A stretch of 64,000 nucleotides of DNA, from the NCBI RefSeq assembly GCF_025561425.1, contig NZ_CP094824.1, positions 1,302,001-1,366,000 on the forward strand. Direction: 5' to 3'. Both the position numbers and the translations under genes were made by a program. Shown here in pieces: positions 1-64,000 of this stretch. This stretch comes from Mammaliicoccus sciuri. Its GTDB lineage: Bacteria; Bacillota; Bacilli; Staphylococcales; Staphylococcaceae. The number at the start of each line of letters is the position of its first letter. Position 1 is the stretch's first letter. Under the pieces are notes generated by a model. The model saw only the letters and a list, made by a program, of their open reading frames with translations. It was not told where the DNA came from and searched no databases.

Positions 1-2
1 AA

Positions 3-686
3 ATCATTGCGACTTGTGTCAAAGAACTTGATCAAGGTGGACGCATTATGAAACTTTCATATGAAGGTATTTTACAAGAAAGATTAGATGAACTTGGTGA
101 AATGCCTTTACCACCATATATTAAAGAGCGATTAGATGACCAAGATAGATATCAAACAGTTTATGCTAAAGCAGTTGGGTCTGCAGCTGCGCCTACAGCA
201 GGTTTACACTTCACTGAGCATTTATTACAAGAAATTGCTGATAAAGGTGTACACATTGCTTTTATTACATTACACGTTGGTTTAGGTACATTTAGACCAG
301 TCAGTGTAGATAATATAGATGATCATGAAATGCATTCAGAATATTACCAAATGACTGCTGAAACAGCTGATTTATTAAACCGTGTAAAAGCAAGTGGTCA
401 TAAAATCATATCTGTAGGTACAACGTCTACAAGAACACTAGAAACAATTCGTTCTAAAAATGACCAATTTGATGCAGCAAGCGGTTGGACAGATATATTT
501 ATTTATCCAGGATATGAATTTAAAGCGATAGATGGATTAATTACTAATTTCCATTTACCAAAATCAACACTTATCATGTTGGTATCTGCATTATCAACTA
601 GAGAACATATTTTAAATGCATATAAACATGCAGTTGAAGAAAAGTATAGATTCTTTAGTTTTGGCGATGCAATGATTTTAATATAG
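3..686 (+). CDS. queA: S-adenosylmethionine:tRNA ribosyltransferase-isomerase (5' partial)
   Basis: QueA moves the ribosyl group of S-adenosylmethionine onto 7-aminomethyl-7-deazaguanine in tRNA to make epoxyqueuosine. The frame is open from base 3 of the window and gives about 227 residues, so the N-terminal third lies upstream. The visible part contains the family stretch [12 protein letters not shown] and the glycine-rich segments HVGLGTFRP and [10 protein letters not shown]. It lies 15 bp upstream of tgt, which acts earlier in the same pathway, so the two are probably cotranscribed. An internal ATG at 48 is not the true start, because conserved QueA sequence continues upstream of it. Confidence 0.95.
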
Positions 687-1841
<1,155 letters not shown>

Positions 1842-1853
1842 AGGAGATTGAAT

Positions 1854-2117
1854 ATGGAAGTATTAGTACAATTATTACCTATTATCTTAATTTTTGCGCT
1901 TGTTTGGTTCTTAATGATTAGACCACAACAAAAGCGTGCAAAAGAACATCGTGAATTATTAAACCGTTTAGAAGTTGGCCAAAAAGTAACTTCAATCGGC
2001 GGTATCAAAGGTACAGTTAGAGCAGTTGATGAGTCTATCGTTGTTGTTTCTGTAAACGATAAAGGACACGAAATTACATTTGAAAAACCAGCTATCAAAC
2101 AAGTAGACCCTTCCTAA
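1854..2117 (+). CDS. yajC: Sec translocase accessory subunit YajC
   Basis: YajC is a small single-span membrane protein that associates with SecDF and the SecYEG channel. The product is 87 residues: an N-terminal hydrophobic helix (about residues 3-20), the conserved MIRPQQKRAKEH stretch, then a soluble domain with VGQKVTSIGGIKGTV. I chose the ATG at 1854 over a TTG at 1848. The AGGAG at 1842-1846 is 7 bases from the ATG but nearly touches the TTG. It is followed by a terminator, so secDF probably has its own promoter. Confidence 0.93.
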   Translation: MEVLVQLLPIILIFALVWFLMIRPQQKRAKEHRELLNRLEVGQKVTSIGGIKGTVRAVDESIVVVSVNDKGHEITFEKPAIKQVDPS

Positions 2118-2171
2118 AATAGTTTACTTTTTTAGGAAATTGGTTTAATATTATGTATCATATTTGATGTT

Positions 2172-2200
2172 AAAAGACATGGTTATCCATGTCTTTTTTT
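2172..2200 (+). terminator. Intrinsic terminator after yajC
   Basis: An 11-bp perfect stem (2172-2182 with 2187-2197) has a TTAT loop and ends in a T-run. It closes the queA-tgt-yajC transcript. Confidence 0.85.
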
Positions 2201-2210
2201 CATTCATGAA

Positions 2211-2250
2211 TGTTATGGCTATTCAACTATAGTTGATGTATGCTATAACA
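2211..2250 (+). promoter_or_regulatory. Nested palindrome upstream of secDF
   Basis: A perfect 14-bp palindrome TCAACTATAGTTGA (2223-2236) is enclosed by outer arms that read TGTTATGGC and, on the other strand, TGTTATAGC. The whole unit lies between the yajC terminator and the secDF start. It could be an operator or a leader hairpin; I do not recognise a known regulator site. Confidence 0.45.
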
Positions 2251-2286
2251 TATATAGTGAATTAAATATATGTAAGAGGTGTTATC

Positions 2287-4578
2287 GTGAAAAAGCGGAG
2301 TAGAATTATAGCCTTTTTACTTCTTGCAGTGTTGGTTTTTAGTTTAATAGGATCAACAACAAAAGATATAACAAAGAATGTAAATTTAGGTCTAGACTTA
2401 CAAGGTGGTTTTGAAGTATTATATCAAGTTAATCCTTTAGAAAAAGGTGATAAGATTGATAATGATGCGGTTAAATCTACTGCAAAGACTTTAGAATCAC
2501 GTGTAAACGTATTGGGTGTTTCTGAGCCGAAAATTCAAGTTGAGGAAGGTAATCGTATTCGCGTTCAATTAGCTGGTATTAAAGACCAGAATGAAGCTCG
2601 AGAAGTGCTTTCTACACAAGCGAATTTAACAATCAGAGATGCAAAGGATAGAGTTTTACTATCTGGTAAAGATTTAGTTCAAGGTGGCGCTAAGCAAGGC
2701 TTTAAAGACAATACAAACGAAGTAGCCGTTACACTTAAGCTTAAAGATGCCAAAAAGTTCAAAGAAGTAACTGAAAAAGTTTCTAAAATGAATCCTAATT
2801 TAATGGTCATTTGGATGGACTATGAAAAAGGAGACAGTTACGCGAAAGAAGCTAAGAAAGAGCAAGAAGGTAAAGATCCGAAATATATTTCTGCAGCAAC
2901 AGTAAGCCAACCAATCAATTCAGAAAATGTTGAAATTTCTGGTGGATTCAATGGTGAAGAAGGTGTTAAAGAAGCAAAACAAATTGCAGACTTATTAAAT
3001 TCAGGTTCACTACCTGTTAAATTAGATGAAGTGTATTCTACATCAGTAGGTGCGCAATTTGGTAAAGATGCATTAGATGAAACTGTACTTGCCTCTTCAA
3101 TAGGTGTAGGTATCATATTCCTATTCATGCTCATTTACTACCGATTACCTGGTGTTGTTGCTGTTATTACATTAAGTACATATGTTTACTTAACATTAGT
3201 AGCATTTAACTTTATTTCAGGGGTATTAACATTGCCAGGACTTGCAGCCTTAGTATTAGGTGTAGGTATGGCCGTAGATGCTAATATCATCATGTACGAA
3301 CGGATAAAAGATGAATTACGGATCGGAAGGACTTTACAACAAGCCTTCAAAAAAGGTTCTGGCTCTTCATTTATTACGATATTAGATGCTAACTTAACAA
3401 CAATTTTAGCAGCTCTCGTATTATTCGTATTTGGTGAAAGTTCAGTAAAAGGTTTCGCAACAATGTTATTACTTGCGATTTTAATGAGTTTCCTAACTTC
3501 AGTATTCTTCACAAGAATATTATTAGGTTTATTAGTAAACTCAAATTACTTCAAGAAAAAATACAATTGGTTTGGTGTTTCTAAGAAAGACAGACATGAT
3601 ATTAGTGAAAGATTAGATGTTCATGATTTAAGAACAGTCTATGACAAAATTAATTTCGTAAAACTTTCTAAACCATTATTAACATTTAGTATTATTACAA
3701 TTATCGTTGGTGCCATCATCGTATCGATATTTAAATTGAATTTAGGTATTGATTTCACAAGTGGTACACGTGTTGACTTACAATCTGATCAAGCTATCAA
3801 GACTGAACAAGTTTCTAAACAGTTTAAAGATATGGGATTAGATCCGTCACAAGTTACAACAAGTGGAACTGGAAACAAAATGGCAACTATACAATTTAAA
3901 GATGCATTAGACAAATCTGAAATACAAAAAATTAAATCTGACTTTGGTAAATCATTGGGTCATGATCCAAACGTAAGTACGGTTTCACCAGTTGTTGGTC
4001 AAGAGTTAGCTGCAAATGCTTTAAAAGCAATGCTATATGCAGCAATAGGAATCGTCTTATATGTAACATTTAGATTTGAATGGAGAATGGGTACTACTGC
4101 AGTACTTGCCTTATTACATGACGTATTCATGATTGTAGCGGTATTCAGTTTATTCAGACTTGAAGTGGATATTACATTTATTGCAGCAGTTCTAACAATT
4201 ATTGGTTATTCAATCAATGACACAATCGTTACATTTGACCGCGTAAGGGAAAATTTACGTAAAGTGAAAGTGATAACGAAACCAGAAACTGTTGATATGA
4301 TTGTTAACTCATCTATTAGACAAACGATGACAAGATCAATCAATACCGTATTAACAGTTGTTATAGTAGTTGTCGCATTATTAATACTTGGTTCATCAAG
4401 TATCTTCAACTTCTCATTAGCACTATTAATCGGTTTAGTATCCGGTGTGTTCTCATCAATATTCGTCGCAGTACCTTTATGGGGTATCTTGAAAAAACGA
4501 CAACTTAAAAAATCAGAAAATGGTAAATTAGTAGTATATACTGAGAAAAAATCAAACGATGAAAAAATATTAGTTTAA
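2287..4578 (+). CDS. secDF: Fused protein translocase subunit SecDF
   Basis: SecDF is an RND-type membrane protein that uses the proton gradient to pull exported proteins from the SecYEG channel. At 763 residues this is the natural SecD-SecF fusion typical of Firmicutes. The SecD half has the NLGLDLQGG signature (about residue 32) and the SecF half has LNLGIDFTSGTRVD. Each half carries about six membrane helices. It starts with GTG behind AGAGGTG. The yajC neighbourhood and the terminators on both sides suggest a monocistronic unit. Confidence 0.96.
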   Translation: MKKRSRIIAFLLLAVLVFSLIGSTTKDITKNVNLGLDLQGGFEVLYQVNPLEKGDKIDNDAVKSTAKTLESRVNVLGVSEPKIQVEEGNRIRVQLAGIKDQNEAREVLSTQANLTIRDAKDRVLLSGKDLVQGGAKQGFKDNTNEVAVTLKLKDAKKFKEVTEKVSKMNPNLMVIWMDYEKGDSYAKEAKKEQEGKDPKYISAATVSQPINSENVEISGGFNGEEGVKEAKQIADLLNSGSLPVKLDEVYSTSVGAQFGKDALDETVLASSIGVGIIFLFMLIYYRLPGVVAVITLSTYVYLTLVAFNFISGVLTLPGLAALVLGVGMAVDANIIMYERIKDELRIGRTLQQAFKKGSGSSFITILDANLTTILAALVLFVFGESSVKGFATMLLLAILMSFLTSVFFTRILLGLLVNSNYFKKKYNWFGVSKKDRHDISERLDVHDLRTVYDKINFVKLSKPLLTFSIITIIVGAIIVSIFKLNLGIDFTSGTRVDLQSDQAIKTEQVSKQFKDMGLDPSQVTTSGTGNKMATIQFKDALDKSEIQKIKSDFGKSLGHDPNVSTVSPVVGQELAANALKAMLYAAIGIVLYVTFRFEWRMGTTAVLALLHDVFMIVAVFSLFRLEVDITFIAAVLTIIGYSINDTIVTFDRVRENLRKVKVITKPETVDMIVNSSIRQTMTRSINTVLTVVIVVVALLILGSSSIFNFSLALLIGLVSGVFSSIFVAVPLWGILKKRQLKKSENGKLVVYTEKKSNDEKILV

Positions 4579-4587
4579 TAAATCGAG

Positions 4588-4623
4588 TACCTGTCCTTAT
4601 TAAAAAGGGCAGGTATTTTTTTG
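4588..4623 (+). terminator. Intrinsic terminator after secDF
   Basis: ACCTGTCCTT pairs with AAGGGCAGGT with one G-U pair, followed by a run of T. It ends the secDF transcript. Confidence 0.85.
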
Positions 4624-4655
4624 TTTTAGAATAAAGGTTTAACTAAGCGGTCATG

Positions 4656-4724
4656 ATTACAAAAGTCGGAGAATTGTAACTAAGGATACCCATAGTAACA
4701 AAATCCCGACAAATTGTAACTAAC
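4656..4724 (+). repeat. Degenerate direct repeat upstream of recJ
   Basis: The 12-base string AATTGTAACTAA occurs at 4672-4683 and again at 4712-4723, 40 bp apart. Similar sequence extends about 15 bases upstream of each copy. The region has no coding potential. A TATAAT at 4797-4802 nearer to recJ is the likely -10 box. The role of the repeat is unknown. Confidence 0.4.
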
Positions 4725-4830
4725 AACTGTCATTTTATTCATACATACTCTTTAATTATGTTTTTTTGTTTAGTAGAGAAAGTATGATATTTCATGTATA
4801 ATGTTTTGAGTAGAAATGAGGAGATTTGAT

Positions 4831-7125
4831 ATGACTAAAGCTTGTTATCAATGGAAAAAATCAGAACTCAATCAAAATATTGATCCGCAAATAATAAAAA
4901 ATTATAAAATTTCGCCACTTTTAGAAAAAATTTTAATTTCAAAAGGCTATACGTCTGAAGAACAAATTGAAAGTTTATTATCTAATGAAGTGTTATTCCA
5001 CGATACTATGTTATTAAGTGATATGGAAAAGGCAACTTCGAGAATACATAAAGCTATTGAAAATGATGAAAGAATATTAGTATATGGTGATTATGATGCA
5101 GATGGTGTTACATCTACAACGATTCTCGTTAAGACTTTAGAGTCAATGGGCGCTACAGTAGGTTGGTATATTCCTAATAGGTTTACTGAAGGATATGGAC
5201 CAAGTGAAGCAGCGTTTAGAAATGCGCATGATGAAGGTGTTTCTCTTATCATTACAGTGGATAATGGTATTCAAGGTCATCACGAAATTGATATTGCCAA
5301 TGAACTTGGTATTGATGTGATTGTGACAGACCATCATGAATTTGGCGAAACAAAGCCTAATGCATATGCGATTGTTCACCCTATGCACCCTGATTTTAAT
5401 TATCCGTTTAAATATTTAGCTGGTGTGGGTGTTTCTTATAAACTTTCTAAAGCACTTAAAGCAGATATACCAGATGCATTCTTAGGACTAGTTGCTATCG
5501 GTACGATTGCCGACTTAGTGAGCTTAACGGATGAAAATAGATATATGGTTAAACAAGGGTTACGTATATTAAATGAACAACCTTTACCAGGGATAAAAAG
5601 TTTGTTATCAGTAGCTGATTTTACGGATGAAGTGAGCGAACAAACAGTCGGCTTTATTATCGGACCTCGTCTGAACGCAGTTGGTAGATTAGATGATGCT
5701 CGTTTAGCTGGAGAATTGCTTATGAGCGATGATGACGATGAAGCGATGTTCTTAGCTGAGGAAGTTGACCAATTTAATACAGAACGTAAAGCAATCGTTG
5801 AAAATATTACGAATGAAGCTATGGAGCTAGCTGAAATTGAAATGCAACAAAATGCCCAATTTCTAATACTTGCAAAAGAAGATTGGAATGAAGGTGTATT
5901 AGGTATTGTGGCTTCTAGAATTGTTGAGAAGTATCATTTACCAACAATTGTTTTAAATGTGGATATTGAACAAAATCACGCGAAAGGTTCTGCTAGAAGT
6001 ATAGAACAAGTTTCAATGTTTGAATTTCTTCAAAATCATAGCGACTTGATTCGTAAATTCGGTGGTCATCATATGGCAGCTGGTATGACATTAGATATCG
6101 ACGCGATTGAACCATTGAAGAAAGCTTTGAATGAAGATATGCAACAAATAACAGAAGGTAAAAAATTATTACCTCAATTAATCGTTGATGCAGAAATAGA
6201 AACTTCTGATATTACGGTTGATAACATATTTGATTTAGAAAGATTAAGACCTTTTGGTACGGATTTATTAGCACCGCTATTTTCAATCAATAATGTTCAA
6301 GTCAAATCTGTTAAAGGTATCGGACAAGGTAATAAACATCTTAAATTAACATTAACAGACAAAAATATTGCAGCTTTACATTGGAATGCTGGACATCTCG
6401 TTCATGATATTTCAAATGATACAACAGTAAATGTTGCAGGTAGTTTAAATGTTAATGAATGGAATGGACATCAATCTCCACAAATTATTCTTAAAGATTT
6501 AGCATTGAGTAATGACCATGCAATTTTTGATTATAGAAGTAAAAATAAGCATTACTTGTTAAAAATTGATCAAGATAATGCATTGTTTGTGATTAATCCG
6601 TCATCCGAGAAATTAAATGAGCAATATATACATTATGGTGAAGCATATTCAAATGAAATAGAAACGTGTGTGCTGAGAGATTTACCACAAGACTTAGAAT
6701 CATTTAAACAAACTTTATCTCATATTAAAGCAGAAAAATATTATTTAGTATTTAAAGGGCAAACTAATTCATACTTTGAAGGTATTCCAAGTGATGAAAA
6801 GTTCAAGCAAGCTTATAAAGCTTTATATATGAATCAATCAACCAATATTCAAAATGATGGTATGAAATTATGTGAAGCATTAAAAATTAAACCAGATCAA
6901 TTGAAATTCATTTTAAATTGTTTTTATGAGTTAAACTTTATTACAATGAATCGTGGTATAATTGAAATAAATAAAGATGCGGGAAAAAATGATATTCAAA
7001 ACGCACCGTTATATCAAGCAAGAAAACAACAAATAGAAATAGAAAAGACATTGTTGTACAATGATAGCCAATCATTAATTAAGTGGGTGCATTCATTGTT
7101 AAGTGATGTTGAGGAGGAAGTATAA
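4831..7125 (+). CDS. recJ: Single-stranded-DNA-specific exonuclease RecJ
   Basis: RecJ degrades single-stranded DNA 5' to 3' in recombination and mismatch repair. The product is 764 residues. DHH-family metal motifs are clear: DYDADG (87-92) and the DHH triad (167-169), plus a DHHA1 segment with GGHHMAAGM near residue 411. The long C-terminal extension is typical of Firmicutes RecJ. I prefer the ATG at 4831 over 4816 because the GAGGAG at 4818-4823 is then correctly spaced. The stop codon overlaps the apt start by one base, so translation is probably coupled. Confidence 0.94.
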
Positions 7126-7643
7126 TGGATTTAAAACAATACGTTTCAGAAGTACAAGATTGGCCAAAACAAGGTGTTAACTTTAAAGATATCACGACAA
7201 TTATGGATAATGGTGAAGCATACAAGTATGCCACTGACCAAATTGTACAATATGCTCAAGACAAACAAGTTGATGTTGTAGTAGGACCAGAAGCAAGAGG
7301 GTTTATTATTGGTTGTCCTGTGTCATATGCAATGGGTATTGGGTTTGCACCGGTACGTAAAGAAGGGAAATTACCACGTGAAGTAATTCGTTATGAATAT
7401 GACCTTGAATATGGATCAAATGTGTTAACGATGCACAAAGATGCTATCAAACCAGGTCAACGTGTTTTGATTACAGATGATTTATTAGCAACAGGTGGTA
7501 CAATTGAAGCGGCAATTCACTTAGTAGAATCATTAGGTGGAATCGTAGTGGGGATCGCATTTTTAATTGAACTTAAATATTTAAACGGCGTTGAAAAATT
7601 AAAAGGTTACGATGTTGTTTCGTTAATTTCATACGATGAATAA
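7125..7643 (+). CDS. apt: Adenine phosphoribosyltransferase
   Basis: Apt salvages adenine with PRPP to give AMP. At 172 residues it has the normal length. The PRPP-binding loop [13 protein letters not shown] and the GPEARGFI segment are present. Its ATG overlaps the recJ stop. The recJ-apt-rel order is conserved in staphylococci and places a purine salvage enzyme next to the (p)ppGpp enzyme. A terminator follows it. Confidence 0.97.
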
Positions 7644-7672
7644 AATAGTCACTTTGTGGCTATTTTATTTTT
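7642..7672 (+). terminator. Intrinsic terminator after apt
   Basis: AAAATAG-TCAC pairs with GTGG-CTATTTT (one mismatched or wobble position), followed by an A/T-rich T-run. Confidence 0.75.
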
Positions 7673-7712
7673 AATTATTATAATTAACGGTGGCATATTA
7701 CTATTGAAAATT

Positions 7713-7720
7713 GCTATAAT
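7713..7720 (+). promoter_or_regulatory. Extended -10 promoter of rel
   Basis: TG-C-TATAAT (TG at 7712-7713, TATAAT at 7715-7720) is an extended -10 box without a good -35. It lies about 40 bp before the rel start and after the apt terminator. Confidence 0.55.
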
Positions 7721-7762
7721 AGTAATATTCAAGAGAATTTTATTTGATGAGGTGGTGTCCCT

Positions 7763-9952
7763 ATGAATAAAGAATATCCATACAGTGCTGATGATGTTTT
7801 ATATAAAGCTAAAAGTTACTTATCTGAAGATGCATATCGTTTAGTAGAAAAGAGTTATGATTTGGCTTTTAAAGCACATCAAGGACAAATTAGAAAAAAT
7901 AATTTGCCATATATCATGCATCCTATTCAGGTAGCGGGTATTTTAACCGAAATGAAATTGGATGGTCCAACTATAGTTGCTGGATTCCTTCATGATGTAA
8001 TTGAGGATACACCTTATACGTATGATGATTTGGTAGAAATGTTTAATGAAGAAGTAGCCATTATTGTAGATGGTGTTACAAAATTAAAAAAAGTTAAATA
8101 TAAATCTAAAGAAACGCAACAAGCTGAAAATCATAGAAAATTATTTATAGCAATTGCTAAAGATGTCCGAGTTATATTAGTTAAATTAGCAGATAGATTA
8201 CATAATGTTCGTACTTTAAAAGCGATGCCTAAAGAAAAACAAAAACGTATTGCTAAAGAAACGTTAGAAATCTATGCACCACTTGCGCATAGATTAGGTA
8301 TCAATACAATTAAGTGGGAACTTGAAGACATCTCATTAAGATATATTGATAGTGTACAATATTTTAGAATTGTTAACTTGATGAAAAAGAAAAGAAGCGA
8401 ACGAGAAACGTATATCGCAAATGCTATTAAAGATATAGAGTCTGAAATGGAAGTTATGAATATTTCTGGCGATATCAGTGGTAGACCTAAACATATCTAT
8501 AGTATTTATAGAAAAATGGTCAAACAGAAAAAGCAATTCGAACAAATTTTTGACTTACTTGCAATAAGAGTAATCGTTCCGTCAATCAAAGATTGTTATG
8601 CTGTGTTAGGTCTTGTCCATACATTATGGAAACCAATGCCTGGTCGATTTAAAGACTATATTGCTATGCCTAAACAGAATATGTATCAATCATTGCATAC
8701 TACAGTCGTTGGTCCAAATGGAGATCCGTTAGAGATACAGATCAGAACATTTGAAATGCATGAGATTGCAGAACATGGGGTTGCTGCACACTGGGCATAT
8801 AAAGAAGGTAAAAATTTAAGCAATAAATCAGAAGAATATTTACAAAAAATGAGTTGGCTACAAGAAATAGCTGAAACTGACAATACTTCACCTGATGCAG
8901 AAGAATTTATGGAATCATTAAAATATGACCTTCAAAGTGATAAAGTGTATGTCTTTACACCTGAAAGTGATGTTGTTGAATTACCATATGGCGCACTTCC
9001 GATTGATTTTGCTTACGCTGTGCACAGTGAAGTAGGTAATAAAATGATAGGTGCGAAAGTTAATGGTAAAATCGTCCCTATTGATTATAAGTTATCTACT
9101 GGTGATATTGTCGAGATTAGAACGAGTAAACATTCATATGGGCCAAGTCGAGATTGGTTAAAAATCGTCCGCTCTTCAAGTGCCAAAAGTAAAATCCGCA
9201 GTTTCTTCAAGAAACAAGACCGCTCTGCCAATATTGAAAAAGGTAAATTCATGATTGAAGCGGAAATTAAAGAGCATGGCTACAATGTAGATGAAGTATT
9301 AAATGCTGAAAACATTAAACTTGTTAACGAAAAATATAATTTTTCAAATGAAGATGATTTATATGCTGCAGTTGGTTTTGGTGGCATAACTGCCTTACAA
9401 GCTGTTAATAGACTTACAGAAAAGCTTAGACTTGAACGTAAGAAACAAACGCTTAACCAAGTGCAAGAAGTCAATAAATCCATTCCAATTAAACAAGATA
9501 TTAGAACAGATACTGGTGTTTATGTCGAAGGTTTAGATAACATGCTTATTAAACTTTCTAAATGTTGTAATCCAATACCTGGTGATGAAATCATTGGCTA
9601 TATTACAAAAGGTCATGGCGTTAAAGTTCATCGTAAAGATTGCCCGAACATCGTTAACGAAAATGAACGATTAATCAATGTTGAATGGGTTAAAAATACA
9701 AATGAACAAAAAAATTATCAAGTAGACTTAGAAATTACGGGTTACGACAGAAATGGACTATTAAACGAAGTACTTCAAGTTGTGAATGCAATTAAAGTAC
9801 AATTAGTAAAAGTTTCAGGTAAAGCTGATATAGATAAAAATGCTGTTATTAACATTAGCGTAATGGTTAAAAATGTGAATGACGTATATAGAATTGTTGA
9901 TCGAATTAAGCAATTAGGCGATATCTATACAGTAAGTCGTGTATGGAATTAA
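7763..9952 (+). CDS. rel: Bifunctional (p)ppGpp synthetase/hydrolase Rel
   Basis: Rel makes and degrades the stringent-response alarmone (p)ppGpp. The product is 729 residues. The HD hydrolase domain carries His77-Asp78 in FLHDVIED. The synthetase domain includes [23 protein letters not shown] domain begins near [15 protein letters not shown] conserved-cysteine segment has [10 protein letters not shown] and HRKDCPN, and a C-terminal ACT domain follows. The hydrolase motif is intact, so this is the long bifunctional type, not a RelA-only synthetase. It is probably cotranscribed with dtd, which starts 13 bp downstream. Confidence 0.97.
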
Positions 9953-9965
9953 GAGGTGAATTTTT

Positions 9966-10418
9966 TTGAAAGTTGTTCTACAAAAAGTAAGCCAAGCTAA
10001 GGTGACATCTGAAAATGCTCAAAATGAAATTAAACAAGGATTCTTATTATTAGTCGGTGTTGGACAAGAATCTACTTATACAGATGCAGATGTTATCGCT
10101 AAGAAAATAGCAAAGACAAGAATTTTTGAAGATCAAGACGGTAAAATGAATTTAGATATACACCAAGTCGGTGGTGAAATCTTGTCGATATCACAATTTA
10201 CAATATATGCTTCAGTGAAAAAAGGTAATAGACCTGGATTTACAAATGCTAAAAGTCCAGATGAAGCATTAAAGATATATGAATATTTTAATGAACAGTT
10301 AGCTTCTTATAACATTAACGTGAAAACAGGAGAGTTTGGCGCACATATGGATGTGTCATTAATCAATGATGGACCAATTACGATTATATTCGAAAGTAAG
10401 GATGGTAACATTCAATGA
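9966..10418 (+). CDS. dtd: D-aminoacyl-tRNA deacylase
   Basis: Dtd hydrolyses D-amino acids wrongly attached to tRNA. At 150 residues it has the family length. The conserved [17 protein letters not shown] and the C-terminal NDGPIT motif (GP cis-dipeptide) are present. The start is TTG at 9966 behind AGAGGTG that overlaps the rel stop region. The gene ends inside the lytH start (ATGA overlap of 4 bases), so translation is probably coupled. Confidence 0.95.
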
Positions 10419-11287
10419 ACCGAATTAATTTATGGTTTAAAAAGAGGAGAATAAAGCCTGTTCCTGTCATCAGTGTTGCCATTTTACTGATTGTTTTGTT
10501 AATCATTATTATTTATTTATTGATTCCTAAAGAGGACGAGCCTAAAACATTATCTATGAAAGAAGATGGTGAGTTAAGAACTGGACCTGCCGCTTATTAT
10601 CCAATTATCTTTGATGTAAAAAAGGGAGATAATTTTTATATAACAGATAGAGAAGGTAAATGGTTCGAAGTTAAAAATGATCAAAATGAAAAAGGCTGGA
10701 TTGCTGGTTGGCATACAAATCTTGATATTAAAGAAGATGTTAATCCAGTACTAAAACCATTAAAAGGAAAAGTGATTATTTTAGATCCTGGTCATGGTGG
10801 AAGTGACCAAGGTGCATCGAGTTCAATACATAAAGATGTAACTGAAAAAGTCATTACATTAAAAACTGCAAAAGAACTTAAAGAAATGCTTGAAGCTGAA
10901 GGTGCTAAAGTAAAAATGACGAGAACAAAAGATGAATATGTTAAATTAAAAGATCGACAAGGTGATGGAGATGTCTTTATTAGTATCCATAATGATGCAT
11001 TAGATTCATCAGCACCACATGGTTTAACAGTTTATTACCACCATGATTCTCAAAAAGAATTTGCAGATACGTTACAAACATCAATTAATCAAAAATCCAT
11101 ACTATCTGATAGAGGCGTAAGAAACGAAAACTTCCAAGTGATTCGTCAAACTAAAATGCCTGCCGTATTGCTAGAGTTAGGTTATATTAGTAATCCTACA
11201 GATGAAGAATTAATAGTTGATAGAAAATATAGACACATTGTAGAAACAGGTATTGTTGACGGTTTGAAATTTTACTTTTCAAATTAG
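10415..11287 (+). CDS. lytH: Membrane-anchored N-acetylmuramoyl-L-alanine amidase LytH
   Basis: LytH trims stem peptides from membrane-proximal peptidoglycan and helps control where new wall is made. The product is 290 residues. An N-terminal membrane anchor (about 18-40) is followed by a bacterial SH3 domain (about 45-105) and an Amidase_3 domain with ILDPGHGG (His127), SIHND and [10 protein letters not shown]. In S. aureus it works with the partner ActH, which is not in this window. It is the last gene of the rel-dtd-lytH unit. Confidence 0.94.
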
Positions 11288-11290
11288 ATA

Positions 11291-11319
11291 TTGACTACTA
11301 CAGATTATGGGTTTAATAT
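11291..11319 (+). promoter_or_regulatory. Putative promoter of the hisS leader
   Basis: TTGACT (11291-11296) and TAATAT (11314-11319) are separated by 17 bases, directly after lytH and before the T-box. Confidence 0.5.
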
Positions 11320-11354
11320 TAATATAAATTATGAAATAGATTATACACCGTTTA

Positions 11355-11587
11355 TTCTTGAATAGTATGCCGATATAGTAGGAGACAGAGAGTATAACAT
11401 TTGCTGAAAGTTATATGAATACTGTGTATACTTTTGAACACAAGAAGAGGGAATCTTACGAAAATAAGATCGGTTAACATCCGTTATAATGTTGTTAAGT
11501 GAGTATTTAATGAATCATTAAATACTAATTAGGGTGGCAACACGGATAATTCGTCCCTTGTATGTATATGCATACAAGGGACTTTTT
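11355..11587 (+). promoter_or_regulatory. T-box riboswitch of hisS-aspS
   Basis: This leader senses uncharged tRNA and lets transcription pass into hisS-aspS. The stem I base pairs TTCTTG (11355-11360) with CAAGAA (11441-11446). AGTA follows the 5' side. The T-box core AGGGTGGCAACACGG lies at 11531-11545. A 12-bp terminator stem (11553-11564 with 11571-11582) and a T-run follow. The specifier region reads GAACACAAG, which contains overlapping AAC (Asn) and CAC (His, 11439-11441) codons. The tRNA-end bulge is TGGC, which pairs with a G discriminator base, unlike tRNA-His. Confidence 0.9.
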
Positions 11588-11609
11588 ATATTTTAAAGGA
11601 GGAAATATT

Positions 11610-12875
11610 ATGATTAATATACCACGTGGTACACAAGATTTATTACCAAAAGATACTTATAAATGGCAATACATTGAGAACAAATTACATGAGTTAATGA
11701 AAATATATAATTATAAAGAAATTAGAACACCAATATTTGAAAGTACTGAACTTTTTAGTAGAGGTGTAGGTGATTCAACAGATGTTGTACAAAAAGAAAT
11801 GTACACATTTAAAGATAAAGGTGATAGAAGCATTACATTAAGACCTGAAGGCACTGCAGGTGTTGTTAGAAGTTACATCGAAAACAAAATGCAAGGTGAA
11901 CCGAATCAACCTGTTAAGCTTTATTACAATGGTCCAATGTTCCGATATGAAAGAAAACAAAAAGGGCGTTATCGTCAATTTGTTCAATTCGGTGTAGAAG
12001 CGATAGGATCAGAAAATCCTGCAATTGATGTTGAAATTATTTCAATGCTCGTACACATTTACAAATCTTTCGGATTAAAAGACTTAAAATTAGTCATCAA
12101 TAGTATTGGTGATGCAGAATCAAGAGCTGATTACACGAAAGCATTACAAGCGCACTTTGAACCAGTAATTGATACTTTCTGTAGCGATTGTCAAAGTCGA
12201 TTACACACAAATCCAATGCGTATATTGGATTGTAAAGTAGACCGTGATAAAGAAGCCGTTAAAAATGCGCCTAAAATTACGGAATATTTAAATGATTATT
12301 CTAAACAATATTTTGAAGAGGTAAAAAGTTTATTAGACGAACTTGGTATCGAGTATGAAATAGATACGAATTTAGTGCGTGGTTTAGATTATTATACACA
12401 CACAGCATTCGAAGTAATGAGTAACGCTGAAGGATTCGGCGCTATTACAACTTTATGTGGTGGCGGTAGATATAACGGCTTACTAGAATTACTTGATGGT
12501 CCTAAAGAAACAGGTATTGGTTTCGCATTGAGTATTGAACGTTTGTTACTAGCGCTTGAAGCTGAAGGTATTGAAATCGAAGAAGAAGATACAATCGACT
12601 TATTTATTGCGACAATGGGTGAAGAAGCGGATAGATTGTCAGTACAATTAATCAATCAATTAAGAATGGCTGGTATTAGTTGTGATAAAGACTATTTACA
12701 ACGTAAATTAAAAGGTCAAATGAAACAAGCCGATAGATTAAATGCGAGATATACGATTGTATTAGGTGAAAATGAATTAGAAAAACAAGAAGTGGAAGTT
12801 AAGAATATGGAAACTGGTGAAAAGACACTTGTTTCGTTATCAGAATTAGAGAATTATTTAAAGGTGGAATCATAA
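11610..12875 (+). CDS. hisS: Histidyl-tRNA synthetase
   Basis: HisS charges tRNA-His. At 421 residues it is a class II synthetase with motif 1 near the N-terminus (IPRGTQDLL), motif 2 ([14 protein letters not shown]), the histidine-binding segments LVRGLDYYT and GGGRYNGL, and motif 3 [12 protein letters not shown]. The start at 11610 follows AAAGGAGG; the longer frame from 11562 begins inside the T-box terminator and is not used. Its stop overlaps the aspS ATG by one base. Confidence 0.97.
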
Positions 12876-14647
12876 TGGAAAAAAGAACAACATATGCTGG
12901 TAAAATAACTGAAGAATATATTGGTCAAACCGTTACTTTAAATGGTTGGGTACAAAAAAGACGTGACTTAGGTGGTTTAATATTTGTTGATTTACGTGAC
13001 CGCGAAGGCATTGTACAAATCGTTTTTAACCCAGACTTCTCTCAAGAAGCTTTAAGTGTTGCTGAGAAAATCCGTTCTGAATACGTCATTCAAGTTAAAG
13101 GCTTAGTAACTGAAAGAGATGAAAAATCAATTAATGACAAAATCAAGACTGGTAAAGTCGAAGTACAAGTTTCTGAAATTACAATTTTAAATGAATCTGA
13201 AACACCACCATTTTCTATTACAGATATGAATGATATTGACGAAAATGTACGTTTAAAATATCGTTATATCGACTTAAGAAGAGAAAGTTTAACTCAAACA
13301 TTCAAAATGAGACATCAAATTACACGTGCAGTAAGAAATTACTTAGATGAAGGTGAGTTTTACGAAGTAGAAACACCTGTATTAACTAAATCAACGCCAG
13401 AAGGTGCAAGAGACTATTTAGTACCATCTCGTGTACATGATGGAGAATTCTATGCTTTACCTCAATCTCCACAAATATTTAAACAATTATTAATGATTGG
13501 TGGATTTGATAAATACTATCAAATCGTTAAATGTTTTAGAGACGAAGATTTAAGAGCTGATAGACAACCTGAATTTACGCAAATCGATATCGAGATGAGC
13601 TTTGTCGATCAAGAAGACGTTATCAAAATGAATGAAGGTCTTATGAAACGTATCATGAAAGATGTAAAAGGTATTGATATTACAACACCATTTCCACGTA
13701 TGACATACGCTGAAGCAATGGAAAGATACGGAATTGATAAGCCAGATACAAGATTTGGTATGGAACTGATTAACTTATCAGAACTTGCTTCAAAAATGGA
13801 CTTTAAAGTGTTTAAATCTGCAGTTGAAAATGGTGGAGAAGTTAAAGCAATCGTCGTTGAAGAAGGTGCAGCTGACTACTCTAGAAAAGATATCGACCAA
13901 TTACAATCATTTGCAAGTATTTATGGTGCTAAAGGTTTAGCGTGGGTTAAAGTAACAGACGAAGGCTTAAACGGTCCAATTAGCAAATTCTTTGATGAAG
14001 ACATTACTGCTGAGTTATTAAATCAAACTGAAGCTAAAGCTGGAGACTTAGTATTATTTGTAGCAGACAAAAAAGATGTCGTAGCAGCAAGTTTAGCGCA
14101 GTTAAGAAATAAACTTGGTAAAGATCGTGGTTTAATTGACCCAAATAAATATAATTTCTTATGGGTAACTGATTGGCCCTTATTTGAATACGATGAAGAA
14201 TCAGAACGTTACGTTGCAGCACACCATCCATTTACTGCACCTAAAAAAGAGCATGAAGCAATGCTTGAAACGGATCCAACAAATGTTGAAGCGAATGCAT
14301 ATGATATCGTTTTAAATGGTTTCGAATTAGGTGGAGGATCTATTAGAATTCATAAATCAGAACTACAAGAAAAAATGTTTAAAGCGCTTGGCTTCACTGA
14401 AGAGCAAGCACAAGAACAATTTGGATTCTTAATTGAAGCGTTCAAATATGGTGCCCCACCACATGGCGGAATTGCTTTAGGTTTAGATAGATTAGTTATG
14501 TTATTGTCAGGAAGAACAAACTTAAGAGATACAATTGCATTCCCTAAAACAGCAAGTGCCTCTTGTCTATTAACAGATGCGCCAAGTGAAGTATCTAACA
14601 GTCAGTTACATGAATTACATTTGCAACTTGATTTAGATGAAAAATAA
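12875..14647 (+). CDS. aspS: Aspartyl-tRNA synthetase
   Basis: AspS charges tRNA-Asp. At 590 residues it has the bacterial length: an N-terminal anticodon-binding OB fold ([18 protein letters not shown]), motif 2 ([16 protein letters not shown]), a bacterial GAD insertion in the middle, and motif 3 GLDRLVMLL. It is translationally coupled to hisS and shares its T-box. This matches a leader that may also read the aspartate/asparagine branch. Confidence 0.97.
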
Positions 14648-14663
14648 TTAAAAGTATAAATAC

Positions 14664-14932
14664 TTGTTATTTAGAAGAATTATGATAAAATAAATTTATA
14701 AGGTAGTCATCTGAAGTGTTCGTAATAAGCTTTTTATATTTTGACCTAACACTTTTGATCAAGGGAGCCTAATTGGTTTTCTTAATAGCGCATACGCCTC
14801 GAAAGGAGGACATGCAAAATAAGAAACAGGGCACCCACCTGTATATAGCAGGCCAAAATGATCTAGCACTAAATATTACGGCACAATTGGATTCTATCGG
14901 TACGCAAGACTTTATGTCTTGCGTATTTTTGT
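14664..14932 (+). ncRNA. ssrS: 6S RNA with promoter and terminator
   Basis: 6S RNA mimics an open promoter and binds sigma-A RNA polymerase. The interval is non-coding and structured. A promoter-like pair TTGTTA (14664-14669) and TAAAAT (14686-14691) with 16-bp spacing starts it, so the RNA begins near 14699. AAGTGTT pairs with AACACTT across an AT-rich loop, and CCTC-GAAA-GGAGG forms a hairpin. A 9-bp terminator stem (14902-14910 with 14916-14924) and T-run end it. The call rests mainly on position: aspS-6S-tcdA is the known B. subtilis bsrA and staphylococcal location. Confidence 0.8.
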
Positions 14933-14947
14933 GTAAAGGAGTAAATA

Positions 14948-15718
14948 ATGATGAAGCATCAATTTTCAAGAAATGAATTAGCGATTGGTAAAGAAGGCTT
15001 AGATTTATTAAAAAGTAAAACTGTAGTTGTCCTTGGCGTAGGTGGTGTAGGTTCATTTGCTGCTGAAGCACTAGCGAGAACTAATATTGGTCATATCATA
15101 TTAATAGATAAAGATGATGTAGATATCACAAATGTAAATAGACAATTACATGCATTAACAACAACAATAGGTCAATCTAAAGTGGATTTAATGGAAGAGC
15201 GTATTAAATTAATTAATCCTGATTGTAAAGTCACTTCATTGCATATGTTCTATACTGAAGAAACTTACGAAGCTTTATTTAATGAATACGACATTGATTA
15301 TTTTGTAGATGCTAGTGATACAATCATGTATAAAGTTCATCTTATGAAAGAATGTTTGGAAAGAGGTATTAACGTTATCTCTAGTATGGGTGCTGCAAAC
15401 AAAACAGACCCTACTAAATTTGAAATAGCTGATATTTCTAAAACACATACAGATCCTATGGCGAAAATTATACGTCTGAAATTACGAAAAATGGGCATTC
15501 ATAAAGGTATTAATGTAGTATTTAGTGATGAAAGTCCTATTATGATAAGAGAAGATGTAAAAGAAGTTGTAGGCGATAAAAACGCTAAAGTTAGAAAGGC
15601 ACAAATGCCACCTTCATCAAATGCTTTTGTACCAAGTGTTGTTGGTTTAATTTGTGCGAGTTATGTTGTTAATGATATTTTGAAAGATATCCCAGTAAAA
15701 AGAATCAAAGATAAATAA
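14948..15718 (+). CDS. tcdA: tRNA threonylcarbamoyladenosine dehydratase
   Basis: TcdA cyclises t6A37 of tRNA to the hydantoin form ct6A using ATP. The product is 256 residues and belongs to the E1/ThiF/MoeB fold. The nucleotide loop VLGVGGVGSFAAEALART lies near residues 26-43, and DVDITNVNRQ is the usual substrate/ATP region. AAAGGAG sits ahead of two adjacent ATG codons (14948, 14951); either could be used. It ends at a bidirectional terminator shared with rarA. Confidence 0.93.
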   Translation: MMKHQFSRNELAIGKEGLDLLKSKTVVVLGVGGVGSFAAEALARTNIGHIILIDKDDVDITNVNRQLHALTTTIGQSKVDLMEERIKLINPDCKVTSLHMFYTEETYEALFNEYDIDYFVDASDTIMYKVHLMKECLERGINVISSMGAANKTDPTKFEIADISKTHTDPMAKIIRLKLRKMGIHKGINVVFSDESPIMIREDVKEVVGDKNAKVRKAQMPPSSNAFVPSVVGLICASYVVNDILKDIPVKRIKDK

Positions 15719-15735
15719 AGAGCAGCTTTGATAAT

Positions 15736-15769
15736 AAAAATGAGACTGGATACGTCCAGTCTCATTTTT
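15736..15769. terminator. Bidirectional terminator between tcdA and rarA
   Basis: A 15-bp perfect stem AAAAATGAGACTGGA around a TACG loop has a T-run on both strands. It overlaps the rarA stop codon. Confidence 0.88.
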
Positions 15770-17024
15770 TTATGTTGCGATATATTTCTGCTAATTTTTG
15801 TTCAGATTTAGATGTGAGTTTAGGTTGATAATATTGTTTGCCTTTTAAAGTATCAGGTAAATATTGTTGTTCAACATATCCATTTTCATAGTTATGTGGG
15901 TATTTATAACCAATTGCATTTCCTAAATCTTTTGCACCTTGATAGTGTCCATCTTTCAAATGTTTCGGAACTAACCCAGCTTTACCTTTTCTGATGTCTG
16001 ATAGAGCTTCATCAATAGATACAATAGCTGAATTAGATTTAGGTGATAAGCATAGCTCGATGACCGCTTGGCTTAATGGTATACGTGCTTCTGGAAAGCC
16101 GAGGCGTTCACTCGCTTCAATAGCTGATAATGTTCTAGCTGCAGCACCCGGAGAAGCTAAACCGATATCTTCGTAGCTAATCACAAGAAGGCGTCTTGCA
16201 ATAGTAGGTAAATCTCCCGCTTCAATTAATCTAGCTAAATAATGAAGTGCTGCATCGACATCACTACCTCTAATAGATTTTTGAAATGCACTCATAACAT
16301 CATAGTGTTGATCGCCATCTTTATCGTGTTGGAAAGCATTCTTTTGAATACAAACTTTTGCATCTTCAATTGTGACGTGACGTTTATCATCTTGAACATC
16401 AGCACTGAGTACAGCGAGTTCTAGCGCATTTAATGCACTTCTCACATCACCGTAACTTGCTTTTGCGAAATATTCTAAAGCGTCTTTGTCTACGATAGGG
16501 GCATATGAGGCTAAGCCATTTTCTTCATCTTCAATCGCTCTTTTTAAAGCAATGATGATATCATCTTCATTAAGAGGGTAAAGTTCAAAGATTTGCGTTC
16601 TGCTTCGTATAGCTGGATTGATAGCATGGTATGGGTTTGACGTCGTTGCGCCAATAAGAACAATTTTGCCTGATTCTAAATGAGGTAATAAGAAATCTTG
16701 TTTTGCTTTATCTAAGCGATGAATTTCGTCTAGTAAAAGTATAACTTGTCCAGACATTTTGGCTTCTTCAACGACAAGTTGCATATCTTTTTTAGTGTTA
16801 GTGACAGCATTAAGTTGTCTAAATTTATATTGAGTACTCCCGGCAATGGCTTGGGCGATACTCGTTTTTCCAATTCCCGGAGGTCCATAAAAAATCATAG
16901 AAGTTAACTTTTTAGTGTTAACCATTCTTCTAATAATGGCTTTCGGACCAACTAAGTGTTCTTGGCTTATAACATCATCTATCGTTTGAGGACGCATTCT
17001 ATAAGCTAATGGTTCGTTTTTCAT
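15762..17024 (-). CDS. rarA: Replication-associated recombination protein RarA (MgsA) AAA+ ATPase
   Basis: RarA is a clamp-loader-like AAA+ ATPase that acts at stalled replication forks. The product is 420 residues. Walker A GPPGIGKTS and Walker B LLLDEIHRL are present. The arginine-finger region ATTSNPYHAINPAIRSR and the C-terminal tetramerisation domain with YPHNYENGYVEQQY also match the family. It is convergent with tcdA and divergent from cymR, with about 90 bp between the two starts. Confidence 0.94.
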   Translation of the reverse strand: MKNEPLAYRMRPQTIDDVISQEHLVGPKAIIRRMVNTKKLTSMIFYGPPGIGKTSIAQAIAGSTQYKFRQLNAVTNTKKDMQLVVEEAKMSGQVILLLDEIHRLDKAKQDFLLPHLESGKIVLIGATTSNPYHAINPAIRSRTQIFELYPLNEDDIIIALKRAIEDEENGLASYAPIVDKDALEYFAKASYGDVRSALNALELAVLSADVQDDKRHVTIEDAKVCIQKNAFQHDKDGDQHYDVMSAFQKSIRGSDVDAALHYLARLIEAGDLPTIARRLLVISYEDIGLASPGAAARTLSAIEASERLGFPEARIPLSQAVIELCLSPKSNSAIVSIDEALSDIRKGKAGLVPKHLKDGHYQGAKDLGNAIGYKYPHNYENGYVEQQYLPDTLKGKQYYQPKLTSKSEQKLAEIYRNIKK

Positions 17025-17114
17025 TTGGAATCAACCTTTCTAATTACTCAAAGTGTACAAAAAATGATAAAATGAATTAATAATATTTTTTTTAGAAAAT
17101 AAGAGGTGTAGTAC

Positions 17115-17534
17115 ATGAAAATTTCTACTAAAGGACGATACGGCTTAACACTTATGATATCGTTGACTAAGCGTTATGGTCAAGGATGTACATCTTTAAA
17201 GTCAATCGCTGAAGAAAACAATTTAAGTGATTTATATTTAGAACAATTAGTAGGACCACTACGTAATGCTGGTCTTATTAAAAGTGTAAGAGGTGCCAAA
17301 GGGGGCTATCAATTACAAAAAGCACCATCAGAAATTACAGCTGGTGATGTGATTAGATTGTTAGAAGGGCCAATTACACCTGTTGAAGGTATAGAAGACG
17401 AGCCACCTGCACAACAACAATTATGGATTCGTATTAGAGACGCGGTAAAAGAAGTTCTAGATAATACAACACTAGAATACTTAGCAAATTATACAAATGA
17501 AGATGAACTAGAAGGCTATATGTTCTATATCTAG
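17115..17534 (+). CDS. cymR: Rrf2-family cysteine metabolism repressor CymR
   Basis: CymR is the master repressor of cysteine and sulfur uptake genes and works in complex with the O-acetylserine lyase CysK. The 139-residue protein has the Rrf2 winged helix (MKISTKGRYGLTLM, then the recognition segment SDLYLEQLVGPLRNAGL) and the C-terminal ending LEGYMFYI seen in staphylococcal CymR. It lacks the Fe-S cysteine cluster of IscR; the only Cys is at residue 25 (GCTSL). It starts behind AGAGGTG. iscS and mnmA lie a few kb downstream. Confidence 0.93.
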   Translation: MKISTKGRYGLTLMISLTKRYGQGCTSLKSIAEENNLSDLYLEQLVGPLRNAGLIKSVRGAKGGYQLQKAPSEITAGDVIRLLEGPITPVEGIEDEPPAQQQLWIRIRDAVKEVLDNTTLEYLANYTNEDELEGYMFYI

Positions 17535-17545
17535 TTCACAAATTA

Positions 17546-17598
17546 AATAAGAAAGCAATTTTCAAGACGAATATTGAAGATTGCTTTCTTATTTTTTA
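17546..17598 (+). terminator. Intrinsic terminator after cymR
   Basis: AATAAGAAAGCAA pairs with TTGCTTTCTTATT, with an inner TTCAA/TTGAA stem, and is followed by a T-run. Confidence 0.85.
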
Positions 17599-17616
17599 TT
17601 TCTTAACTGTATGGAG

Positions 17617-17667
17617 TTCATGCCTAACTGCACAAAATATTTCTTTATTTTAACAGTTAAGCATGAA
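17617..17667. repeat. Inverted repeat upstream of the protease gene
   Basis: TTCATGCCTAACTG (17617-17630) and CAGTTAAGCATGAA (17654-17667) match as a 14-bp inverted repeat with one mismatch around a 23-bp AT-rich spacer. No T-run follows. It could be an operator for the protease gene or a scar; its function is unknown. Confidence 0.4.
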
Positions 17668-17749
17668 TATGTGTTAAGTAGTGTAATATTCTCCTTCGAG
17701 GTTATTTTCATATTAAGATAGTTGTACACTACAACAAAGGGGAGAGTAT

Positions 17750-18485
17750 ATGAAAAATTTAAAACGATACATATTAAGTGTAGTAGCAGTTTTATTATTA
17801 AGTTTCATTGCATTACCGTTTTGAAGTTAACGCAAAGACAGATGGTCCGTCATCAAGAGTTATATTACCGAAAAATGATCGTACACAAATTACGAATACA
17901 ACATCTGCACATTATCAATCGATTGCATTCGCTGATATCGGAGGTACATCAATTGCGTCAGGTGTAGTTGTCGGTAAAAATACCGTTCTTACAAATAAAC
18001 ACGTTGTAGATGCAACTAATGGTGATGCTTCTGTATTAAAATTCTCACCATCAGCAAATGGCAATGGTAATTTTCCAGTAGGAACATTTACAGCAACTGA
18101 TTACAAAGTAGCACCAGGCGGTGAAGATTTAGTAGTCGTTACAGTCGGTAAAAATAGTAAAGGTCAATCTATTGGTGACGCTGTTCAATCAGCGACAATA
18201 GCAGATACATCTTCAGTTAAAAAAGATGATAACATCACAGTAACAGGTTATCCAGGAGATAAACCTATTGCCACATTATGGGAAAGTAAAGGTAATGTGT
18301 TATCTGCTTCAGGTAGTAACATATCTTACGACTTAAGTACTTATGGTGGTAATTCAGGTTCACCAATCTTTAATGCAAATAACCAAGTTATTGGTTTACA
18401 TTATGGTGGCGTACCAAATAGCCATAACAGTGGCGTATTATTTAACAGCAACGTTCAACAATTTATACAAAGTAATTTAAAATAA
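17750..18485 (+). pseudogene. Secreted V8/Spl-type serine protease, frameshifted in the signal peptide
   Basis: The gene encodes a chymotrypsin-fold (S1B) extracellular protease related to staphylococcal Spl proteases and glutamyl endopeptidase. The triad is intact: His in TNKHVV (codon at 18000), Asp in GEDLVVV (18126), Ser in GGNSGSP (18354). The natural start, ATG 17750, follows GGGGAG. It encodes a signal peptide of about 24 residues but stops at TGA 17822. The mature part is in the next frame. Removing one T from the TTTT tract at 17819-17822 would join them as ...ALPFEVNAKTDGP. A TTG at 17808 could start the mature domain but without a signal peptide. A terminator follows. Confidence 0.88.
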
Positions 18486-18489
18486 AAAA

Positions 18490-18533
18490 ACGATCATAAA
18501 GTGATGATTCATCACTTTATGATCATTTTTTTT
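18490..18533. terminator. Bidirectional terminator between protease gene and LLM oxidoreductase gene
   Basis: A 15-bp perfect stem (18492-18506 with 18510-18524) has an ATT loop and T-runs on both strands. Confidence 0.88.
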
Positions 18534-19542
18534 ATGCTTCCCCGTATACATCATCTACAATTTTCTTGAATGATTCATATGATTGATATTGTTTATCTAA
18601 ATCATAAATATAGCTCACCGCCATAATTTCATCTACATTGTATTTGTTTTGGAAATCTATTAATTGTTGTTTTACAGTTTCTTCACTACCTATGAAAGAA
18701 GTGTTTGTTTTAGATTGCGCCATATATTTTTCTTGTGGTGACCAAATGTTTTCAAGTTGATCAGTAGGAGGTTGTAATGGCATGCGCGCATTTCTTACAA
18801 TGCTTAAGAACATTAAGTGCATTGTTGAAGATAAATATGTCGCTTCTTCATCTGTTTCACCAACAATAACATTTAAACAAACGGTCATGTAAGGCTCATC
18901 TAAATACTCTGATGGCTCAAATAAGTCTCTATATATTTCGATTGCTTGAGCCATTTGATCTGGTGCAAAGTGTGCTGCGAAGACGTATGGTAAACCTAAT
19001 CGAGCAGCTAAATGTGCAGAGTCCGTTGAAGATCCTAACACATAAATCGGAATGTTTGTATTTACACCTGGATATGGTCTTACATATGATTGTTGTTCTT
19101 CAGGACCAAAATATTGTAGTAATTGTTTAATATCGTCACCAAATGTATATACACCTTTATGTGAATCTCTTCTTAGTGCAGAAGCGGTCATCATATCTGT
19201 ACCTGGTGCACGTCCTAAGCCAAGATTTAATCGATTAGGAAACATTGTAGCCATTGTTCCAAATTGCTCAGCAACAATAAGAGGTGCATGGCTAGGTAAC
19301 ATGATACCACCAGAACCTACTTGTATAGACTCTGTATGTTCAAGTGTATGTTGAATGAGTAAAGCAGTTGCAGAACTTACTAAATTTGGTGCATTATGAT
19401 GTTCTGCAATCCAGTAACGTTCATAGCCTAATTTTTCTACATTTTGAGCAAGTGATACCATATTCTTAATGGCATCTTGTTCCGTTTCACCTTTTCTAAG
19501 TGGAACTAGATTTAATGCAGAAACTGGGAAATTTGATTTCAT
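18532..19542 (-). CDS. Luciferase-like (LLM class) flavin-dependent oxidoreductase
   Basis: The 336-residue protein has the bacterial luciferase fold: RYWIAEHHN near residue 41, GSGGIMLPSHAPLIVAEQFGT, and LNLGLGRAPG. This subgroup (MsnO8-like) is widespread in staphylococci. The true substrate is unknown, so I give no symbol. It is transcribed toward the protease gene and diverges from the sal leader. The start at 19542 has AGGAGCG upstream. In Mammaliicoccus this neighbourhood hosts the sal gene. Confidence 0.85.
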   Translation of the reverse strand: MKSNFPVSALNLVPLRKGETEQDAIKNMVSLAQNVEKLGYERYWIAEHHNAPNLVSSATALLIQHTLEHTESIQVGSGGIMLPSHAPLIVAEQFGTMATMFPNRLNLGLGRAPGTDMMTASALRRDSHKGVYTFGDDIKQLLQYFGPEEQQSYVRPYPGVNTNIPIYVLGSSTDSAHLAARLGLPYVFAAHFAPDQMAQAIEIYRDLFEPSEYLDEPYMTVCLNVIVGETDEEATYLSSTMHLMFLSIVRNARMPLQPPTDQLENIWSPQEKYMAQSKTNTSFIGSEETVKQQLIDFQNKYNVDEIMAVSYIYDLDKQYQSYESFKKIVDDVYGEA

Positions 19543-19623
19543 TTTGTGACGCTCCTTACATAATTATATATTGGAAGTATATCAACTGTATTTATGTTGT
19601 ACTATTTAATTGCTCAACAACAT

Positions 19624-19652
19624 TTGACTAATATGTAACTAAAAGTTATAAT
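19624..19652 (+). promoter_or_regulatory. Sigma-A promoter of the sal-like gene
   Basis: TTGACT (19624-19629), a 17-bp spacer and a perfect TATAAT (19647-19652) form a strong promoter. The transcript would start near 19659, about 200 bases before the sal start codon. Confidence 0.8.
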
Positions 19653-19658
19653 TAATGC

Positions 19659-19859
19659 AAAATTACAGAGAGGTGGCATCAACAATAGGCATGGATATCC
19701 AATAATTTTTTGCGCTAATAGTAAATAACGTAAAAAAACCATTGTGTTACGCAATGATGATTGGATAAGTATGTCTATAATATGATGTTGCCGTTACAAA
19801 CTGAGAATAGTGTAATGGTGCGTCTTCGTGTGTAATACATGGGTAGAGGAGGCTACATT
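19659..19859 (+). promoter_or_regulatory. Structured leader of the sal-like ABC-F gene
   Basis: The leader of about 200 nt has a Shine-Dalgarno-like GAGAGGTGG (19668-19676), a tiny open frame MDIQ (19691-19705), and nested stems: TATCCAAT 19696-19703 with ATTGGATA 19760-19767, and TTGCG 19710-19714 with CGCAA 19750-19754. A further CCGTTAC/GTAATGG stem lies at 19791-19818. The outermost stem overlaps the small frame, as in ribosome-mediated attenuators known for other ABC-F resistance genes. Function is inferred. Confidence 0.5.
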
Positions 19860-21485
19860 ATGCTATTTTTATTTGAAGAAAAGGCATTAGAAGTTGAACA
19901 TAAAGTATTAATACCCAAGTTGACTTTTTCAATAGAGGACCATGAACATTTAGCGATTGTTGGTGTTAATGGTGTTGGAAAGTCTACATTATTAAAAGTC
20001 ATTCATCAAGATCAAACAGTTGATTCAGCGATGATGCAACAGGATTTAACACCTTATTATGATTGGACTGTTATGGATTATATAATTGAATCTTATCCTG
20101 AAATCGCAAAGATTAGATTGCAACTTAATCATACAGATATGATTAATAAATATATTGAATTAGATGGATACCTTATAGAAGGTGAAATCATAACAGAAGC
20201 AAAAAAGCTCGGTATAAAAGAGGAACAACTAGAACAGAAAATTGTTACTTTAAGTGGTGGAGAACAGACAAAAGTATCATTTTTAAAAGTGAAAATGTCT
20301 AAGGCATCATTATTATTAATAGATGAACCAACAAATCATATGGATTTAGAAATGAAGGAATGGTTGAGGATAGCTTTTAAGCAAGAACAACGTGCTATAT
20401 TATTTGTCTCTCATGACCGAACATTCTTAAATGAAACACCAGATGCTATATTAGAATTGAGTCGTGATGGGGCTAAAAAATATATCGGTAAATACGATAA
20501 ATACAAACAACAAAAAGATATAGAGCATGAAACTTTAAAGCTATAGTATGAAAAGCAACAAAAAGAACAAGCGGCTATTGAAGAAACGATTAAAAAATAT
20601 AAAGCATGGTATCAAAAAGCAGTACAAAGTGCTTCTGTAAGAAACCCATATCAACAAAAACAATTAAGTAAGTTAGCGAAACGGTTTAAATCAAAAGAAC
20701 AACAATTAAATCGTAAACTTAATCAAGAGCACATCGCTAATCCACGTAAAAAAGAGAAAGCTTTCTCAATACAACATCATGATTTTAAATCACATTATTT
20801 AGTTCAATTTAATCATGTTTCGTTTGCTTATGATAATCGAAAAATATTCGAAGATGTATCATTCTATATTAAGCGATATCAAAATGTGATTATAGAAGGC
20901 AGAAATGGTACAGGTAAATCAACTTTAATCAAATTGATACTCGGTGAACTCGATCCGACTAAAGGTGATATAACTGTTCATCCTGAATTAGAAATTGGAT
21001 ATTTCTCTCAAGATTTTGAGAATTTAAATATGCACCATACTTTTTTAGATGAAATATTAGAAATTCCTGAAATGAAAGAAGCTGATGCAAGAACCATATT
21101 AGCAAGTTTTTATTTTGATAAAGATAGAATAAATGATGTTGTTGAAACGCTGTCGATGGGTGAAAAATGTAGGTTACAATTTGTGAAATTATATTTTTCA
21201 AATCCTCATATTATGATTTTAGATGAGCCAACAAACTATTTTGATATTGGCATGCAAGAAAAAATCATTCAATTAATACAATCATTTCAAGGTACGGTCC
21301 TTATTGTATCTCATGATGATTATTTTAAATCACAAATTAAAGATCAAACTTGGACGATAAAAAATTATCAAATGACGCATGAAAATGTTCAAGTTAAAGC
21401 TCCTATTAATACAGAATCTATGAAACATCAATTAAAAGAATTAGAACAATATACAGATGAAAGAAATCGTGAAACAGAGTTCTAG
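19860..21485 (+). pseudogene. sal(A): Sal(A)-like ABC-F ribosomal protection protein, interrupted by an amber codon
   Basis: ABC-F proteins of this type displace lincosamides, streptogramin A and pleuromutilins from the ribosome. Start to stop spans exactly 1626 bp (541 codons), the length I recall for sal(A). The first ATPase has GVNGVGKST, LSGGEQ and LLIDEPTNHMD. The second has GRNGTGKST, LSMGEK and MILDEPTNYFD. There is no membrane segment. One in-frame TAG at 20544-20546 (codon 229) splits the frame at the start of the interdomain linker; the sequence after it continues coherently (YEKQQKEQAAIEE). A CAG-to-TAG change is the simplest origin. The ATG at 19860 follows AGAGGAGG; an in-frame ATG at 19839 lies before that site and is not used. 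Confidence 0.85.
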
Positions 21486-21549
21486 TCTTTTCATAAAAAT
21501 GGTGCTAGACTAGAATAGGTACATTGAAAACTAAGAAAGGACGTTCAAC

Positions 21550-23800
<2,251 letters not shown>

Positions 23801-23804
23801 AATA

Positions 23805-23843
23805 TATAGACTGAGATAAATTTATGTCTCAGTCTATTTTTAT
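23805..23843 (+). terminator. Intrinsic terminator after mnmA
   Basis: TAGACTGAGA (23807-23816) pairs with TCTCAGTCTA (23827-23836) and is followed by T-rich sequence. A TATAAT near 23850 starts the next unit. Confidence 0.85.
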
Positions 23844-23886
23844 TTTTGTTATAATAGCAAGTAATGATATTTAAAGGAGTCACAAC

Positions 23887-24555
23887 ATGCATAGTGAAGA
23901 ACAAATTGTAAAATTAATTCAAAATAAAAAATTCGACGAAGCATTGTCGCATTTATTTGAAAACATAGAAGAAGATTCAAAAGAAGTAACCAATTATATC
24001 AATGCAGGGACAATATTAGCAGAAGCAAATGATATTGAAAGAGCTGAAAAATTCTTTCAAAAAGCCATTACTGTAAACGAAAGTCACGGTGGTGCTTATT
24101 ATAGTCTTGCAAATTTATACTACAACCAACAGCGCTTTGAAGAAGCAATCAAATTATATCAACATGCGATTAAAAGAGGGCTTAATGATGCAGATACTAA
24201 TTTTATGTTAGGAATGAGTTTCAATGAATTGGGTGCGCATACTGAAGCTATGCCGTATGTAATGAGAGCTCATGAGCTAAATGAAGATGATGTAGAAATT
24301 GGATTCCAATATGGATTAACATTATGCCAATTAGAAATGTTCGATGAGGCCATTGTGCAACTAGAGAAAGTATTAGAAAAAGATTCTGAACATGTTGATG
24401 CATTATACAATTTAGGTTTGGCTAAATATATGAAAAACGAAAACGCTGAAGAAGCACTTGTTTATTTTAGAAAAGCAGTCGACATTCAACCAAATCATTT
24501 ATTAAGTGGTCACGCTATTAACATGTTTGAACAATTATTAGAAGAGGAGGACTAA
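23887..24555 (+). CDS. Tetratricopeptide repeat protein
   Basis: The 222-residue soluble protein is built from about six tandem TPR units (for example AYYSLANLYYNQQRFEEAIKL and ALYNLGLAKYM). TPRs mediate protein-protein contacts; the partner is unknown. It lies between mnmA and recD2, as in S. aureus and B. subtilis (yrrB), and only 2 bases separate it from the recD2 start. It starts with ATG behind AAAGGAG. Confidence 0.85.
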   Translation: MHSEEQIVKLIQNKKFDEALSHLFENIEEDSKEVTNYINAGTILAEANDIERAEKFFQKAITVNESHGGAYYSLANLYYNQQRFEEAIKLYQHAIKRGLNDADTNFMLGMSFNELGAHTEAMPYVMRAHELNEDDVEIGFQYGLTLCQLEMFDEAIVQLEKVLEKDSEHVDALYNLGLAKYMKNENAEEALVYFRKAVDIQPNHLLSGHAINMFEQLLEEED

Positions 24556-24557
24556 CA

Positions 24558-26948
24558 TTGGAAAACTTATCTTTATTTGATCTTTCACATGTAAAAGGTG
24601 AAGTTATTAGAATTCTTTTTCAAAACAGTGATAACTATTATACCGTTATTAAAGTCGATGTGATGGATTCAAATGAAGATTTTGATCAAGAAGTCACAAT
24701 TGTTGGTTACTTACCTCAAATAGTTGAAGGAGAAACGTACCTTTTTAAAGGTAAAGTGACAAACCATCCGAAATACGGTAAACAACTACAAGCCGAAACA
24801 TTTGAAAAAGAATTACCACAAACAAAACAAGGTGTTATCCATTACTTATCAAGTGATTTATTTAAAGGTATTGGTAAAAAAACAGCAGAAACAATAGTGG
24901 ACAAACTAGGTGAAGATGCACTTCAGAAAATTATAGATGACCCCGATGTCCTTAAAGAAATACCTAAACTCAACAAGCAAAAAAGAGATACAATTGCAGA
25001 ATCAATACGTGAGAATCAAGCTATTGAACGTATTATGATTAAACTTAATGAACTTGGTTTCGGACCTAAACTTGCGATGGCGATTTATCAATTTTATAAA
25101 GAAGAAACACTTAATATAATTAAACAATCTCCTTATCGTTTAGTGATGGATATAAATGGTATAGGTTTTCAAAGAGCTGACCAAATAGCTGATCAAGTTG
25201 GGATTTCTAAAGATCATCATGATCGACTTGTAGCGGGTGTCAGTTACTTTTTAGACCAACAATCATTACAGAATGGTCATACATTTTTACCTGTTGATAT
25301 TTTGGTCAACGGGGCATATGAATTGTTAAATCATAATCAACCTGAAGTTGTAAATAAAGATCAGATTAATGGTGTCATTATAGAAATGAGTGAAGAAAAT
25401 AAACTTATTATCGAAAATGATAATTGTTTTTTACCTTCACTTTATTATTCAGAAGCGAAAAGTGTGCAAATCATTCATAGGCTTTATCAACATCAAGATG
25501 AGCTTAAAGAAATTGAGAAAAGTGATCTTCAATTACACATTGGCCAAATTGAAGATATGAATGATGTTTCATATGCAGATGGACAAAAATTAGCGTTAGA
25601 AACAGCTATTAATCACAAAATGATGCTATTAACAGGTGGACCTGGAACAGGTAAGACGACCGTTATTCGAGGTATTTGTGAGTTGTATTCTGAAATACAT
25701 GGTGTAAGTTTGAATTATGATGATTATCAAGAAGGAACAGACTTTCCAATTGTGTTAGCAGCACCGACTGGTCGTGCAGCAAAGCGTTTAAGTGAATCAA
25801 CTCGACTAGAAGCAATGACGATTCATAGATTAATTGGATGGAGTAAAGATACACAACCGGATGATGTGTTAGATAATGATATTCATGCCCATTTAATCAT
25901 TCTAGATGAAATGTCTATGGTAGATGCATGGTTAATGTATCAATTTTTAAGAGCAGTCCCTGATTATGCCCAAATCATATTTGTAGGTGATGAAGATCAA
26001 TTACCATCAGTTGGACCAGGTCAGATTTTTAAAGATTTGATTGATTCTAAAGTTATACCGAGAGTGAACTTAACAGAAGTTTATAGACAACAAGAAGGAT
26101 CATCCATCATAGACTTGGCGCATAAAATAAAAAATGGATTGCCTGTTTCTATTAATGAAAAACATCACGATCGCTCATTTATTCCGTGCAGTAGTAATCA
26201 AATTGCGACAGTTGTAGAAAAGGTCGTTCAAGGTGCTGTTAATAAAGGATATAATATGCAAGATATTCAAGTGCTAGCCCCTATATATCGTGGACCAGCT
26301 GGTATTAATAAATTAAATGAATTATTGCAAGATATATTAAATCCGAAAGATGAAGATACAAGATTCCTTCAATATGGTGATATTGAATATCGTGAAAATG
26401 ATAAAGTACTACAACTTATTAATCGGCCAGATGATAATGTGTTTAATGGTGATATTGGTGTAGTGACGGGTGTTTATAAAGCAGAAGAAAATGCACTCGG
26501 TAAAGATGTCGTCATTGTGGATTATGAAGGGAATGACATTACATACACTAAACAAGATTTATCAGAAATTACACATGCTTATTGTTGTTCAATTCATAAA
26601 TCCCAAGGGTCGGAATTCCCGATAGTCATTATGCCTATCGTCAGACAATACTTTAGAATGTTACAAAAAAATATTCTATATACCGGACTTACACGTGCGA
26701 AACAGTCGCTTGTTGTGTGTGGTGAAGAGCAAGCCTTTAATCAAGGTATTCAAACGCTAGGTCATGAGAGAATGACTTCGTTTGATACGAAATTAAAAAT
26801 GTATTTCGATACTGATGTTGAAGAAGATACGGTGTCTGAAACAGAATCTATTCAAACGAAACATATTATTTTAACTGAAGATAATATGTTTGAAATAGAT
26901 CCGATGATTAATATGAATGATAAAACACCATATGATTTTATGAAATAA
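24558..26948 (+). CDS. recD2: ATP-dependent DNA helicase RecD2
   Basis: RecD2 is a 5'-to-3' superfamily 1B helicase that works without RecBC, in replication fork maintenance and repair. The product is 796 residues. An N-terminal OB-like and HhH region comes first (KGIGKKTAETIVDKLG). Walker A GGPGTGKTT follows near residue 360, then motif II LDEMSMVD and the C-terminal motifs SIHKSQGSE and YTGLTRAK. It starts with TTG behind GAGGAGG. The alaS promoter overlaps its stop codon. Confidence 0.94.
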   Translation: MENLSLFDLSHVKGEVIRILFQNSDNYYTVIKVDVMDSNEDFDQEVTIVGYLPQIVEGETYLFKGKVTNHPKYGKQLQAETFEKELPQTKQGVIHYLSSDLFKGIGKKTAETIVDKLGEDALQKIIDDPDVLKEIPKLNKQKRDTIAESIRENQAIERIMIKLNELGFGPKLAMAIYQFYKEETLNIIKQSPYRLVMDINGIGFQRADQIADQVGISKDHHDRLVAGVSYFLDQQSLQNGHTFLPVDILVNGAYELLNHNQPEVVNKDQINGVIIEMSEENKLIIENDNCFLPSLYYSEAKSVQIIHRLYQHQDELKEIEKSDLQLHIGQIEDMNDVSYADGQKLALETAINHKMMLLTGGPGTGKTTVIRGICELYSEIHGVSLNYDDYQEGTDFPIVLAAPTGRAAKRLSESTRLEAMTIHRLIGWSKDTQPDDVLDNDIHAHLIILDEMSMVDAWLMYQFLRAVPDYAQIIFVGDEDQLPSVGPGQIFKDLIDSKVIPRVNLTEVYRQQEGSSIIDLAHKIKNGLPVSINEKHHDRSFIPCSSNQIATVVEKVVQGAVNKGYNMQDIQVLAPIYRGPAGINKLNELLQDILNPKDEDTRFLQYGDIEYRENDKVLQLINRPDDNVFNGDIGVVTGVYKAEENALGKDVVIVDYEGNDITYTKQDLSEITHAYCCSIHKSQGSEFPIVIMPIVRQYFRMLQKNILYTGLTRAKQSLVVCGEEQAFNQGIQTLGHERMTSFDTKLKMYFDTDVEEDTVSETESIQTKHIILTEDNMFEIDPMINMNDKTPYDFMK

Positions 26949-26977
26949 TTGACATCTAAAAATCGAGTGATTATAAT
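26949..26977 (+). promoter_or_regulatory. Promoter of the alaS T-box leader
   Basis: A perfect TTGACA (26949-26954), a 17-bp spacer and a perfect TATAAT (26972-26977). The -35 box begins immediately after the recD2 stop codon. Confidence 0.85.
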
Positions 26978-26989
26978 CAAATAGAATAC

Positions 26990-27177
26990 AAAAAAGAAAC
27001 CGAGTAAATAATTGATTGTTTAAGAGACATGTTGGTTGGTGAGAAACATGACAATGATTATTGAACGCTACTTCTTTTATAAAAGTTTAATAAACTTAAA
27101 GTGATGACTTTTAGTCATAACTAGGGTGGTACCGCGATACGTTCGTCCCTTTTTTAGGGGATGGACGTTTTTTTATT
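26990..27177 (+). promoter_or_regulatory. T-box riboswitch of alaS
   Basis: AAAAGAA (near 26991-26997) pairs with TTCTTTT (27071-27078) to close stem I. The alanine specifier GCT is at 27067-27069. The T-box core AGGGTGGTACCGCG is at 27123-27136; its TGGT bulge fits the A discriminator of tRNA-Ala. A terminator stem ACGTTCGTCCC/GGGGATGGACGT and a T-run follow (27138-27177). Confidence 0.93.
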
Positions 27178-27197
27178 TTAATTGAGGAGTGAAGACA

Positions 27198-29828
27198 ATG
27201 AAAAAATTAAAAGCTAGTGAAATCAGACAAATGTATATTGACTTTTTTGTTGAAAAAGGACATATGGTTGAACCATCTGCACCTTTAGTGCCAATTGATG
27301 ACGATACATTATTATGGATAAACTCAGGTGTTGCGACTTTAAAAAAATATTTTGATGGTCGAGAAATCCCTAAAAATCCTAAAATTGTAAATGCTCAAAA
27401 AGCAATTAGAACAAATGATATTGAAAATGTTGGTTTTACTGCAAGACACCATACATTCTTTGAAATGTTAGGAAACTTTTCAATTGGTGATTACTTTAAA
27501 CGTGAAGCAATTGAATATGCTTGGGAATTTTTAACGAGTGATAAATGGATGGCAATGGATCCAGAAAAATTATATGTAACGATTCATCCAGAAGATACAG
27601 AAGCATATGATTTATGGCATGATTTAATTGGACTTGAAGAAAGTAGAATTATTAGAATCGAAGGTAACTTCTGGGACATCGGTGAAGGACCTTCTGGACC
27701 TAATACTGAAATATTCTACGACAGAGGCGACACATACGGGAAAGAAGATCCAGCTGAAGAAATGTATCCAGGTGGAGAAAATGAACGTTATTTAGAAGTG
27801 TGGAATTTAGTGTTTAGTGAATTTAACCATAATGCTGACCATACTTATACGCCACTTCCAAATCAAAATATTGATACAGGTATGGGTCTTGAGCGTATGA
27901 CATCTATTTCTCAAGATGTACCAACGAACTATGATACAGACTTATTTATCCCAATTATTGAACAAGTTGAAGCGGTTAGTGGATTAAAATACTTAGAGAA
28001 TAAAGAACAAGATATCGCATTTAAAGTTATTTCAGACCATATTAGAACAATCAGTTTTGCGATTGGTGACGGTGCGTTACCTGCTAATGAAGGTAGAGGA
28101 TACGTATTAAGAAGATTGCTAAGAAGAGCTGTTCGTTTTAGCCAATCACTTAATATTAACGAGCCATTCTTATATAAATTAGTTGATATTGTAGCAGATA
28201 TTATGGAACCTTATTACCCAAATGTTAAAGCGCAAAGTGACTTCATTAAAAAAGTTGTAAAATCTGAAGAAGAACGTTTCTATGAAACACTTGAAGAAGG
28301 TTTAGCAATTTTAAACACAATGATGGCATCAGCTAAGCAACAAGGTAATGTATTATCAGGATCAGATGCATTTAAATTATATGATACGTATGGTTTCCCA
28401 ATCGAGTTAACGGAAGAAATCACTGCGCAAGAAGGCATTTCAATAGACAATGAAGGTTTTGAAAATGAGATGCATCAACAACGTGAAAGAGCAAGAGCTG
28501 CACGTCAAAAGACACAATCAATGCAAGTTCAAAATGAAGTACTTGGTAACATCAACACACCAAGTAAATTCGTTGGATATGACGTAACAGAAACACAAAC
28601 AGAAATTACAGATATTATATTTAATGGTGAATTAGTTGATGAAGTAGAAAGTGGAGAAAACATTCAATTTATTTTAAGAGAAACACCGTTTTATGCAGTA
28701 TCAGGTGGTCAAGTAGCGGATAAAGGTATTATTCGTCACGATCAATTTGAAATTGAAGTGACAGAAGTTATAAAGGCACCTAATGGCCAAAATCTACATG
28801 CTGGACATGTAACATTTGGACAAGTTCATGTTGGTGAAACTGTAGAAGCAATTGTTAATAAAGATGATCGTAAATCAATCATCAAAAACCACTCAGCAAC
28901 TCACTTATTACATGCAGCTTTAAAAGAAGTTTTAGGTACGCATGTTAATCAAGCAGGTTCATTAGTTGAAAATGATAGATTACGATTTGACTTCTCACAC
29001 TTTGGCCAAGTTACACAAGAAGAATTAGAAACGATCGAAAAAATTGTTAACGAAAAAATTTGGCAAAACATTCCTGTAGTAATCGAAGAAATGCCAATAG
29101 AACAAGCTAAAGAAAAAGGCGCAATGGCATTATTCGGAGAAAAATATGGTGATGTTGTAAGAGTTGTTAAAATGTCATCATACTCAATTGAGTTATGTGG
29201 TGGTATACACGTACGTAACATAAGTGAAATTGGTATCTTCAAAATTGTTTCAGAATCAGGTACAGGTGCAGGTGTTCGAAGAATCGAAGCTGTAACAGGT
29301 AGAAAAGCATATGAAACATTAAAAGAAACAGAAACAATCCTTAAAGATGTTATGCAACATGTCAAAATTAAAGACCAAGCAAGAACAATTGAAAAAATCG
29401 AACAAATTCAACAACATAATAAAGACTTAGAAAAAGAAGTTCAACAAAAGAACAAAACAATTACTGAATTAAAATCAGGCAATATTGAAGACAGTGTTGA
29501 AGAAATTAATGGCATTAAAGTGCTTTCGCAATTAGTTGAAGCTGAAAATCCAAAAGTATTAAGATCAATCATGGATGATTATAAATCTAAAATGCAAGAC
29601 ACAGTTCTATTATTAGCAAGTGTCAATGGAGATAAAGTTTCACTTGTTTCTTCAGTACCAAAAGATTTAACGGATAAAGTTAAAGCTGGTGACATTATTA
29701 GAGAAGCTGCTCAAATTACAAACGGTAAAGGTGGCGGTCGCCCTGATATGGCTCAAGGTGGCGGAACAGATCCTTCTAAAGTAACAGAAGCATTACAGTT
29801 TGTTAAAGACTACATTAAAACGCTATAA
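27198..29828 (+). CDS. alaS: Alanyl-tRNA synthetase
   Basis: AlaS charges and edits tRNA-Ala. At 876 residues it has the staphylococcal length. The class II catalytic core comes first ([18 protein letters not shown], later GMGLERM). The editing domain follows with [11 protein letters not shown] and CGGIHV as zinc ligands, then a coiled coil and the C-Ala domain ending in [13 protein letters not shown] use the ATG at 27198, correctly spaced from AGGAG (27185-27189), not the GTG at 27189 inside that site. Confidence 0.97.
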
Positions 29829-29895
29829 TTTTACGTGTAATTAGAATATGATATAATTAATATTAAGTTAATGGAGTTAGGGAGTGTAAATAAAG

Positions 29896-30165
29896 ATGAA
29901 TAATTTTGATAAAACTATGAAATTTAACTATGATGATTTTCCAAAAGAAAATGTCAAAACAGTACTACAAAATGTTTATCGAACTTTAGAAGAAAGAGGC
30001 TATAATCCAGTAAATCAAATAGTCGGTTATTTACTTTCTGGCGATCCAGCTTATATACCTAGACACAACGAAGCAAGAAATCAAATAAGACGTTTAGATA
30101 GAGATGATATTATGGAAGAGCTTGTATCACACTATTTAAAGCAAGAAAATGAATTCAATGCTTAA
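29896..30165 (+). CDS. reoM: ReoM/IreB family regulator (DUF965)
   Basis: ReoM controls ClpCP-mediated degradation of MurA and is a target of the PASTA kinase in Listeria; IreB is the enterococcal homologue. The 89-residue protein keeps the N-terminal [10 protein letters not shown] with Thr7 at the known phosphorylation position. It overlaps ruvX, and a cell-wall gene (mltG) lies two genes further on. A TATAAT-like box near 29853 is a likely promoter. Confidence 0.9.
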
Positions 30166-30586
30166 AAACAGGATAATAGGTTTAGACGTCGGTAGTAAAA
30201 CAATAGGTGTAGCTGTAAGTGATGCGATGGGTTGGACAGCTCAAGGTATAGATACACTCCGCATTAACGAAGAAAACGAAGATTTTGGAATTGACCAACT
30301 TATAAAAATCATTGATGAATATGATGTTGATACTGTCATTATAGGATTGCCCAAAAATATGACCAATTCTATTGGTCCTCGCGGAGAGGCATCCATTCAA
30401 TTCAAAGATTTACTTCAACAAGAAAGACCAGAATTAAAAATGGTAATGTGGGATGAAAGACTAAGCACAGTTGGTGCTGAACGCATATTATTAGAAGCAG
30501 ATGTTTCTCGAAAGAAAAGAAAAAAAGTAATAGACAAAATGGCAGCTGTATTTATATTACAGGGTTACCTAGATTCTATTAAATAA
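30158..30586 (+). CDS. ruvX: Putative pre-16S rRNA nuclease / Holliday junction resolvase-like YqgF
   Basis: YqgF family proteins have an RNase H fold and mature the 16S rRNA 5' end. From ATG 30158 the product is 142 residues and begins [19 protein letters not shown], with the first catalytic aspartate in LDVG. VIGLPKNM, the WDERLST motif and the C-terminal [12 protein letters not shown]-type region match the family. An earlier in-frame ATG at 30149 would add three residues; family alignment favours 30158. It overlaps the end of reoM. Confidence 0.93.
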
Positions 30587-30605
30587 TTGATGAGGAGAAT
30601 GAATA

Positions 30606-30911
30606 ATGACTGAACATAATCACGAAGGACATTTAGAAATTAACAATGAGGAAGAATTATTAACATTAATAGACGAAAATAATAATGAAGTCTTATACCG
30701 TAAAGTATTAGAATTCTATCACCCAGAATTCAAAAAAGAATACATCATCTTAGCTGAAGAAGGTACAGCAGATGATGAAGAAATTGAATTAATCCCAATG
30801 ATCAATGAAGCAAACGACGACGGTGAAGGTGGTAAATTATTACCAGTTGAAACTGACGAAGAGTGGGATATGATTGAAGAAATCGTTAATACTGAAATGG
30901 ACGATGTTTAA
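30606..30911 (+). CDS. DUF1292 family protein (YrzB-like)
   Basis: This is a highly acidic 101-residue protein of unknown function, conserved in Firmicutes immediately after reoM and ruvX. It contains the family stretch [20 protein letters not shown] and an acidic C-terminus ([11 protein letters not shown]). There is no signal peptide or membrane segment. It ends the reoM-ruvX unit before a terminator. Confidence 0.88.
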
Positions 30912-30936
30912 AATTTAATATGTAATAGTACACTTT

Positions 30937-30971
30937 ACCCCTAATGTGATATAATCATTAGGGGTATTTAT
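30937..30971 (+). terminator. Terminator with an embedded mltG promoter
   Basis: ACCCCTAATG (30937-30946) pairs with CATTAGGGGT (30956-30965), then T-rich sequence. The 9-base loop is TGATATAAT, an extended -10 box (TG-A-TATAAT, 30947-30955) that can start the mltG transcript. Confidence 0.75.
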
Positions 30972-30990
30972 TTTACTTAAGGAGTTACAT

Positions 30991-32106
30991 ATGGAAAAAA
31001 ATAGTATATATAAAGATGCGAGATTATTATCCAAGTATATTAGTTTAACAATCATAAGCATCCTCTTTTTATTACTTATATTAATTACTTTAATAGGCTT
31101 GATCGTAGTAGGGATAAATGTGAAACCTGTTAACGCTGATAGCAATGAGCAAGTTATTGTAAATGTTAATCCAAACACAAATACTGAAATGTTAAGCCAA
31201 GAGTTATCCGATAAAAAAATAATTAGAAATGCTACTATTTTTAAATATTATTTGAAACTCAATAATATTTCTAGTTTTCAAGCTGGGGAATATAAGTTTT
31301 CTCCTTCAATGTCACCTAGAGAAATTGCGAAAAGTTTAGAAACTGGAAAAGTGTATTTAAAAACAGCGATCCAATATGATGTAAAAGAAGGTTCGAATAT
31401 AGAATTAATTGCAGGCATTTTAGAAGAAAATACTTCTATTAGTCGCGAAAGCTTTTTGAAGAAAATGAGAGATCAAGATTTTGTGAAAAAATATCAAAAG
31501 AAATATCCCGATATGTTGACAGACGAAGTATTAAATAAAAACTTAAGATACCCATTAGAAGGCTATTTAGCACCAAGTACGTATCAGTTTTCAAAAAAAG
31601 ATGTGACGATTGATGACGTTACAAATGAAATGTTGAATGAAACATACCATACAACTTATAAAATATATAAAGAAAATGGCGGTTTTAAATACACGAGTAA
31701 CTATGAAGAAAAGAAGGTTACTTTCCATGAGTATTTAACGTTATCTTCAATTGTAGAATCAGAAATGAAAAACGTTACAGATAAATCGAGATATATTTCA
31801 TTACTTTTAAACAGAATTGAAAACAATCCACAAATTGCTTTGAATTCAGATGCGACAGTAAGATATGCAAATAAAAAAGAAACAACAGAAGCACTATCAG
31901 ATAAAGATTATAAAAATGATTCAAAATATAACACATACGCACATAAAGGATTACCTATAGGGCCAATATGTAACATATCTGATGAAACAGCTAGAACAAC
32001 AGTTAACCCTCCAGAAACAGATTATTTTTACTACACAACAACCAAAAAGGGTAAAGTATTATTTGCAGAGAACTTAAAAGAACAAGAAAAGAATAGAGAT
32101 AAATAA
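30991..32106 (+). CDS. mltG: Endolytic murein transglycosylase MltG (YceG-like)
   Basis: MltG cleaves nascent glycan strands at the membrane and sets chain length. The product is 371 residues. An N-terminal membrane helix lies at about 13-42, followed by a LysM-like region and the YceG catalytic domain. The catalytic glutamate is in LSSIVESEM. NSDATVRYA and the PIGPICN region also match. It is preceded by its own promoter and followed by a long hairpin. Confidence 0.93.
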   Translation: MEKNSIYKDARLLSKYISLTIISILFLLLILITLIGLIVVGINVKPVNADSNEQVIVNVNPNTNTEMLSQELSDKKIIRNATIFKYYLKLNNISSFQAGEYKFSPSMSPREIAKSLETGKVYLKTAIQYDVKEGSNIELIAGILEENTSISRESFLKKMRDQDFVKKYQKKYPDMLTDEVLNKNLRYPLEGYLAPSTYQFSKKDVTIDDVTNEMLNETYHTTYKIYKENGGFKYTSNYEEKKVTFHEYLTLSSIVESEMKNVTDKSRYISLLLNRIENNPQIALNSDATVRYANKKETTEALSDKDYKNDSKYNTYAHKGLPIGPICNISDETARTTVNPPETDYFYYTTTKKGKVLFAENLKEQEKNRDK

Positions 32107-32109
32107 TAT

Positions 32110-32150
32110 AAACAAGAACGCTTTTAAATTTTAAAAGCGTTCTTGTTTGC
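32110..32150 (+). terminator. Long hairpin after mltG
   Basis: A 19-base arm AAACAAGAACGCTTTTAAA (32110-32128) is matched perfectly by 32130-32148. It is a very stable stem with only a modest T-run inside the stem, probably the mltG terminator. Confidence 0.7.
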
Positions 32151-32178
32151 ATATATACTTACTTTTTATTCGAAAATA

Positions 32179-32262
32179 TGGTAAAATATCTAATGTTTAT
32201 GAAATCATATTGTAGATATGACTGATACATACTAACTAGTCAGGAGACTAGTTGGGTTTTTT
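32179..32262 (+). promoter_or_regulatory. Short leader with terminator before trmR
   Basis: An extended -10 box TG-G-TAAAAT (32179-32187) is followed after about 45 bases by a terminator: AACTAGTC (32234-32241), AGGA loop, GACTAGTT (32246-32253), then GGG and six T. A competing pairing GACT/AGTC within the leader (from 32220) could free the terminator. A small frame MFMKSYCRYD (32193-32225) has no clear ribosome binding site. It is either an attenuator for the downstream operon or a small RNA. Confidence 0.5.
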
Positions 32263-32291
32263 ATTATATTCGAGTGTAAGGAAGTAATGAC

Positions 32292-32933
32292 ATGGAAAAA
32301 GATATAGAATATATCGAACAATTGTTGTTTCAAAATTCATCAAATATCGATGAATTAAGGCATTATGCTGAACAATATAATGTTCCAATAATGGATAAAA
32401 TCTCCACAGAGTTTGTTAAACAAATAATTAGAATTAAAGATGTGAAAAGTATTCTAGAGATTGGAACGGCAATTGGATATAGCGCGATGCATTTTGCTTC
32501 ATGTGATCCGGATATTAATGTTTGGACGATTGAAAGAAAAGAAGAAATGTATGAACAAGCTATTTCAAATATTAAAGACTTTGGTTATGAAAGCCAAATA
32601 AATGTTATCTTTTCTGATGCATTAGAAGCTTTTGACTTATTACCTACCGACCAGACATTTGATATGATTTTTATCGATGCTGCTAAAGCACAATCACAAA
32701 AGTTTTTTGAGCTTTATGAACCACTGCTTAAAGATGACGGTATCATAATTACAGACAATATTTTATACCATGGTTTTGTCAGTAATATAGAAATTGTAAG
32801 AAACAGAAACGTTAAACAAATGGTTAAAAAAGTTCAAAAATATAATCATTGGTTAATGAATCATGATAAATATAAAACAACATTGATTAATATTGGTGAT
32901 GGAATGTCCATTTCTAAAAAGGAGAAGTTGTAA
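32292..32933 (+). CDS. trmR: O-methyltransferase, probable tRNA 5-hydroxyuridine methyltransferase
   Basis: The 213-residue SAM-dependent methyltransferase has motif I ILEIGTAIGYSAMHF (about residues 55-69) and MIFIDAAKAQ. B. subtilis YrrM (TrmR) methylates 5-hydroxyuridine 34 to 5-methoxyuridine. The same gene order here (methyltransferase plus two U32 genes) supports that role. Its stop overlaps the next ATG by one base. The exact modification in staphylococci is inferred. Confidence 0.82.
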   Translation: MEKDIEYIEQLLFQNSSNIDELRHYAEQYNVPIMDKISTEFVKQIIRIKDVKSILEIGTAIGYSAMHFASCDPDINVWTIERKEEMYEQAISNIKDFGYESQINVIFSDALEAFDLLPTDQTFDMIFIDAAKAQSQKFFELYEPLLKDDGIIITDNILYHGFVSNIEIVRNRNVKQMVKKVQKYNHWLMNHDKYKTTLINIGDGMSISKKEKL

Positions 32934-33856
32934 TGACAGAATTACTAGTGACACCTAAGTCCGTTAAACATATTGAAGAATTAATTAAATTAGGTGCTGA
33001 TGCATTTGTCATTGGTGAAGAAAAATTTGGATTAAGACTTGCTGGTGAATTTAAAGAACCAGAACTTCGTGAAGCCATTAAGCTTATCCATGAGCATGGT
33101 AAAAAAGCATACGTAGCGGTAAATGGTATTTTTCATAATGAACACATTGATGATTTGGAATCTTATATTGATCTGTTACATGAATTAAAGGCAGATAGAA
33201 TCATCTTTGGCGATCCAGCAGTTGTTATGGCAATGAAAAATCGTGAGAATCCTATTCCTTTAAATTGGAATGCTGAAACAATTGTGACAAATCATTTTCA
33301 ATGTAATTATTGGGGGGATAGAGGTTCAGCTAGAGCAGTGTTGGCTCGTGAGTTAAGTATTGAAGAAGTACTAGAAATTAAAGAAAAAAGTAATGTCGAA
33401 ATAGAAGTTCAAGTACACGGCATGACTTGTATGTTCCAGTCTAAAAGAAAAGTACTAGGTAATTACTTTATGTATCAAGATAAAGTCATGAAAATTGAAA
33501 ATCGTAAAGAAAATAAAGACATGCTTTTATACGATGAAGAAAGAAGTAATAAATATCCAATTTATGAAGATTATAATGGTACACACATTATGAGTCCGAA
33601 TGATATTTGCTTAATCGAAGACTTAGAGGATTTATTAGAAGCACAAATTGATGCGTTTAAGATTGACGGCGTACTTCAAACAGAAGAATATATTAATATC
33701 GCGACTGAGCAATATAGACAAGCGATTGACTTATATAACGAAGATCCAGAGTTATATGAAGATGAAAAATTTATGTTAGTAGAACCTATTGAAGAAGTTC
33801 AAAAAGATCATCGTCCAATGGATCAAGGATTTATGTTCAAACAAACAGTTTATTAA
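32933..33856 (+). CDS. trhP1: Peptidase U32 family protein, probable tRNA U34 hydroxylation subunit TrhP1
   Basis: The 307-residue protein has a U32 fold (ELLVTPKSVKHIEELIKLGADAF at the start). It is shorter than its neighbour and lacks the dense cysteine cluster seen there. In B. subtilis the YrrN/YrrO pair (TrhP1/TrhP2) hydroxylates wobble uridine with prephenate. The pair next to trmR suggests the same task. Older annotation calls these collagenase-like proteases, which I consider unlikely here. Confidence 0.78.
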   Translation: MTELLVTPKSVKHIEELIKLGADAFVIGEEKFGLRLAGEFKEPELREAIKLIHEHGKKAYVAVNGIFHNEHIDDLESYIDLLHELKADRIIFGDPAVVMAMKNRENPIPLNWNAETIVTNHFQCNYWGDRGSARAVLARELSIEEVLEIKEKSNVEIEVQVHGMTCMFQSKRKVLGNYFMYQDKVMKIENRKENKDMLLYDEERSNKYPIYEDYNGTHIMSPNDICLIEDLEDLLEAQIDAFKIDGVLQTEEYINIATEQYRQAIDLYNEDPELYEDEKFMLVEPIEEVQKDHRPMDQGFMFKQTVY

Positions 33857-33879
33857 GTTATATTAAAGGAATGATATAT

Positions 33880-35148
33880 ATGAAAGTTCTAGAACCTATT
33901 GGCGCAAGTCGTCAAACAAAGATAAAAAAACCAGAACTTCTAGCGCCTGCAGGAAATTTAGAAAAACTCAAAATTGCTGTTCATTATGGTGCGGATGCAG
34001 TGTTCCTAGGTGGACAAGAATATGGTTTAAGGTCAAATGCTGATAACTTTACGATGGAAGAAATTAAAGAAGGCGTTCAGTTTGCAGCAAAATATGGCGC
34101 AAAAATTTATGTCACAACAAATATTTTTGCACATGATGAAAATATTCCAGGGCTAGAAGAATATTTAAAAAAACTAAATGAAACGGGTGCACACGGAATT
34201 ATAGTTGCCGATCCACTTATTATAGAAACGTGTAAACGTGTTGCACCTAATTTAGAAATCCATTTAAGTACACAACAGTCTTTATCAAATTACCGTGCAG
34301 TTCAATATTGGAAAGAAGAAGGGCTTGAAAGAGTCGTTTTAGCTCGTGAAACGAGTGCTGAAGAAATGCGCGAAATGAAAGAAAAAGTTGATATCGAAAT
34401 TGAAACATTTATACATGGTGCAATGTGTATTGCTTATTCTGGTAGGTGTACATTAAGTAATCATATGACAGCAAGAGACTCAAATAGAGGTGGTTGTTGT
34501 CAAAGTTGTAGATGGGATTATGATTTAATTTCAGTAGAAGAAGATGGAGAATTAGAACCATATTTCGATGGTAATGAGATCACACCTTTTGCAATGAGTC
34601 CAAAAGACTTGAAATTAATCGAATCAATACCTAAAATGATGGACATCGGTATAGATTCTCTAAAAATTGAAGGTCGAATGAAATCTATTCATTATATTGC
34701 AACCGTTGTATCTGTATATCGTAAAGTAATTGATCGCTATGCTGAGGATCCAGAAAACTTTAAAATCGATCCTAGATGGTTGATTGAAATAGATAAATGT
34801 GCGAATAGAGACACTGCACCAGCGTTCTTCGAAGGTGTTCCACATTACGAAGAACAAATGTTTGGACACGAATCAAATAAAAAAACACCTTTTGATTTTT
34901 GTGGATTAGTGTTAGACTATGACGAAGTATCACAAATAGCTACCATCCAACAAAGAAATTATTTCAAGCCAGGACAAGAAATTGAATTTTTTGGACCTGA
35001 GATTGAAAACTTCACTCAAGTCATTGATAAGATATATGATGAAAATGGTGAAGAGCTCGACGCAGCCAGACATCCACTTCAAGTCATTCAAATAAAAGTG
35101 GATCGTCAGATTTATCCAAATAACATGATGAGAAAGGGAATCGTTTGA
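33880..35148 (+). CDS. trhP2: Peptidase U32 family protein, probable tRNA U34 hydroxylation subunit TrhP2
   Basis: The 422-residue U32 protein begins with [18 protein letters not shown]. It has the cysteine-rich segment [11 protein letters not shown]...GGCCQSC (about residues 180-208), expected to bind an Fe-S cluster. I use ATG 33880: AAAGGA at 33865-33870 abuts an upstream ATG at 33871. The TGA overlaps the udk ATG. Together with TrhP1 and TrmR it forms a wobble-uridine modification operon. Confidence 0.8.
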
Positions 35149-35771
35149 TGGGAAAGACTACAATTATAGGTATTGCAGGGGGTTCTGGTTCAGGTAAGAC
35201 TTCTGTAACATCCGAAATTATGAAAAATTTAGATGGATATAGTGTTGCATTAATAGAACAAGATTACTATTATAAAGATCAATCACATATGTCTTTTGAA
35301 GATAGATTGAAGACGAACTATGATCATCCATTCGCTTTCGATAATGAAAGATTAAAACAAGATTTAACTAGAATTAAAGATGGACATGCAATTGAAGTGC
35401 CTACGTATGATTATTCAAATCACACGAGAAGCGATAAGACGATTAGATTCGAACCTAAAGATGTTATTATACTTGAAGGTATATTCGCGCTTGAAAATGA
35501 AGATTTACGTAATTTAATGGATGTTAAGATATATGTTGATACTGATGCTGACTTAAGAATTTTACGTCGTTTAACGAGAGACATTAAAGAAAGAGGACGT
35601 ACGATGGAATCAGTAATTGATCAATACTTATCAGTTGTAAGACCGATGCATATCCAATTTATTGAACCAACGAAGAAATATGCGGATATCATCATCCCTG
35701 AAGGTGGTAGTAATAAGGTAGCTATTGATATTATGACTACGAAAATTCAATCGTTAGTTAAAAATATTTAA
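35148..35771 (+). CDS. udk: Uridine kinase
   Basis: Udk phosphorylates uridine and cytidine for salvage. From ATG 35148 it is 207 residues, the usual length. The P-loop GGSGSGKTS is at about residues 11-19; EQDYYYKD and the [12 protein letters not shown] segment are typical. Its ATG overlaps the preceding stop (TGATG), so it is translationally coupled to trhP2; a TTG three bases earlier is less likely. Confidence 0.96.
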
Positions 35772-35800
35772 ATAATTATAAAGTAAAGGAAGATGGAAGA

Positions 35801-36277
35801 ATGGAAACACAAAAAGAATTTCCTATGACACAGGAAGGTTTTAACAAATTAGAAAAAGAACTTGAAGAATTAAAAACAGTTAAGCGACCAGAAGTCGTTG
35901 AAAAAATAAAAGTAGCACGTAGTTTTGGTGACTTATCTGAGAACTCTGAATATGATGCAGCTAAAGATGAGCAAGGTTTCATTGAACAAGAAATTCAAAA
36001 AATTGAAAACATGATTCGTCATGCTCAAATTATTGAAGATAATGGTTCAAAAAATGACGTGCAAATCGGTAGAACTGTAACATTTACTGAAATTCCAGGT
36101 AACGAAGAAGAAAGTTACAAAATTGTAGGTTCAGCAGAAGCAGATCCTTTTGAAGGTAAAATTTCTAATGAATCTCCAATTGCTAAAGCTTTAATTGGTA
36201 AAAAATTAAACGAAGAAGTAAATGTTCCATTACCAAATTGTAACGAAATGAAAGTTAAAATCGTAAAAATCGATTAA
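35801..36277 (+). CDS. greA: Transcription elongation factor GreA
   Basis: GreA restarts backtracked RNA polymerase by stimulating RNA cleavage. At 158 residues it has the family length. The N-terminal coiled coil ([16 protein letters not shown]) carries the tip acidic region [15 protein letters not shown]. The C-terminal FKBP-like domain contains [14 protein letters not shown]. It follows udk by 29 bases and ends at a strong terminator, after which the IS island begins. Confidence 0.97.
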
Positions 36278-36296
36278 TCGTATTATAATTTAGAAG

Positions 36297-36343
36297 AAAA
36301 GCTGTAAAAACGTATGAAATAAATGTTTTTACAGCTTTTTTTT
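36297..36343 (+). terminator. Intrinsic terminator after greA
   Basis: A 15-bp stem AAAAGCTGTAAAAAC with GTTTTTACAGCTTTT (36297-36311 and 36325-36339) is followed by a T-run. Confidence 0.88.
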
Positions 36344-36403
36344 GTGAAATTAAAACCATATGCTATGCGTATGGTACAGTATGGTTTCGCCGTTGTATTA
36401 AAA

Positions 36404-36472
36404 AATGCATCTCTACATGCTAGAATAATATTTGGTCAGCCAACCAAAATTAACAACACGAGGAGATGCATT
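36404..36472 (+). promoter_or_regulatory. Leader hairpin that masks the tnpA ribosome binding site
   Basis: AATGCATCTC (36404-36413) pairs perfectly with GAGATGCATT (36463-36472), which carries the GGAG site of tnpA. A second hairpin TTTGGT/ACCAAA (36431-36448) lies in the loop. Translational self-repression of this kind is known for IS200. Confidence 0.65.
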
Positions 36473-36474
36473 AA

Positions 36475-36954
36475 ATGTCATCAGACACAAACAGTTTAGC
36501 ACATACAAAATGGAATTGTAAGTACCACATTGTGTTTGCACCAAAATATCGTAGACAAATTATTTATGGGAAAATTAAAAGAGATATTGGTATTATTTTA
36601 AGACAATTGTGTGAAAGAAAAGGTGTAGAAATAATAGAAGCTGAAGCATGTAAAGATCATATTCATATGTTAGTTAGCATTCCACCAAAGTTAAGTGTTT
36701 CTCAATTTGTAGGTTATTTAAAAGGTAAGAGCAGCTTAATGATATTTGATAGACATGCCCATTTAAAGTATAGATATGGTAACAGAAAATTTTGGTGTAA
36801 AGGATTTTATTTAGATACAGTTGGTAGAAATAAAAAAGTGATAGAAAATTATATAAGAAATCAATTACAAGAGGATATAGTAGCAGAACAGTTAACAATG
36901 ATAGAGTACATAGATCCTTTTACTGGGGAAGAAACTCGAAAGAAGAAAAAATAA
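36475..36954 (+). CDS. tnpA: IS200 family transposase TnpA (Y1 HUH)
   Basis: TnpA cuts and joins single-stranded transposon ends at subterminal hairpins. The 159-residue protein has the HUH motif His62-x-His64 (DHIHML) and the likely nucleophile Tyr126 in VIENYIRNQ, near the Y127 position of IS608 TnpA. There is no accompanying tnpB. The frame is intact, so the protein could be active, although the right end of the element is interrupted. Its ribosome binding site is in a hairpin. Confidence 0.92.
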   Translation: MSSDTNSLAHTKWNCKYHIVFAPKYRRQIIYGKIKRDIGIILRQLCERKGVEIIEAEACKDHIHMLVSIPPKLSVSQFVGYLKGKSSLMIFDRHAHLKYRYGNRKFWCKGFYLDTVGRNKKVIENYIRNQLQEDIVAEQLTMIEYIDPFTGEETRKKKK

Positions 36955-37065
36955 AACAACCCTTTTAAGGGTTGCTGGGAAAGTAGTACATTTGGCTGAT
37001 CTTCTCAGTGCCCTTTTAGGGCTGGTCAGTAATAGAGGCTTATAGCCGCAGAACAAACCACCCGT
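36955..37065 (+). other. Structured non-coding tail of the IS200 element
   Basis: Between the tnpA stop and the right-end hairpin there are three short stems: CAACCC/GGGTTG, GCCC-TTTTA-GGGC inside CTGA/TCAG, and GGCT-TATA-GCC. The order of stems before a terminal hairpin resembles the guide-RNA scaffold at the right end of IS200/IS605 elements, although no tnpB is present. This is an inference from layout only. Confidence 0.4.
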
Positions 37066-37068
37066 TAA
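37066..37068. repeat. TAA target duplication, left copy
   Basis: TAA borders the left IS3-type end; the matching copy is at 38535-38537. Both lie in the loop of the IS200 right-end hairpin. Confidence 0.7.
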
Positions 37069-37098
37069 GGTAGTGCCCCCCCAAAGTTAGAGTTTCCA

Positions 37099-37962
37099 TT
37101 ATGCTATTAATTGGCTGGATTGAGTTCGGTATTGTACTGGACTTCGTCCAGCCAATTTTAATTTCAAACGTTCATTGTTATACCAATAGATGTAATCCTC
37201 AATTCTTCTTTTTAATGTTTCATAGTTAACAAGTTCTTCTCCATGATACATTTCCTGCTTCATGATGCCAAAGAAATTCTCCATAGAAGCATTATCCGCA
37301 CACGTCGCTTTACGTGACATACTTTGATAAATCCTTTGTTCCGATAATCTTCTAATCCATGCATTATGCTGATAATGCCAACCTTGATCAGAATGTATCG
37401 TCGTACGATATGGTGCTTCATGCTTAATGATTGTAACTGCTTTATCCAATGATTGAAGTACTAAGTCTAATGTTGGTCTTCTGGATATACCATAAGAAAT
37501 GATTTCCCCATTGTATAAATCCATAATAGGGCTGAGATATAATTTTTGTTCTTCAGCACATTTAAATTCAGTGATATCTGTCACTAATTTTTGAAGTCGA
37601 ATAGATGTATGGAATCTACGATTCAAGCGATTTTCAGCCACTTTACCAACTGTACCTTTGTATGATTGATAGCGTGATTTACGTGTGAATTTTTGACATT
37701 TTAATCCTAGTTCTCGCATAATTCGTTGTACTTTCTTATGGTTAATGAGATAACCTTGATTTCTCAAAGCTAAATATATACGACGATAGCCGTATTTACC
37801 GTTGTGTTTTTGAAAAAGTTCAATGATCTTTTTCTTCCAACCTTTATCTAAATCTTCCTTTTGTAATTGTTTGGCATGGTAATGATAGGTTGCTTCTGGT
37901 ATACCAACCTTTACTAAGATATCTTTTAATTTGAATCCTTCTTCTTTGAGTTCGAATGCCAC
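37099..37962 (-). CDS. IS3-family transposase OrfB (DDE integrase domain)
   Basis: OrfB carries the catalytic core. It has an HTH_21-like N-terminus (YGYRRIYLALRNQGYLINHKKVQRIM) and the rve integrase domain with the DDE residues in VTDITEF, HSDQGWHY and NASMENFFG. The 287 residues start at a GTG, but the frame is open further upstream. It is probably made as an OrfAB fusion by -1 frameshifting; a candidate A-AAG slip site is at about 37974-37978. Nothing appears broken. Confidence 0.9.
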   Translation of the reverse strand: MAFELKEEGFKLKDILVKVGIPEATYHYHAKQLQKEDLDKGWKKKIIELFQKHNGKYGYRRIYLALRNQGYLINHKKVQRIMRELGLKCQKFTRKSRYQSYKGTVGKVAENRLNRRFHTSIRLQKLVTDITEFKCAEEQKLYLSPIMDLYNGEIISYGISRRPTLDLVLQSLDKAVTIIKHEAPYRTTIHSDQGWHYQHNAWIRRLSEQRIYQSMSRKATCADNASMENFFGIMKQEMYHGEELVNYETLKRRIEDYIYWYNNERLKLKLAGRSPVQYRTQSSQLIA

Positions 37963-38477
37963 TGCTGCTTGTGCTTTTCTAGAAAGGCACTCGGATTCTC
38001 TCGAAAAGCGTTCAACTTTTTTAAATAAGCATTCTCTAATCGAAGATTTTCATTTTCTAGCTCTAACTCTTTTTCTCGTGATAGGTTTTGATTAGATTTC
38101 TTCTGTTTCTTCTTTTTCATGGGAGGTCGTCCTTTCGGCTTTTCGAGTCCTTCCACACCTTCTTTGTCATATATCTTTTTCCATCGCACAATAATAGATG
38201 GGGTATTTAGGCCAAATTTAATCGCTGTATCTTGGAAGGAATCGCCTGTTCTTTTCATATAGTTTAATACATTTATTTTGAATGTAACAGAATAAACTGT
38301 CTTTTTCTGTTTCTTTTTAATGCCATCTACACCGAATGATTGAAAGGCTTTTACCCATGTTCGTATAATAATTTTATCAGGTATATTATATTTTTTAGCT
38401 AATTTTCGATAACCATAATGGCCATCTAGATAATCTCTTACAACTTTCAACTTAAATTCATCACTATATTTTGTCAT
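37926..38477 (-). CDS. IS3-family transposase OrfA (helix-turn-helix)
   Basis: OrfA (183 residues) binds the element ends. It has two helix-turn-helix units (about residues 1-55 and 60-115, including GYRKLAKKYNIP and FQDTAIKFGLN). A basic stretch and a C-terminal leucine-rich coiled coil (ELELENENLRLENAYLKKL) follow. It overlaps orfB by 37 bases in the -1 frame. The start codon follows AGGGGGTG, which lies in a hairpin with the inverted repeat. Confidence 0.88.
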   Translation of the reverse strand: MTKYSDEFKLKVVRDYLDGHYGYRKLAKKYNIPDKIIIRTWVKAFQSFGVDGIKKKQKKTVYSVTFKINVLNYMKRTGDSFQDTAIKFGLNTPSIIVRWKKIYDKEGVEGLEKPKGRPPMKKKKQKKSNQNLSREKELELENENLRLENAYLKKLNAFRENPSAFLEKHKQQWHSNSKKKDSN

Positions 38478-38487
38478 ATTAAAACAC

Positions 38488-38525
38488 CCCCTAAAGTTAG
38501 TTTTTTTTTACTCTAACTTTAGGGG
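38488..38525 (-). promoter_or_regulatory. Hairpin masking the orfA ribosome binding site
   Basis: CCCCTAAAGTTAG (38488-38500) and CTAACTTTAGGGG (38513-38525) form a perfect 13-bp stem around an A/T-run. On the minus strand its 3' arm contains the start of AGGGGGTG of orfA, and its 5' arm is the terminal inverted repeat. Transcripts entering from outside would therefore mask the site. Confidence 0.6.
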
Positions 38526-38534
38526 TGCAGTACC

Positions 38535-38537
38535 TAA
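38535..38537. repeat. TAA target duplication, right copy
   Basis: Matches 37066-37068 across the IS3-type element. Confidence 0.7.
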
Positions 38538-38547
38538 ACGGGTGGTT

Positions 38548-38612
38548 TTGATTATATATAAATCATGGTATTATGATAAAGTATAATTGTTTTAATAATC
38601 TGATTATTAAAA
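38548..38612 (+). promoter_or_regulatory. Promoter region and palindrome of the pxp operon
   Basis: A perfect 10-bp inverted repeat TTTTAATAAT-CTG-ATTATTAAAA (38590-38612) lies just after a TATAAT (38582-38587), an operator-like position. A second possible promoter is TTGATT (38548-38553) with TATGAT (38572-38577), 18 bp apart; its -35 falls at the end of the IS200 element. No B. subtilis-type kipR gene is nearby, so the regulator is unknown. Confidence 0.5.
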
Positions 38613-38635
38613 GCGTTAACAAAGGGGTGGTAAAA

Positions 38636-39361
38636 TTGGATATTAAGCAAGTGAGTGAGACGCATTTTATGATTTATGAACAAAATGAAATCAGTCCAGA
38701 AATAAGGAATAAAATTTCGACGATTGCTTTACATATTGAATCTTTGCAGCATCCAGCTGTTATAAGTGTGACATCATCATATCGATCAATCATGATTGCA
38801 TTTGATGCAAAACAATATACATATGAAACAATCCTTAATGAACTAGACTTGCATCATTTAAATCTTAATCAAGAAAATGCATCACGGTCAAAAAAATTGA
38901 TTACATTACCAGTTGTATATGGTGGTGAATTTGGTCCAGATTTAAATATTGTTGCTGAACATGCACAATTAACTGAAGAAGATGTGATTCAAATACATAC
39001 GGAAGACAATTATTTGATTTATGCAATTGGATTTTTACCTGGCTTTCCATTTTTAGGGGGATTAAATAAGAAAATACATACACCTAGAAAGGAAACTCCG
39101 AGAAGTAAAATCGTCCAAGGATCTGTTGGAATTGCAAATAATCAAACAGGACTTTATCCGAAATCATCACCAGGCGGATGGCAAATTATTGGTCGAACAC
39201 CAATAGATGTTTTTAACTTAGATCGTGAGCCTATGATTTTATATGAAGCTGGAGACTATATTGCTTTTAAAGCTATTCATCAAGAAGAATTTACGCGAAT
39301 TGAAGACGAAATTGCAAATGGCACATTTGATTATAGTCAGTTAGTAGGTGATTTGAAATGA
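38636..39361 (+). CDS. pxpB: 5-oxoprolinase subunit PxpB (KipI / CT_C_D domain)
   Basis: PxpB with PxpA and PxpC hydrolyses 5-oxoproline to glutamate using ATP in B. subtilis. The product is 241 residues from TTG 38636, which follows AAGGGGTGG; the longer frame from 38573 has no site. Conserved segments are PVVYGGEFGPDL and GFLPGFPFLGGL. The same domain (AHS1) forms half of the carboxyltransferase of urea carboxylase. It overlaps pxpC by 4 bases. Confidence 0.9.
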   Translation: MDIKQVSETHFMIYEQNEISPEIRNKISTIALHIESLQHPAVISVTSSYRSIMIAFDAKQYTYETILNELDLHHLNLNQENASRSKKLITLPVVYGGEFGPDLNIVAEHAQLTEEDVIQIHTEDNYLIYAIGFLPGFPFLGGLNKKIHTPRKETPRSKIVQGSVGIANNQTGLYPKSSPGGWQIIGRTPIDVFNLDREPMILYEAGDYIAFKAIHQEEFTRIEDEIANGTFDYSQLVGDLK

Positions 39362-40365
39362 AATGTATAAAACTAGGTTTGTTTACGACTGTTCAAGATA
39401 TAGGTCGATCAAAATTTGAAAAAGATGGATTTTCTGAAGCGGGTGTTATGAATCAATATTTATACAGTATCGCAAATGCTTTAGTGGATAATGACAATGC
39501 ACCAGTATTAGAAGTGACATTAAATGGACCTACATTGAAATTTGAAGAACCGAATATTGTCGCATCTGTTGCGTATGCTGCAGATATACAGCTTGATGAT
39601 GCACCGATATCAGTTAATACAGCAATTTATGTAGAAAAAGGGCAAGTGCTCAATATCAAGTCTATTTCATCTGGGGCAAGAGGCTATTTAGCTTTTCATA
39701 AATCTTTAAATATTGAACCGATATTAGACAGTGTATCGACACATACTAGAAGTGGTATAGGTGGCATGAATGGAAGAACATTAAACAGAAATGATGTTTT
39801 GAAATTCAAAGATAAAACTATAAACCATGACATAATTGGTAATACGTTTAATATTAATCAATTAGAAGATGCAAACATCATTCCAATTATGGAAGGGCTA
39901 CAATTTGATGAATTTACATCAGAAGCACATGACCAACTTGTTAATCAATCATATACAATATCAGAAATGTCAGATCGTATGGGTTATCGATTAAATGGGG
40001 ATGAACCACTTGAACATAAGCACAACGCAGACATTATTTCTGAACCGATTGCACCAGGTAGTGTACAAGTTCCTATTAATGGTCAACCGATTATATTGCT
40101 TAATGATCGTCAGACGATAGGTGGTTATACAAAGATTGCTACAGTTAGTTTTATAGGTAGAGAAAAGCTCTCTCAATTAAAAGCAAATGACAGTATTACT
40201 TTTAAATGGATTTCGTTTGAAGATGCCACGGTTGAATATCAAACATATAATAAACAAATAGAAGCAGATATAGATGATATTAAACTGAAAAAATATAAAG
40301 ATTTAAGCAATATTCGTCCTAAATCTAAAAAAATAGCAAAACTTATAAAGGGGAATCAGTCATGA
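39358..40365 (+). CDS. pxpC: 5-oxoprolinase subunit PxpC (KipA / CT_A_B domain)
   Basis: The 335-residue protein is the AHS2/KipA partner of PxpB. Family segments include TTVQDIGRSKFEKDGFSEAGVMN near the N-terminus, SDRMGYRLNGDEPL and LLNDRQTIGGYTKIA. It overlaps both neighbours by 4 bases (pxpB and the biotin carrier gene), which implies coupled translation and a shared complex. In urea carboxylase this domain pairs with AHS1 as the carboxyltransferase. Confidence 0.9.
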   Translation: MKCIKLGLFTTVQDIGRSKFEKDGFSEAGVMNQYLYSIANALVDNDNAPVLEVTLNGPTLKFEEPNIVASVAYAADIQLDDAPISVNTAIYVEKGQVLNIKSISSGARGYLAFHKSLNIEPILDSVSTHTRSGIGGMNGRTLNRNDVLKFKDKTINHDIIGNTFNINQLEDANIIPIMEGLQFDEFTSEAHDQLVNQSYTISEMSDRMGYRLNGDEPLEHKHNADIISEPIAPGSVQVPINGQPIILLNDRQTIGGYTKIATVSFIGREKLSQLKANDSITFKWISFEDATVEYQTYNKQIEADIDDIKLKKYKDLSNIRPKSKKIAKLIKGNQS

Positions 40366-40781
40366 ATATAGAAAAGATAGAAGAACTTATTAAACTCATG
40401 AAACAAAATCAAGTAAATTATATGAAATATAAAGATGAAATGGTCGAAGTTGAGTTAGATTTAAAATCAACTTCAAATAACGTGACTACAACGCCAGTCA
40501 ATAAAGTTGAAGAAAGCTCGACATCTTCAAATCAAGAAGAACAATTAAATACAATTGAAGCGGAAATTCTTGGAACATTTTATTTACAAGATGAAGAAAC
40601 TTTACAAAATCCACTTGTCAAAGTTGGGGATGAAGTTAAAAAAGGTCAAGTTGTCGGTTATATCGAATCAATGAAAGTACTCAATGAAGTTATAAGTGAG
40701 TATGACGGTATCGTTAATGATATACAAATTAATCATGGGGATCCTGTTGAATACGGACAAACGATTATCACATTGAAATAA
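40362..40781 (+). CDS. accB: Biotin carboxyl carrier protein (AccB-like, operon-specific copy)
   Basis: The 139-residue carrier has an AccB-like N-terminus, an Asn/Ser/Glu-rich linker (about 45-65) and a biotinyl domain with ESMK; Lys105 is the expected biotin site. It differs from the usual EAMK motif by one residue. It overlaps pxpC by 4 bases and precedes a biotin carboxylase gene. No acetyl-CoA carboxyltransferase (accD/accA) is adjacent, so it may serve the PxpBC proteins rather than fatty acid synthesis. Confidence 0.88.
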   Translation: MNIEKIEELIKLMKQNQVNYMKYKDEMVEVELDLKSTSNNVTTTPVNKVEESSTSSNQEEQLNTIEAEILGTFYLQDEETLQNPLVKVGDEVKKGQVVGYIESMKVLNEVISEYDGIVNDIQINHGDPVEYGQTIITLK

Positions 40782-40792
40782 GGGGGATTTAT

Positions 40793-42133
40793 ATGATTAA
40801 GCGTTTACTGATTGCAAACAGAGGCGAGATTGCGGTAAGAATCATTAGAACATGTAGAATGATGAATATCACAACAATCGCAATATATTCCAAAGCAGAT
40901 AAAGATAGTTTACATGTGCAATTAGCAGATGAAGCCATTTGTATTGGACCAAGTCAATCAAGTGATAGTTATTTAGATATTGAACGCATTTTAGAAGCTT
41001 GTAAGATGAGTAAAGCAGATGCGATTCATCCTGGTTATGGATTTTTATCAGAATCCACGACTTTTAGAAAAAGAGTGGATGAAGAAAATATTATCTTTGT
41101 TGGTCCTAGTTATAACACGATGGATTTAATGGGAGATAAAATAAAAGCAAGAGAAACGATGTACAACGCGAACGTACCTATTATTCCTGGGTCTATTGGA
41201 GAAGTAAAGACAGTTCAAGAAGCAGAAGAAGTTGCTGAAAAAGTAGGCTATCCATTTGTGTTAAAAGCTGCTAGTGGCGGTGGTGGTAAAGGGATTCGAA
41301 TCGTACAAGAACCTGACCAACTTGAACAATTCTTTAAAGAGGCTCAATCTGAAGGCGAAAAATACTTTGGAGATAAACGTGTGTATATTGAAACATTCAT
41401 TGATGAAGCTAGACATGTGGAAGTTCAAATACTCGCGAGTAAACATGGAGAAGCGATTCATCTCGGTGAACGTGATTGTTCAATTCAAAGAAAGAACCAA
41501 AAGTTAATCGAAGAAGCACCTTGTGCAGCACTCGATCAAGAAACAAGAGATTCACTTCATGCAGATGCTGTTAAAGCTGCTAAAGCTTGTAATTATGAAA
41601 GTGCTGGAACAATTGAATTTTTACTGACTGATGACGGCTATTATTTCTTAGAAATGAATACACGTATTCAAGTTGAGCATACAGTCACAGAATTATTAAC
41701 AGGTGTCGATTTAATAAAGCAACAAATATTAGTAGCTAATGGTGAGAAGTTATCTATTAATCAAGAGGATATCCATTTTGATGGACATGTGATTGAATGT
41801 CGTATTAATGCTGAAAATCCAGAAAAACAATTCCGCCCAGCAGCAGGTGTAGTTCAAGCATTACATTTACCTAATGGATTTAATACGAGAGTAGACAGTA
41901 TGTTATATGATGGTTATCAAATTCCACCTTACTATGATTCATTAGTCGCAAAAATACTTGTTAAAGGTGAAGATAGACTTGAAGCAATTGAAAAAATGAA
42001 AGGTACGTTAGAAGAAACGGTCATTGACGGTTTTCCGACAACGTTAGACTTTTTATATCGCGTATTGAGCTATGAACCATATATTAAAAATGATATAACA
42101 ATTAAGTTTCTACATGAACATAAAATCGTTTAA
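40793..42133 (+). CDS. accC: Biotin carboxylase subunit (AccC-like)
   Basis: Biotin carboxylase uses ATP and bicarbonate to carboxylate biotin on its carrier. The 446-residue protein has the family length. RLLIANRGEIAVRIIRTCR at the N-terminus, the ATP-grasp glycine loop KAASGGGGKGIRI, and EMNTRIQVEHTVTE with the catalytic metal-binding and arginine residues are present. It sits between accB and pxpA. The staphylococcal fatty acid accBC pair normally lies elsewhere, so this is probably a second set. Confidence 0.93.
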   Translation: MIKRLLIANRGEIAVRIIRTCRMMNITTIAIYSKADKDSLHVQLADEAICIGPSQSSDSYLDIERILEACKMSKADAIHPGYGFLSESTTFRKRVDEENIIFVGPSYNTMDLMGDKIKARETMYNANVPIIPGSIGEVKTVQEAEEVAEKVGYPFVLKAASGGGGKGIRIVQEPDQLEQFFKEAQSEGEKYFGDKRVYIETFIDEARHVEVQILASKHGEAIHLGERDCSIQRKNQKLIEEAPCAALDQETRDSLHADAVKAAKACNYESAGTIEFLLTDDGYYFLEMNTRIQVEHTVTELLTGVDLIKQQILVANGEKLSINQEDIHFDGHVIECRINAENPEKQFRPAAGVVQALHLPNGFNTRVDSMLYDGYQIPPYYDSLVAKILVKGEDRLEAIEKMKGTLEETVIDGFPTTLDFLYRVLSYEPYIKNDITIKFLHEHKIV

Positions 42134-42145
42134 GGAGAGGGTATT

Positions 42146-42904
42146 GTGGTACAAGTTGATTTGAATTGTGATTTAGGAGAAAGCTTTGGTAACTATAAAC
42201 TTGGAAATGATGAAAGTATATTACCTTTAATCACTTCTGCAAATGTGGCTTGTGGTTTTCATGCAGGAGATCAACACGTTATGAATGAAACAGTTAAATT
42301 GGCGGTTCAACATGATGTACATATTGGTGCTCATCCAGGATTTCAAGATTTAATTGGATTTGGGCGTAGAAATATAGATGTTACACCGGAAGAAGTTTAT
42401 GATTTAATCATTTATCAATTAGGTGCATTATCTGGATTTTGTAAAATACACGAAACAAAAATTCACCATGTTAAACCGCATGGCGCGTTGTATCAAATGG
42501 GTGCTAAAAATCCAGAAATTGCCGATGCAATTGTTAAAGCAGTGAAAGATTTTGATGATCAATTATTATTTGTTGGTTTATCTAACAGTGAATTAATCGA
42601 ATCATGTAAACGTCATAATTTAACATATAAGAGTGAAGTATTTGCTGATCGTGCATACGAGGATAATGGCCAATTAGTATCTAGGAAAAAAGAAGGTGCG
42701 CTTATTAAAGATACAAACCAAGCTGTCGCACAAGTAATTAAAATGGTTAAAGAATCTAAAGTTATCACGATAAATGGAAATGAAATTCCGATTGAAGCAG
42801 ATACAATCTGTGTACATGGAGACGGACAACATGCTTTAGATTTTGTTCAAGAAATTATTCGACAGTTTAAAGCTGAAGGCATAGAAATTAGTGCAATGAA
42901 ATAG
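42146..42904 (+). CDS. pxpA: 5-oxoprolinase subunit PxpA (LamB/YcsF family)
   Basis: PxpA is the LamB/YcsF-type hydrolytic subunit of 5-oxoprolinase. The 252-residue protein has the characteristic start [12 protein letters not shown], then [25 protein letters not shown] and HVKPHGALY, which supply conserved metal or substrate residues. It starts with GTG at 42146 behind AAGGAGAGG. It is the fifth gene of the operon. Confidence 0.93.
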
Positions 42905-42915
42905 GAGGAAAGCGT

Positions 42916-44154
42916 ATGAAGCAAAATAAAGGGTATCAGGAGTTAAATCAACCGTTTGAAATAACAAATAAACATAGAAGAATTCTATGGGGTGCAGTAT
43001 TCTTAATGGCTACTTCATCTATTGGACCAGCATTCTTGACTCAAACGGCAGTTTTTACTGAGCAATTTCTTGCAAGCTTTGCATTTGCAATACTTGCATC
43101 TATTCTGATTGATGTCGGTGCACAAATTAATATTTGGCGTGTTATCACAGTTGTAGGTAAAGGTGGACAAGATATCGCGAATGATGTGTTTAAGGGGTTA
43201 GGTACATTTATCGCAATATTAATCGCTATTGGTGGGCTAGCATTTAACATCGGTAACGTTGCAGGGGCTGGACTAGGACTTAATGCGATATTCGGTTTAG
43301 ATGTAAGAATTGGTGCAGGTATTACAGGCGTATTAGCGATTTTAATATTTGTTGTTAAAAACGCACAAAAAGTCGTAGATATTATTACACAAATTTTAGG
43401 TGTACTCATGATTGCCATTGTTGCTTATGTAATGGTATTAACGAAACCACCAGTTGTCGAAGCGGCACAAAAAATGATTGTACCTGATGATATTAGTAAA
43501 CTCATTGTACCAATCATTACTTTAGTAGGTGGAACTGTTGGTGGTTATATTACATTTGCAGGTGCACATAGATTGTTAGAAGCAGGTATAACTGGAAAAG
43601 GCTATATACAATTTGTAAATAGAGCTTCTATTTCAGGTATTTTAACAACGGGTATAATGAGAACATTTTTATTCTTAGCAGTACTTGGTGTTGTTGTTAC
43701 GGGATTCGCTTTAAATCCAGAAAATCCACCAGCATCTGTATTTGAACATGTATTAGGACCTGTTGGTAAACAAGTATTCGGTGTTGTATTATTTGCAGCA
43801 GCATTATCATCAGTAATTGGCTGTGCATACACTAGTACAACATTTATTCAATCATTGCATCCATCTATTAAAAATCATAGAAACTTAGTTATTATTATTT
43901 TCATAGTCGTTTCATCTATTATATTCTTAACAATTGGTAAGCCGGTTAAATTATTAATTATTGCTGGTGCATTGAACGGTTTGATTTTACCAGTAACTTT
44001 AGGAACAATTTTAATTGCTTCTAAGAAGAAAAGTATCGTTGGTGACTATAAACACCCAACTTGGATGATTGTACTTGGTGTTGTTGCTGTTCTTACAACA
44101 ATAATAGCAGGGGTATTATCATTACAAGGCTTACAAAGTTTGTGGAATAGTTAA
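42916..44154 (+). CDS. NRAMP-family transporter without the metal-binding DPGN motif
   Basis: The 412-residue integral membrane protein has about eleven helices and NRAMP fold features. In helix 1, where metal transporters carry DPGN, this protein reads SIGPAFLTQTAVFTEQF, so it is unlikely to carry Mn or Fe in the usual way. The B. subtilis ycsF-kipI-kipA cluster also has an NRAMP-like gene (ycsG). Its place at the end of this operon suggests uptake of the operon's substrate, perhaps 5-oxoproline. That is an inference. Confidence 0.85.
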   Translation: MKQNKGYQELNQPFEITNKHRRILWGAVFLMATSSIGPAFLTQTAVFTEQFLASFAFAILASILIDVGAQINIWRVITVVGKGGQDIANDVFKGLGTFIAILIAIGGLAFNIGNVAGAGLGLNAIFGLDVRIGAGITGVLAILIFVVKNAQKVVDIITQILGVLMIAIVAYVMVLTKPPVVEAAQKMIVPDDISKLIVPIITLVGGTVGGYITFAGAHRLLEAGITGKGYIQFVNRASISGILTTGIMRTFLFLAVLGVVVTGFALNPENPPASVFEHVLGPVGKQVFGVVLFAAALSSVIGCAYTSTTFIQSLHPSIKNHRNLVIIIFIVVSSIIFLTIGKPVKLLIIAGALNGLILPVTLGTILIASKKKSIVGDYKHPTWMIVLGVVAVLTTIIAGVLSLQGLQSLWNS

Positions 44155-44220
44155 AACTTATTTCAAAGTATACTAATTATGTTAATATGAATATGAATGA
44201 ATATGATGGAGTGATAAAGC

Positions 44221-44910
44221 ATGATTGGTATTATTGGAGCAATGGAAGAAGAAGTAGAAATATTAAAGTCATCTATTGAAAATAGAGAAACAATCCAAAT
44301 TGCACATGTTATTTTTTATAAAGGTAATATAGAAGATAAACAAGTTGTATTAGCACAAAGTGGTATTGGTAAAGTAAATGCTGCAATTACAGCAACATTA
44401 CTTATCAATGAATTTAAACCAGATTTAATCATTAATACAGGGTCAGCAGGTTCTGTTGATAGCGAATTAAATATTGGTGATATCATTATTAGTAATAAAG
44501 TTTATTATCATGATGTTAATGCAACAGCATTTGGCTATAAATTGGGACAAGTACCAAGTATGCCAGAATTTTATGAAACTGATAAAGCATTAATTGACTT
44601 AGCGAAATCATCAATAGAACAACTTGATTTAAATGGTATTGTGGGTGAAGTTGCTACAGGTGATAGTTTCATAGGCTCAATTGATCAGCGTAAAGTGATT
44701 AAATCTAACTTTCCTACTGCGAGTGTAGTAGAGATGGAAGCTGGTGCAATTGCGCAAACTTGTTACCAATGTAATGTGCCTATTATTGTTACGAGAGCTG
44801 TTTCAGATTTAGCAGATAAAGAATCTGATGTTACTTTTGAAGAATTTTTAAAAGTAGCTTGCGTCAATTCTAGTAAAATTGTAAAATTATTATTAAATAG
44901 AGTGGCATAA
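44221..44910 (+). CDS. mtnN: 5'-methylthioadenosine/S-adenosylhomocysteine nucleosidase
   Basis: MtnN (Pfs) cleaves adenine from methylthioadenosine and S-adenosylhomocysteine. The 229-residue protein has [15 protein letters not shown] at the N-terminus with the catalytic glutamate, NTGSAGSVD, and [14 protein letters not shown] with the substrate-binding glutamate. The catalytic aspartate is in RAVSDLAD. The frame is intact and complete. Confidence 0.96.
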
Positions 44911-44922
44911 GGAGGCAGTTTC

Positions 44923-45030
44923 ATGTTAATATTAATGGCTATCGCTGTCATTGCTACAGCACTTGTTGGTTATGTGATTTATGCGAATACAGAAGTTGAA
45001 AAATCTTCTGACCGTGAAATTACAGAATAA
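44923..45030 (+). CDS. Small single-span membrane protein, 35 residues
   Basis: A strong GGAGG (44911-44915) sits 7 bases before ATG 44923. The peptide is one hydrophobic helix (LMAIAVIATALVGYVIYA) with a short charged tail (EVEKSSDREITE). It follows mtnN immediately and ends just before a terminator, so it is cotranscribed with mtnN. I do not recognise a function. Confidence 0.75.
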   Translation: MLILMAIAVIATALVGYVIYANTEVEKSSDREITE

Positions 45031-45035
45031 TATTT

Positions 45036-45073
45036 AGTGTTGCGAATCGTAAGTGATTTGCAACACTTTTATT
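45036..45073 (+). terminator. Intrinsic terminator after the mtnN unit
   Basis: AGTGTTGCGAATC (45036-45048) pairs with GATTTGCAACACT (45055-45067) with one G-T pair, then T-run. Confidence 0.88.
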
Positions 45074-45140
45074 TTGTATTCAACTAAAGGAATGTATATA
45101 TGATTTATGTTAAAATAAAAGATAATATAGAGGTGTAATA

Positions 45141-45665
45141 ATGGGATTATTTACAAAATATTTTTTACCAAATGAATATGTTCAATCAGTATTTAATATC
45201 GAACCTGAACATTTAAAATCAAAAAATATAAAAGCAATTATCACAGACTTAGATAATACATTAGTAGGTTGGGATGTTAAAAATCCAACTGATGAAGTGA
45301 GAAATTGGTTTGAAAATATGAAAGATAATGGTATAACAGTTACGATTGTTTCTAATAATAATCAAGAACGTGTTGCGTCATTTTCATCAAGTTTAAATAT
45401 TGATTATATTTTTAAAGCACGTAAACCACGTGGTAAAGCTTTTAGACAAGCAGCTAAATTAATGAACGTCAATAAGTCTGAAGTAGTTGTTATTGGTGAT
45501 CAAATGTTAACAGATGTGTTTGGTGGAAATAGAAACGGATTATATACAATTATGGTCGTACCTGTGAAAAAGACAGATGGTTTCGTTACGAAATTCAATC
45601 GATTAATAGAAAGAAGATTTTTAAATTACTTTAAGAGAAAAGGTTTAATTAACTGGGAGGAATAA
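45141..45665 (+). CDS. yqeG: HAD-family phosphatase YqeG
   Basis: The 174-residue HAD hydrolase (subfamily IIIA) has motif I TDLDNTLVGWD and the C-terminal motif VIGDQMLTDVFGGN. Its substrate is unknown, though some members dephosphorylate phosphatidylglycerophosphate. It starts the conserved yqeG-yqeH-aroE-yhbY-nadD-yqeK-rsfS cluster, with only two bases before the yqeH start. Confidence 0.9.
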   Translation: MGLFTKYFLPNEYVQSVFNIEPEHLKSKNIKAIITDLDNTLVGWDVKNPTDEVRNWFENMKDNGITVTIVSNNNQERVASFSSSLNIDYIFKARKPRGKAFRQAAKLMNVNKSEVVVIGDQMLTDVFGGNRNGLYTIMVVPVKKTDGFVTKFNRLIERRFLNYFKRKGLINWEE

Positions 45666-45667
45666 AT

Positions 45668-46768
45668 TTGACAGAGTTTGCTAAATGTATTGGTTGTGGT
45701 GCAACACTTCAATCTGAAAATCCGAATGAAGCTGGATACGTTCCACAATCAAGTTTGAATAAAGAAGATGTCATTTGTAAAAGATGTTTTAGACTTAAAA
45801 ATTATAACGAAGTCCAAGATGTTGATTTAACAAGTGAAGATTTTCTAAATATGTTGAAATCTCTTCACAATGAAGATGGTCTAATCGTCAATGTTGTGGA
45901 TGTATTTGATTTAGAAGGTTCAATGATACATCGCTTAAAAGATATAGTAGGTAAGAAAAAAGTTGTACTTGTTGCGAACAAAATGGATATCTTACCTAAA
46001 GCCATTAATAAAAGAAGAGTCGAAATTTGGTTAAGAAATCGTGCGAAAGATTTTGGACTTAATCCTGACGAAGTTGTACTGATTTCTGCATATAAAAATC
46101 AAGGAATTGATGATTTACTATCAACTATCGAGAAAGTAAGAGATGGTAAAGATGTTTATGTAGTGGGTACAACAAACGTAGGTAAATCTACATTAATCAA
46201 TAGATTGATTGAAAAGAGTGTCGGTGAAAAAGAAGTAATTACAACAAGTCATTTTCCTGGTACAACATTAGATATGATTGATATACCATTAGATGATGAT
46301 TCATATATGTTTGATACACCTGGTATTATTCAAAGTCATCAAATGACGCATTACGTTACTGATAAAGAATTAAAAGTTGTAATGCCTAAAAAAGAAATTA
46401 AGCCAAAAGTGTATCAATTAAACGAAGAACAAAGCTTATTTTTAGGTGGATTAGTTAGAGTAGATTATGTAAGTGGCGGTAGACGTTCTTTAACATGTTT
46501 TGTATCAAACGACTTAAACATTCATAGAACAAAGTTATCAAACGCTGATGATTTATGGAAACGTCAAATTGGTGAACTGCTTAAACCACCATATGACCCA
46601 TCAAACTTTAACTTCGACAACTTAAAAACAACTAAGATTACAACCGAATCTGAAAGAAAAGATGTTATGATTTCAGGATTAGGATTTGTAACTGTAGATG
46701 CTGGGGCAGAAATACATGTTACGGCACCTAAAGAAGTCGAAGTTACATTAAGAACATCTATTTTATAA
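45668..46768 (+). CDS. yqeH: Ribosome biogenesis GTPase YqeH
   Basis: YqeH is a circularly permuted GTPase needed for 30S subunit assembly. The 366-residue protein has an N-terminal zinc finger (CIGCG ... CKRCF). The G4 motif NKMD comes before the G1 loop GTTNVGKST and the G3 DTPG, which is the permuted order. A treble-clef-linked C-terminal domain follows. The start is TTG at 45668. Confidence 0.95.
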   Translation: MTEFAKCIGCGATLQSENPNEAGYVPQSSLNKEDVICKRCFRLKNYNEVQDVDLTSEDFLNMLKSLHNEDGLIVNVVDVFDLEGSMIHRLKDIVGKKKVVLVANKMDILPKAINKRRVEIWLRNRAKDFGLNPDEVVLISAYKNQGIDDLLSTIEKVRDGKDVYVVGTTNVGKSTLINRLIEKSVGEKEVITTSHFPGTTLDMIDIPLDDDSYMFDTPGIIQSHQMTHYVTDKELKVVMPKKEIKPKVYQLNEEQSLFLGGLVRVDYVSGGRRSLTCFVSNDLNIHRTKLSNADDLWKRQIGELLKPPYDPSNFNFDNLKTTKITTESERKDVMISGLGFVTVDAGAEIHVTAPKEVEVTLRTSIL

Positions 46769-46780
46769 GAGGTGAATTAA

Positions 46781-47599
46781 ATGAAGTTTGGAGTTATCGG
46801 ACATCCTATTAACCATTCGCTTTCACCGATTATGCACGAAGCAAATTTTGACGCATTAGGTAGGGAAGATGAATATGGTGCTTTAGATATTCCACCAGAA
46901 CAATTTAAACATATTAAAGAAATAATAAATGAAAAAGCTTTAAACGGCTTTAATATTACAATACCTCATAAAGAATCCATCTTACCTTATTTAGATGAAA
47001 TATCTTCAAATGCTAAGCATATTGGTGCTGTTAACACCGTTCTAATACAAGATAATAAATGGATTGGTTATAATACGGATGGCATTGGTTTTGTTAAAGG
47101 TTTAATTGAACATTATGGTAGTATTCAAGATCGTAAAATTTTAGTGCTCGGTGCTGGTGGTGCGAGTAAAGGTATTGTTTCCGAAATGCAGAAGTTCACG
47201 AATCATAAAATAACAGTAGCAAATAGAACGATGTCTAGATTTGATAATTGGCAAATTGCTATAAATACAATAAGTCTTACAGATGTTCAATCTATTCTTC
47301 ATACATTTGATATTATTATTAATACGACACCGGTAGGCATGAATACTCAACATAGTGAATTCATTATTCCTGTGGAGAAAATAAGTAAAAGTAGTTTAGT
47401 CTGTGATATTATCTATATTCCTGACAAGACACCGTTACTGCAAGCATGTGAGCAAACAGGTATTGCAATATATAATGGATTAGATATGTTCGTTTATCAA
47501 GGCGCAGAAAGTTTTAAAATTTGGACGGGACAAGAAGCCCATATAGAATCAATGAGAAATAAAGTACAAGAGGAACTTAAAAGGAGATCATTATGTTAA
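46781..47599 (+). CDS. aroE: Shikimate dehydrogenase (NADP+)
   Basis: AroE reduces 3-dehydroshikimate to shikimate. The 272-residue protein has the substrate site [15 protein letters not shown] at the N-terminus, the catalytic lysine segment FNITIPHKE, and the nucleotide loop [11 protein letters not shown]. It overlaps yhbY by 7 bases inside the yqe cluster. Confidence 0.96.
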
Positions 47600-47883
47600 C
47601 AGGTAAACAAAAGAGATATTTAAGAAAAGAAGCGCACCATTTAGATCCAATTTTCCAAATTGGTAAAGGCGGATTAAATGACAATATGATAGAACAAGTG
47701 CAAGACGTACTTGAAAAAAGAGAATTGATCAAAATTCATATCTTACAAAACAATATGGATGATCATAAAGAAGTAGCTGAATCAATCGCTGAACAAGCAG
47801 GTGCTGAACTCGTACAACTTATCGGTAATATTATTGTCTTATATAAAGAATCTAAAGATAATAAAAGATTAGAACTACCATAA
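47593..47883 (+). CDS. yhbY: Ribosome assembly RNA-binding protein YhbY (CRM domain)
   Basis: The 96-residue CRM-domain protein binds pre-50S particles. It has [16 protein letters not shown] at the N-terminus and the conserved [10 protein letters not shown] loop. It is overlapped by aroE and followed four bases later by nadD. Confidence 0.93.
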
Positions 47884-47887
47884 TATT

Positions 47888-48460
47888 ATGAAAAAGCTCA
47901 TGATCTATGGAGGTCAATTTAATCCAATTCATATTGGACATATGTTAGTTGCGAGTGAAGCATATCAATTTGTTCAACCTGATAAATTCATTTTCTTACC
48001 AAGTTATCAATCACCACTTAAAGAACATAACGAATCTTATTTAATAGAATCAGAACGTGTAAAAATGTTAGAATTAGCTATTGAAGATTTGCAATTCGGT
48101 GAAGTTGATGAGAGAGAGCTTAATAGAAAAGGTACGAGTTACACATTTGATACGATTAAAGAATTTAAACAAGAATTTCCTGATTATCAAATATATTTTG
48201 TAATCGGTTCAGATCAATACGAGAAATTGCATAAATGGAGAAACATTGCAGAATTGAAAGAATTATTAACATTTGTCGTTGTTAATAGAGAAGTTGATAA
48301 ACAAGATGTAAAAGAAGGGATGTTAGCATTGCACATTCCTAGAATTGATGTAAGCTCAACAGACATTCGCAATAGATGTAAAAATCGTCAATCTATAAAG
48401 ATGCTCGTTACGCCACGAATTGAAAGATATATCAAAAGGGGACGATTGTATGAAAATTAA
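47888..48460 (+). CDS. nadD: Nicotinate-nucleotide adenylyltransferase
   Basis: NadD makes deamido-NAD from nicotinate mononucleotide and ATP. The 190-residue protein has the nucleotidyltransferase motif GGQFNPIHIGHM and the C-terminal ISSTxIR-type motif as VSSTDIRNR. The ribosome binding site is weak, so it probably relies on coupling to yhbY. Its end overlaps the yqeK start by 11 bases. Confidence 0.95.
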   Translation: MKKLMIYGGQFNPIHIGHMLVASEAYQFVQPDKFIFLPSYQSPLKEHNESYLIESERVKMLELAIEDLQFGEVDERELNRKGTSYTFDTIKEFKQEFPDYQIYFVIGSDQYEKLHKWRNIAELKELLTFVVVNREVDKQDVKEGMLALHIPRIDVSSTDIRNRCKNRQSIKMLVTPRIERYIKRGRLYEN

Positions 48461-49022
48461 AAAAGCAGTCAAATTGGTTGAAGAAACATTACCATCAAAA
48501 AGATATAATCACTCTATGAGAGTAGCCGAAACAGGTAAGAAAATGGCAGAAATCTTTGATGGTGATATGAAAAAAGTTGAATTAGCAGGTATACTGCATG
48601 ATTTATGTAAATATGAAGAACTTTCAGCGTTATACCAAAGTGTAACGCAATATGATCTAGGGCAAGATTTATTAAGTTATGGCTCAGAAATACTACATGG
48701 ACCAGTTGCTGCTGCAAGGCTTAAAGATCAATATGATATAAATGACGAAGATATTTATTATGCTATATATAGTCATACGACTGGTAGAGCACAAATGAAT
48801 AAGACTGAAAAAATAATTTTTATTGCTGACTATATTGAACCTAAAAGAACAACTCCAGGTGTAGATGAAATTAGAGATATTGTCTTTAAAGAACGCAACT
48901 TGGATAAAGCAGTATATGAAATATCAAAACGTACAGTGTTACACTTAATTAATAAGGATAAAACAGTACATTTAAAAACTATAGAATGCTTAAATTATTA
49001 TAATATGCATTCAGAACAATAA
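48450..49022 (+). CDS. yqeK: HD-domain nucleotidase YqeK (Ap4A hydrolase type)
   Basis: YqeK-type HD proteins hydrolyse diadenosine tetraphosphate symmetrically. The 190-residue product has RYNHSMRVAETG, the HD pair in GILHDLCKY and the downstream HGPVAA and HTTGR segments. I use ATG 48450, preceded by AAGGGGAC; the longer frame from 48420 lies inside nadD without such a site. Confidence 0.9.
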   Translation: MKIKKAVKLVEETLPSKRYNHSMRVAETGKKMAEIFDGDMKKVELAGILHDLCKYEELSALYQSVTQYDLGQDLLSYGSEILHGPVAAARLKDQYDINDEDIYYAIYSHTTGRAQMNKTEKIIFIADYIEPKRTTPGVDEIRDIVFKERNLDKAVYEISKRTVLHLINKDKTVHLKTIECLNYYNMHSEQ

Positions 49023-49034
49023 GGGAATGGTTAA

Positions 49035-49388
49035 ATGAATTCAAATGATTTAATGAAACAAACGTTACTAGCATGTGATGATAAACGTGCTGAAGATATT
49101 ATTGCAATTGATATGAAAGGTATTAGCGATATAGCTGATTATTTTGTTGTATGTCATGGTAACAGTGACAAGCAAGTTCAAGCTATTGCAAGAAATGTTA
49201 AAGATGAAGCGGAAATTAATGATGTATTAGTGAAAAGACTAGAAGGCTTTAATGAAGCAAGATGGGTATTAATTGATTTAGGCGATGTTGTTGTACACGT
49301 ATTCCATAGAGAAGAACGTGATTACTACGATTTAGAAAGATTATATAAAGATGCACCAATTATTACACTAAATGAGGTAGCACAATAA
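49035..49388 (+). CDS. rsfS: Ribosomal silencing factor RsfS
   Basis: RsfS binds ribosomal protein L14 and blocks subunit joining in starvation. The 117-residue protein has DIADYFVVCHGNSDKQVQAI and the C-terminal WVLIDLGDVVVHVFH typical of the family. It overlaps the following methyltransferase gene by one base. Confidence 0.95.
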   Translation: MNSNDLMKQTLLACDDKRAEDIIAIDMKGISDIADYFVVCHGNSDKQVQAIARNVKDEAEINDVLVKRLEGFNEARWVLIDLGDVVVHVFHREERDYYDLERLYKDAPIITLNEVAQ

Positions 49389-50104
49389 TGGCATACAATC
49401 GTATGAGTCATTATTATGACCTTCTAACTGAAGATCAACCATATGATAAATGGAAAGACATTGTCGGTCATTATGTTACAGGTAATGATAACGATATTTT
49501 GGATATTGGTTGTGGGACAGGACGCTTAACAGAGCAATTATTAGAATATGGTCGCGTAAGTGGTCTTGATTTAAGTGAAGATATGTTAGAAGTAGCTGAA
49601 AGTCGTAATCCTAATGTTAATTGGTATTGCCAAGATATGAGAGATCTAGACTTACCGCAAAGTTACAATTTGATTACAATTTTTTGTGACAGCTTGAACT
49701 ATATAACAGACCCTGAAGAAGTTCTTCAAGTATTTAACTATGTAAATGAATTTTTAAATGATGGTGGGTTGCTTATATTTGATGTGCATTCACTATATAA
49801 GATGAATCACCAATTTAATAACCGTAACTATATTGATGAAACTGAACAATTAACATTAGCATGGCAAGCAATTGCAGGTGAAGAACCTAATAGTGTATTT
49901 CATCAAATGTCATTTTTCATCGAAAGAGAAGATGGACTTTACGAACGATTCGATGAAGAACATTATCAAGTCACATATGAAATCGACCTTTATAAACAAC
50001 TTTTAGACTTTGCTGGATTTAAAGTCGAAAATATATTTACTGATTTCAATATTGATCAATTTGATGAAAATGGCGATAGACATTTTATAGTTGCACGTAA
50101 GTAA
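49388..50104 (+). CDS. Class I SAM-dependent methyltransferase
   Basis: The 238-residue protein has motif I ILDIGCGTGRLTEQL (about residues 38-52), GLDLSEDML and the acidic post-motif. It is always found after rsfS in staphylococci and bacilli (yqeM), but its substrate is not established. It is translationally coupled to rsfS and ends just before the comEA hairpin. Confidence 0.88.
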   Translation: MAYNRMSHYYDLLTEDQPYDKWKDIVGHYVTGNDNDILDIGCGTGRLTEQLLEYGRVSGLDLSEDMLEVAESRNPNVNWYCQDMRDLDLPQSYNLITIFCDSLNYITDPEEVLQVFNYVNEFLNDGGLLIFDVHSLYKMNHQFNNRNYIDETEQLTLAWQAIAGEEPNSVFHQMSFFIEREDGLYERFDEEHYQVTYEIDLYKQLLDFAGFKVENIFTDFNIDQFDENGDRHFIVARK

Positions 50105-50109
50105 TTTTG

Positions 50110-50148
50110 AACACTTCCTACGTTTAATAATGTAGGAGGTGTTTTTTT
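50110..50148 (+). terminator. Terminator hairpin that carries the comEA ribosome binding site
   Basis: AACACTTCCTAC (50110-50121) pairs with GTAGGAGGTGTT (50132-50143), then a T-run. The 3' arm contains AGGAGGT (50134-50140), the comEA Shine-Dalgarno sequence, and the T-run ends in the TTG start codon. Confidence 0.75.
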
Positions 50149-50794
50149 GAAATATATTCATAAAATGAAGGATTGGGTAATGGAGAATTACCAACTTGCA
50201 ATCATCATGATTGTTGTATTATTTTTTATTTGTAATAGCCTTCTCACTGGCAATGATGATCATGAAGCTATCATTCATCAACAAGATACAACAAATGAAG
50301 TTAAACAAGAGTCTTCAGATGAGAAGGCCGTTGATAAGACAGATGAATCTAAATCTACTAAAGAAGTTAATAGAAATGTAGTAGTAGATGTGAAAGGAGC
50401 TGTTAATTATCCTAATACATATTCAATGTCTTCAAAGGATCGTGTGCATGATGTGTTAAAGAAAGCTCAAACAAAGCATAATGCAGATTTGTCTAAAATC
50501 AATCTATCTGAACGACTTAAAGATCAAATGTATATATATGTTCCAATAACTGGCGAACATGTGCCAAGTGTTAATACAAACCAATCTTCTAATGATAAAG
50601 TAGAAGTTAATATCAACACAGGAGATAAATCAGAAATTGAAAAGTTACCTGGTATCGGTCCGAGTAAAGCAGATGCCATTTTACAATATAGAGAAACAAA
50701 TGGAGAATTTAAGACTGTTGATGATTTGAAGAAGGTCAAAGGATTTGGAGATAAAACAGTCGAAAGTTTAAAAGACTTTATCGTTTTAAATTGA
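50147..50794 (+). CDS. comEA: Competence DNA receptor ComEA
   Basis: ComEA is the membrane-anchored double-stranded DNA receptor of natural transformation. The 215-residue protein has one membrane helix (about 17-33), a charged linker, an SLBB-like domain (VVVDVKGAVNYPNTY) and a C-terminal pair of helix-hairpin-helix motifs (EKLPGIGPSKADAIL and LKKVKGFGDKTVESL). The start is TTG at 50147. The frame is intact, although its partner gene comEC is broken. Confidence 0.93.
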   Translation: MKYIHKMKDWVMENYQLAIIMIVVLFFICNSLLTGNDDHEAIIHQQDTTNEVKQESSDEKAVDKTDESKSTKEVNRNVVVDVKGAVNYPNTYSMSSKDRVHDVLKKAQTKHNADLSKINLSERLKDQMYIYVPITGEHVPSVNTNQSSNDKVEVNINTGDKSEIEKLPGIGPSKADAILQYRETNGEFKTVDDLKKVKGFGDKTVESLKDFIVLN

Positions 50795-50854
50795 ATTGCA
50801 TTTATACTTGTTAAATTTTACAATAAGAATATATGAAAGGTAGGTCGATGTGTA

Positions 50855-51310
50855 ATGGATAGAATTGAATGGAAAGAATACTTTATGGCTCAAAGTCATC
50901 TATTATCATTAAGGTCAACATGTGAAAGATTATCTGTTGGTGCAACAATCGTTAAAGATAATAGAGTGATTGCTGGTGGATATAATGGGTCTGTTTCAGG
51001 AGAAGAACATTGTATAGATAATGGCTGCCTTGTAGTGGACGGACATTGTATAAGAACTATTCATGCTGAAATGAATGCGATCATGCAATGCGCTAAGTTA
51101 GGTGTTTCCTCAGAAGGTGCGACTATTTATGTTACACATTTCCCTTGTCTAAATTGTACGAAATCAATTATACAAGCTGGTATTAAACAAATTTATTATG
51201 CTGACGATTATCATAATCATACATATGCAATACAATTGTTAGAACAGTCTGGTGTACACTATGAAAAAATTAATTTCCATCCAGAAGACATTATTAAATA
51301 TCTAAAGTAA
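50855..51310 (+). CDS. comEB: ComE operon protein 2, dCMP deaminase family
   Basis: The 151-residue zinc deaminase has HAEMNAIMQCAK and PCLNCTKSI as the zinc and catalytic motifs. In B. subtilis comEB is not needed for transformation and is similar to dCMP deaminase. It is intact here and lies 15 bases upstream of the broken comEC. Confidence 0.93.
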   Translation: MDRIEWKEYFMAQSHLLSLRSTCERLSVGATIVKDNRVIAGGYNGSVSGEEHCIDNGCLVVDGHCIRTIHAEMNAIMQCAKLGVSSEGATIYVTHFPCLNCTKSIIQAGIKQIYYADDYHNHTYAIQLLEQSGVHYEKINFHPEDIIKYLK

Positions 51311-51325
51311 GGACTAATATATAAG

Positions 51326-53611
51326 ATGTGGTTTTATTTTGCACTTTATTTATTGTCTGGTTTAATTTTCTTTGTACATCCTTATGTAAGTATAGTCATG
51401 CTCATTATCTTAGTTATAAGTTGCTATATTAAATGGCAATCATTAAAAATTTTGGTGATGAGCTTTATATTTTTTATGATAGGTTACTTAATTTATCCGA
51501 ATGATCCAATACAATATTACGAATCATTTAACGTTTCAATAAATCATAAAAATTATACTGAAATGATTCAGTTTGGAGATAAAATAACGATTGATGGAGA
51601 CGGCGTTCAAGCTGAAGGACAAATCCATAATCAAACGTATAAAGCATTTTATACGATTAAAAATGAAAAAGAAAAGCTTAAACTTCAGAAGAAAATGCCT
51701 TATTTAAAAAATTGCCGTATTACTTACTCTGTAAATCAAATTTTACCAAATACTAACGCATTAAAATTTCAATACTTTGAGTTTTTGCAAAATCATGATA
51801 TTAAAGGTGTTATTAAGATAGAACACTTATTTTTAAATACTTGTACGAGTCGGTCATTAACTATTATCGAACGAATTTAATTCATGAAATGAAACAACTT
51901 GATATAGATGGTGTTGATGATATTATTGCGCTCACGTTAGGTGATACAAGTTATTTAGGTGAAGAAAGAATAGATCAACTTAAGAAATTAGGTATATATC
52001 ATTTATATGCTGTAAGTGGATCGCATGTCGCATTGTTAAATATATTTTATTTAAATTATTACTTAGGATGAACATCAAATATCATCATGCCGAGAATATG
52101 ATATTTATACTGTTACCAATATACGCTGTCTTAACTGGTTTAAGTCCGAGTGTTCTTAGAGCAGTAGGGGTAGTAATGGTTTATATGATTTTGAATAAAG
52201 TCATGAAAATAGACGCTTTACAAATACTATCTATCACTTTCATTGTTTATACAATTTATAATCCTCATATTATTTTTGATATTGGTTTCCAATTATCCTA
52301 TATCGTCTCCACGTTTATCATTTTATGTGTACCACTTATAAAATCTTTCAATACAATCCACAAAATCATTACGATTAATGTCGTATCTCAATTATCTTCA
52401 TTTGTCATATTACTGATTCACTTTAATGCTTTTCAATGGCTAGGATTTATAACAAACTTTCTTTTTATTCCACTTTTTGAATTAATTATTTTTCCACTTG
52501 TGATGTTATTCATGTTGATGTTTGCCACTTTTGGTAAAGTTCCCAATTTATTTGCGACAATAATAGAAATTTGTATGAATCAAACTTTTAAATTAATAGA
52601 TGTTATGAGTCGTATTCCTATAAATGAGTTAGTCGTAAGAAATCTATCCGAATGAATATATTTAATCATACTTATTATAGTAGTGTTAATGTTATTTATT
52701 AAAAAGAAATATATAACATCTTTACTCCTTTTCACAATGTTAGTCATTGCCATCACATATCATTTTAATCATAACGAGGTTGTTTTAAAATTTATTGATA
52801 TTGGTCAAGGAGATGCAATGGTTGCTTATCATCAGGATGTGAATCAAGTTGTGATGATAGATACTGGTGGTAAAGATAAATTGAAGAAGAAACCATGGCA
52901 AACTAGAAGTAAAATATCAAATTATACAGATTCAATTATCGTGCCAGAACTTAAAGAAAAGGGATTTCAAAAAATTGATTATTTAATCATTACACATCCA
53001 CATGTAGATCATATGGGAGAATTAGCTACTTTGAGTAAAAAATATCAATCAAACATTTAATTATCAACAAGAAGACTTGGGACAGCCATGAATTGAAACA
53101 TTTGTTAGAAGAGGTTAAAGAAACGAACACACAAATTGTAGATAGCTCAAATTTGAATGAATTAAAGGTTGGAGAATCGACGTATAAATTTTTTAACCAA
53201 AATAGTCCGAATTATGAAGATAAGAATGATACATCAATCGTTACTGAAATCACTTCGTTTGGCAGAACGATATTAACAACAGGTGATGCAACAGTAGAGG
53301 TAGAGGAAAGTATATTGAGTCAATTTATAGGTGATTATGATATTTTAAAAGTGGCGCATCATGGTAGTTTAACAAGTACAAGTGATAGCTTTTTAATAAA
53401 AGCAAAGCCACAAATTTGTGTTATAAGTTCTGGACGTCATAATAGGCATGGGCTACCGAAAGCGGCCATTGTAAATAAACTTAAACAAAACAATTGTAAA
53501 GTATTCAATACACAAGATTATGGAATGGTGCAATTTAAGATCAATAAAGACAACATGATGATGACACATGGACTACAAGAATATAATAAAAAAGCTTACA
53601 ATCGACAGTAG
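51326..53611 (+). pseudogene. comEC: Competence channel protein ComEC, multiply disrupted
   Basis: ComEC forms the inner membrane channel for transforming single-stranded DNA. The locus spans about 760 codons, the full staphylococcal length, but is split in five pieces (51326-51880, 51841-52071, 52068-52655, 52683-53060, 53093-53611). Each of three shifts, near 51840, 52065 and 53050, fits loss of one base. At 53050 one A appears lost from an A-run, after which KHLIINKKTWDSHEL continues in the new frame. A TGA at 52653-52655 is an in-frame stop. The pieces still show the membrane Competence domain (LYAVSGSHVALL, ILFDIGFQLSY-like) and the metallo-beta-lactamase-like domain (IDIGQGDAM, THPHVDHMGE). 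No single fix restores it. Confidence 0.93.
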
Positions 53612-53625
53612 TCGTTTGTAAGCTT
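53588..53625 (-). terminator. Terminator of yqzM inside the comEC 3' end
   Basis: AAGCTTACAA (53592-53601) pairs with TTGTAAGCTT (53616-53625) with an inner CGAC/GTCG stem. The T-run is on the minus strand. Confidence 0.75.
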
Positions 53626-53645
53626 ATATAAATGGATTTGTTATA

Positions 53646-53783
53646 TTAGTTTGGTAATAAACTGAATACTTGTGCAATAATATAAATTGCAGCTAAGAAT
53701 ACGAAACCAATTATAAATGCAAATCCAGAGTCTTTAACATCATTGTTACGCCCTTGAGTATTTTCACCTTCAAATCTGTTCAT
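53646..53783 (-). CDS. yqzM: YqzM family small membrane protein
   Basis: A 45-residue frame starts at 53783 behind GGAGGGAG. It has a short polar head (MNRFEGENTQGRNND) and one hydrophobic helix (SGFAFIIGFVFLAAIYIIAQVF). B. subtilis yqzM has the same size, design and place, between comEC and holA. Its function is unknown. It is convergent with comEC and divergent from holA. Confidence 0.85.
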   Translation of the reverse strand: MNRFEGENTQGRNNDVKDSGFAFIIGFVFLAAIYIIAQVFSLLPN

Positions 53784-53874
53784 ATGACTCCCTCCTATAC
53801 TTACTTTCATTATATGATAATAAACTTAAAAATGCTATACTTAATTAGAACTTTATAAGAGAGGGAGACTTATT

Positions 53875-54849
53875 TTGGAAGACAATATTGTATTGAATTA
53901 TGGTGCAGTAAATGCACTTATTGAGAAAAAATCTGACGAAATTATAAATCAATATTTAGGTGGAGAAAGAGACGATTTCAATTATGTTAAATTTGATTTA
54001 TACGAAACACCTATTTCAAGTGCGATAGAAGAATCATTAACTTTACCATTCCTCTCAGACAAAAAAGTTGTACATGTTAAGAATGCTTACCTTTTTACAG
54101 GAGAAAAAGTTAGTACTCAAATCAATCAAAATATCGATCAATTGATTCAATTTATTGAACAGTATGATGGTGATACGTTAGTCGTATTTGATGTGTTTAA
54201 TGAGAAGTTAGATGAGAGAAAGAAACTCGTCAAAACAGTTAAGAAAAATGCAAGACTCAATAAAATTGACCAAATGACTGAACAAGAAATTAAACAATGG
54301 ATTAAATCTTATTTGCATGAACAATATAAAGATATTAAAGAAGATGCATTGATAGAATTTCTAGAACTGACAGGTATTCAATTTAATATAATTAAAGCGG
54401 AATTGGATAAATTAGTGTTATTTATTGGTGATGAAGCGGTTATTAATAAACAGGACGTTAAAGAAATTGTGAGTCGTTCTCTAGAACAGAATGTATTTTT
54501 GTTAACGGAATATATTCAGAAAGGTCAAAAAGAAAAGTCTATTAATTTATTGAAAGACTTAATCAATATGAAAGAAGAGCCGATTAAGCTGTTAGCGTTA
54601 ATCACAAGTAATTATCGCTTGTATTATCAATGTAAGATTCTAGCTAGTAAACATTATAGTGAACAGCAAATTGCCAAAACGATTGGTGTACATCCATATA
54701 GGGTTAAACTGGCACTACGTATTACGAGAAAGCTATCACTCGATCGTTTATTAGCGACCATTGATATTTGTGCTGATACAGATTACCAATTGAAATCTTC
54801 ATATATGGATAAAGTACTCATATTAGAACTTTTCATTTTAAAAATATAA
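53875..54849 (+). CDS. holA: DNA polymerase III delta subunit
   Basis: HolA is the clamp-opening delta subunit of the clamp loader. The 324-residue protein has the family layout: N-terminal AAA-like domain without a P-loop, VVHVKNAYLFTG, and the C-terminal collar region LLALITSNYRLYYQCK. It starts with TTG at 53875 behind AGAGGGAGA. It converges on rpsT. Confidence 0.92.
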   Translation: MEDNIVLNYGAVNALIEKKSDEIINQYLGGERDDFNYVKFDLYETPISSAIEESLTLPFLSDKKVVHVKNAYLFTGEKVSTQINQNIDQLIQFIEQYDGDTLVVFDVFNEKLDERKKLVKTVKKNARLNKIDQMTEQEIKQWIKSYLHEQYKDIKEDALIEFLELTGIQFNIIKAELDKLVLFIGDEAVINKQDVKEIVSRSLEQNVFLLTEYIQKGQKEKSINLLKDLINMKEEPIKLLALITSNYRLYYQCKILASKHYSEQQIAKTIGVHPYRVKLALRITRKLSLDRLLATIDICADTDYQLKSSYMDKVLILELFILKI

Positions 54850-54874
54850 GATGTGAGGTTGGTATTTCATGCCA

Positions 54875-54912
54875 TAAAAAAGGGCGTGACACAGAATGTT
54901 CTGTGTCACGCT
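54875..54912 (-). terminator. Intrinsic terminator of rpsT
   Basis: A 13-bp perfect stem GCGTGACACAGAA/TTCTGTGTCACGC (54884-54896, 54899-54911) is followed on the minus strand by CCC and six T. Confidence 0.88.
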
Positions 54913-54921
54913 CTCACATAA

Positions 54922-55173
54922 TTAGTTAGCTTTTGACATTAAGCTTGATTTAATTCTATCAGCTTTATTTGAATGAATTAGATTGTTTTTAGAAGCTTTA
55001 TCAACTTTTTTAACAGCTAATGAAACTAATTCAGCTTTGTTTTCAGCATTGTTTTCGATTGCAGTTTTAGCAGCTTTTACAGCTGAACGCATATCATTTT
55101 TTTGTGAAATGTTAGCAGCGTCTTTCTTTTCTGTAACAGCAACGCGTTTAATAGCAGATTTAATGTTTGGCAT
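54922..55173 (-). CDS. rpsT: Ribosomal protein bS20
   Basis: S20 binds 16S rRNA in the body of the 30S subunit. The 83-residue basic protein starts MPNIKSAIKRV at 55173, correctly spaced from GGAGGTGA. In-frame upstream codons would add MTL and are not used. It lies between holA and lepA on the opposite strand, as in other Firmicutes. Confidence 0.97.
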   Translation of the reverse strand: MPNIKSAIKRVAVTEKKDAANISQKNDMRSAVKAAKTAIENNAENKAELVSLAVKKVDKASKNNLIHSNKADRIKSSLMSKAN

Positions 55174-55407
55174 GAGAGTCACCTCCTAAATATGTTGTCC
55201 GTGATCAAAGAATTTTTGATTGCAACAAAAAATATTTTATCAAATGTAGGGCATAAGTGCAATGATTATTTACACATTCCTTATAAAGCATAACACTTTA
55301 TTGATAGTTTGATAATACGTTTGCATTTATTTCATAAAGACGGTATCATATCAAAGATGCGACTTACATTTAATACATGTAAAATTAACGAGAAAGTTGG
55401 AGTTCAA

Positions 55408-57231
55408 ATGGACAGAACTAAACGCCTAGAGCGCCAAAATAAAATTAGAAACTTTTCTATCATTGCTCATATTGACCATGGTAAATCTACGTTAGCTGAT
55501 AGAATTTTGGAAAATACAAAAAGTGTAGAATCACGTGAAATGAAAGAACAATTATTAGATTCCATGGATCTTGAAAGAGAACGTGGTATAACAATCAAAC
55601 TTAATGCTGTTCGATTAAATTATACTGCTAAAGATGGGGAAACATATATCTTACATTTAATTGATACACCGGGGCATGTCGATTTTACATATGAAGTTTC
55701 AAGATCACTCGCAGCATGTGAAGGTGCGATTTTAGTTGTAGATGCTGCACAAGGTATCGAAGCACAAACGTTAGCAAACGTATACTTAGCTTTAGACAAC
55801 GACTTAGATTTAATACCTGTAGTCAATAAAATCGATTTACCTGCAGCTGAACCTGAGCGTGTTAAACAAGAAATTGAAGACGTAATTGGTTTAGATACAA
55901 GTGATGCAGTACTTGCAAGTGCTAAATCTAATATTGGAATTGAAGACATATTAGAGAAAGTTGTAGAAATGGTACCACCTCCAGAAGGTGATCCAGATAA
56001 CCCATTACAAGCGCTTATTTTTGATTCTTCTTTTGATGCTTATAGAGGTGTAATTTCTTCTATACGTGTTGTTGAAGGTTCAGTTAAAGCTGGAGACAAG
56101 ATTCAAATGATGTCTACAGGTAAGACATTTGAAGTTACTGAAGTGGGTATTAATACACCGAAACAACTTCCAGTTGATACGTTATCTGTCGGAGATGTAG
56201 GTTATATTGTAGCTTCAATTAAAAATGTTGGAGATTCCAACGTTGGTGATACTATCACTTTAGCTGACAGACCTGCTGAGAAGCCGTTAAAAGGATATAA
56301 AAAGATGAATCCAATGGTATTCTGTGGATTATATCCAATTGATAATAGTAAATACAATGATTTAAGAGAAGCACTTGAAAAGCTTCAACTTAATGATGCA
56401 TCTTTAGAATTTGAAGCTGAAACTTCTCAAGCTTTAGGTTTTGGTTTCAGAACAGGATTCTTAGGTTTACTACACATGGAAATTATTCAAGAAAGAATTG
56501 AAAGAGAATTTAATATTGAACTGATTGCGACTGCACCGTCAGTTATTTATGAATGTGAATTAACAGATGGCGAAAAATTACAAATTGACAACCCATCACA
56601 ATTCCCAGACCCACAAAAAATCAACAGAATATATGAACCATATGTTAAAGCAACTATGATGGTTCCAAATGATTATGTTGGTGCTGTAATGGAATTATGT
56701 CAGAAAAAACGTGGTAACTTTAAGACGATGGATTATTTAGATGATATTCGTGTCAATATTATTTATGAACTTCCATTATCTGAAGTTGTATTCGATTTCT
56801 TTGATCAGTTGAAATCTAATACGAAAGGTTATGCATCGTTTGATTATGAATTAATTGGATATCAAGAAAGTAAACTTGTTAAAATGGATATTTTATTAAA
56901 TGGTGATAAAGTAGATGCATTAAGCTTTATCGTCCATAAAGAGTTTGCATATGATAGAGGTAAAGCAATAGTAGATAAATTAAAAACATTAATCCCAAGA
57001 CAACAATTTGAAGTACCAGTTCAAGCAGCAATTGGTAATAAAATAGTAGCTCGAACAAACATTAAATCTATGGGTAAAAATGTTTTAGCAAAATGTTACG
57101 GTGGGGATATTAGCCGTAAACGTAAGTTACTTGAAAAACAAAAAGCAGGTAAAGCTAAGATGAAATCAGTAGGTAATGTGGAAATTCCACAAGATGCATT
57201 CTTAGCCGTGCTTAAAATGGATGAAGAATAA
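55408..57231 (+). CDS. lepA: Elongation factor 4 (LepA), ribosome back-translocase
   Basis: LepA is a translational GTPase that acts on stalled or assembling ribosomes. The product is 607 residues. The G domain has [17 protein letters not shown] and NKIDLPAA, followed by EF-G-like domains and the LepA-specific C-terminus ([18 protein letters not shown]). The longer frame from 55309 has a non-conserved leader; ATG 55408 gives the normal length. Confidence 0.96.
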
Positions 57232-57235
57232 TTTT

Positions 57236-57272
57236 GAAACAGCTGCATAATATGTAGCTGTTTCTATTTTTA
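57236..57272 (+). terminator. Hairpin between lepA and hemW
   Basis: GAAACAGCT (57236-57244) pairs with AGCTGTTTC (57256-57264), then T-rich bases. The hemW ribosome binding site follows at once, so some transcription must read through or start here. Confidence 0.7.
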
Positions 57273-57285
57273 AAGGAGCGTTTAT

Positions 57286-58404
57286 ATGGCAAAAAGTGTA
57301 TATATTCATATACCTTTCTGTGTGAGAATTTGTACTTATTGTGATTTTAATAAGTTCTATATTGCTAATCAGCCGGTAGATGAGTACTTAGATTGTTTGA
57401 TAAAAGAGATGTCAACGAGAAAAGATAAAGAAGTTGAGACAGTTTTTGTAGGTGGAGGTACACCAACAGCATTATCTGAAGCACAACTTGAAAGATTACT
57501 GCAAGCTATTAACGATTTATTTGTGATTACAAAAGAGTATACATTTGAAGCTAATCCAGATGAATTAACAGAAGCAAAAATAAAATTACTCAAACAATAT
57601 GATGTGAACAGATTATCATTAGGTGTTCAAACATTTGATGATGAATTGTTAAAAGTATTAGGAAGAACTCATCATAGTGACGATATTGAAAAAGCTGTTA
57701 CATTATCTAGAAAACATAAAATTCCTTCTGTAAGTTTAGATCTTATGTTTCATTTACCTGGTCAAACATTAGAACAATTTGATGATTCACTCAATAAGGC
57801 ACTATCACTTGATGTAGATCATATTTCAAGTTATGCACTTATACTTGAACCTAAAACGCAATTCTACAATTTATATAGAAAAGGGCGTTTGAAGTTACCT
57901 AATGAAGATTTAGGTGAAGAAATGTATCAACATTTGAAAAAGAAATTAGCAGACTCTAACCTTAATCAATATGAAATCTCTAACTTCTCGAAAGAAGGGC
58001 ATGAATCTGTTCATAATAAAGTATATTGGAAAAATGAAGAATATTATGGTTTCGGTGCAGGTGCTCATGGCTATATTAATGGTATACGCTATAGAAATAT
58101 TAATCCGGTTAACCAATATATTAAGAAGTTAAAGAATGGTGAAATGCCTGTATTGCATAGTACAGAAGTTTCATTGAAAGAACAAATGGAAGAAGAAATG
58201 TTTCTTGGATTAAGAATGACTAAAGGTGTGTCCAAATCAAAATTCAAAAATAAGTTTGACCAATCAATAGAAGATGTATTTGGTCAACATGTGAAAGAAC
58301 TCATTGAACAAGAATTATTACTAGATGAACAAGACTATTTACGTTTAAGTAATCGCGGACAAATAATCGGAAATGAAGTGTTTGAGAAGTTTTTATTAAG
58401 CTAA
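57286..58404 (+). CDS. hemW: Radical SAM heme chaperone HemW
   Basis: HemW resembles oxygen-independent coproporphyrinogen oxidase but acts as a heme-binding chaperone. The 372-residue protein has the radical SAM cluster Cys12-x3-Cys16-x2-Cys19 and FVGGGTPTAL. The family tyrosine and C-terminal domain (EEEMFLGLRMTKGV) are present. It lacks the extra N-terminal cysteine segment of true HemN. It precedes the heat-shock operon. Confidence 0.92.
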   Translation: MAKSVYIHIPFCVRICTYCDFNKFYIANQPVDEYLDCLIKEMSTRKDKEVETVFVGGGTPTALSEAQLERLLQAINDLFVITKEYTFEANPDELTEAKIKLLKQYDVNRLSLGVQTFDDELLKVLGRTHHSDDIEKAVTLSRKHKIPSVSLDLMFHLPGQTLEQFDDSLNKALSLDVDHISSYALILEPKTQFYNLYRKGRLKLPNEDLGEEMYQHLKKKLADSNLNQYEISNFSKEGHESVHNKVYWKNEEYYGFGAGAHGYINGIRYRNINPVNQYIKKLKNGEMPVLHSTEVSLKEQMEEEMFLGLRMTKGVSKSKFKNKFDQSIEDVFGQHVKELIEQELLLDEQDYLRLSNRGQIIGNEVFEKFLLS

Positions 58405-58446
58405 AAATATGTATTAAAAAAAGATATAAAAATTGAATGCTTTAAC

Positions 58447-58463
58447 GTTGACTTTCTTTGACC
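58447..58463 (+). promoter_or_regulatory. ctsR box: CtsR box of the hrcA operon
   Basis: Two heptads GTTGACT (58447-58453) and TTTGACC (58457-58463) are spaced by three bases, as in the CtsR site TTTGACC-N3-TTTGACC; the second is perfect and the first matches 5 of 7. It overlaps the -35 region; TATAAT at 58476-58481 is the -10. Confidence 0.75.
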
Positions 58464-58480
58464 AATTTGATAAATTATAA

Positions 58481-58507
58481 TTAGCACTTGGGAAGATAGA
58501 GTGCTAA
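58481..58507 (+). promoter_or_regulatory. CIRCE: CIRCE element (HrcA operator)
   Basis: TTAGCACTT-N9-GAGTGCTAA differs from the consensus TTAGCACTC-N9-GAGTGCTAA at one base. It lies just after the -10 box and 13 bases before hrcA. Confidence 0.93.
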
Positions 58508-58520
58508 TCGAGGTGATGAC

Positions 58521-59495
58521 ATGATTACTGAGAGGCAATTACAAATTTTGAATGTAATTGTTGAGGATTATGTTGAGTTAGGACAACCAATTGGTTCTAA
58601 GTCGATTATTGAAAGGCATCAATTGCCGATTAGTCCAGCGACAGTTAGAAATGAAATGAAACAATTAGAAGATTTGAACCTTCTTGAGAAGACGCATACG
58701 TCATCAGGTCGTATTCCTTCTGAACAAGGAATTAAGTATTATGTTAATCAATTACTTGAGTCTAAATCTCAAAGTAAGAAAAGCTTAAATTGGTTTGAAC
58801 ATTTTCAAGATAAAAATCAATACGATGTAAACGCAATGCTTAAATGGTTAGCATTAGAAATTTCAAATCGATCACATTATACAACTGTAGTACTCGGACC
58901 GAATAAATTTTCAAGATTTATATTTGAAATTCATTTTGTGAGAGTCAGCCCAACTCATCTCATGGGCGTCATTGTATTTACAGATGGTTATGTAGAGAAA
59001 GTTCATATTCAAATTCATGAATCTTTAAATCAATTACAAATTGAGAAATTTATGAACTACTTAAACCAGTATTTTAAGCAAAATACTTTAACTACAATGA
59101 TAAAAACGTTAGAATCATTATCGTTGTCATTCATTGATCAAGAATTTATTAATAATTTTAAACAAGCATTATTAACGCAAATTAATGATCATAATGAAGA
59201 AATGTTTCTAGGTGGTAAGATGCACCTAATTGACGCGTTAGATGTTACAAATGTATCGATGATTCAATCGATTTTAAAGTATCTTGAATCTGAACGAATC
59301 GCTCAATTTTTAAATGAAACATCAAATGATTCGATAAGTGTCAAAATTGGACAGGAAATTAATAAAGATTTACATGGTATTTCGATTATTAGTACCAATT
59401 ATGAAATTTCTGGTGATATAACTGGTCATTTAGCCGTTATTGGTCCAACTGCAATGTATTATAACAAAGTGGTTCAACTTTTGAATCATTTTTAA
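58521..59495 (+). CDS. hrcA: Heat-inducible repressor HrcA
   Basis: HrcA represses the dnaK and groE operons through CIRCE and is reactivated by GroEL. The 324-residue protein has the winged-helix N-terminus (ILNVIVEDYVELGQPIGSKSI, SPATVRNEM) and the HrcA dimer/GAF-like domains. It is the first gene of its own CIRCE-controlled operon. Confidence 0.96.
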   Translation: MITERQLQILNVIVEDYVELGQPIGSKSIIERHQLPISPATVRNEMKQLEDLNLLEKTHTSSGRIPSEQGIKYYVNQLLESKSQSKKSLNWFEHFQDKNQYDVNAMLKWLALEISNRSHYTTVVLGPNKFSRFIFEIHFVRVSPTHLMGVIVFTDGYVEKVHIQIHESLNQLQIEKFMNYLNQYFKQNTLTTMIKTLESLSLSFIDQEFINNFKQALLTQINDHNEEMFLGGKMHLIDALDVTNVSMIQSILKYLESERIAQFLNETSNDSISVKIGQEINKDLHGISIISTNYEISGDITGHLAVIGPTAMYYNKVVQLLNHF

Positions 59496-59522
59496 ATATG
59501 GAAAGAAAATGGAGGGCATGTA

Positions 59523-60110
59523 ATGACGGAAGAAAAGCAAAATGAACAATTCGATGAAACAAACGATCAAACTCAATCTGTCGCTACTGAAGAAGTAGAA
59601 TCGAATGAAACTGAAGAAAATGTTGAAGAGGTTGAGCAAGATAAAGTAGTCGAAATTCCGGAAGCTGAACTCGAACAACTTAAACAAAAAGCAAATGAAG
59701 AAGAAGAAAAATACTTACGTTTATATGCTGAGTTTGAAAACTATAAACGTAGAATGAAACAAGAAGCAAGCATTACTAAAGATTATCAAGCACAACGTGT
59801 ACTTACAGATGTATTACCTGCGCTTGATAATATGGACCGTGCACTTAAACAAGAAGGTGAGTCTGAAGATTTCCTAACTTTCAAAAAAGGTGTAGACATG
59901 GTTTATAACGATTTACTTAAATCATTAAAAGATAATGGTTTAGAAGAAATCGAATCTTATAACCAACCATTCGATCCAAATGTACATCAAGCAGTAATGC
60001 AAGATAACAATCCTGACTTTGAATCAGGTGTTGTAACTGAAGAGTTACAAAGAGGATATAAATTGAAAAATCGTGTTTTAAGACCAGCAATGGTTAAAGT
60101 AAACGAATAA
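59523..60110 (+). CDS. grpE: Nucleotide exchange factor GrpE
   Basis: GrpE releases ADP from DnaK. The 195-residue protein has a Glu-rich disordered N-terminus (about 1-50), the long coiled coil, and the conserved beta-wing signature ([17 protein letters not shown] ... [16 protein letters not shown]). It follows hrcA and precedes dnaK by 43 bases. Confidence 0.96.
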
Positions 60111-60126
60111 TGAAATCGATGATTAA

Positions 60127-61989
<1,863 letters not shown>

Positions 61990-62000
61990 TACTAATCATT

Positions 62001-62038
62001 AAAAAGTCAAAGTCAATGTGATTGGCTTTGACTTTTTT
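62001..62038 (+). terminator. Hairpin between dnaK and dnaJ
   Basis: A 17-base stem (62001-62017 with 62021-62037, one G-T pair) with a GTG loop ends in a T-run. It would reduce dnaJ and prmA transcription relative to dnaK. Confidence 0.8.
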
Positions 62039-62083
62039 AATTCATATACGTATTATAAATCAGTGTGTAAAGGAGAGATTACA

Positions 62084-63217
62084 TTGGCAAAAAGAGACTA
62101 TTATGAAGTACTTGGCGTATCCAAAGATGCTTCTAAAGATGAAATAAAAAAAGCTTATCGTAAATTATCAAAAAAGTACCATCCTGATATCAATCAAGAA
62201 GAAGGCGCTGACGCAAAGTTTAAAGAAATTTCAGAAGCATATGAAGTGCTAAGTGATGAAAATAAACGTGCGCAATACGACAGATTCGGTCATAGTGGTC
62301 CGCAACAAGGATTCGGTGGATCACAAGGATTTGGAGGACAAGACTTCTCTGGATTCGGTGGCTTTGAAGATATATTCGGTTCATTCTTTGGTGGCGGTGG
62401 CGCTAGAAGAGATCCTAACGCTCCAAGACAAGGTGATGATTTACAATATAGCATGACATTAACATTTGAAGAAGCTGTATTTGGTACTGAAAAAGATATT
62501 ACAGTTCGTAAAGATGTAGAGTGTGATACATGTCATGGTAATGGTGCTAAACCTGGCACTAAGAAAAAAACTTGTACGTACTGTAACGGGCAAGGTCATG
62601 TAACAGTTGAACAAAATACTATTCTAGGTAGAATGCAAACACAAAAAGTTTGTCCTGAATGTGAAGGTTCTGGACAAGTATTTGAAGAAAAATGTTCAGA
62701 TTGTCATGGTAAAGGTACTCAAAATAAAAAAGTTACAATCAAAGTAAAAGTACCTGAAGGTGTAGATAACGACCAACAAATTCGCTTAGCTGGTAAAGGT
62801 GGTCCAGGTATAAATGGTGGACCTGCAGGCGATTTATATGTTGTATTCAGAGTGAAACCACACAGTAAATTTAGACGTGATGGAGATAATATCTTCTATG
62901 ATCTAAATCTATCATTCCCTCAAGCAGCACTTGGTGATGAAATTACTGTTCCTACGTTGACTGGTAATGTATCATTAACCGTTCCAGCAGGTACACAAAC
63001 TGGTAAACAATTTAGATTGAGAGAAAAAGGTGTACAAAACGTTCACGGTTACGGTAAAGGTGATTACTTCGTAACTGTAAAAGTTGTAACACCAGATAAA
63101 ATGACTGAAAGACAAGAAGAACTATTACGTGAGTTTGCTGAAATAGGTGGAGAAACAATTACAGAACAACCATCTAGCTTTAAAGACAGAGCCAAAAAGT
63201 TTTTTAAAGGAGAATAG
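62084..63217 (+). CDS. dnaJ: Chaperone DnaJ (Hsp40)
   Basis: DnaJ delivers substrates to DnaK. The 377-residue protein has the J domain with HPD (KKYHPDIN), a Gly/Phe-rich region (about 70-110), and four zinc repeats ([32 protein letters not shown]). The start is TTG at 62084 behind AAAGGAGAG; the longer frame from 62018 begins in the terminator. Confidence 0.97.
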
Positions 63218-63220
63218 CCT

Positions 63221-64000
63221 GTGAATTGGATTGAGTATTCTATCATGATAAATAGCGAAGCAGAACCAGAAGTTACAGCATTGTTAAATGAATTAGGTGC
63301 AAATGGTGTCGTAATTGAAGATTCAGCAGAATTAGAGAAAGAACATACAGATGTATACGGTGAGATTTATGAATTAAATCCCGCAGATTATCCTGACCAT
63401 GATATTAGGGTTAAATGTTATTTTAATGAATTAGTATTTACGGATCAATTAGAACAAGAAATTCAAGAAACGCTTGCAAATGTAAATGGCATCCAGTCAG
63501 AAATTTTATCGTTTGAGAAGACGATTATTAAAGAATCAGATTGGGAAAATGAATGGAAAAATTATTTCCATCCGTTTAAAGCTTCTGAAAGATTTGCGAT
63601 TGTTCCAAGTTGGGAACAAGAAGGATATCAAAATGACGAAGGTGATCTTTGCATCAAACTAGATCCAGGTATGGCTTTTGGTACAGGTGACCACCCAACA
63701 ACAAGTATGTGTTTAAGACATATAGAAGAGGTTGTACAGCCTCAACATAAAGTGATTGATGTTGGTACTGGTTCAGGTATTCTGAGCATAGCTTGTCATT
63801 TACTAGGGGTAAACGACATAAAAGCGGTGGATTTAGATGATTTAGCAATTAAAGTTGCTAAAGAAAACTTTGAAATCAATGATTATGAAAAAGATATCGT
63901 CGCAGATACTGGCAATTTACTTACTGAAGAAACAGAACAATATGACGTGATCATTGCAAATATATTAGCGCATATAATTGATTTAATGATAGAAGATAGT
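63221..64000 (+). CDS. prmA: Ribosomal protein L11 methyltransferase (3' partial)
   Basis: PrmA trimethylates ribosomal protein L11. 260 codons are visible from GTG 63221 (behind AAAGGAG), and the gene runs off the window; the family length is about 310. [16 protein letters not shown], the SAM motif [14 protein letters not shown] and the catalytic-type motif IIANILAHI are present. It follows dnaJ by 3 bases, the usual end of the heat-shock operon. Confidence 0.95.

What the first reader, a model, noticed from the sequence alone, without database searches (positions are those of the whole stretch)
19860..21485. sal(A)-like ABC-F resistance gene carries a single amber codon
The locus is full length (541 codons), in one frame, with both ATPase domains intact, but has TAG at codon 229 at the start of the interdomain linker. 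It looks like a recent point inactivation of an otherwise intrinsic Mammaliicoccus resistance gene. The strain is predicted to be susceptible to lincosamides and streptogramin A, unless the codon is suppressed or mixed in the population.
Basis: partly seen in the sequence, partly recalled or inferred. Interest (0 to 1): 0.72.

Follow-up and report, generated by a model that had tools for sequence, protein, structure and literature searches.

The report
Broken sal(A)-type antibiotic-resistance gene
This Mammaliicoccus sciuri-like bacterium carries a species-typical antibiotic-resistance gene that one stop codon cuts after its first half, so the gene is probably dead; losses of this gene are already known, so the finding is mostly ordinary.

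Summary
A sal(A)-type ABC-F frame runs from 19860 to 21485 with one in-frame TAG at 20544-20546 (codon 229). Both sides match NCBIfam ABCF_Sal over nearly their whole length. It is the only sal found in a single-contig 2.92-Mb genome. All 7 other same-genus species genomes examined carry an uninterrupted copy. The nearest is M. sciuri NCTC 12103, about 96% identical in DNA over the aligned blocks.

No suppressor tRNA was found (0 of 58 tRNAs has a CTA anticodon). There is no in-frame ATG, GTG or TTG for 339 bases after the stop. The best reading is a recent nonsense pseudogene, with no clear excess of amino-acid changes on its branch. A sequencing error cannot be excluded without reads.

The phenomenon is known: Mohamad et al. 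2022 report that sal is ancestral, repeatedly lost, and pseudogenised in some strains. My survey found another in-frame stop in a second species.

The more novel item lies upstream: a structured leader of about 200 nt, conserved before sal in 8 of 8 genomes of the genus, without an Rfam match, and attenuator-like. It is intact here.

The parts
19624..19652 (+). promoter-like site TTGACT-17-TATAAT before sal
   Evidence: 11 of 12 consensus positions, the best in the region; the scan found 14 sites against 13.9 expected in shuffles, so the scan alone proves nothing. The two hexamers, with at most one change in each, recur before sal in the 7 relatives printed.
19667..19859 (+). conserved structured leader RNA of sal
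   Evidence: Aligned in 8 of 8 genomes of the genus; for 19650-19862 minimum free energy z -3.87, 0 of 200 shuffles as stable. Model R1, built from these 8 sequences, hits only this locus in its own genome and, of 108 family genomes, only the 8 it was built from.
19672..19679 (+). leader segment 1 (pairs with segment 2)
   Evidence: 62 of 64 cells are standard pairs, but no pair changes on both sides.
19785..19798 (+). leader segment 2 (pairs with segment 1, or alternatively with segment 3)
   Evidence: The 2:3 alternative: 79 of 88 cells paired over 11 candidate pairs; the outermost candidate pairs in 0 of 8; one pair changes on both sides.
19811..19826 (+). leader segment 3 (pairs with segment 2 or with the ribosome-binding-site arm)
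   Evidence: the 3:4 pairing has 61 of 62 cells paired, no pair with a double change.
19847..19856 (+). leader segment 4, contains the sal ribosome-binding site GGAGG (19848-19852)
   Evidence: Sequence and predicted pairing.
19860..20543 (+). 5' part of the sal(A)-type gene: first ATPase domain, 228 codons
   Evidence: ABCF_Sal positions 1-226, 330.1 bits; ABC_tran 65.3 bits.
20544..20546 (+). in-frame amber codon, codon 229
   Evidence: Direct reading; tallied as '1 TAG' by the family searches; a sense codon stands there in 7 of 7 same-genus relatives.
20547..21485 (+). 3' part of the sal(A)-type gene: interdomain linker, second ATPase domain, C-terminal tail, own stop
   Evidence: ABCF_Sal positions 230-542, 490.5 bits; ABC_tran 88.1 bits.
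21550..22698 (+). cysteine desulfurase gene, the known downstream neighbour of sal
   Evidence: ORF, name from sequence features and recall; PMC8887462 section 17 gives cysteine desulfurase as the downstream gene of sal.

Best explanation
This is the intrinsic chromosomal sal(A)-type gene of an M. sciuri-like strain, recently inactivated by a single codon change to amber at the junction of the first ATPase domain and the interdomain linker. Translation ends there and releases a single-ATPase fragment. It lacks the linker that reaches the peptidyl transferase centre and the second ATPase domain needed to sandwich ATP, so it cannot protect the ribosome from lincosamides, streptogramin A or pleuromutilins. 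Shown here: the stop, the intact remainder, a single copy, uninterrupted copies in relatives, no amber-reading tRNA found. Inferred: no function, susceptibility, recency.
For: The two pieces match ABCF_Sal positions 1-226 and 230-542 of 542. One sal copy found: the next best hit to the 3' piece is 36% identical. 7 of 7 same-genus genomes are open at this codon. The 11 stretches that hold all 57 Rfam tRNA hits contain 58 tRNAs by ARAGORN, none with a CTA anticodon. No in-frame ATG, GTG or TTG between 20547 and the GTG at 20886. Sal(B) structure: the linker loop (residues 261-264) and the second ATPase domain lie downstream of residue 229 (PMC8887462 passages). dN/dS against M. sciuri NCTC 12103 is 0.105 for the 5' part and 0.160 for the 3' part. 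Polarised amino-acid changes: 9 on the window branch, 8 on the NCTC 12103 branch, 11 unresolved; silent changes 20, 21 and 2. The literature reports sal pseudogenised in some strains. Of 32 family genomes with a sal above the curated cut-off, 2 contain an in-frame stop, this one and G021.
Against: No reads, no second strain of this lineage and no MIC were available, so an assembly error or a mixed culture is not excluded; the lack of relaxation is also what an error would give. The substitution test has little power (28 amino-acid differences) and the halves disagree: 5 window-branch against 1 NCTC-branch change in the 5' part, 4 against 7 in the 3' part; at three positions the window departs from a residue invariant in 7 of 7 relatives. 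The tRNA search scored 150 of 288 first-look candidates and ARAGORN found one tRNA that it had not listed, so the tRNA list may be incomplete.
Confidence: 0.83

Rival explanations
1. The stop is a sequencing or assembly error (or a mixed position) and the real gene is intact.
For: No clear decay beyond the stop; other genes in the window look broken too (comEC, a V8-like protease), which could hint at residual assembly errors; no reads available.
Against: Single-contig genome of 99.97% completeness. It is a substitution, not a length change. Of 58 matched NCTC 12103 ORFs 53 were not flagged, and 2 of the 5 flagged are cut by the window's ends. comEC has several lesions and its pieces have dN/dS 0.146-0.346, as a true pseudogene could. 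sal with in-frame stops occurs in another species genome and in print.
Confidence: 0.12
2. The gene still works: the amber codon is read through, or the two halves are made separately and reassemble.
For: The downstream half is intact and not visibly relaxed; promoter-like site and leader are intact.
Against: No tRNA with a CTA anticodon among 58 found. The first in-frame start-type codon after the stop is a GTG 339 bases on, at residue 114 of the piece, 12 residues inside the Pfam match of ATPase domain 2. 0 of 7 same-genus relatives has a stop here.
Confidence: 0.04
3. The short product (ATPase domain 1 alone) has been kept for another task.
For: The 5' part has dN/dS 0.105.
Against: In the 5' part 5 of the 6 resolved amino-acid changes lie on the window branch; no stand-alone version of the 5' part was seen among the 44 family genomes with a Sal-profile match (which would miss a short one at its threshold of 1e-110).
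Confidence: 0.01

Closest known systems
sal(A) of Staphylococcus (Mammaliicoccus) sciuri, ARE6 ABC-F ribosome-protection family
   Same: Family profile, two ATPase domains, chromosomal place beside cysteine desulfurase, close identity to the M. sciuri NCTC 12103 copy (96.1% of residues before the stop, 93.9% after it).
   Different: Interrupted by an amber codon at codon 229.
Pseudogenised sal genes reported by Mohamad et al. 2022 (PMC8887462; outline, sections 16 and 17 with the Figure 3 legend, and passages seen)
   Same: Loss of an ancestral sal in place, context conserved.
   Different: The text seen does not give the lesions; supplementary files were not read, so whether this very allele is shown there is unknown.
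Leader-controlled ABC-F genes such as vmlR of Bacillus subtilis (PMC9226507; passages only, some from the abstract)
   Same: Long structured leader before an intrinsic ABC-F gene.
   Different: vmlR also uses transcription attenuation with an intrinsic terminator; no terminator-like site was found here, and no upstream ORF is proven.

Membership tests
Sal-type (ARE6) ABC-F resistance gene | Best and specific match to the Sal family profile | tested here: met
   Pieces apart: 330.1 and 490.5 bits, best of all NCBIfam families for each. Neither piece alone reaches the whole-protein cut-off of 725; the genome search, which counts the stop and scores across it, gives 832.2.
Sal-type (ARE6) ABC-F resistance gene | Two ABC ATPase domains joined by a linker | tested here: met
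   ABC_tran in each piece, linker sequence between them, at DNA level only.
Sal-type (ARE6) ABC-F resistance gene | Conserved place upstream of cysteine desulfurase | tested here: met
   Window 21550-22698 directly downstream; place described in PMC8887462.
Sal-type (ARE6) ABC-F resistance gene | One continuous reading frame | tested here: not met
   TAG at 20544-20546. It is therefore filed as a pseudogene of the family, not a working member.
Sal-type (ARE6) ABC-F resistance gene | Confers resistance to lincosamides, streptogramin A, pleuromutilins | not testable with these tools
   Needs MICs of the strain.
ermC-like translational attenuator (for the leader; ermC scheme recalled) | Four segments with mutually exclusive pairings, the last hiding the gene's ribosome-binding site | tested here: inconclusive
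   1:2, 2:3 and 3:4 pairings: 62 of 64, 79 of 88 and 61 of 62 cells paired in 8 sequences, but covariation is weak: 3 of 60 pairs of the consensus change on both sides.
ermC-like translational attenuator (for the leader; ermC scheme recalled) | A translated short upstream ORF | tested here: inconclusive
   A short frame ending in the same stop exists in 8 of 8 (ATG-x-ATC-CAA-TAA, or a longer GTG start), but its distance from a ribosome-binding site is poor by eye.

The most novel reading that the evidence does not exclude
The sal genes of the whole genus Mammaliicoccus are switched on by an undescribed leader RNA: a core of about 125 nt that refolds when a drug-stalled ribosome (or a bound ligand) disturbs it and so frees the sal ribosome-binding site. 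In this strain the switch is intact while the gene behind it is dead, so the leader has outlived its gene.
Probability: 0.45. Interest if true: 0.45.

Novelty: new member of a known kind. Interest (0 to 1): 0.22.

Why it matters
It warns that a gene-presence call for sal(A) does not equal resistance: screening by similarity may report this locus although its product is cut in half (inference). It adds one case to the known repeated loss of sal. The conserved leader gives a testable lead on how intrinsic sal genes are controlled.

Tried and rejected
Amber suppression: judged unlikely on the tRNA set. Re-initiation: no suitable start. A second sal copy: none found in the genome. Mobile or plasmid sal: no match at E 1e-40 in 72,556 plasmid records. 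Another determinant for the same drugs: generic ABC-F hits over the curated cut-off are sal and three other proteins (frames of 544, 644 and 624 aa), with a fourth (547 aa) below it. Two of these (544 and 547 aa) were scanned and reach no Vga, Lsa, Msr or Sal subfamily cut-off; the 544-aa one does pass the generic 'ribosomal protection-like' cut-off (467 against 380 bits), so a contribution of its own is not excluded. The other two were only read as ORFs. The broad Erm model gives 0 hits over cut-off; its best hit, 163 against 212 bits, is probably KsgA (recalled). Genes of the lnu, vat and cfr kinds were not searched.

Rfam for the leader: only two sub-threshold eukaryotic snoRNA matches, taken as chance. 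The first leader alignment A1 had two rows from wrong coordinates and was discarded; one search likewise misread two minus-strand loci and was replaced.

Literature: 0 papers for sciuri + sal + 'premature stop codon' and 0 for sciuri + 'sal a' + pleuromutilin (the form 'sal a' may not match the printed gene name). Listings showed no title or abstract start on a sal leader or on this allele; PMC8887462 has 0 occurrences of 'leader' and of 'attenuat'. Papers opened: PMC8887462 (outline, sections 16 and 17, passages), PMC9226507 and PMC8407400 (passages). PMC10810581 was seen in the listing only. Hot et al. 2014, the first sal(A) description, is not held, so a leader may be described there.

Full report
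What is there. The window is 1302001-1366000 of a single-contig genome of 2,923,078 bases. From ATG 19860 the frame is open for 228 codons, meets TAG at 20544-20546, and is then open for 312 further codons to its own stop at 21483-21485. Searched apart, the two pieces match the NCBIfam Sal family profile at positions 1-226 and 230-542 of 542, better than any other family, and each holds an ABC ATPase domain. The lesion is thus one codon in an otherwise full-length gene.

Identity and place. The nearest named relative is M. sciuri NCTC 12103 (94% identity over the 3' piece; M. lentus follows at 69%). The gene lies directly before a cysteine desulfurase and mnmA (names from sequence features and recall), which is the known home of sal (PMC8887462 section 17). 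No plasmid record among 72,556 holds a relative at E 1e-40. It is the only sal found in the genome.

Is the stop peculiar to this genome? All 7 same-genus species genomes examined have an open frame of 545-556 aa through the region and a sense codon at this place. Of 108 genomes of the window's family (itself included), 44 have a Sal-profile match at 1e-110 and 32 exceed the curated cut-off. Of those 32, two contain an in-frame stop, this one (TAG) and G021 (TAA). In G021 the stop closes an N-terminal frame of 120 aa. A further genome, G084, matches only from profile position 105 on. Of the 12 matches below the cut-off, five also show stops in the matched range, but the rows do not say whether these are internal or terminal, so I do not count them.

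When was it lost? Against NCTC 12103, dN/dS is 0.105 before the stop and 0.160 after it. Of 61 window ORFs compared in that call, 46 lie below 0.105; 12 lie above the two sal ORFs, among them the four comEC pieces (0.146-0.346) and the protease ORF (0.216); one has no value. So sal evolves faster than most neighbours but far below neutrality. With six further species as outgroups, amino-acid differences fall 9 on the window branch, 8 on the NCTC 12103 branch and 11 unresolved; silent differences fall 20, 21 and 2. The halves disagree: 5 against 1 in the 5' part, 4 against 7 in the 3' part, and at three positions the window departs from a residue invariant in all 7 relatives. Overall there is no clear excess on the window branch, so the loss looks recent relative to that split. 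This also fits a sequencing error.

Could it still work? The genome's 57 Rfam tRNA hits lie in 11 stretches in which ARAGORN finds 58 tRNAs, none with anticodon CTA; the first look scored 150 of 288 candidates, so an odd tRNA could be missed. The first in-frame ATG, GTG or TTG after the stop is a GTG at 20886, 12 residues inside the Pfam match of the second ATPase domain. [quoted passage not shown] A product that ends at residue 228 has neither linker nor second domain. Loss of protection is inferred, not measured.

Error as a rival. Of 65 NCTC 12103 ORFs in the fetched stretch, 58 match the window; the other 7 lie beyond its ends. Of the 58, 5 were flagged: two are cut by the window's ends, the others are sal, comEC and a V8-like protease whose first 23 residues do not align. 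In the reverse comparison 61 of 64 window ORFs match (the other 3 are transposase ORFs) and 2 were flagged: a comEC piece, and 38573-39361, whose NCTC 12103 counterpart shows one stop in the aligned range. So lesions are rare but not unique to sal. My rough prior (inference, not a tool result): stops in sal occur in about 2 of 32 family genomes, whereas a stop-making error in one 1.6-kb gene of a well-polished genome is of the order of one in a thousand. I put error or mixture at 0.12.

The leader. Upstream lies a promoter-like TTGACT-17-TATAAT and then about 200 nt that are strikingly conserved in 8 of 8 genomes of the genus. The window's copy folds far better than shuffles (z -3.87, 0 of 200) and has no Rfam match above a gathering score. 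A model of its core (R1) finds it once in this genome. In 108 family genomes it finds only the 8 genomes that supplied its sequences, so this shows absence elsewhere at that sensitivity, not new members; stricter filters were used there and 32 candidates per genome were scored. Seven of the eight also show weaker opposite-strand hits at the same place, as a palindromic fold would. In 13 sal-like loci of other genera it finds one weak candidate at about the right place, in L029 (E 0.023), and one elsewhere, in L026 (E 0.42). Pairings 1:2, 2:3 and 3:4, of which 2:3 excludes the other two, are possible in nearly all sequences, and the last contains the sal ribosome-binding site. This resembles a translational attenuator, but covariation is weak because the sequences hardly vary (3 of 60 pairs), and the short upstream frame is not well placed for translation. 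I regard it as a lead, not a result.

Verdict. A confirmed, probably real and recent nonsense pseudogene of sal(A). The kind of event is in print; the allele may be new. The finding is of modest interest.

Noticed in passing
window 19667-19859: Conserved structured leader RNA before sal in all 8 genomes of the genus examined, without an Rfam match above gathering score; attenuator-like.
   Followed up: partly
window 51326-53611: comEC (DNA-uptake channel) lies in pieces in three frames with two in-frame stops, while a long frame (694-775 aa) is open in 5 of 5 same-genus genomes examined.
   Followed up: partly
window 17808-18485: A V8/trypsin-like protease ORF (name from motif, recalled): the first 23 residues of the NCTC 12103 counterpart do not align in frame here.
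   Followed up: no
window 36475-38477: An IS200/IS605-type transposase (36475-36954) and IS3-type transposase ORFs (37099-38477), inserted between genes that look like greA and a 5-oxoprolinase subunit (recalled); all three ORFs have no match in the NCTC 12103 stretch (the 37926-38477 ORF was not scanned).
   Followed up: no
L018 3188-3338: The sal leader of G003 (M. lentus by contig position) carries an internal tandem duplication of about 25 nt.
   Followed up: no
L032 775-2442: A second species genome (G021) has its own in-frame stop early in sal.
   Followed up: partly
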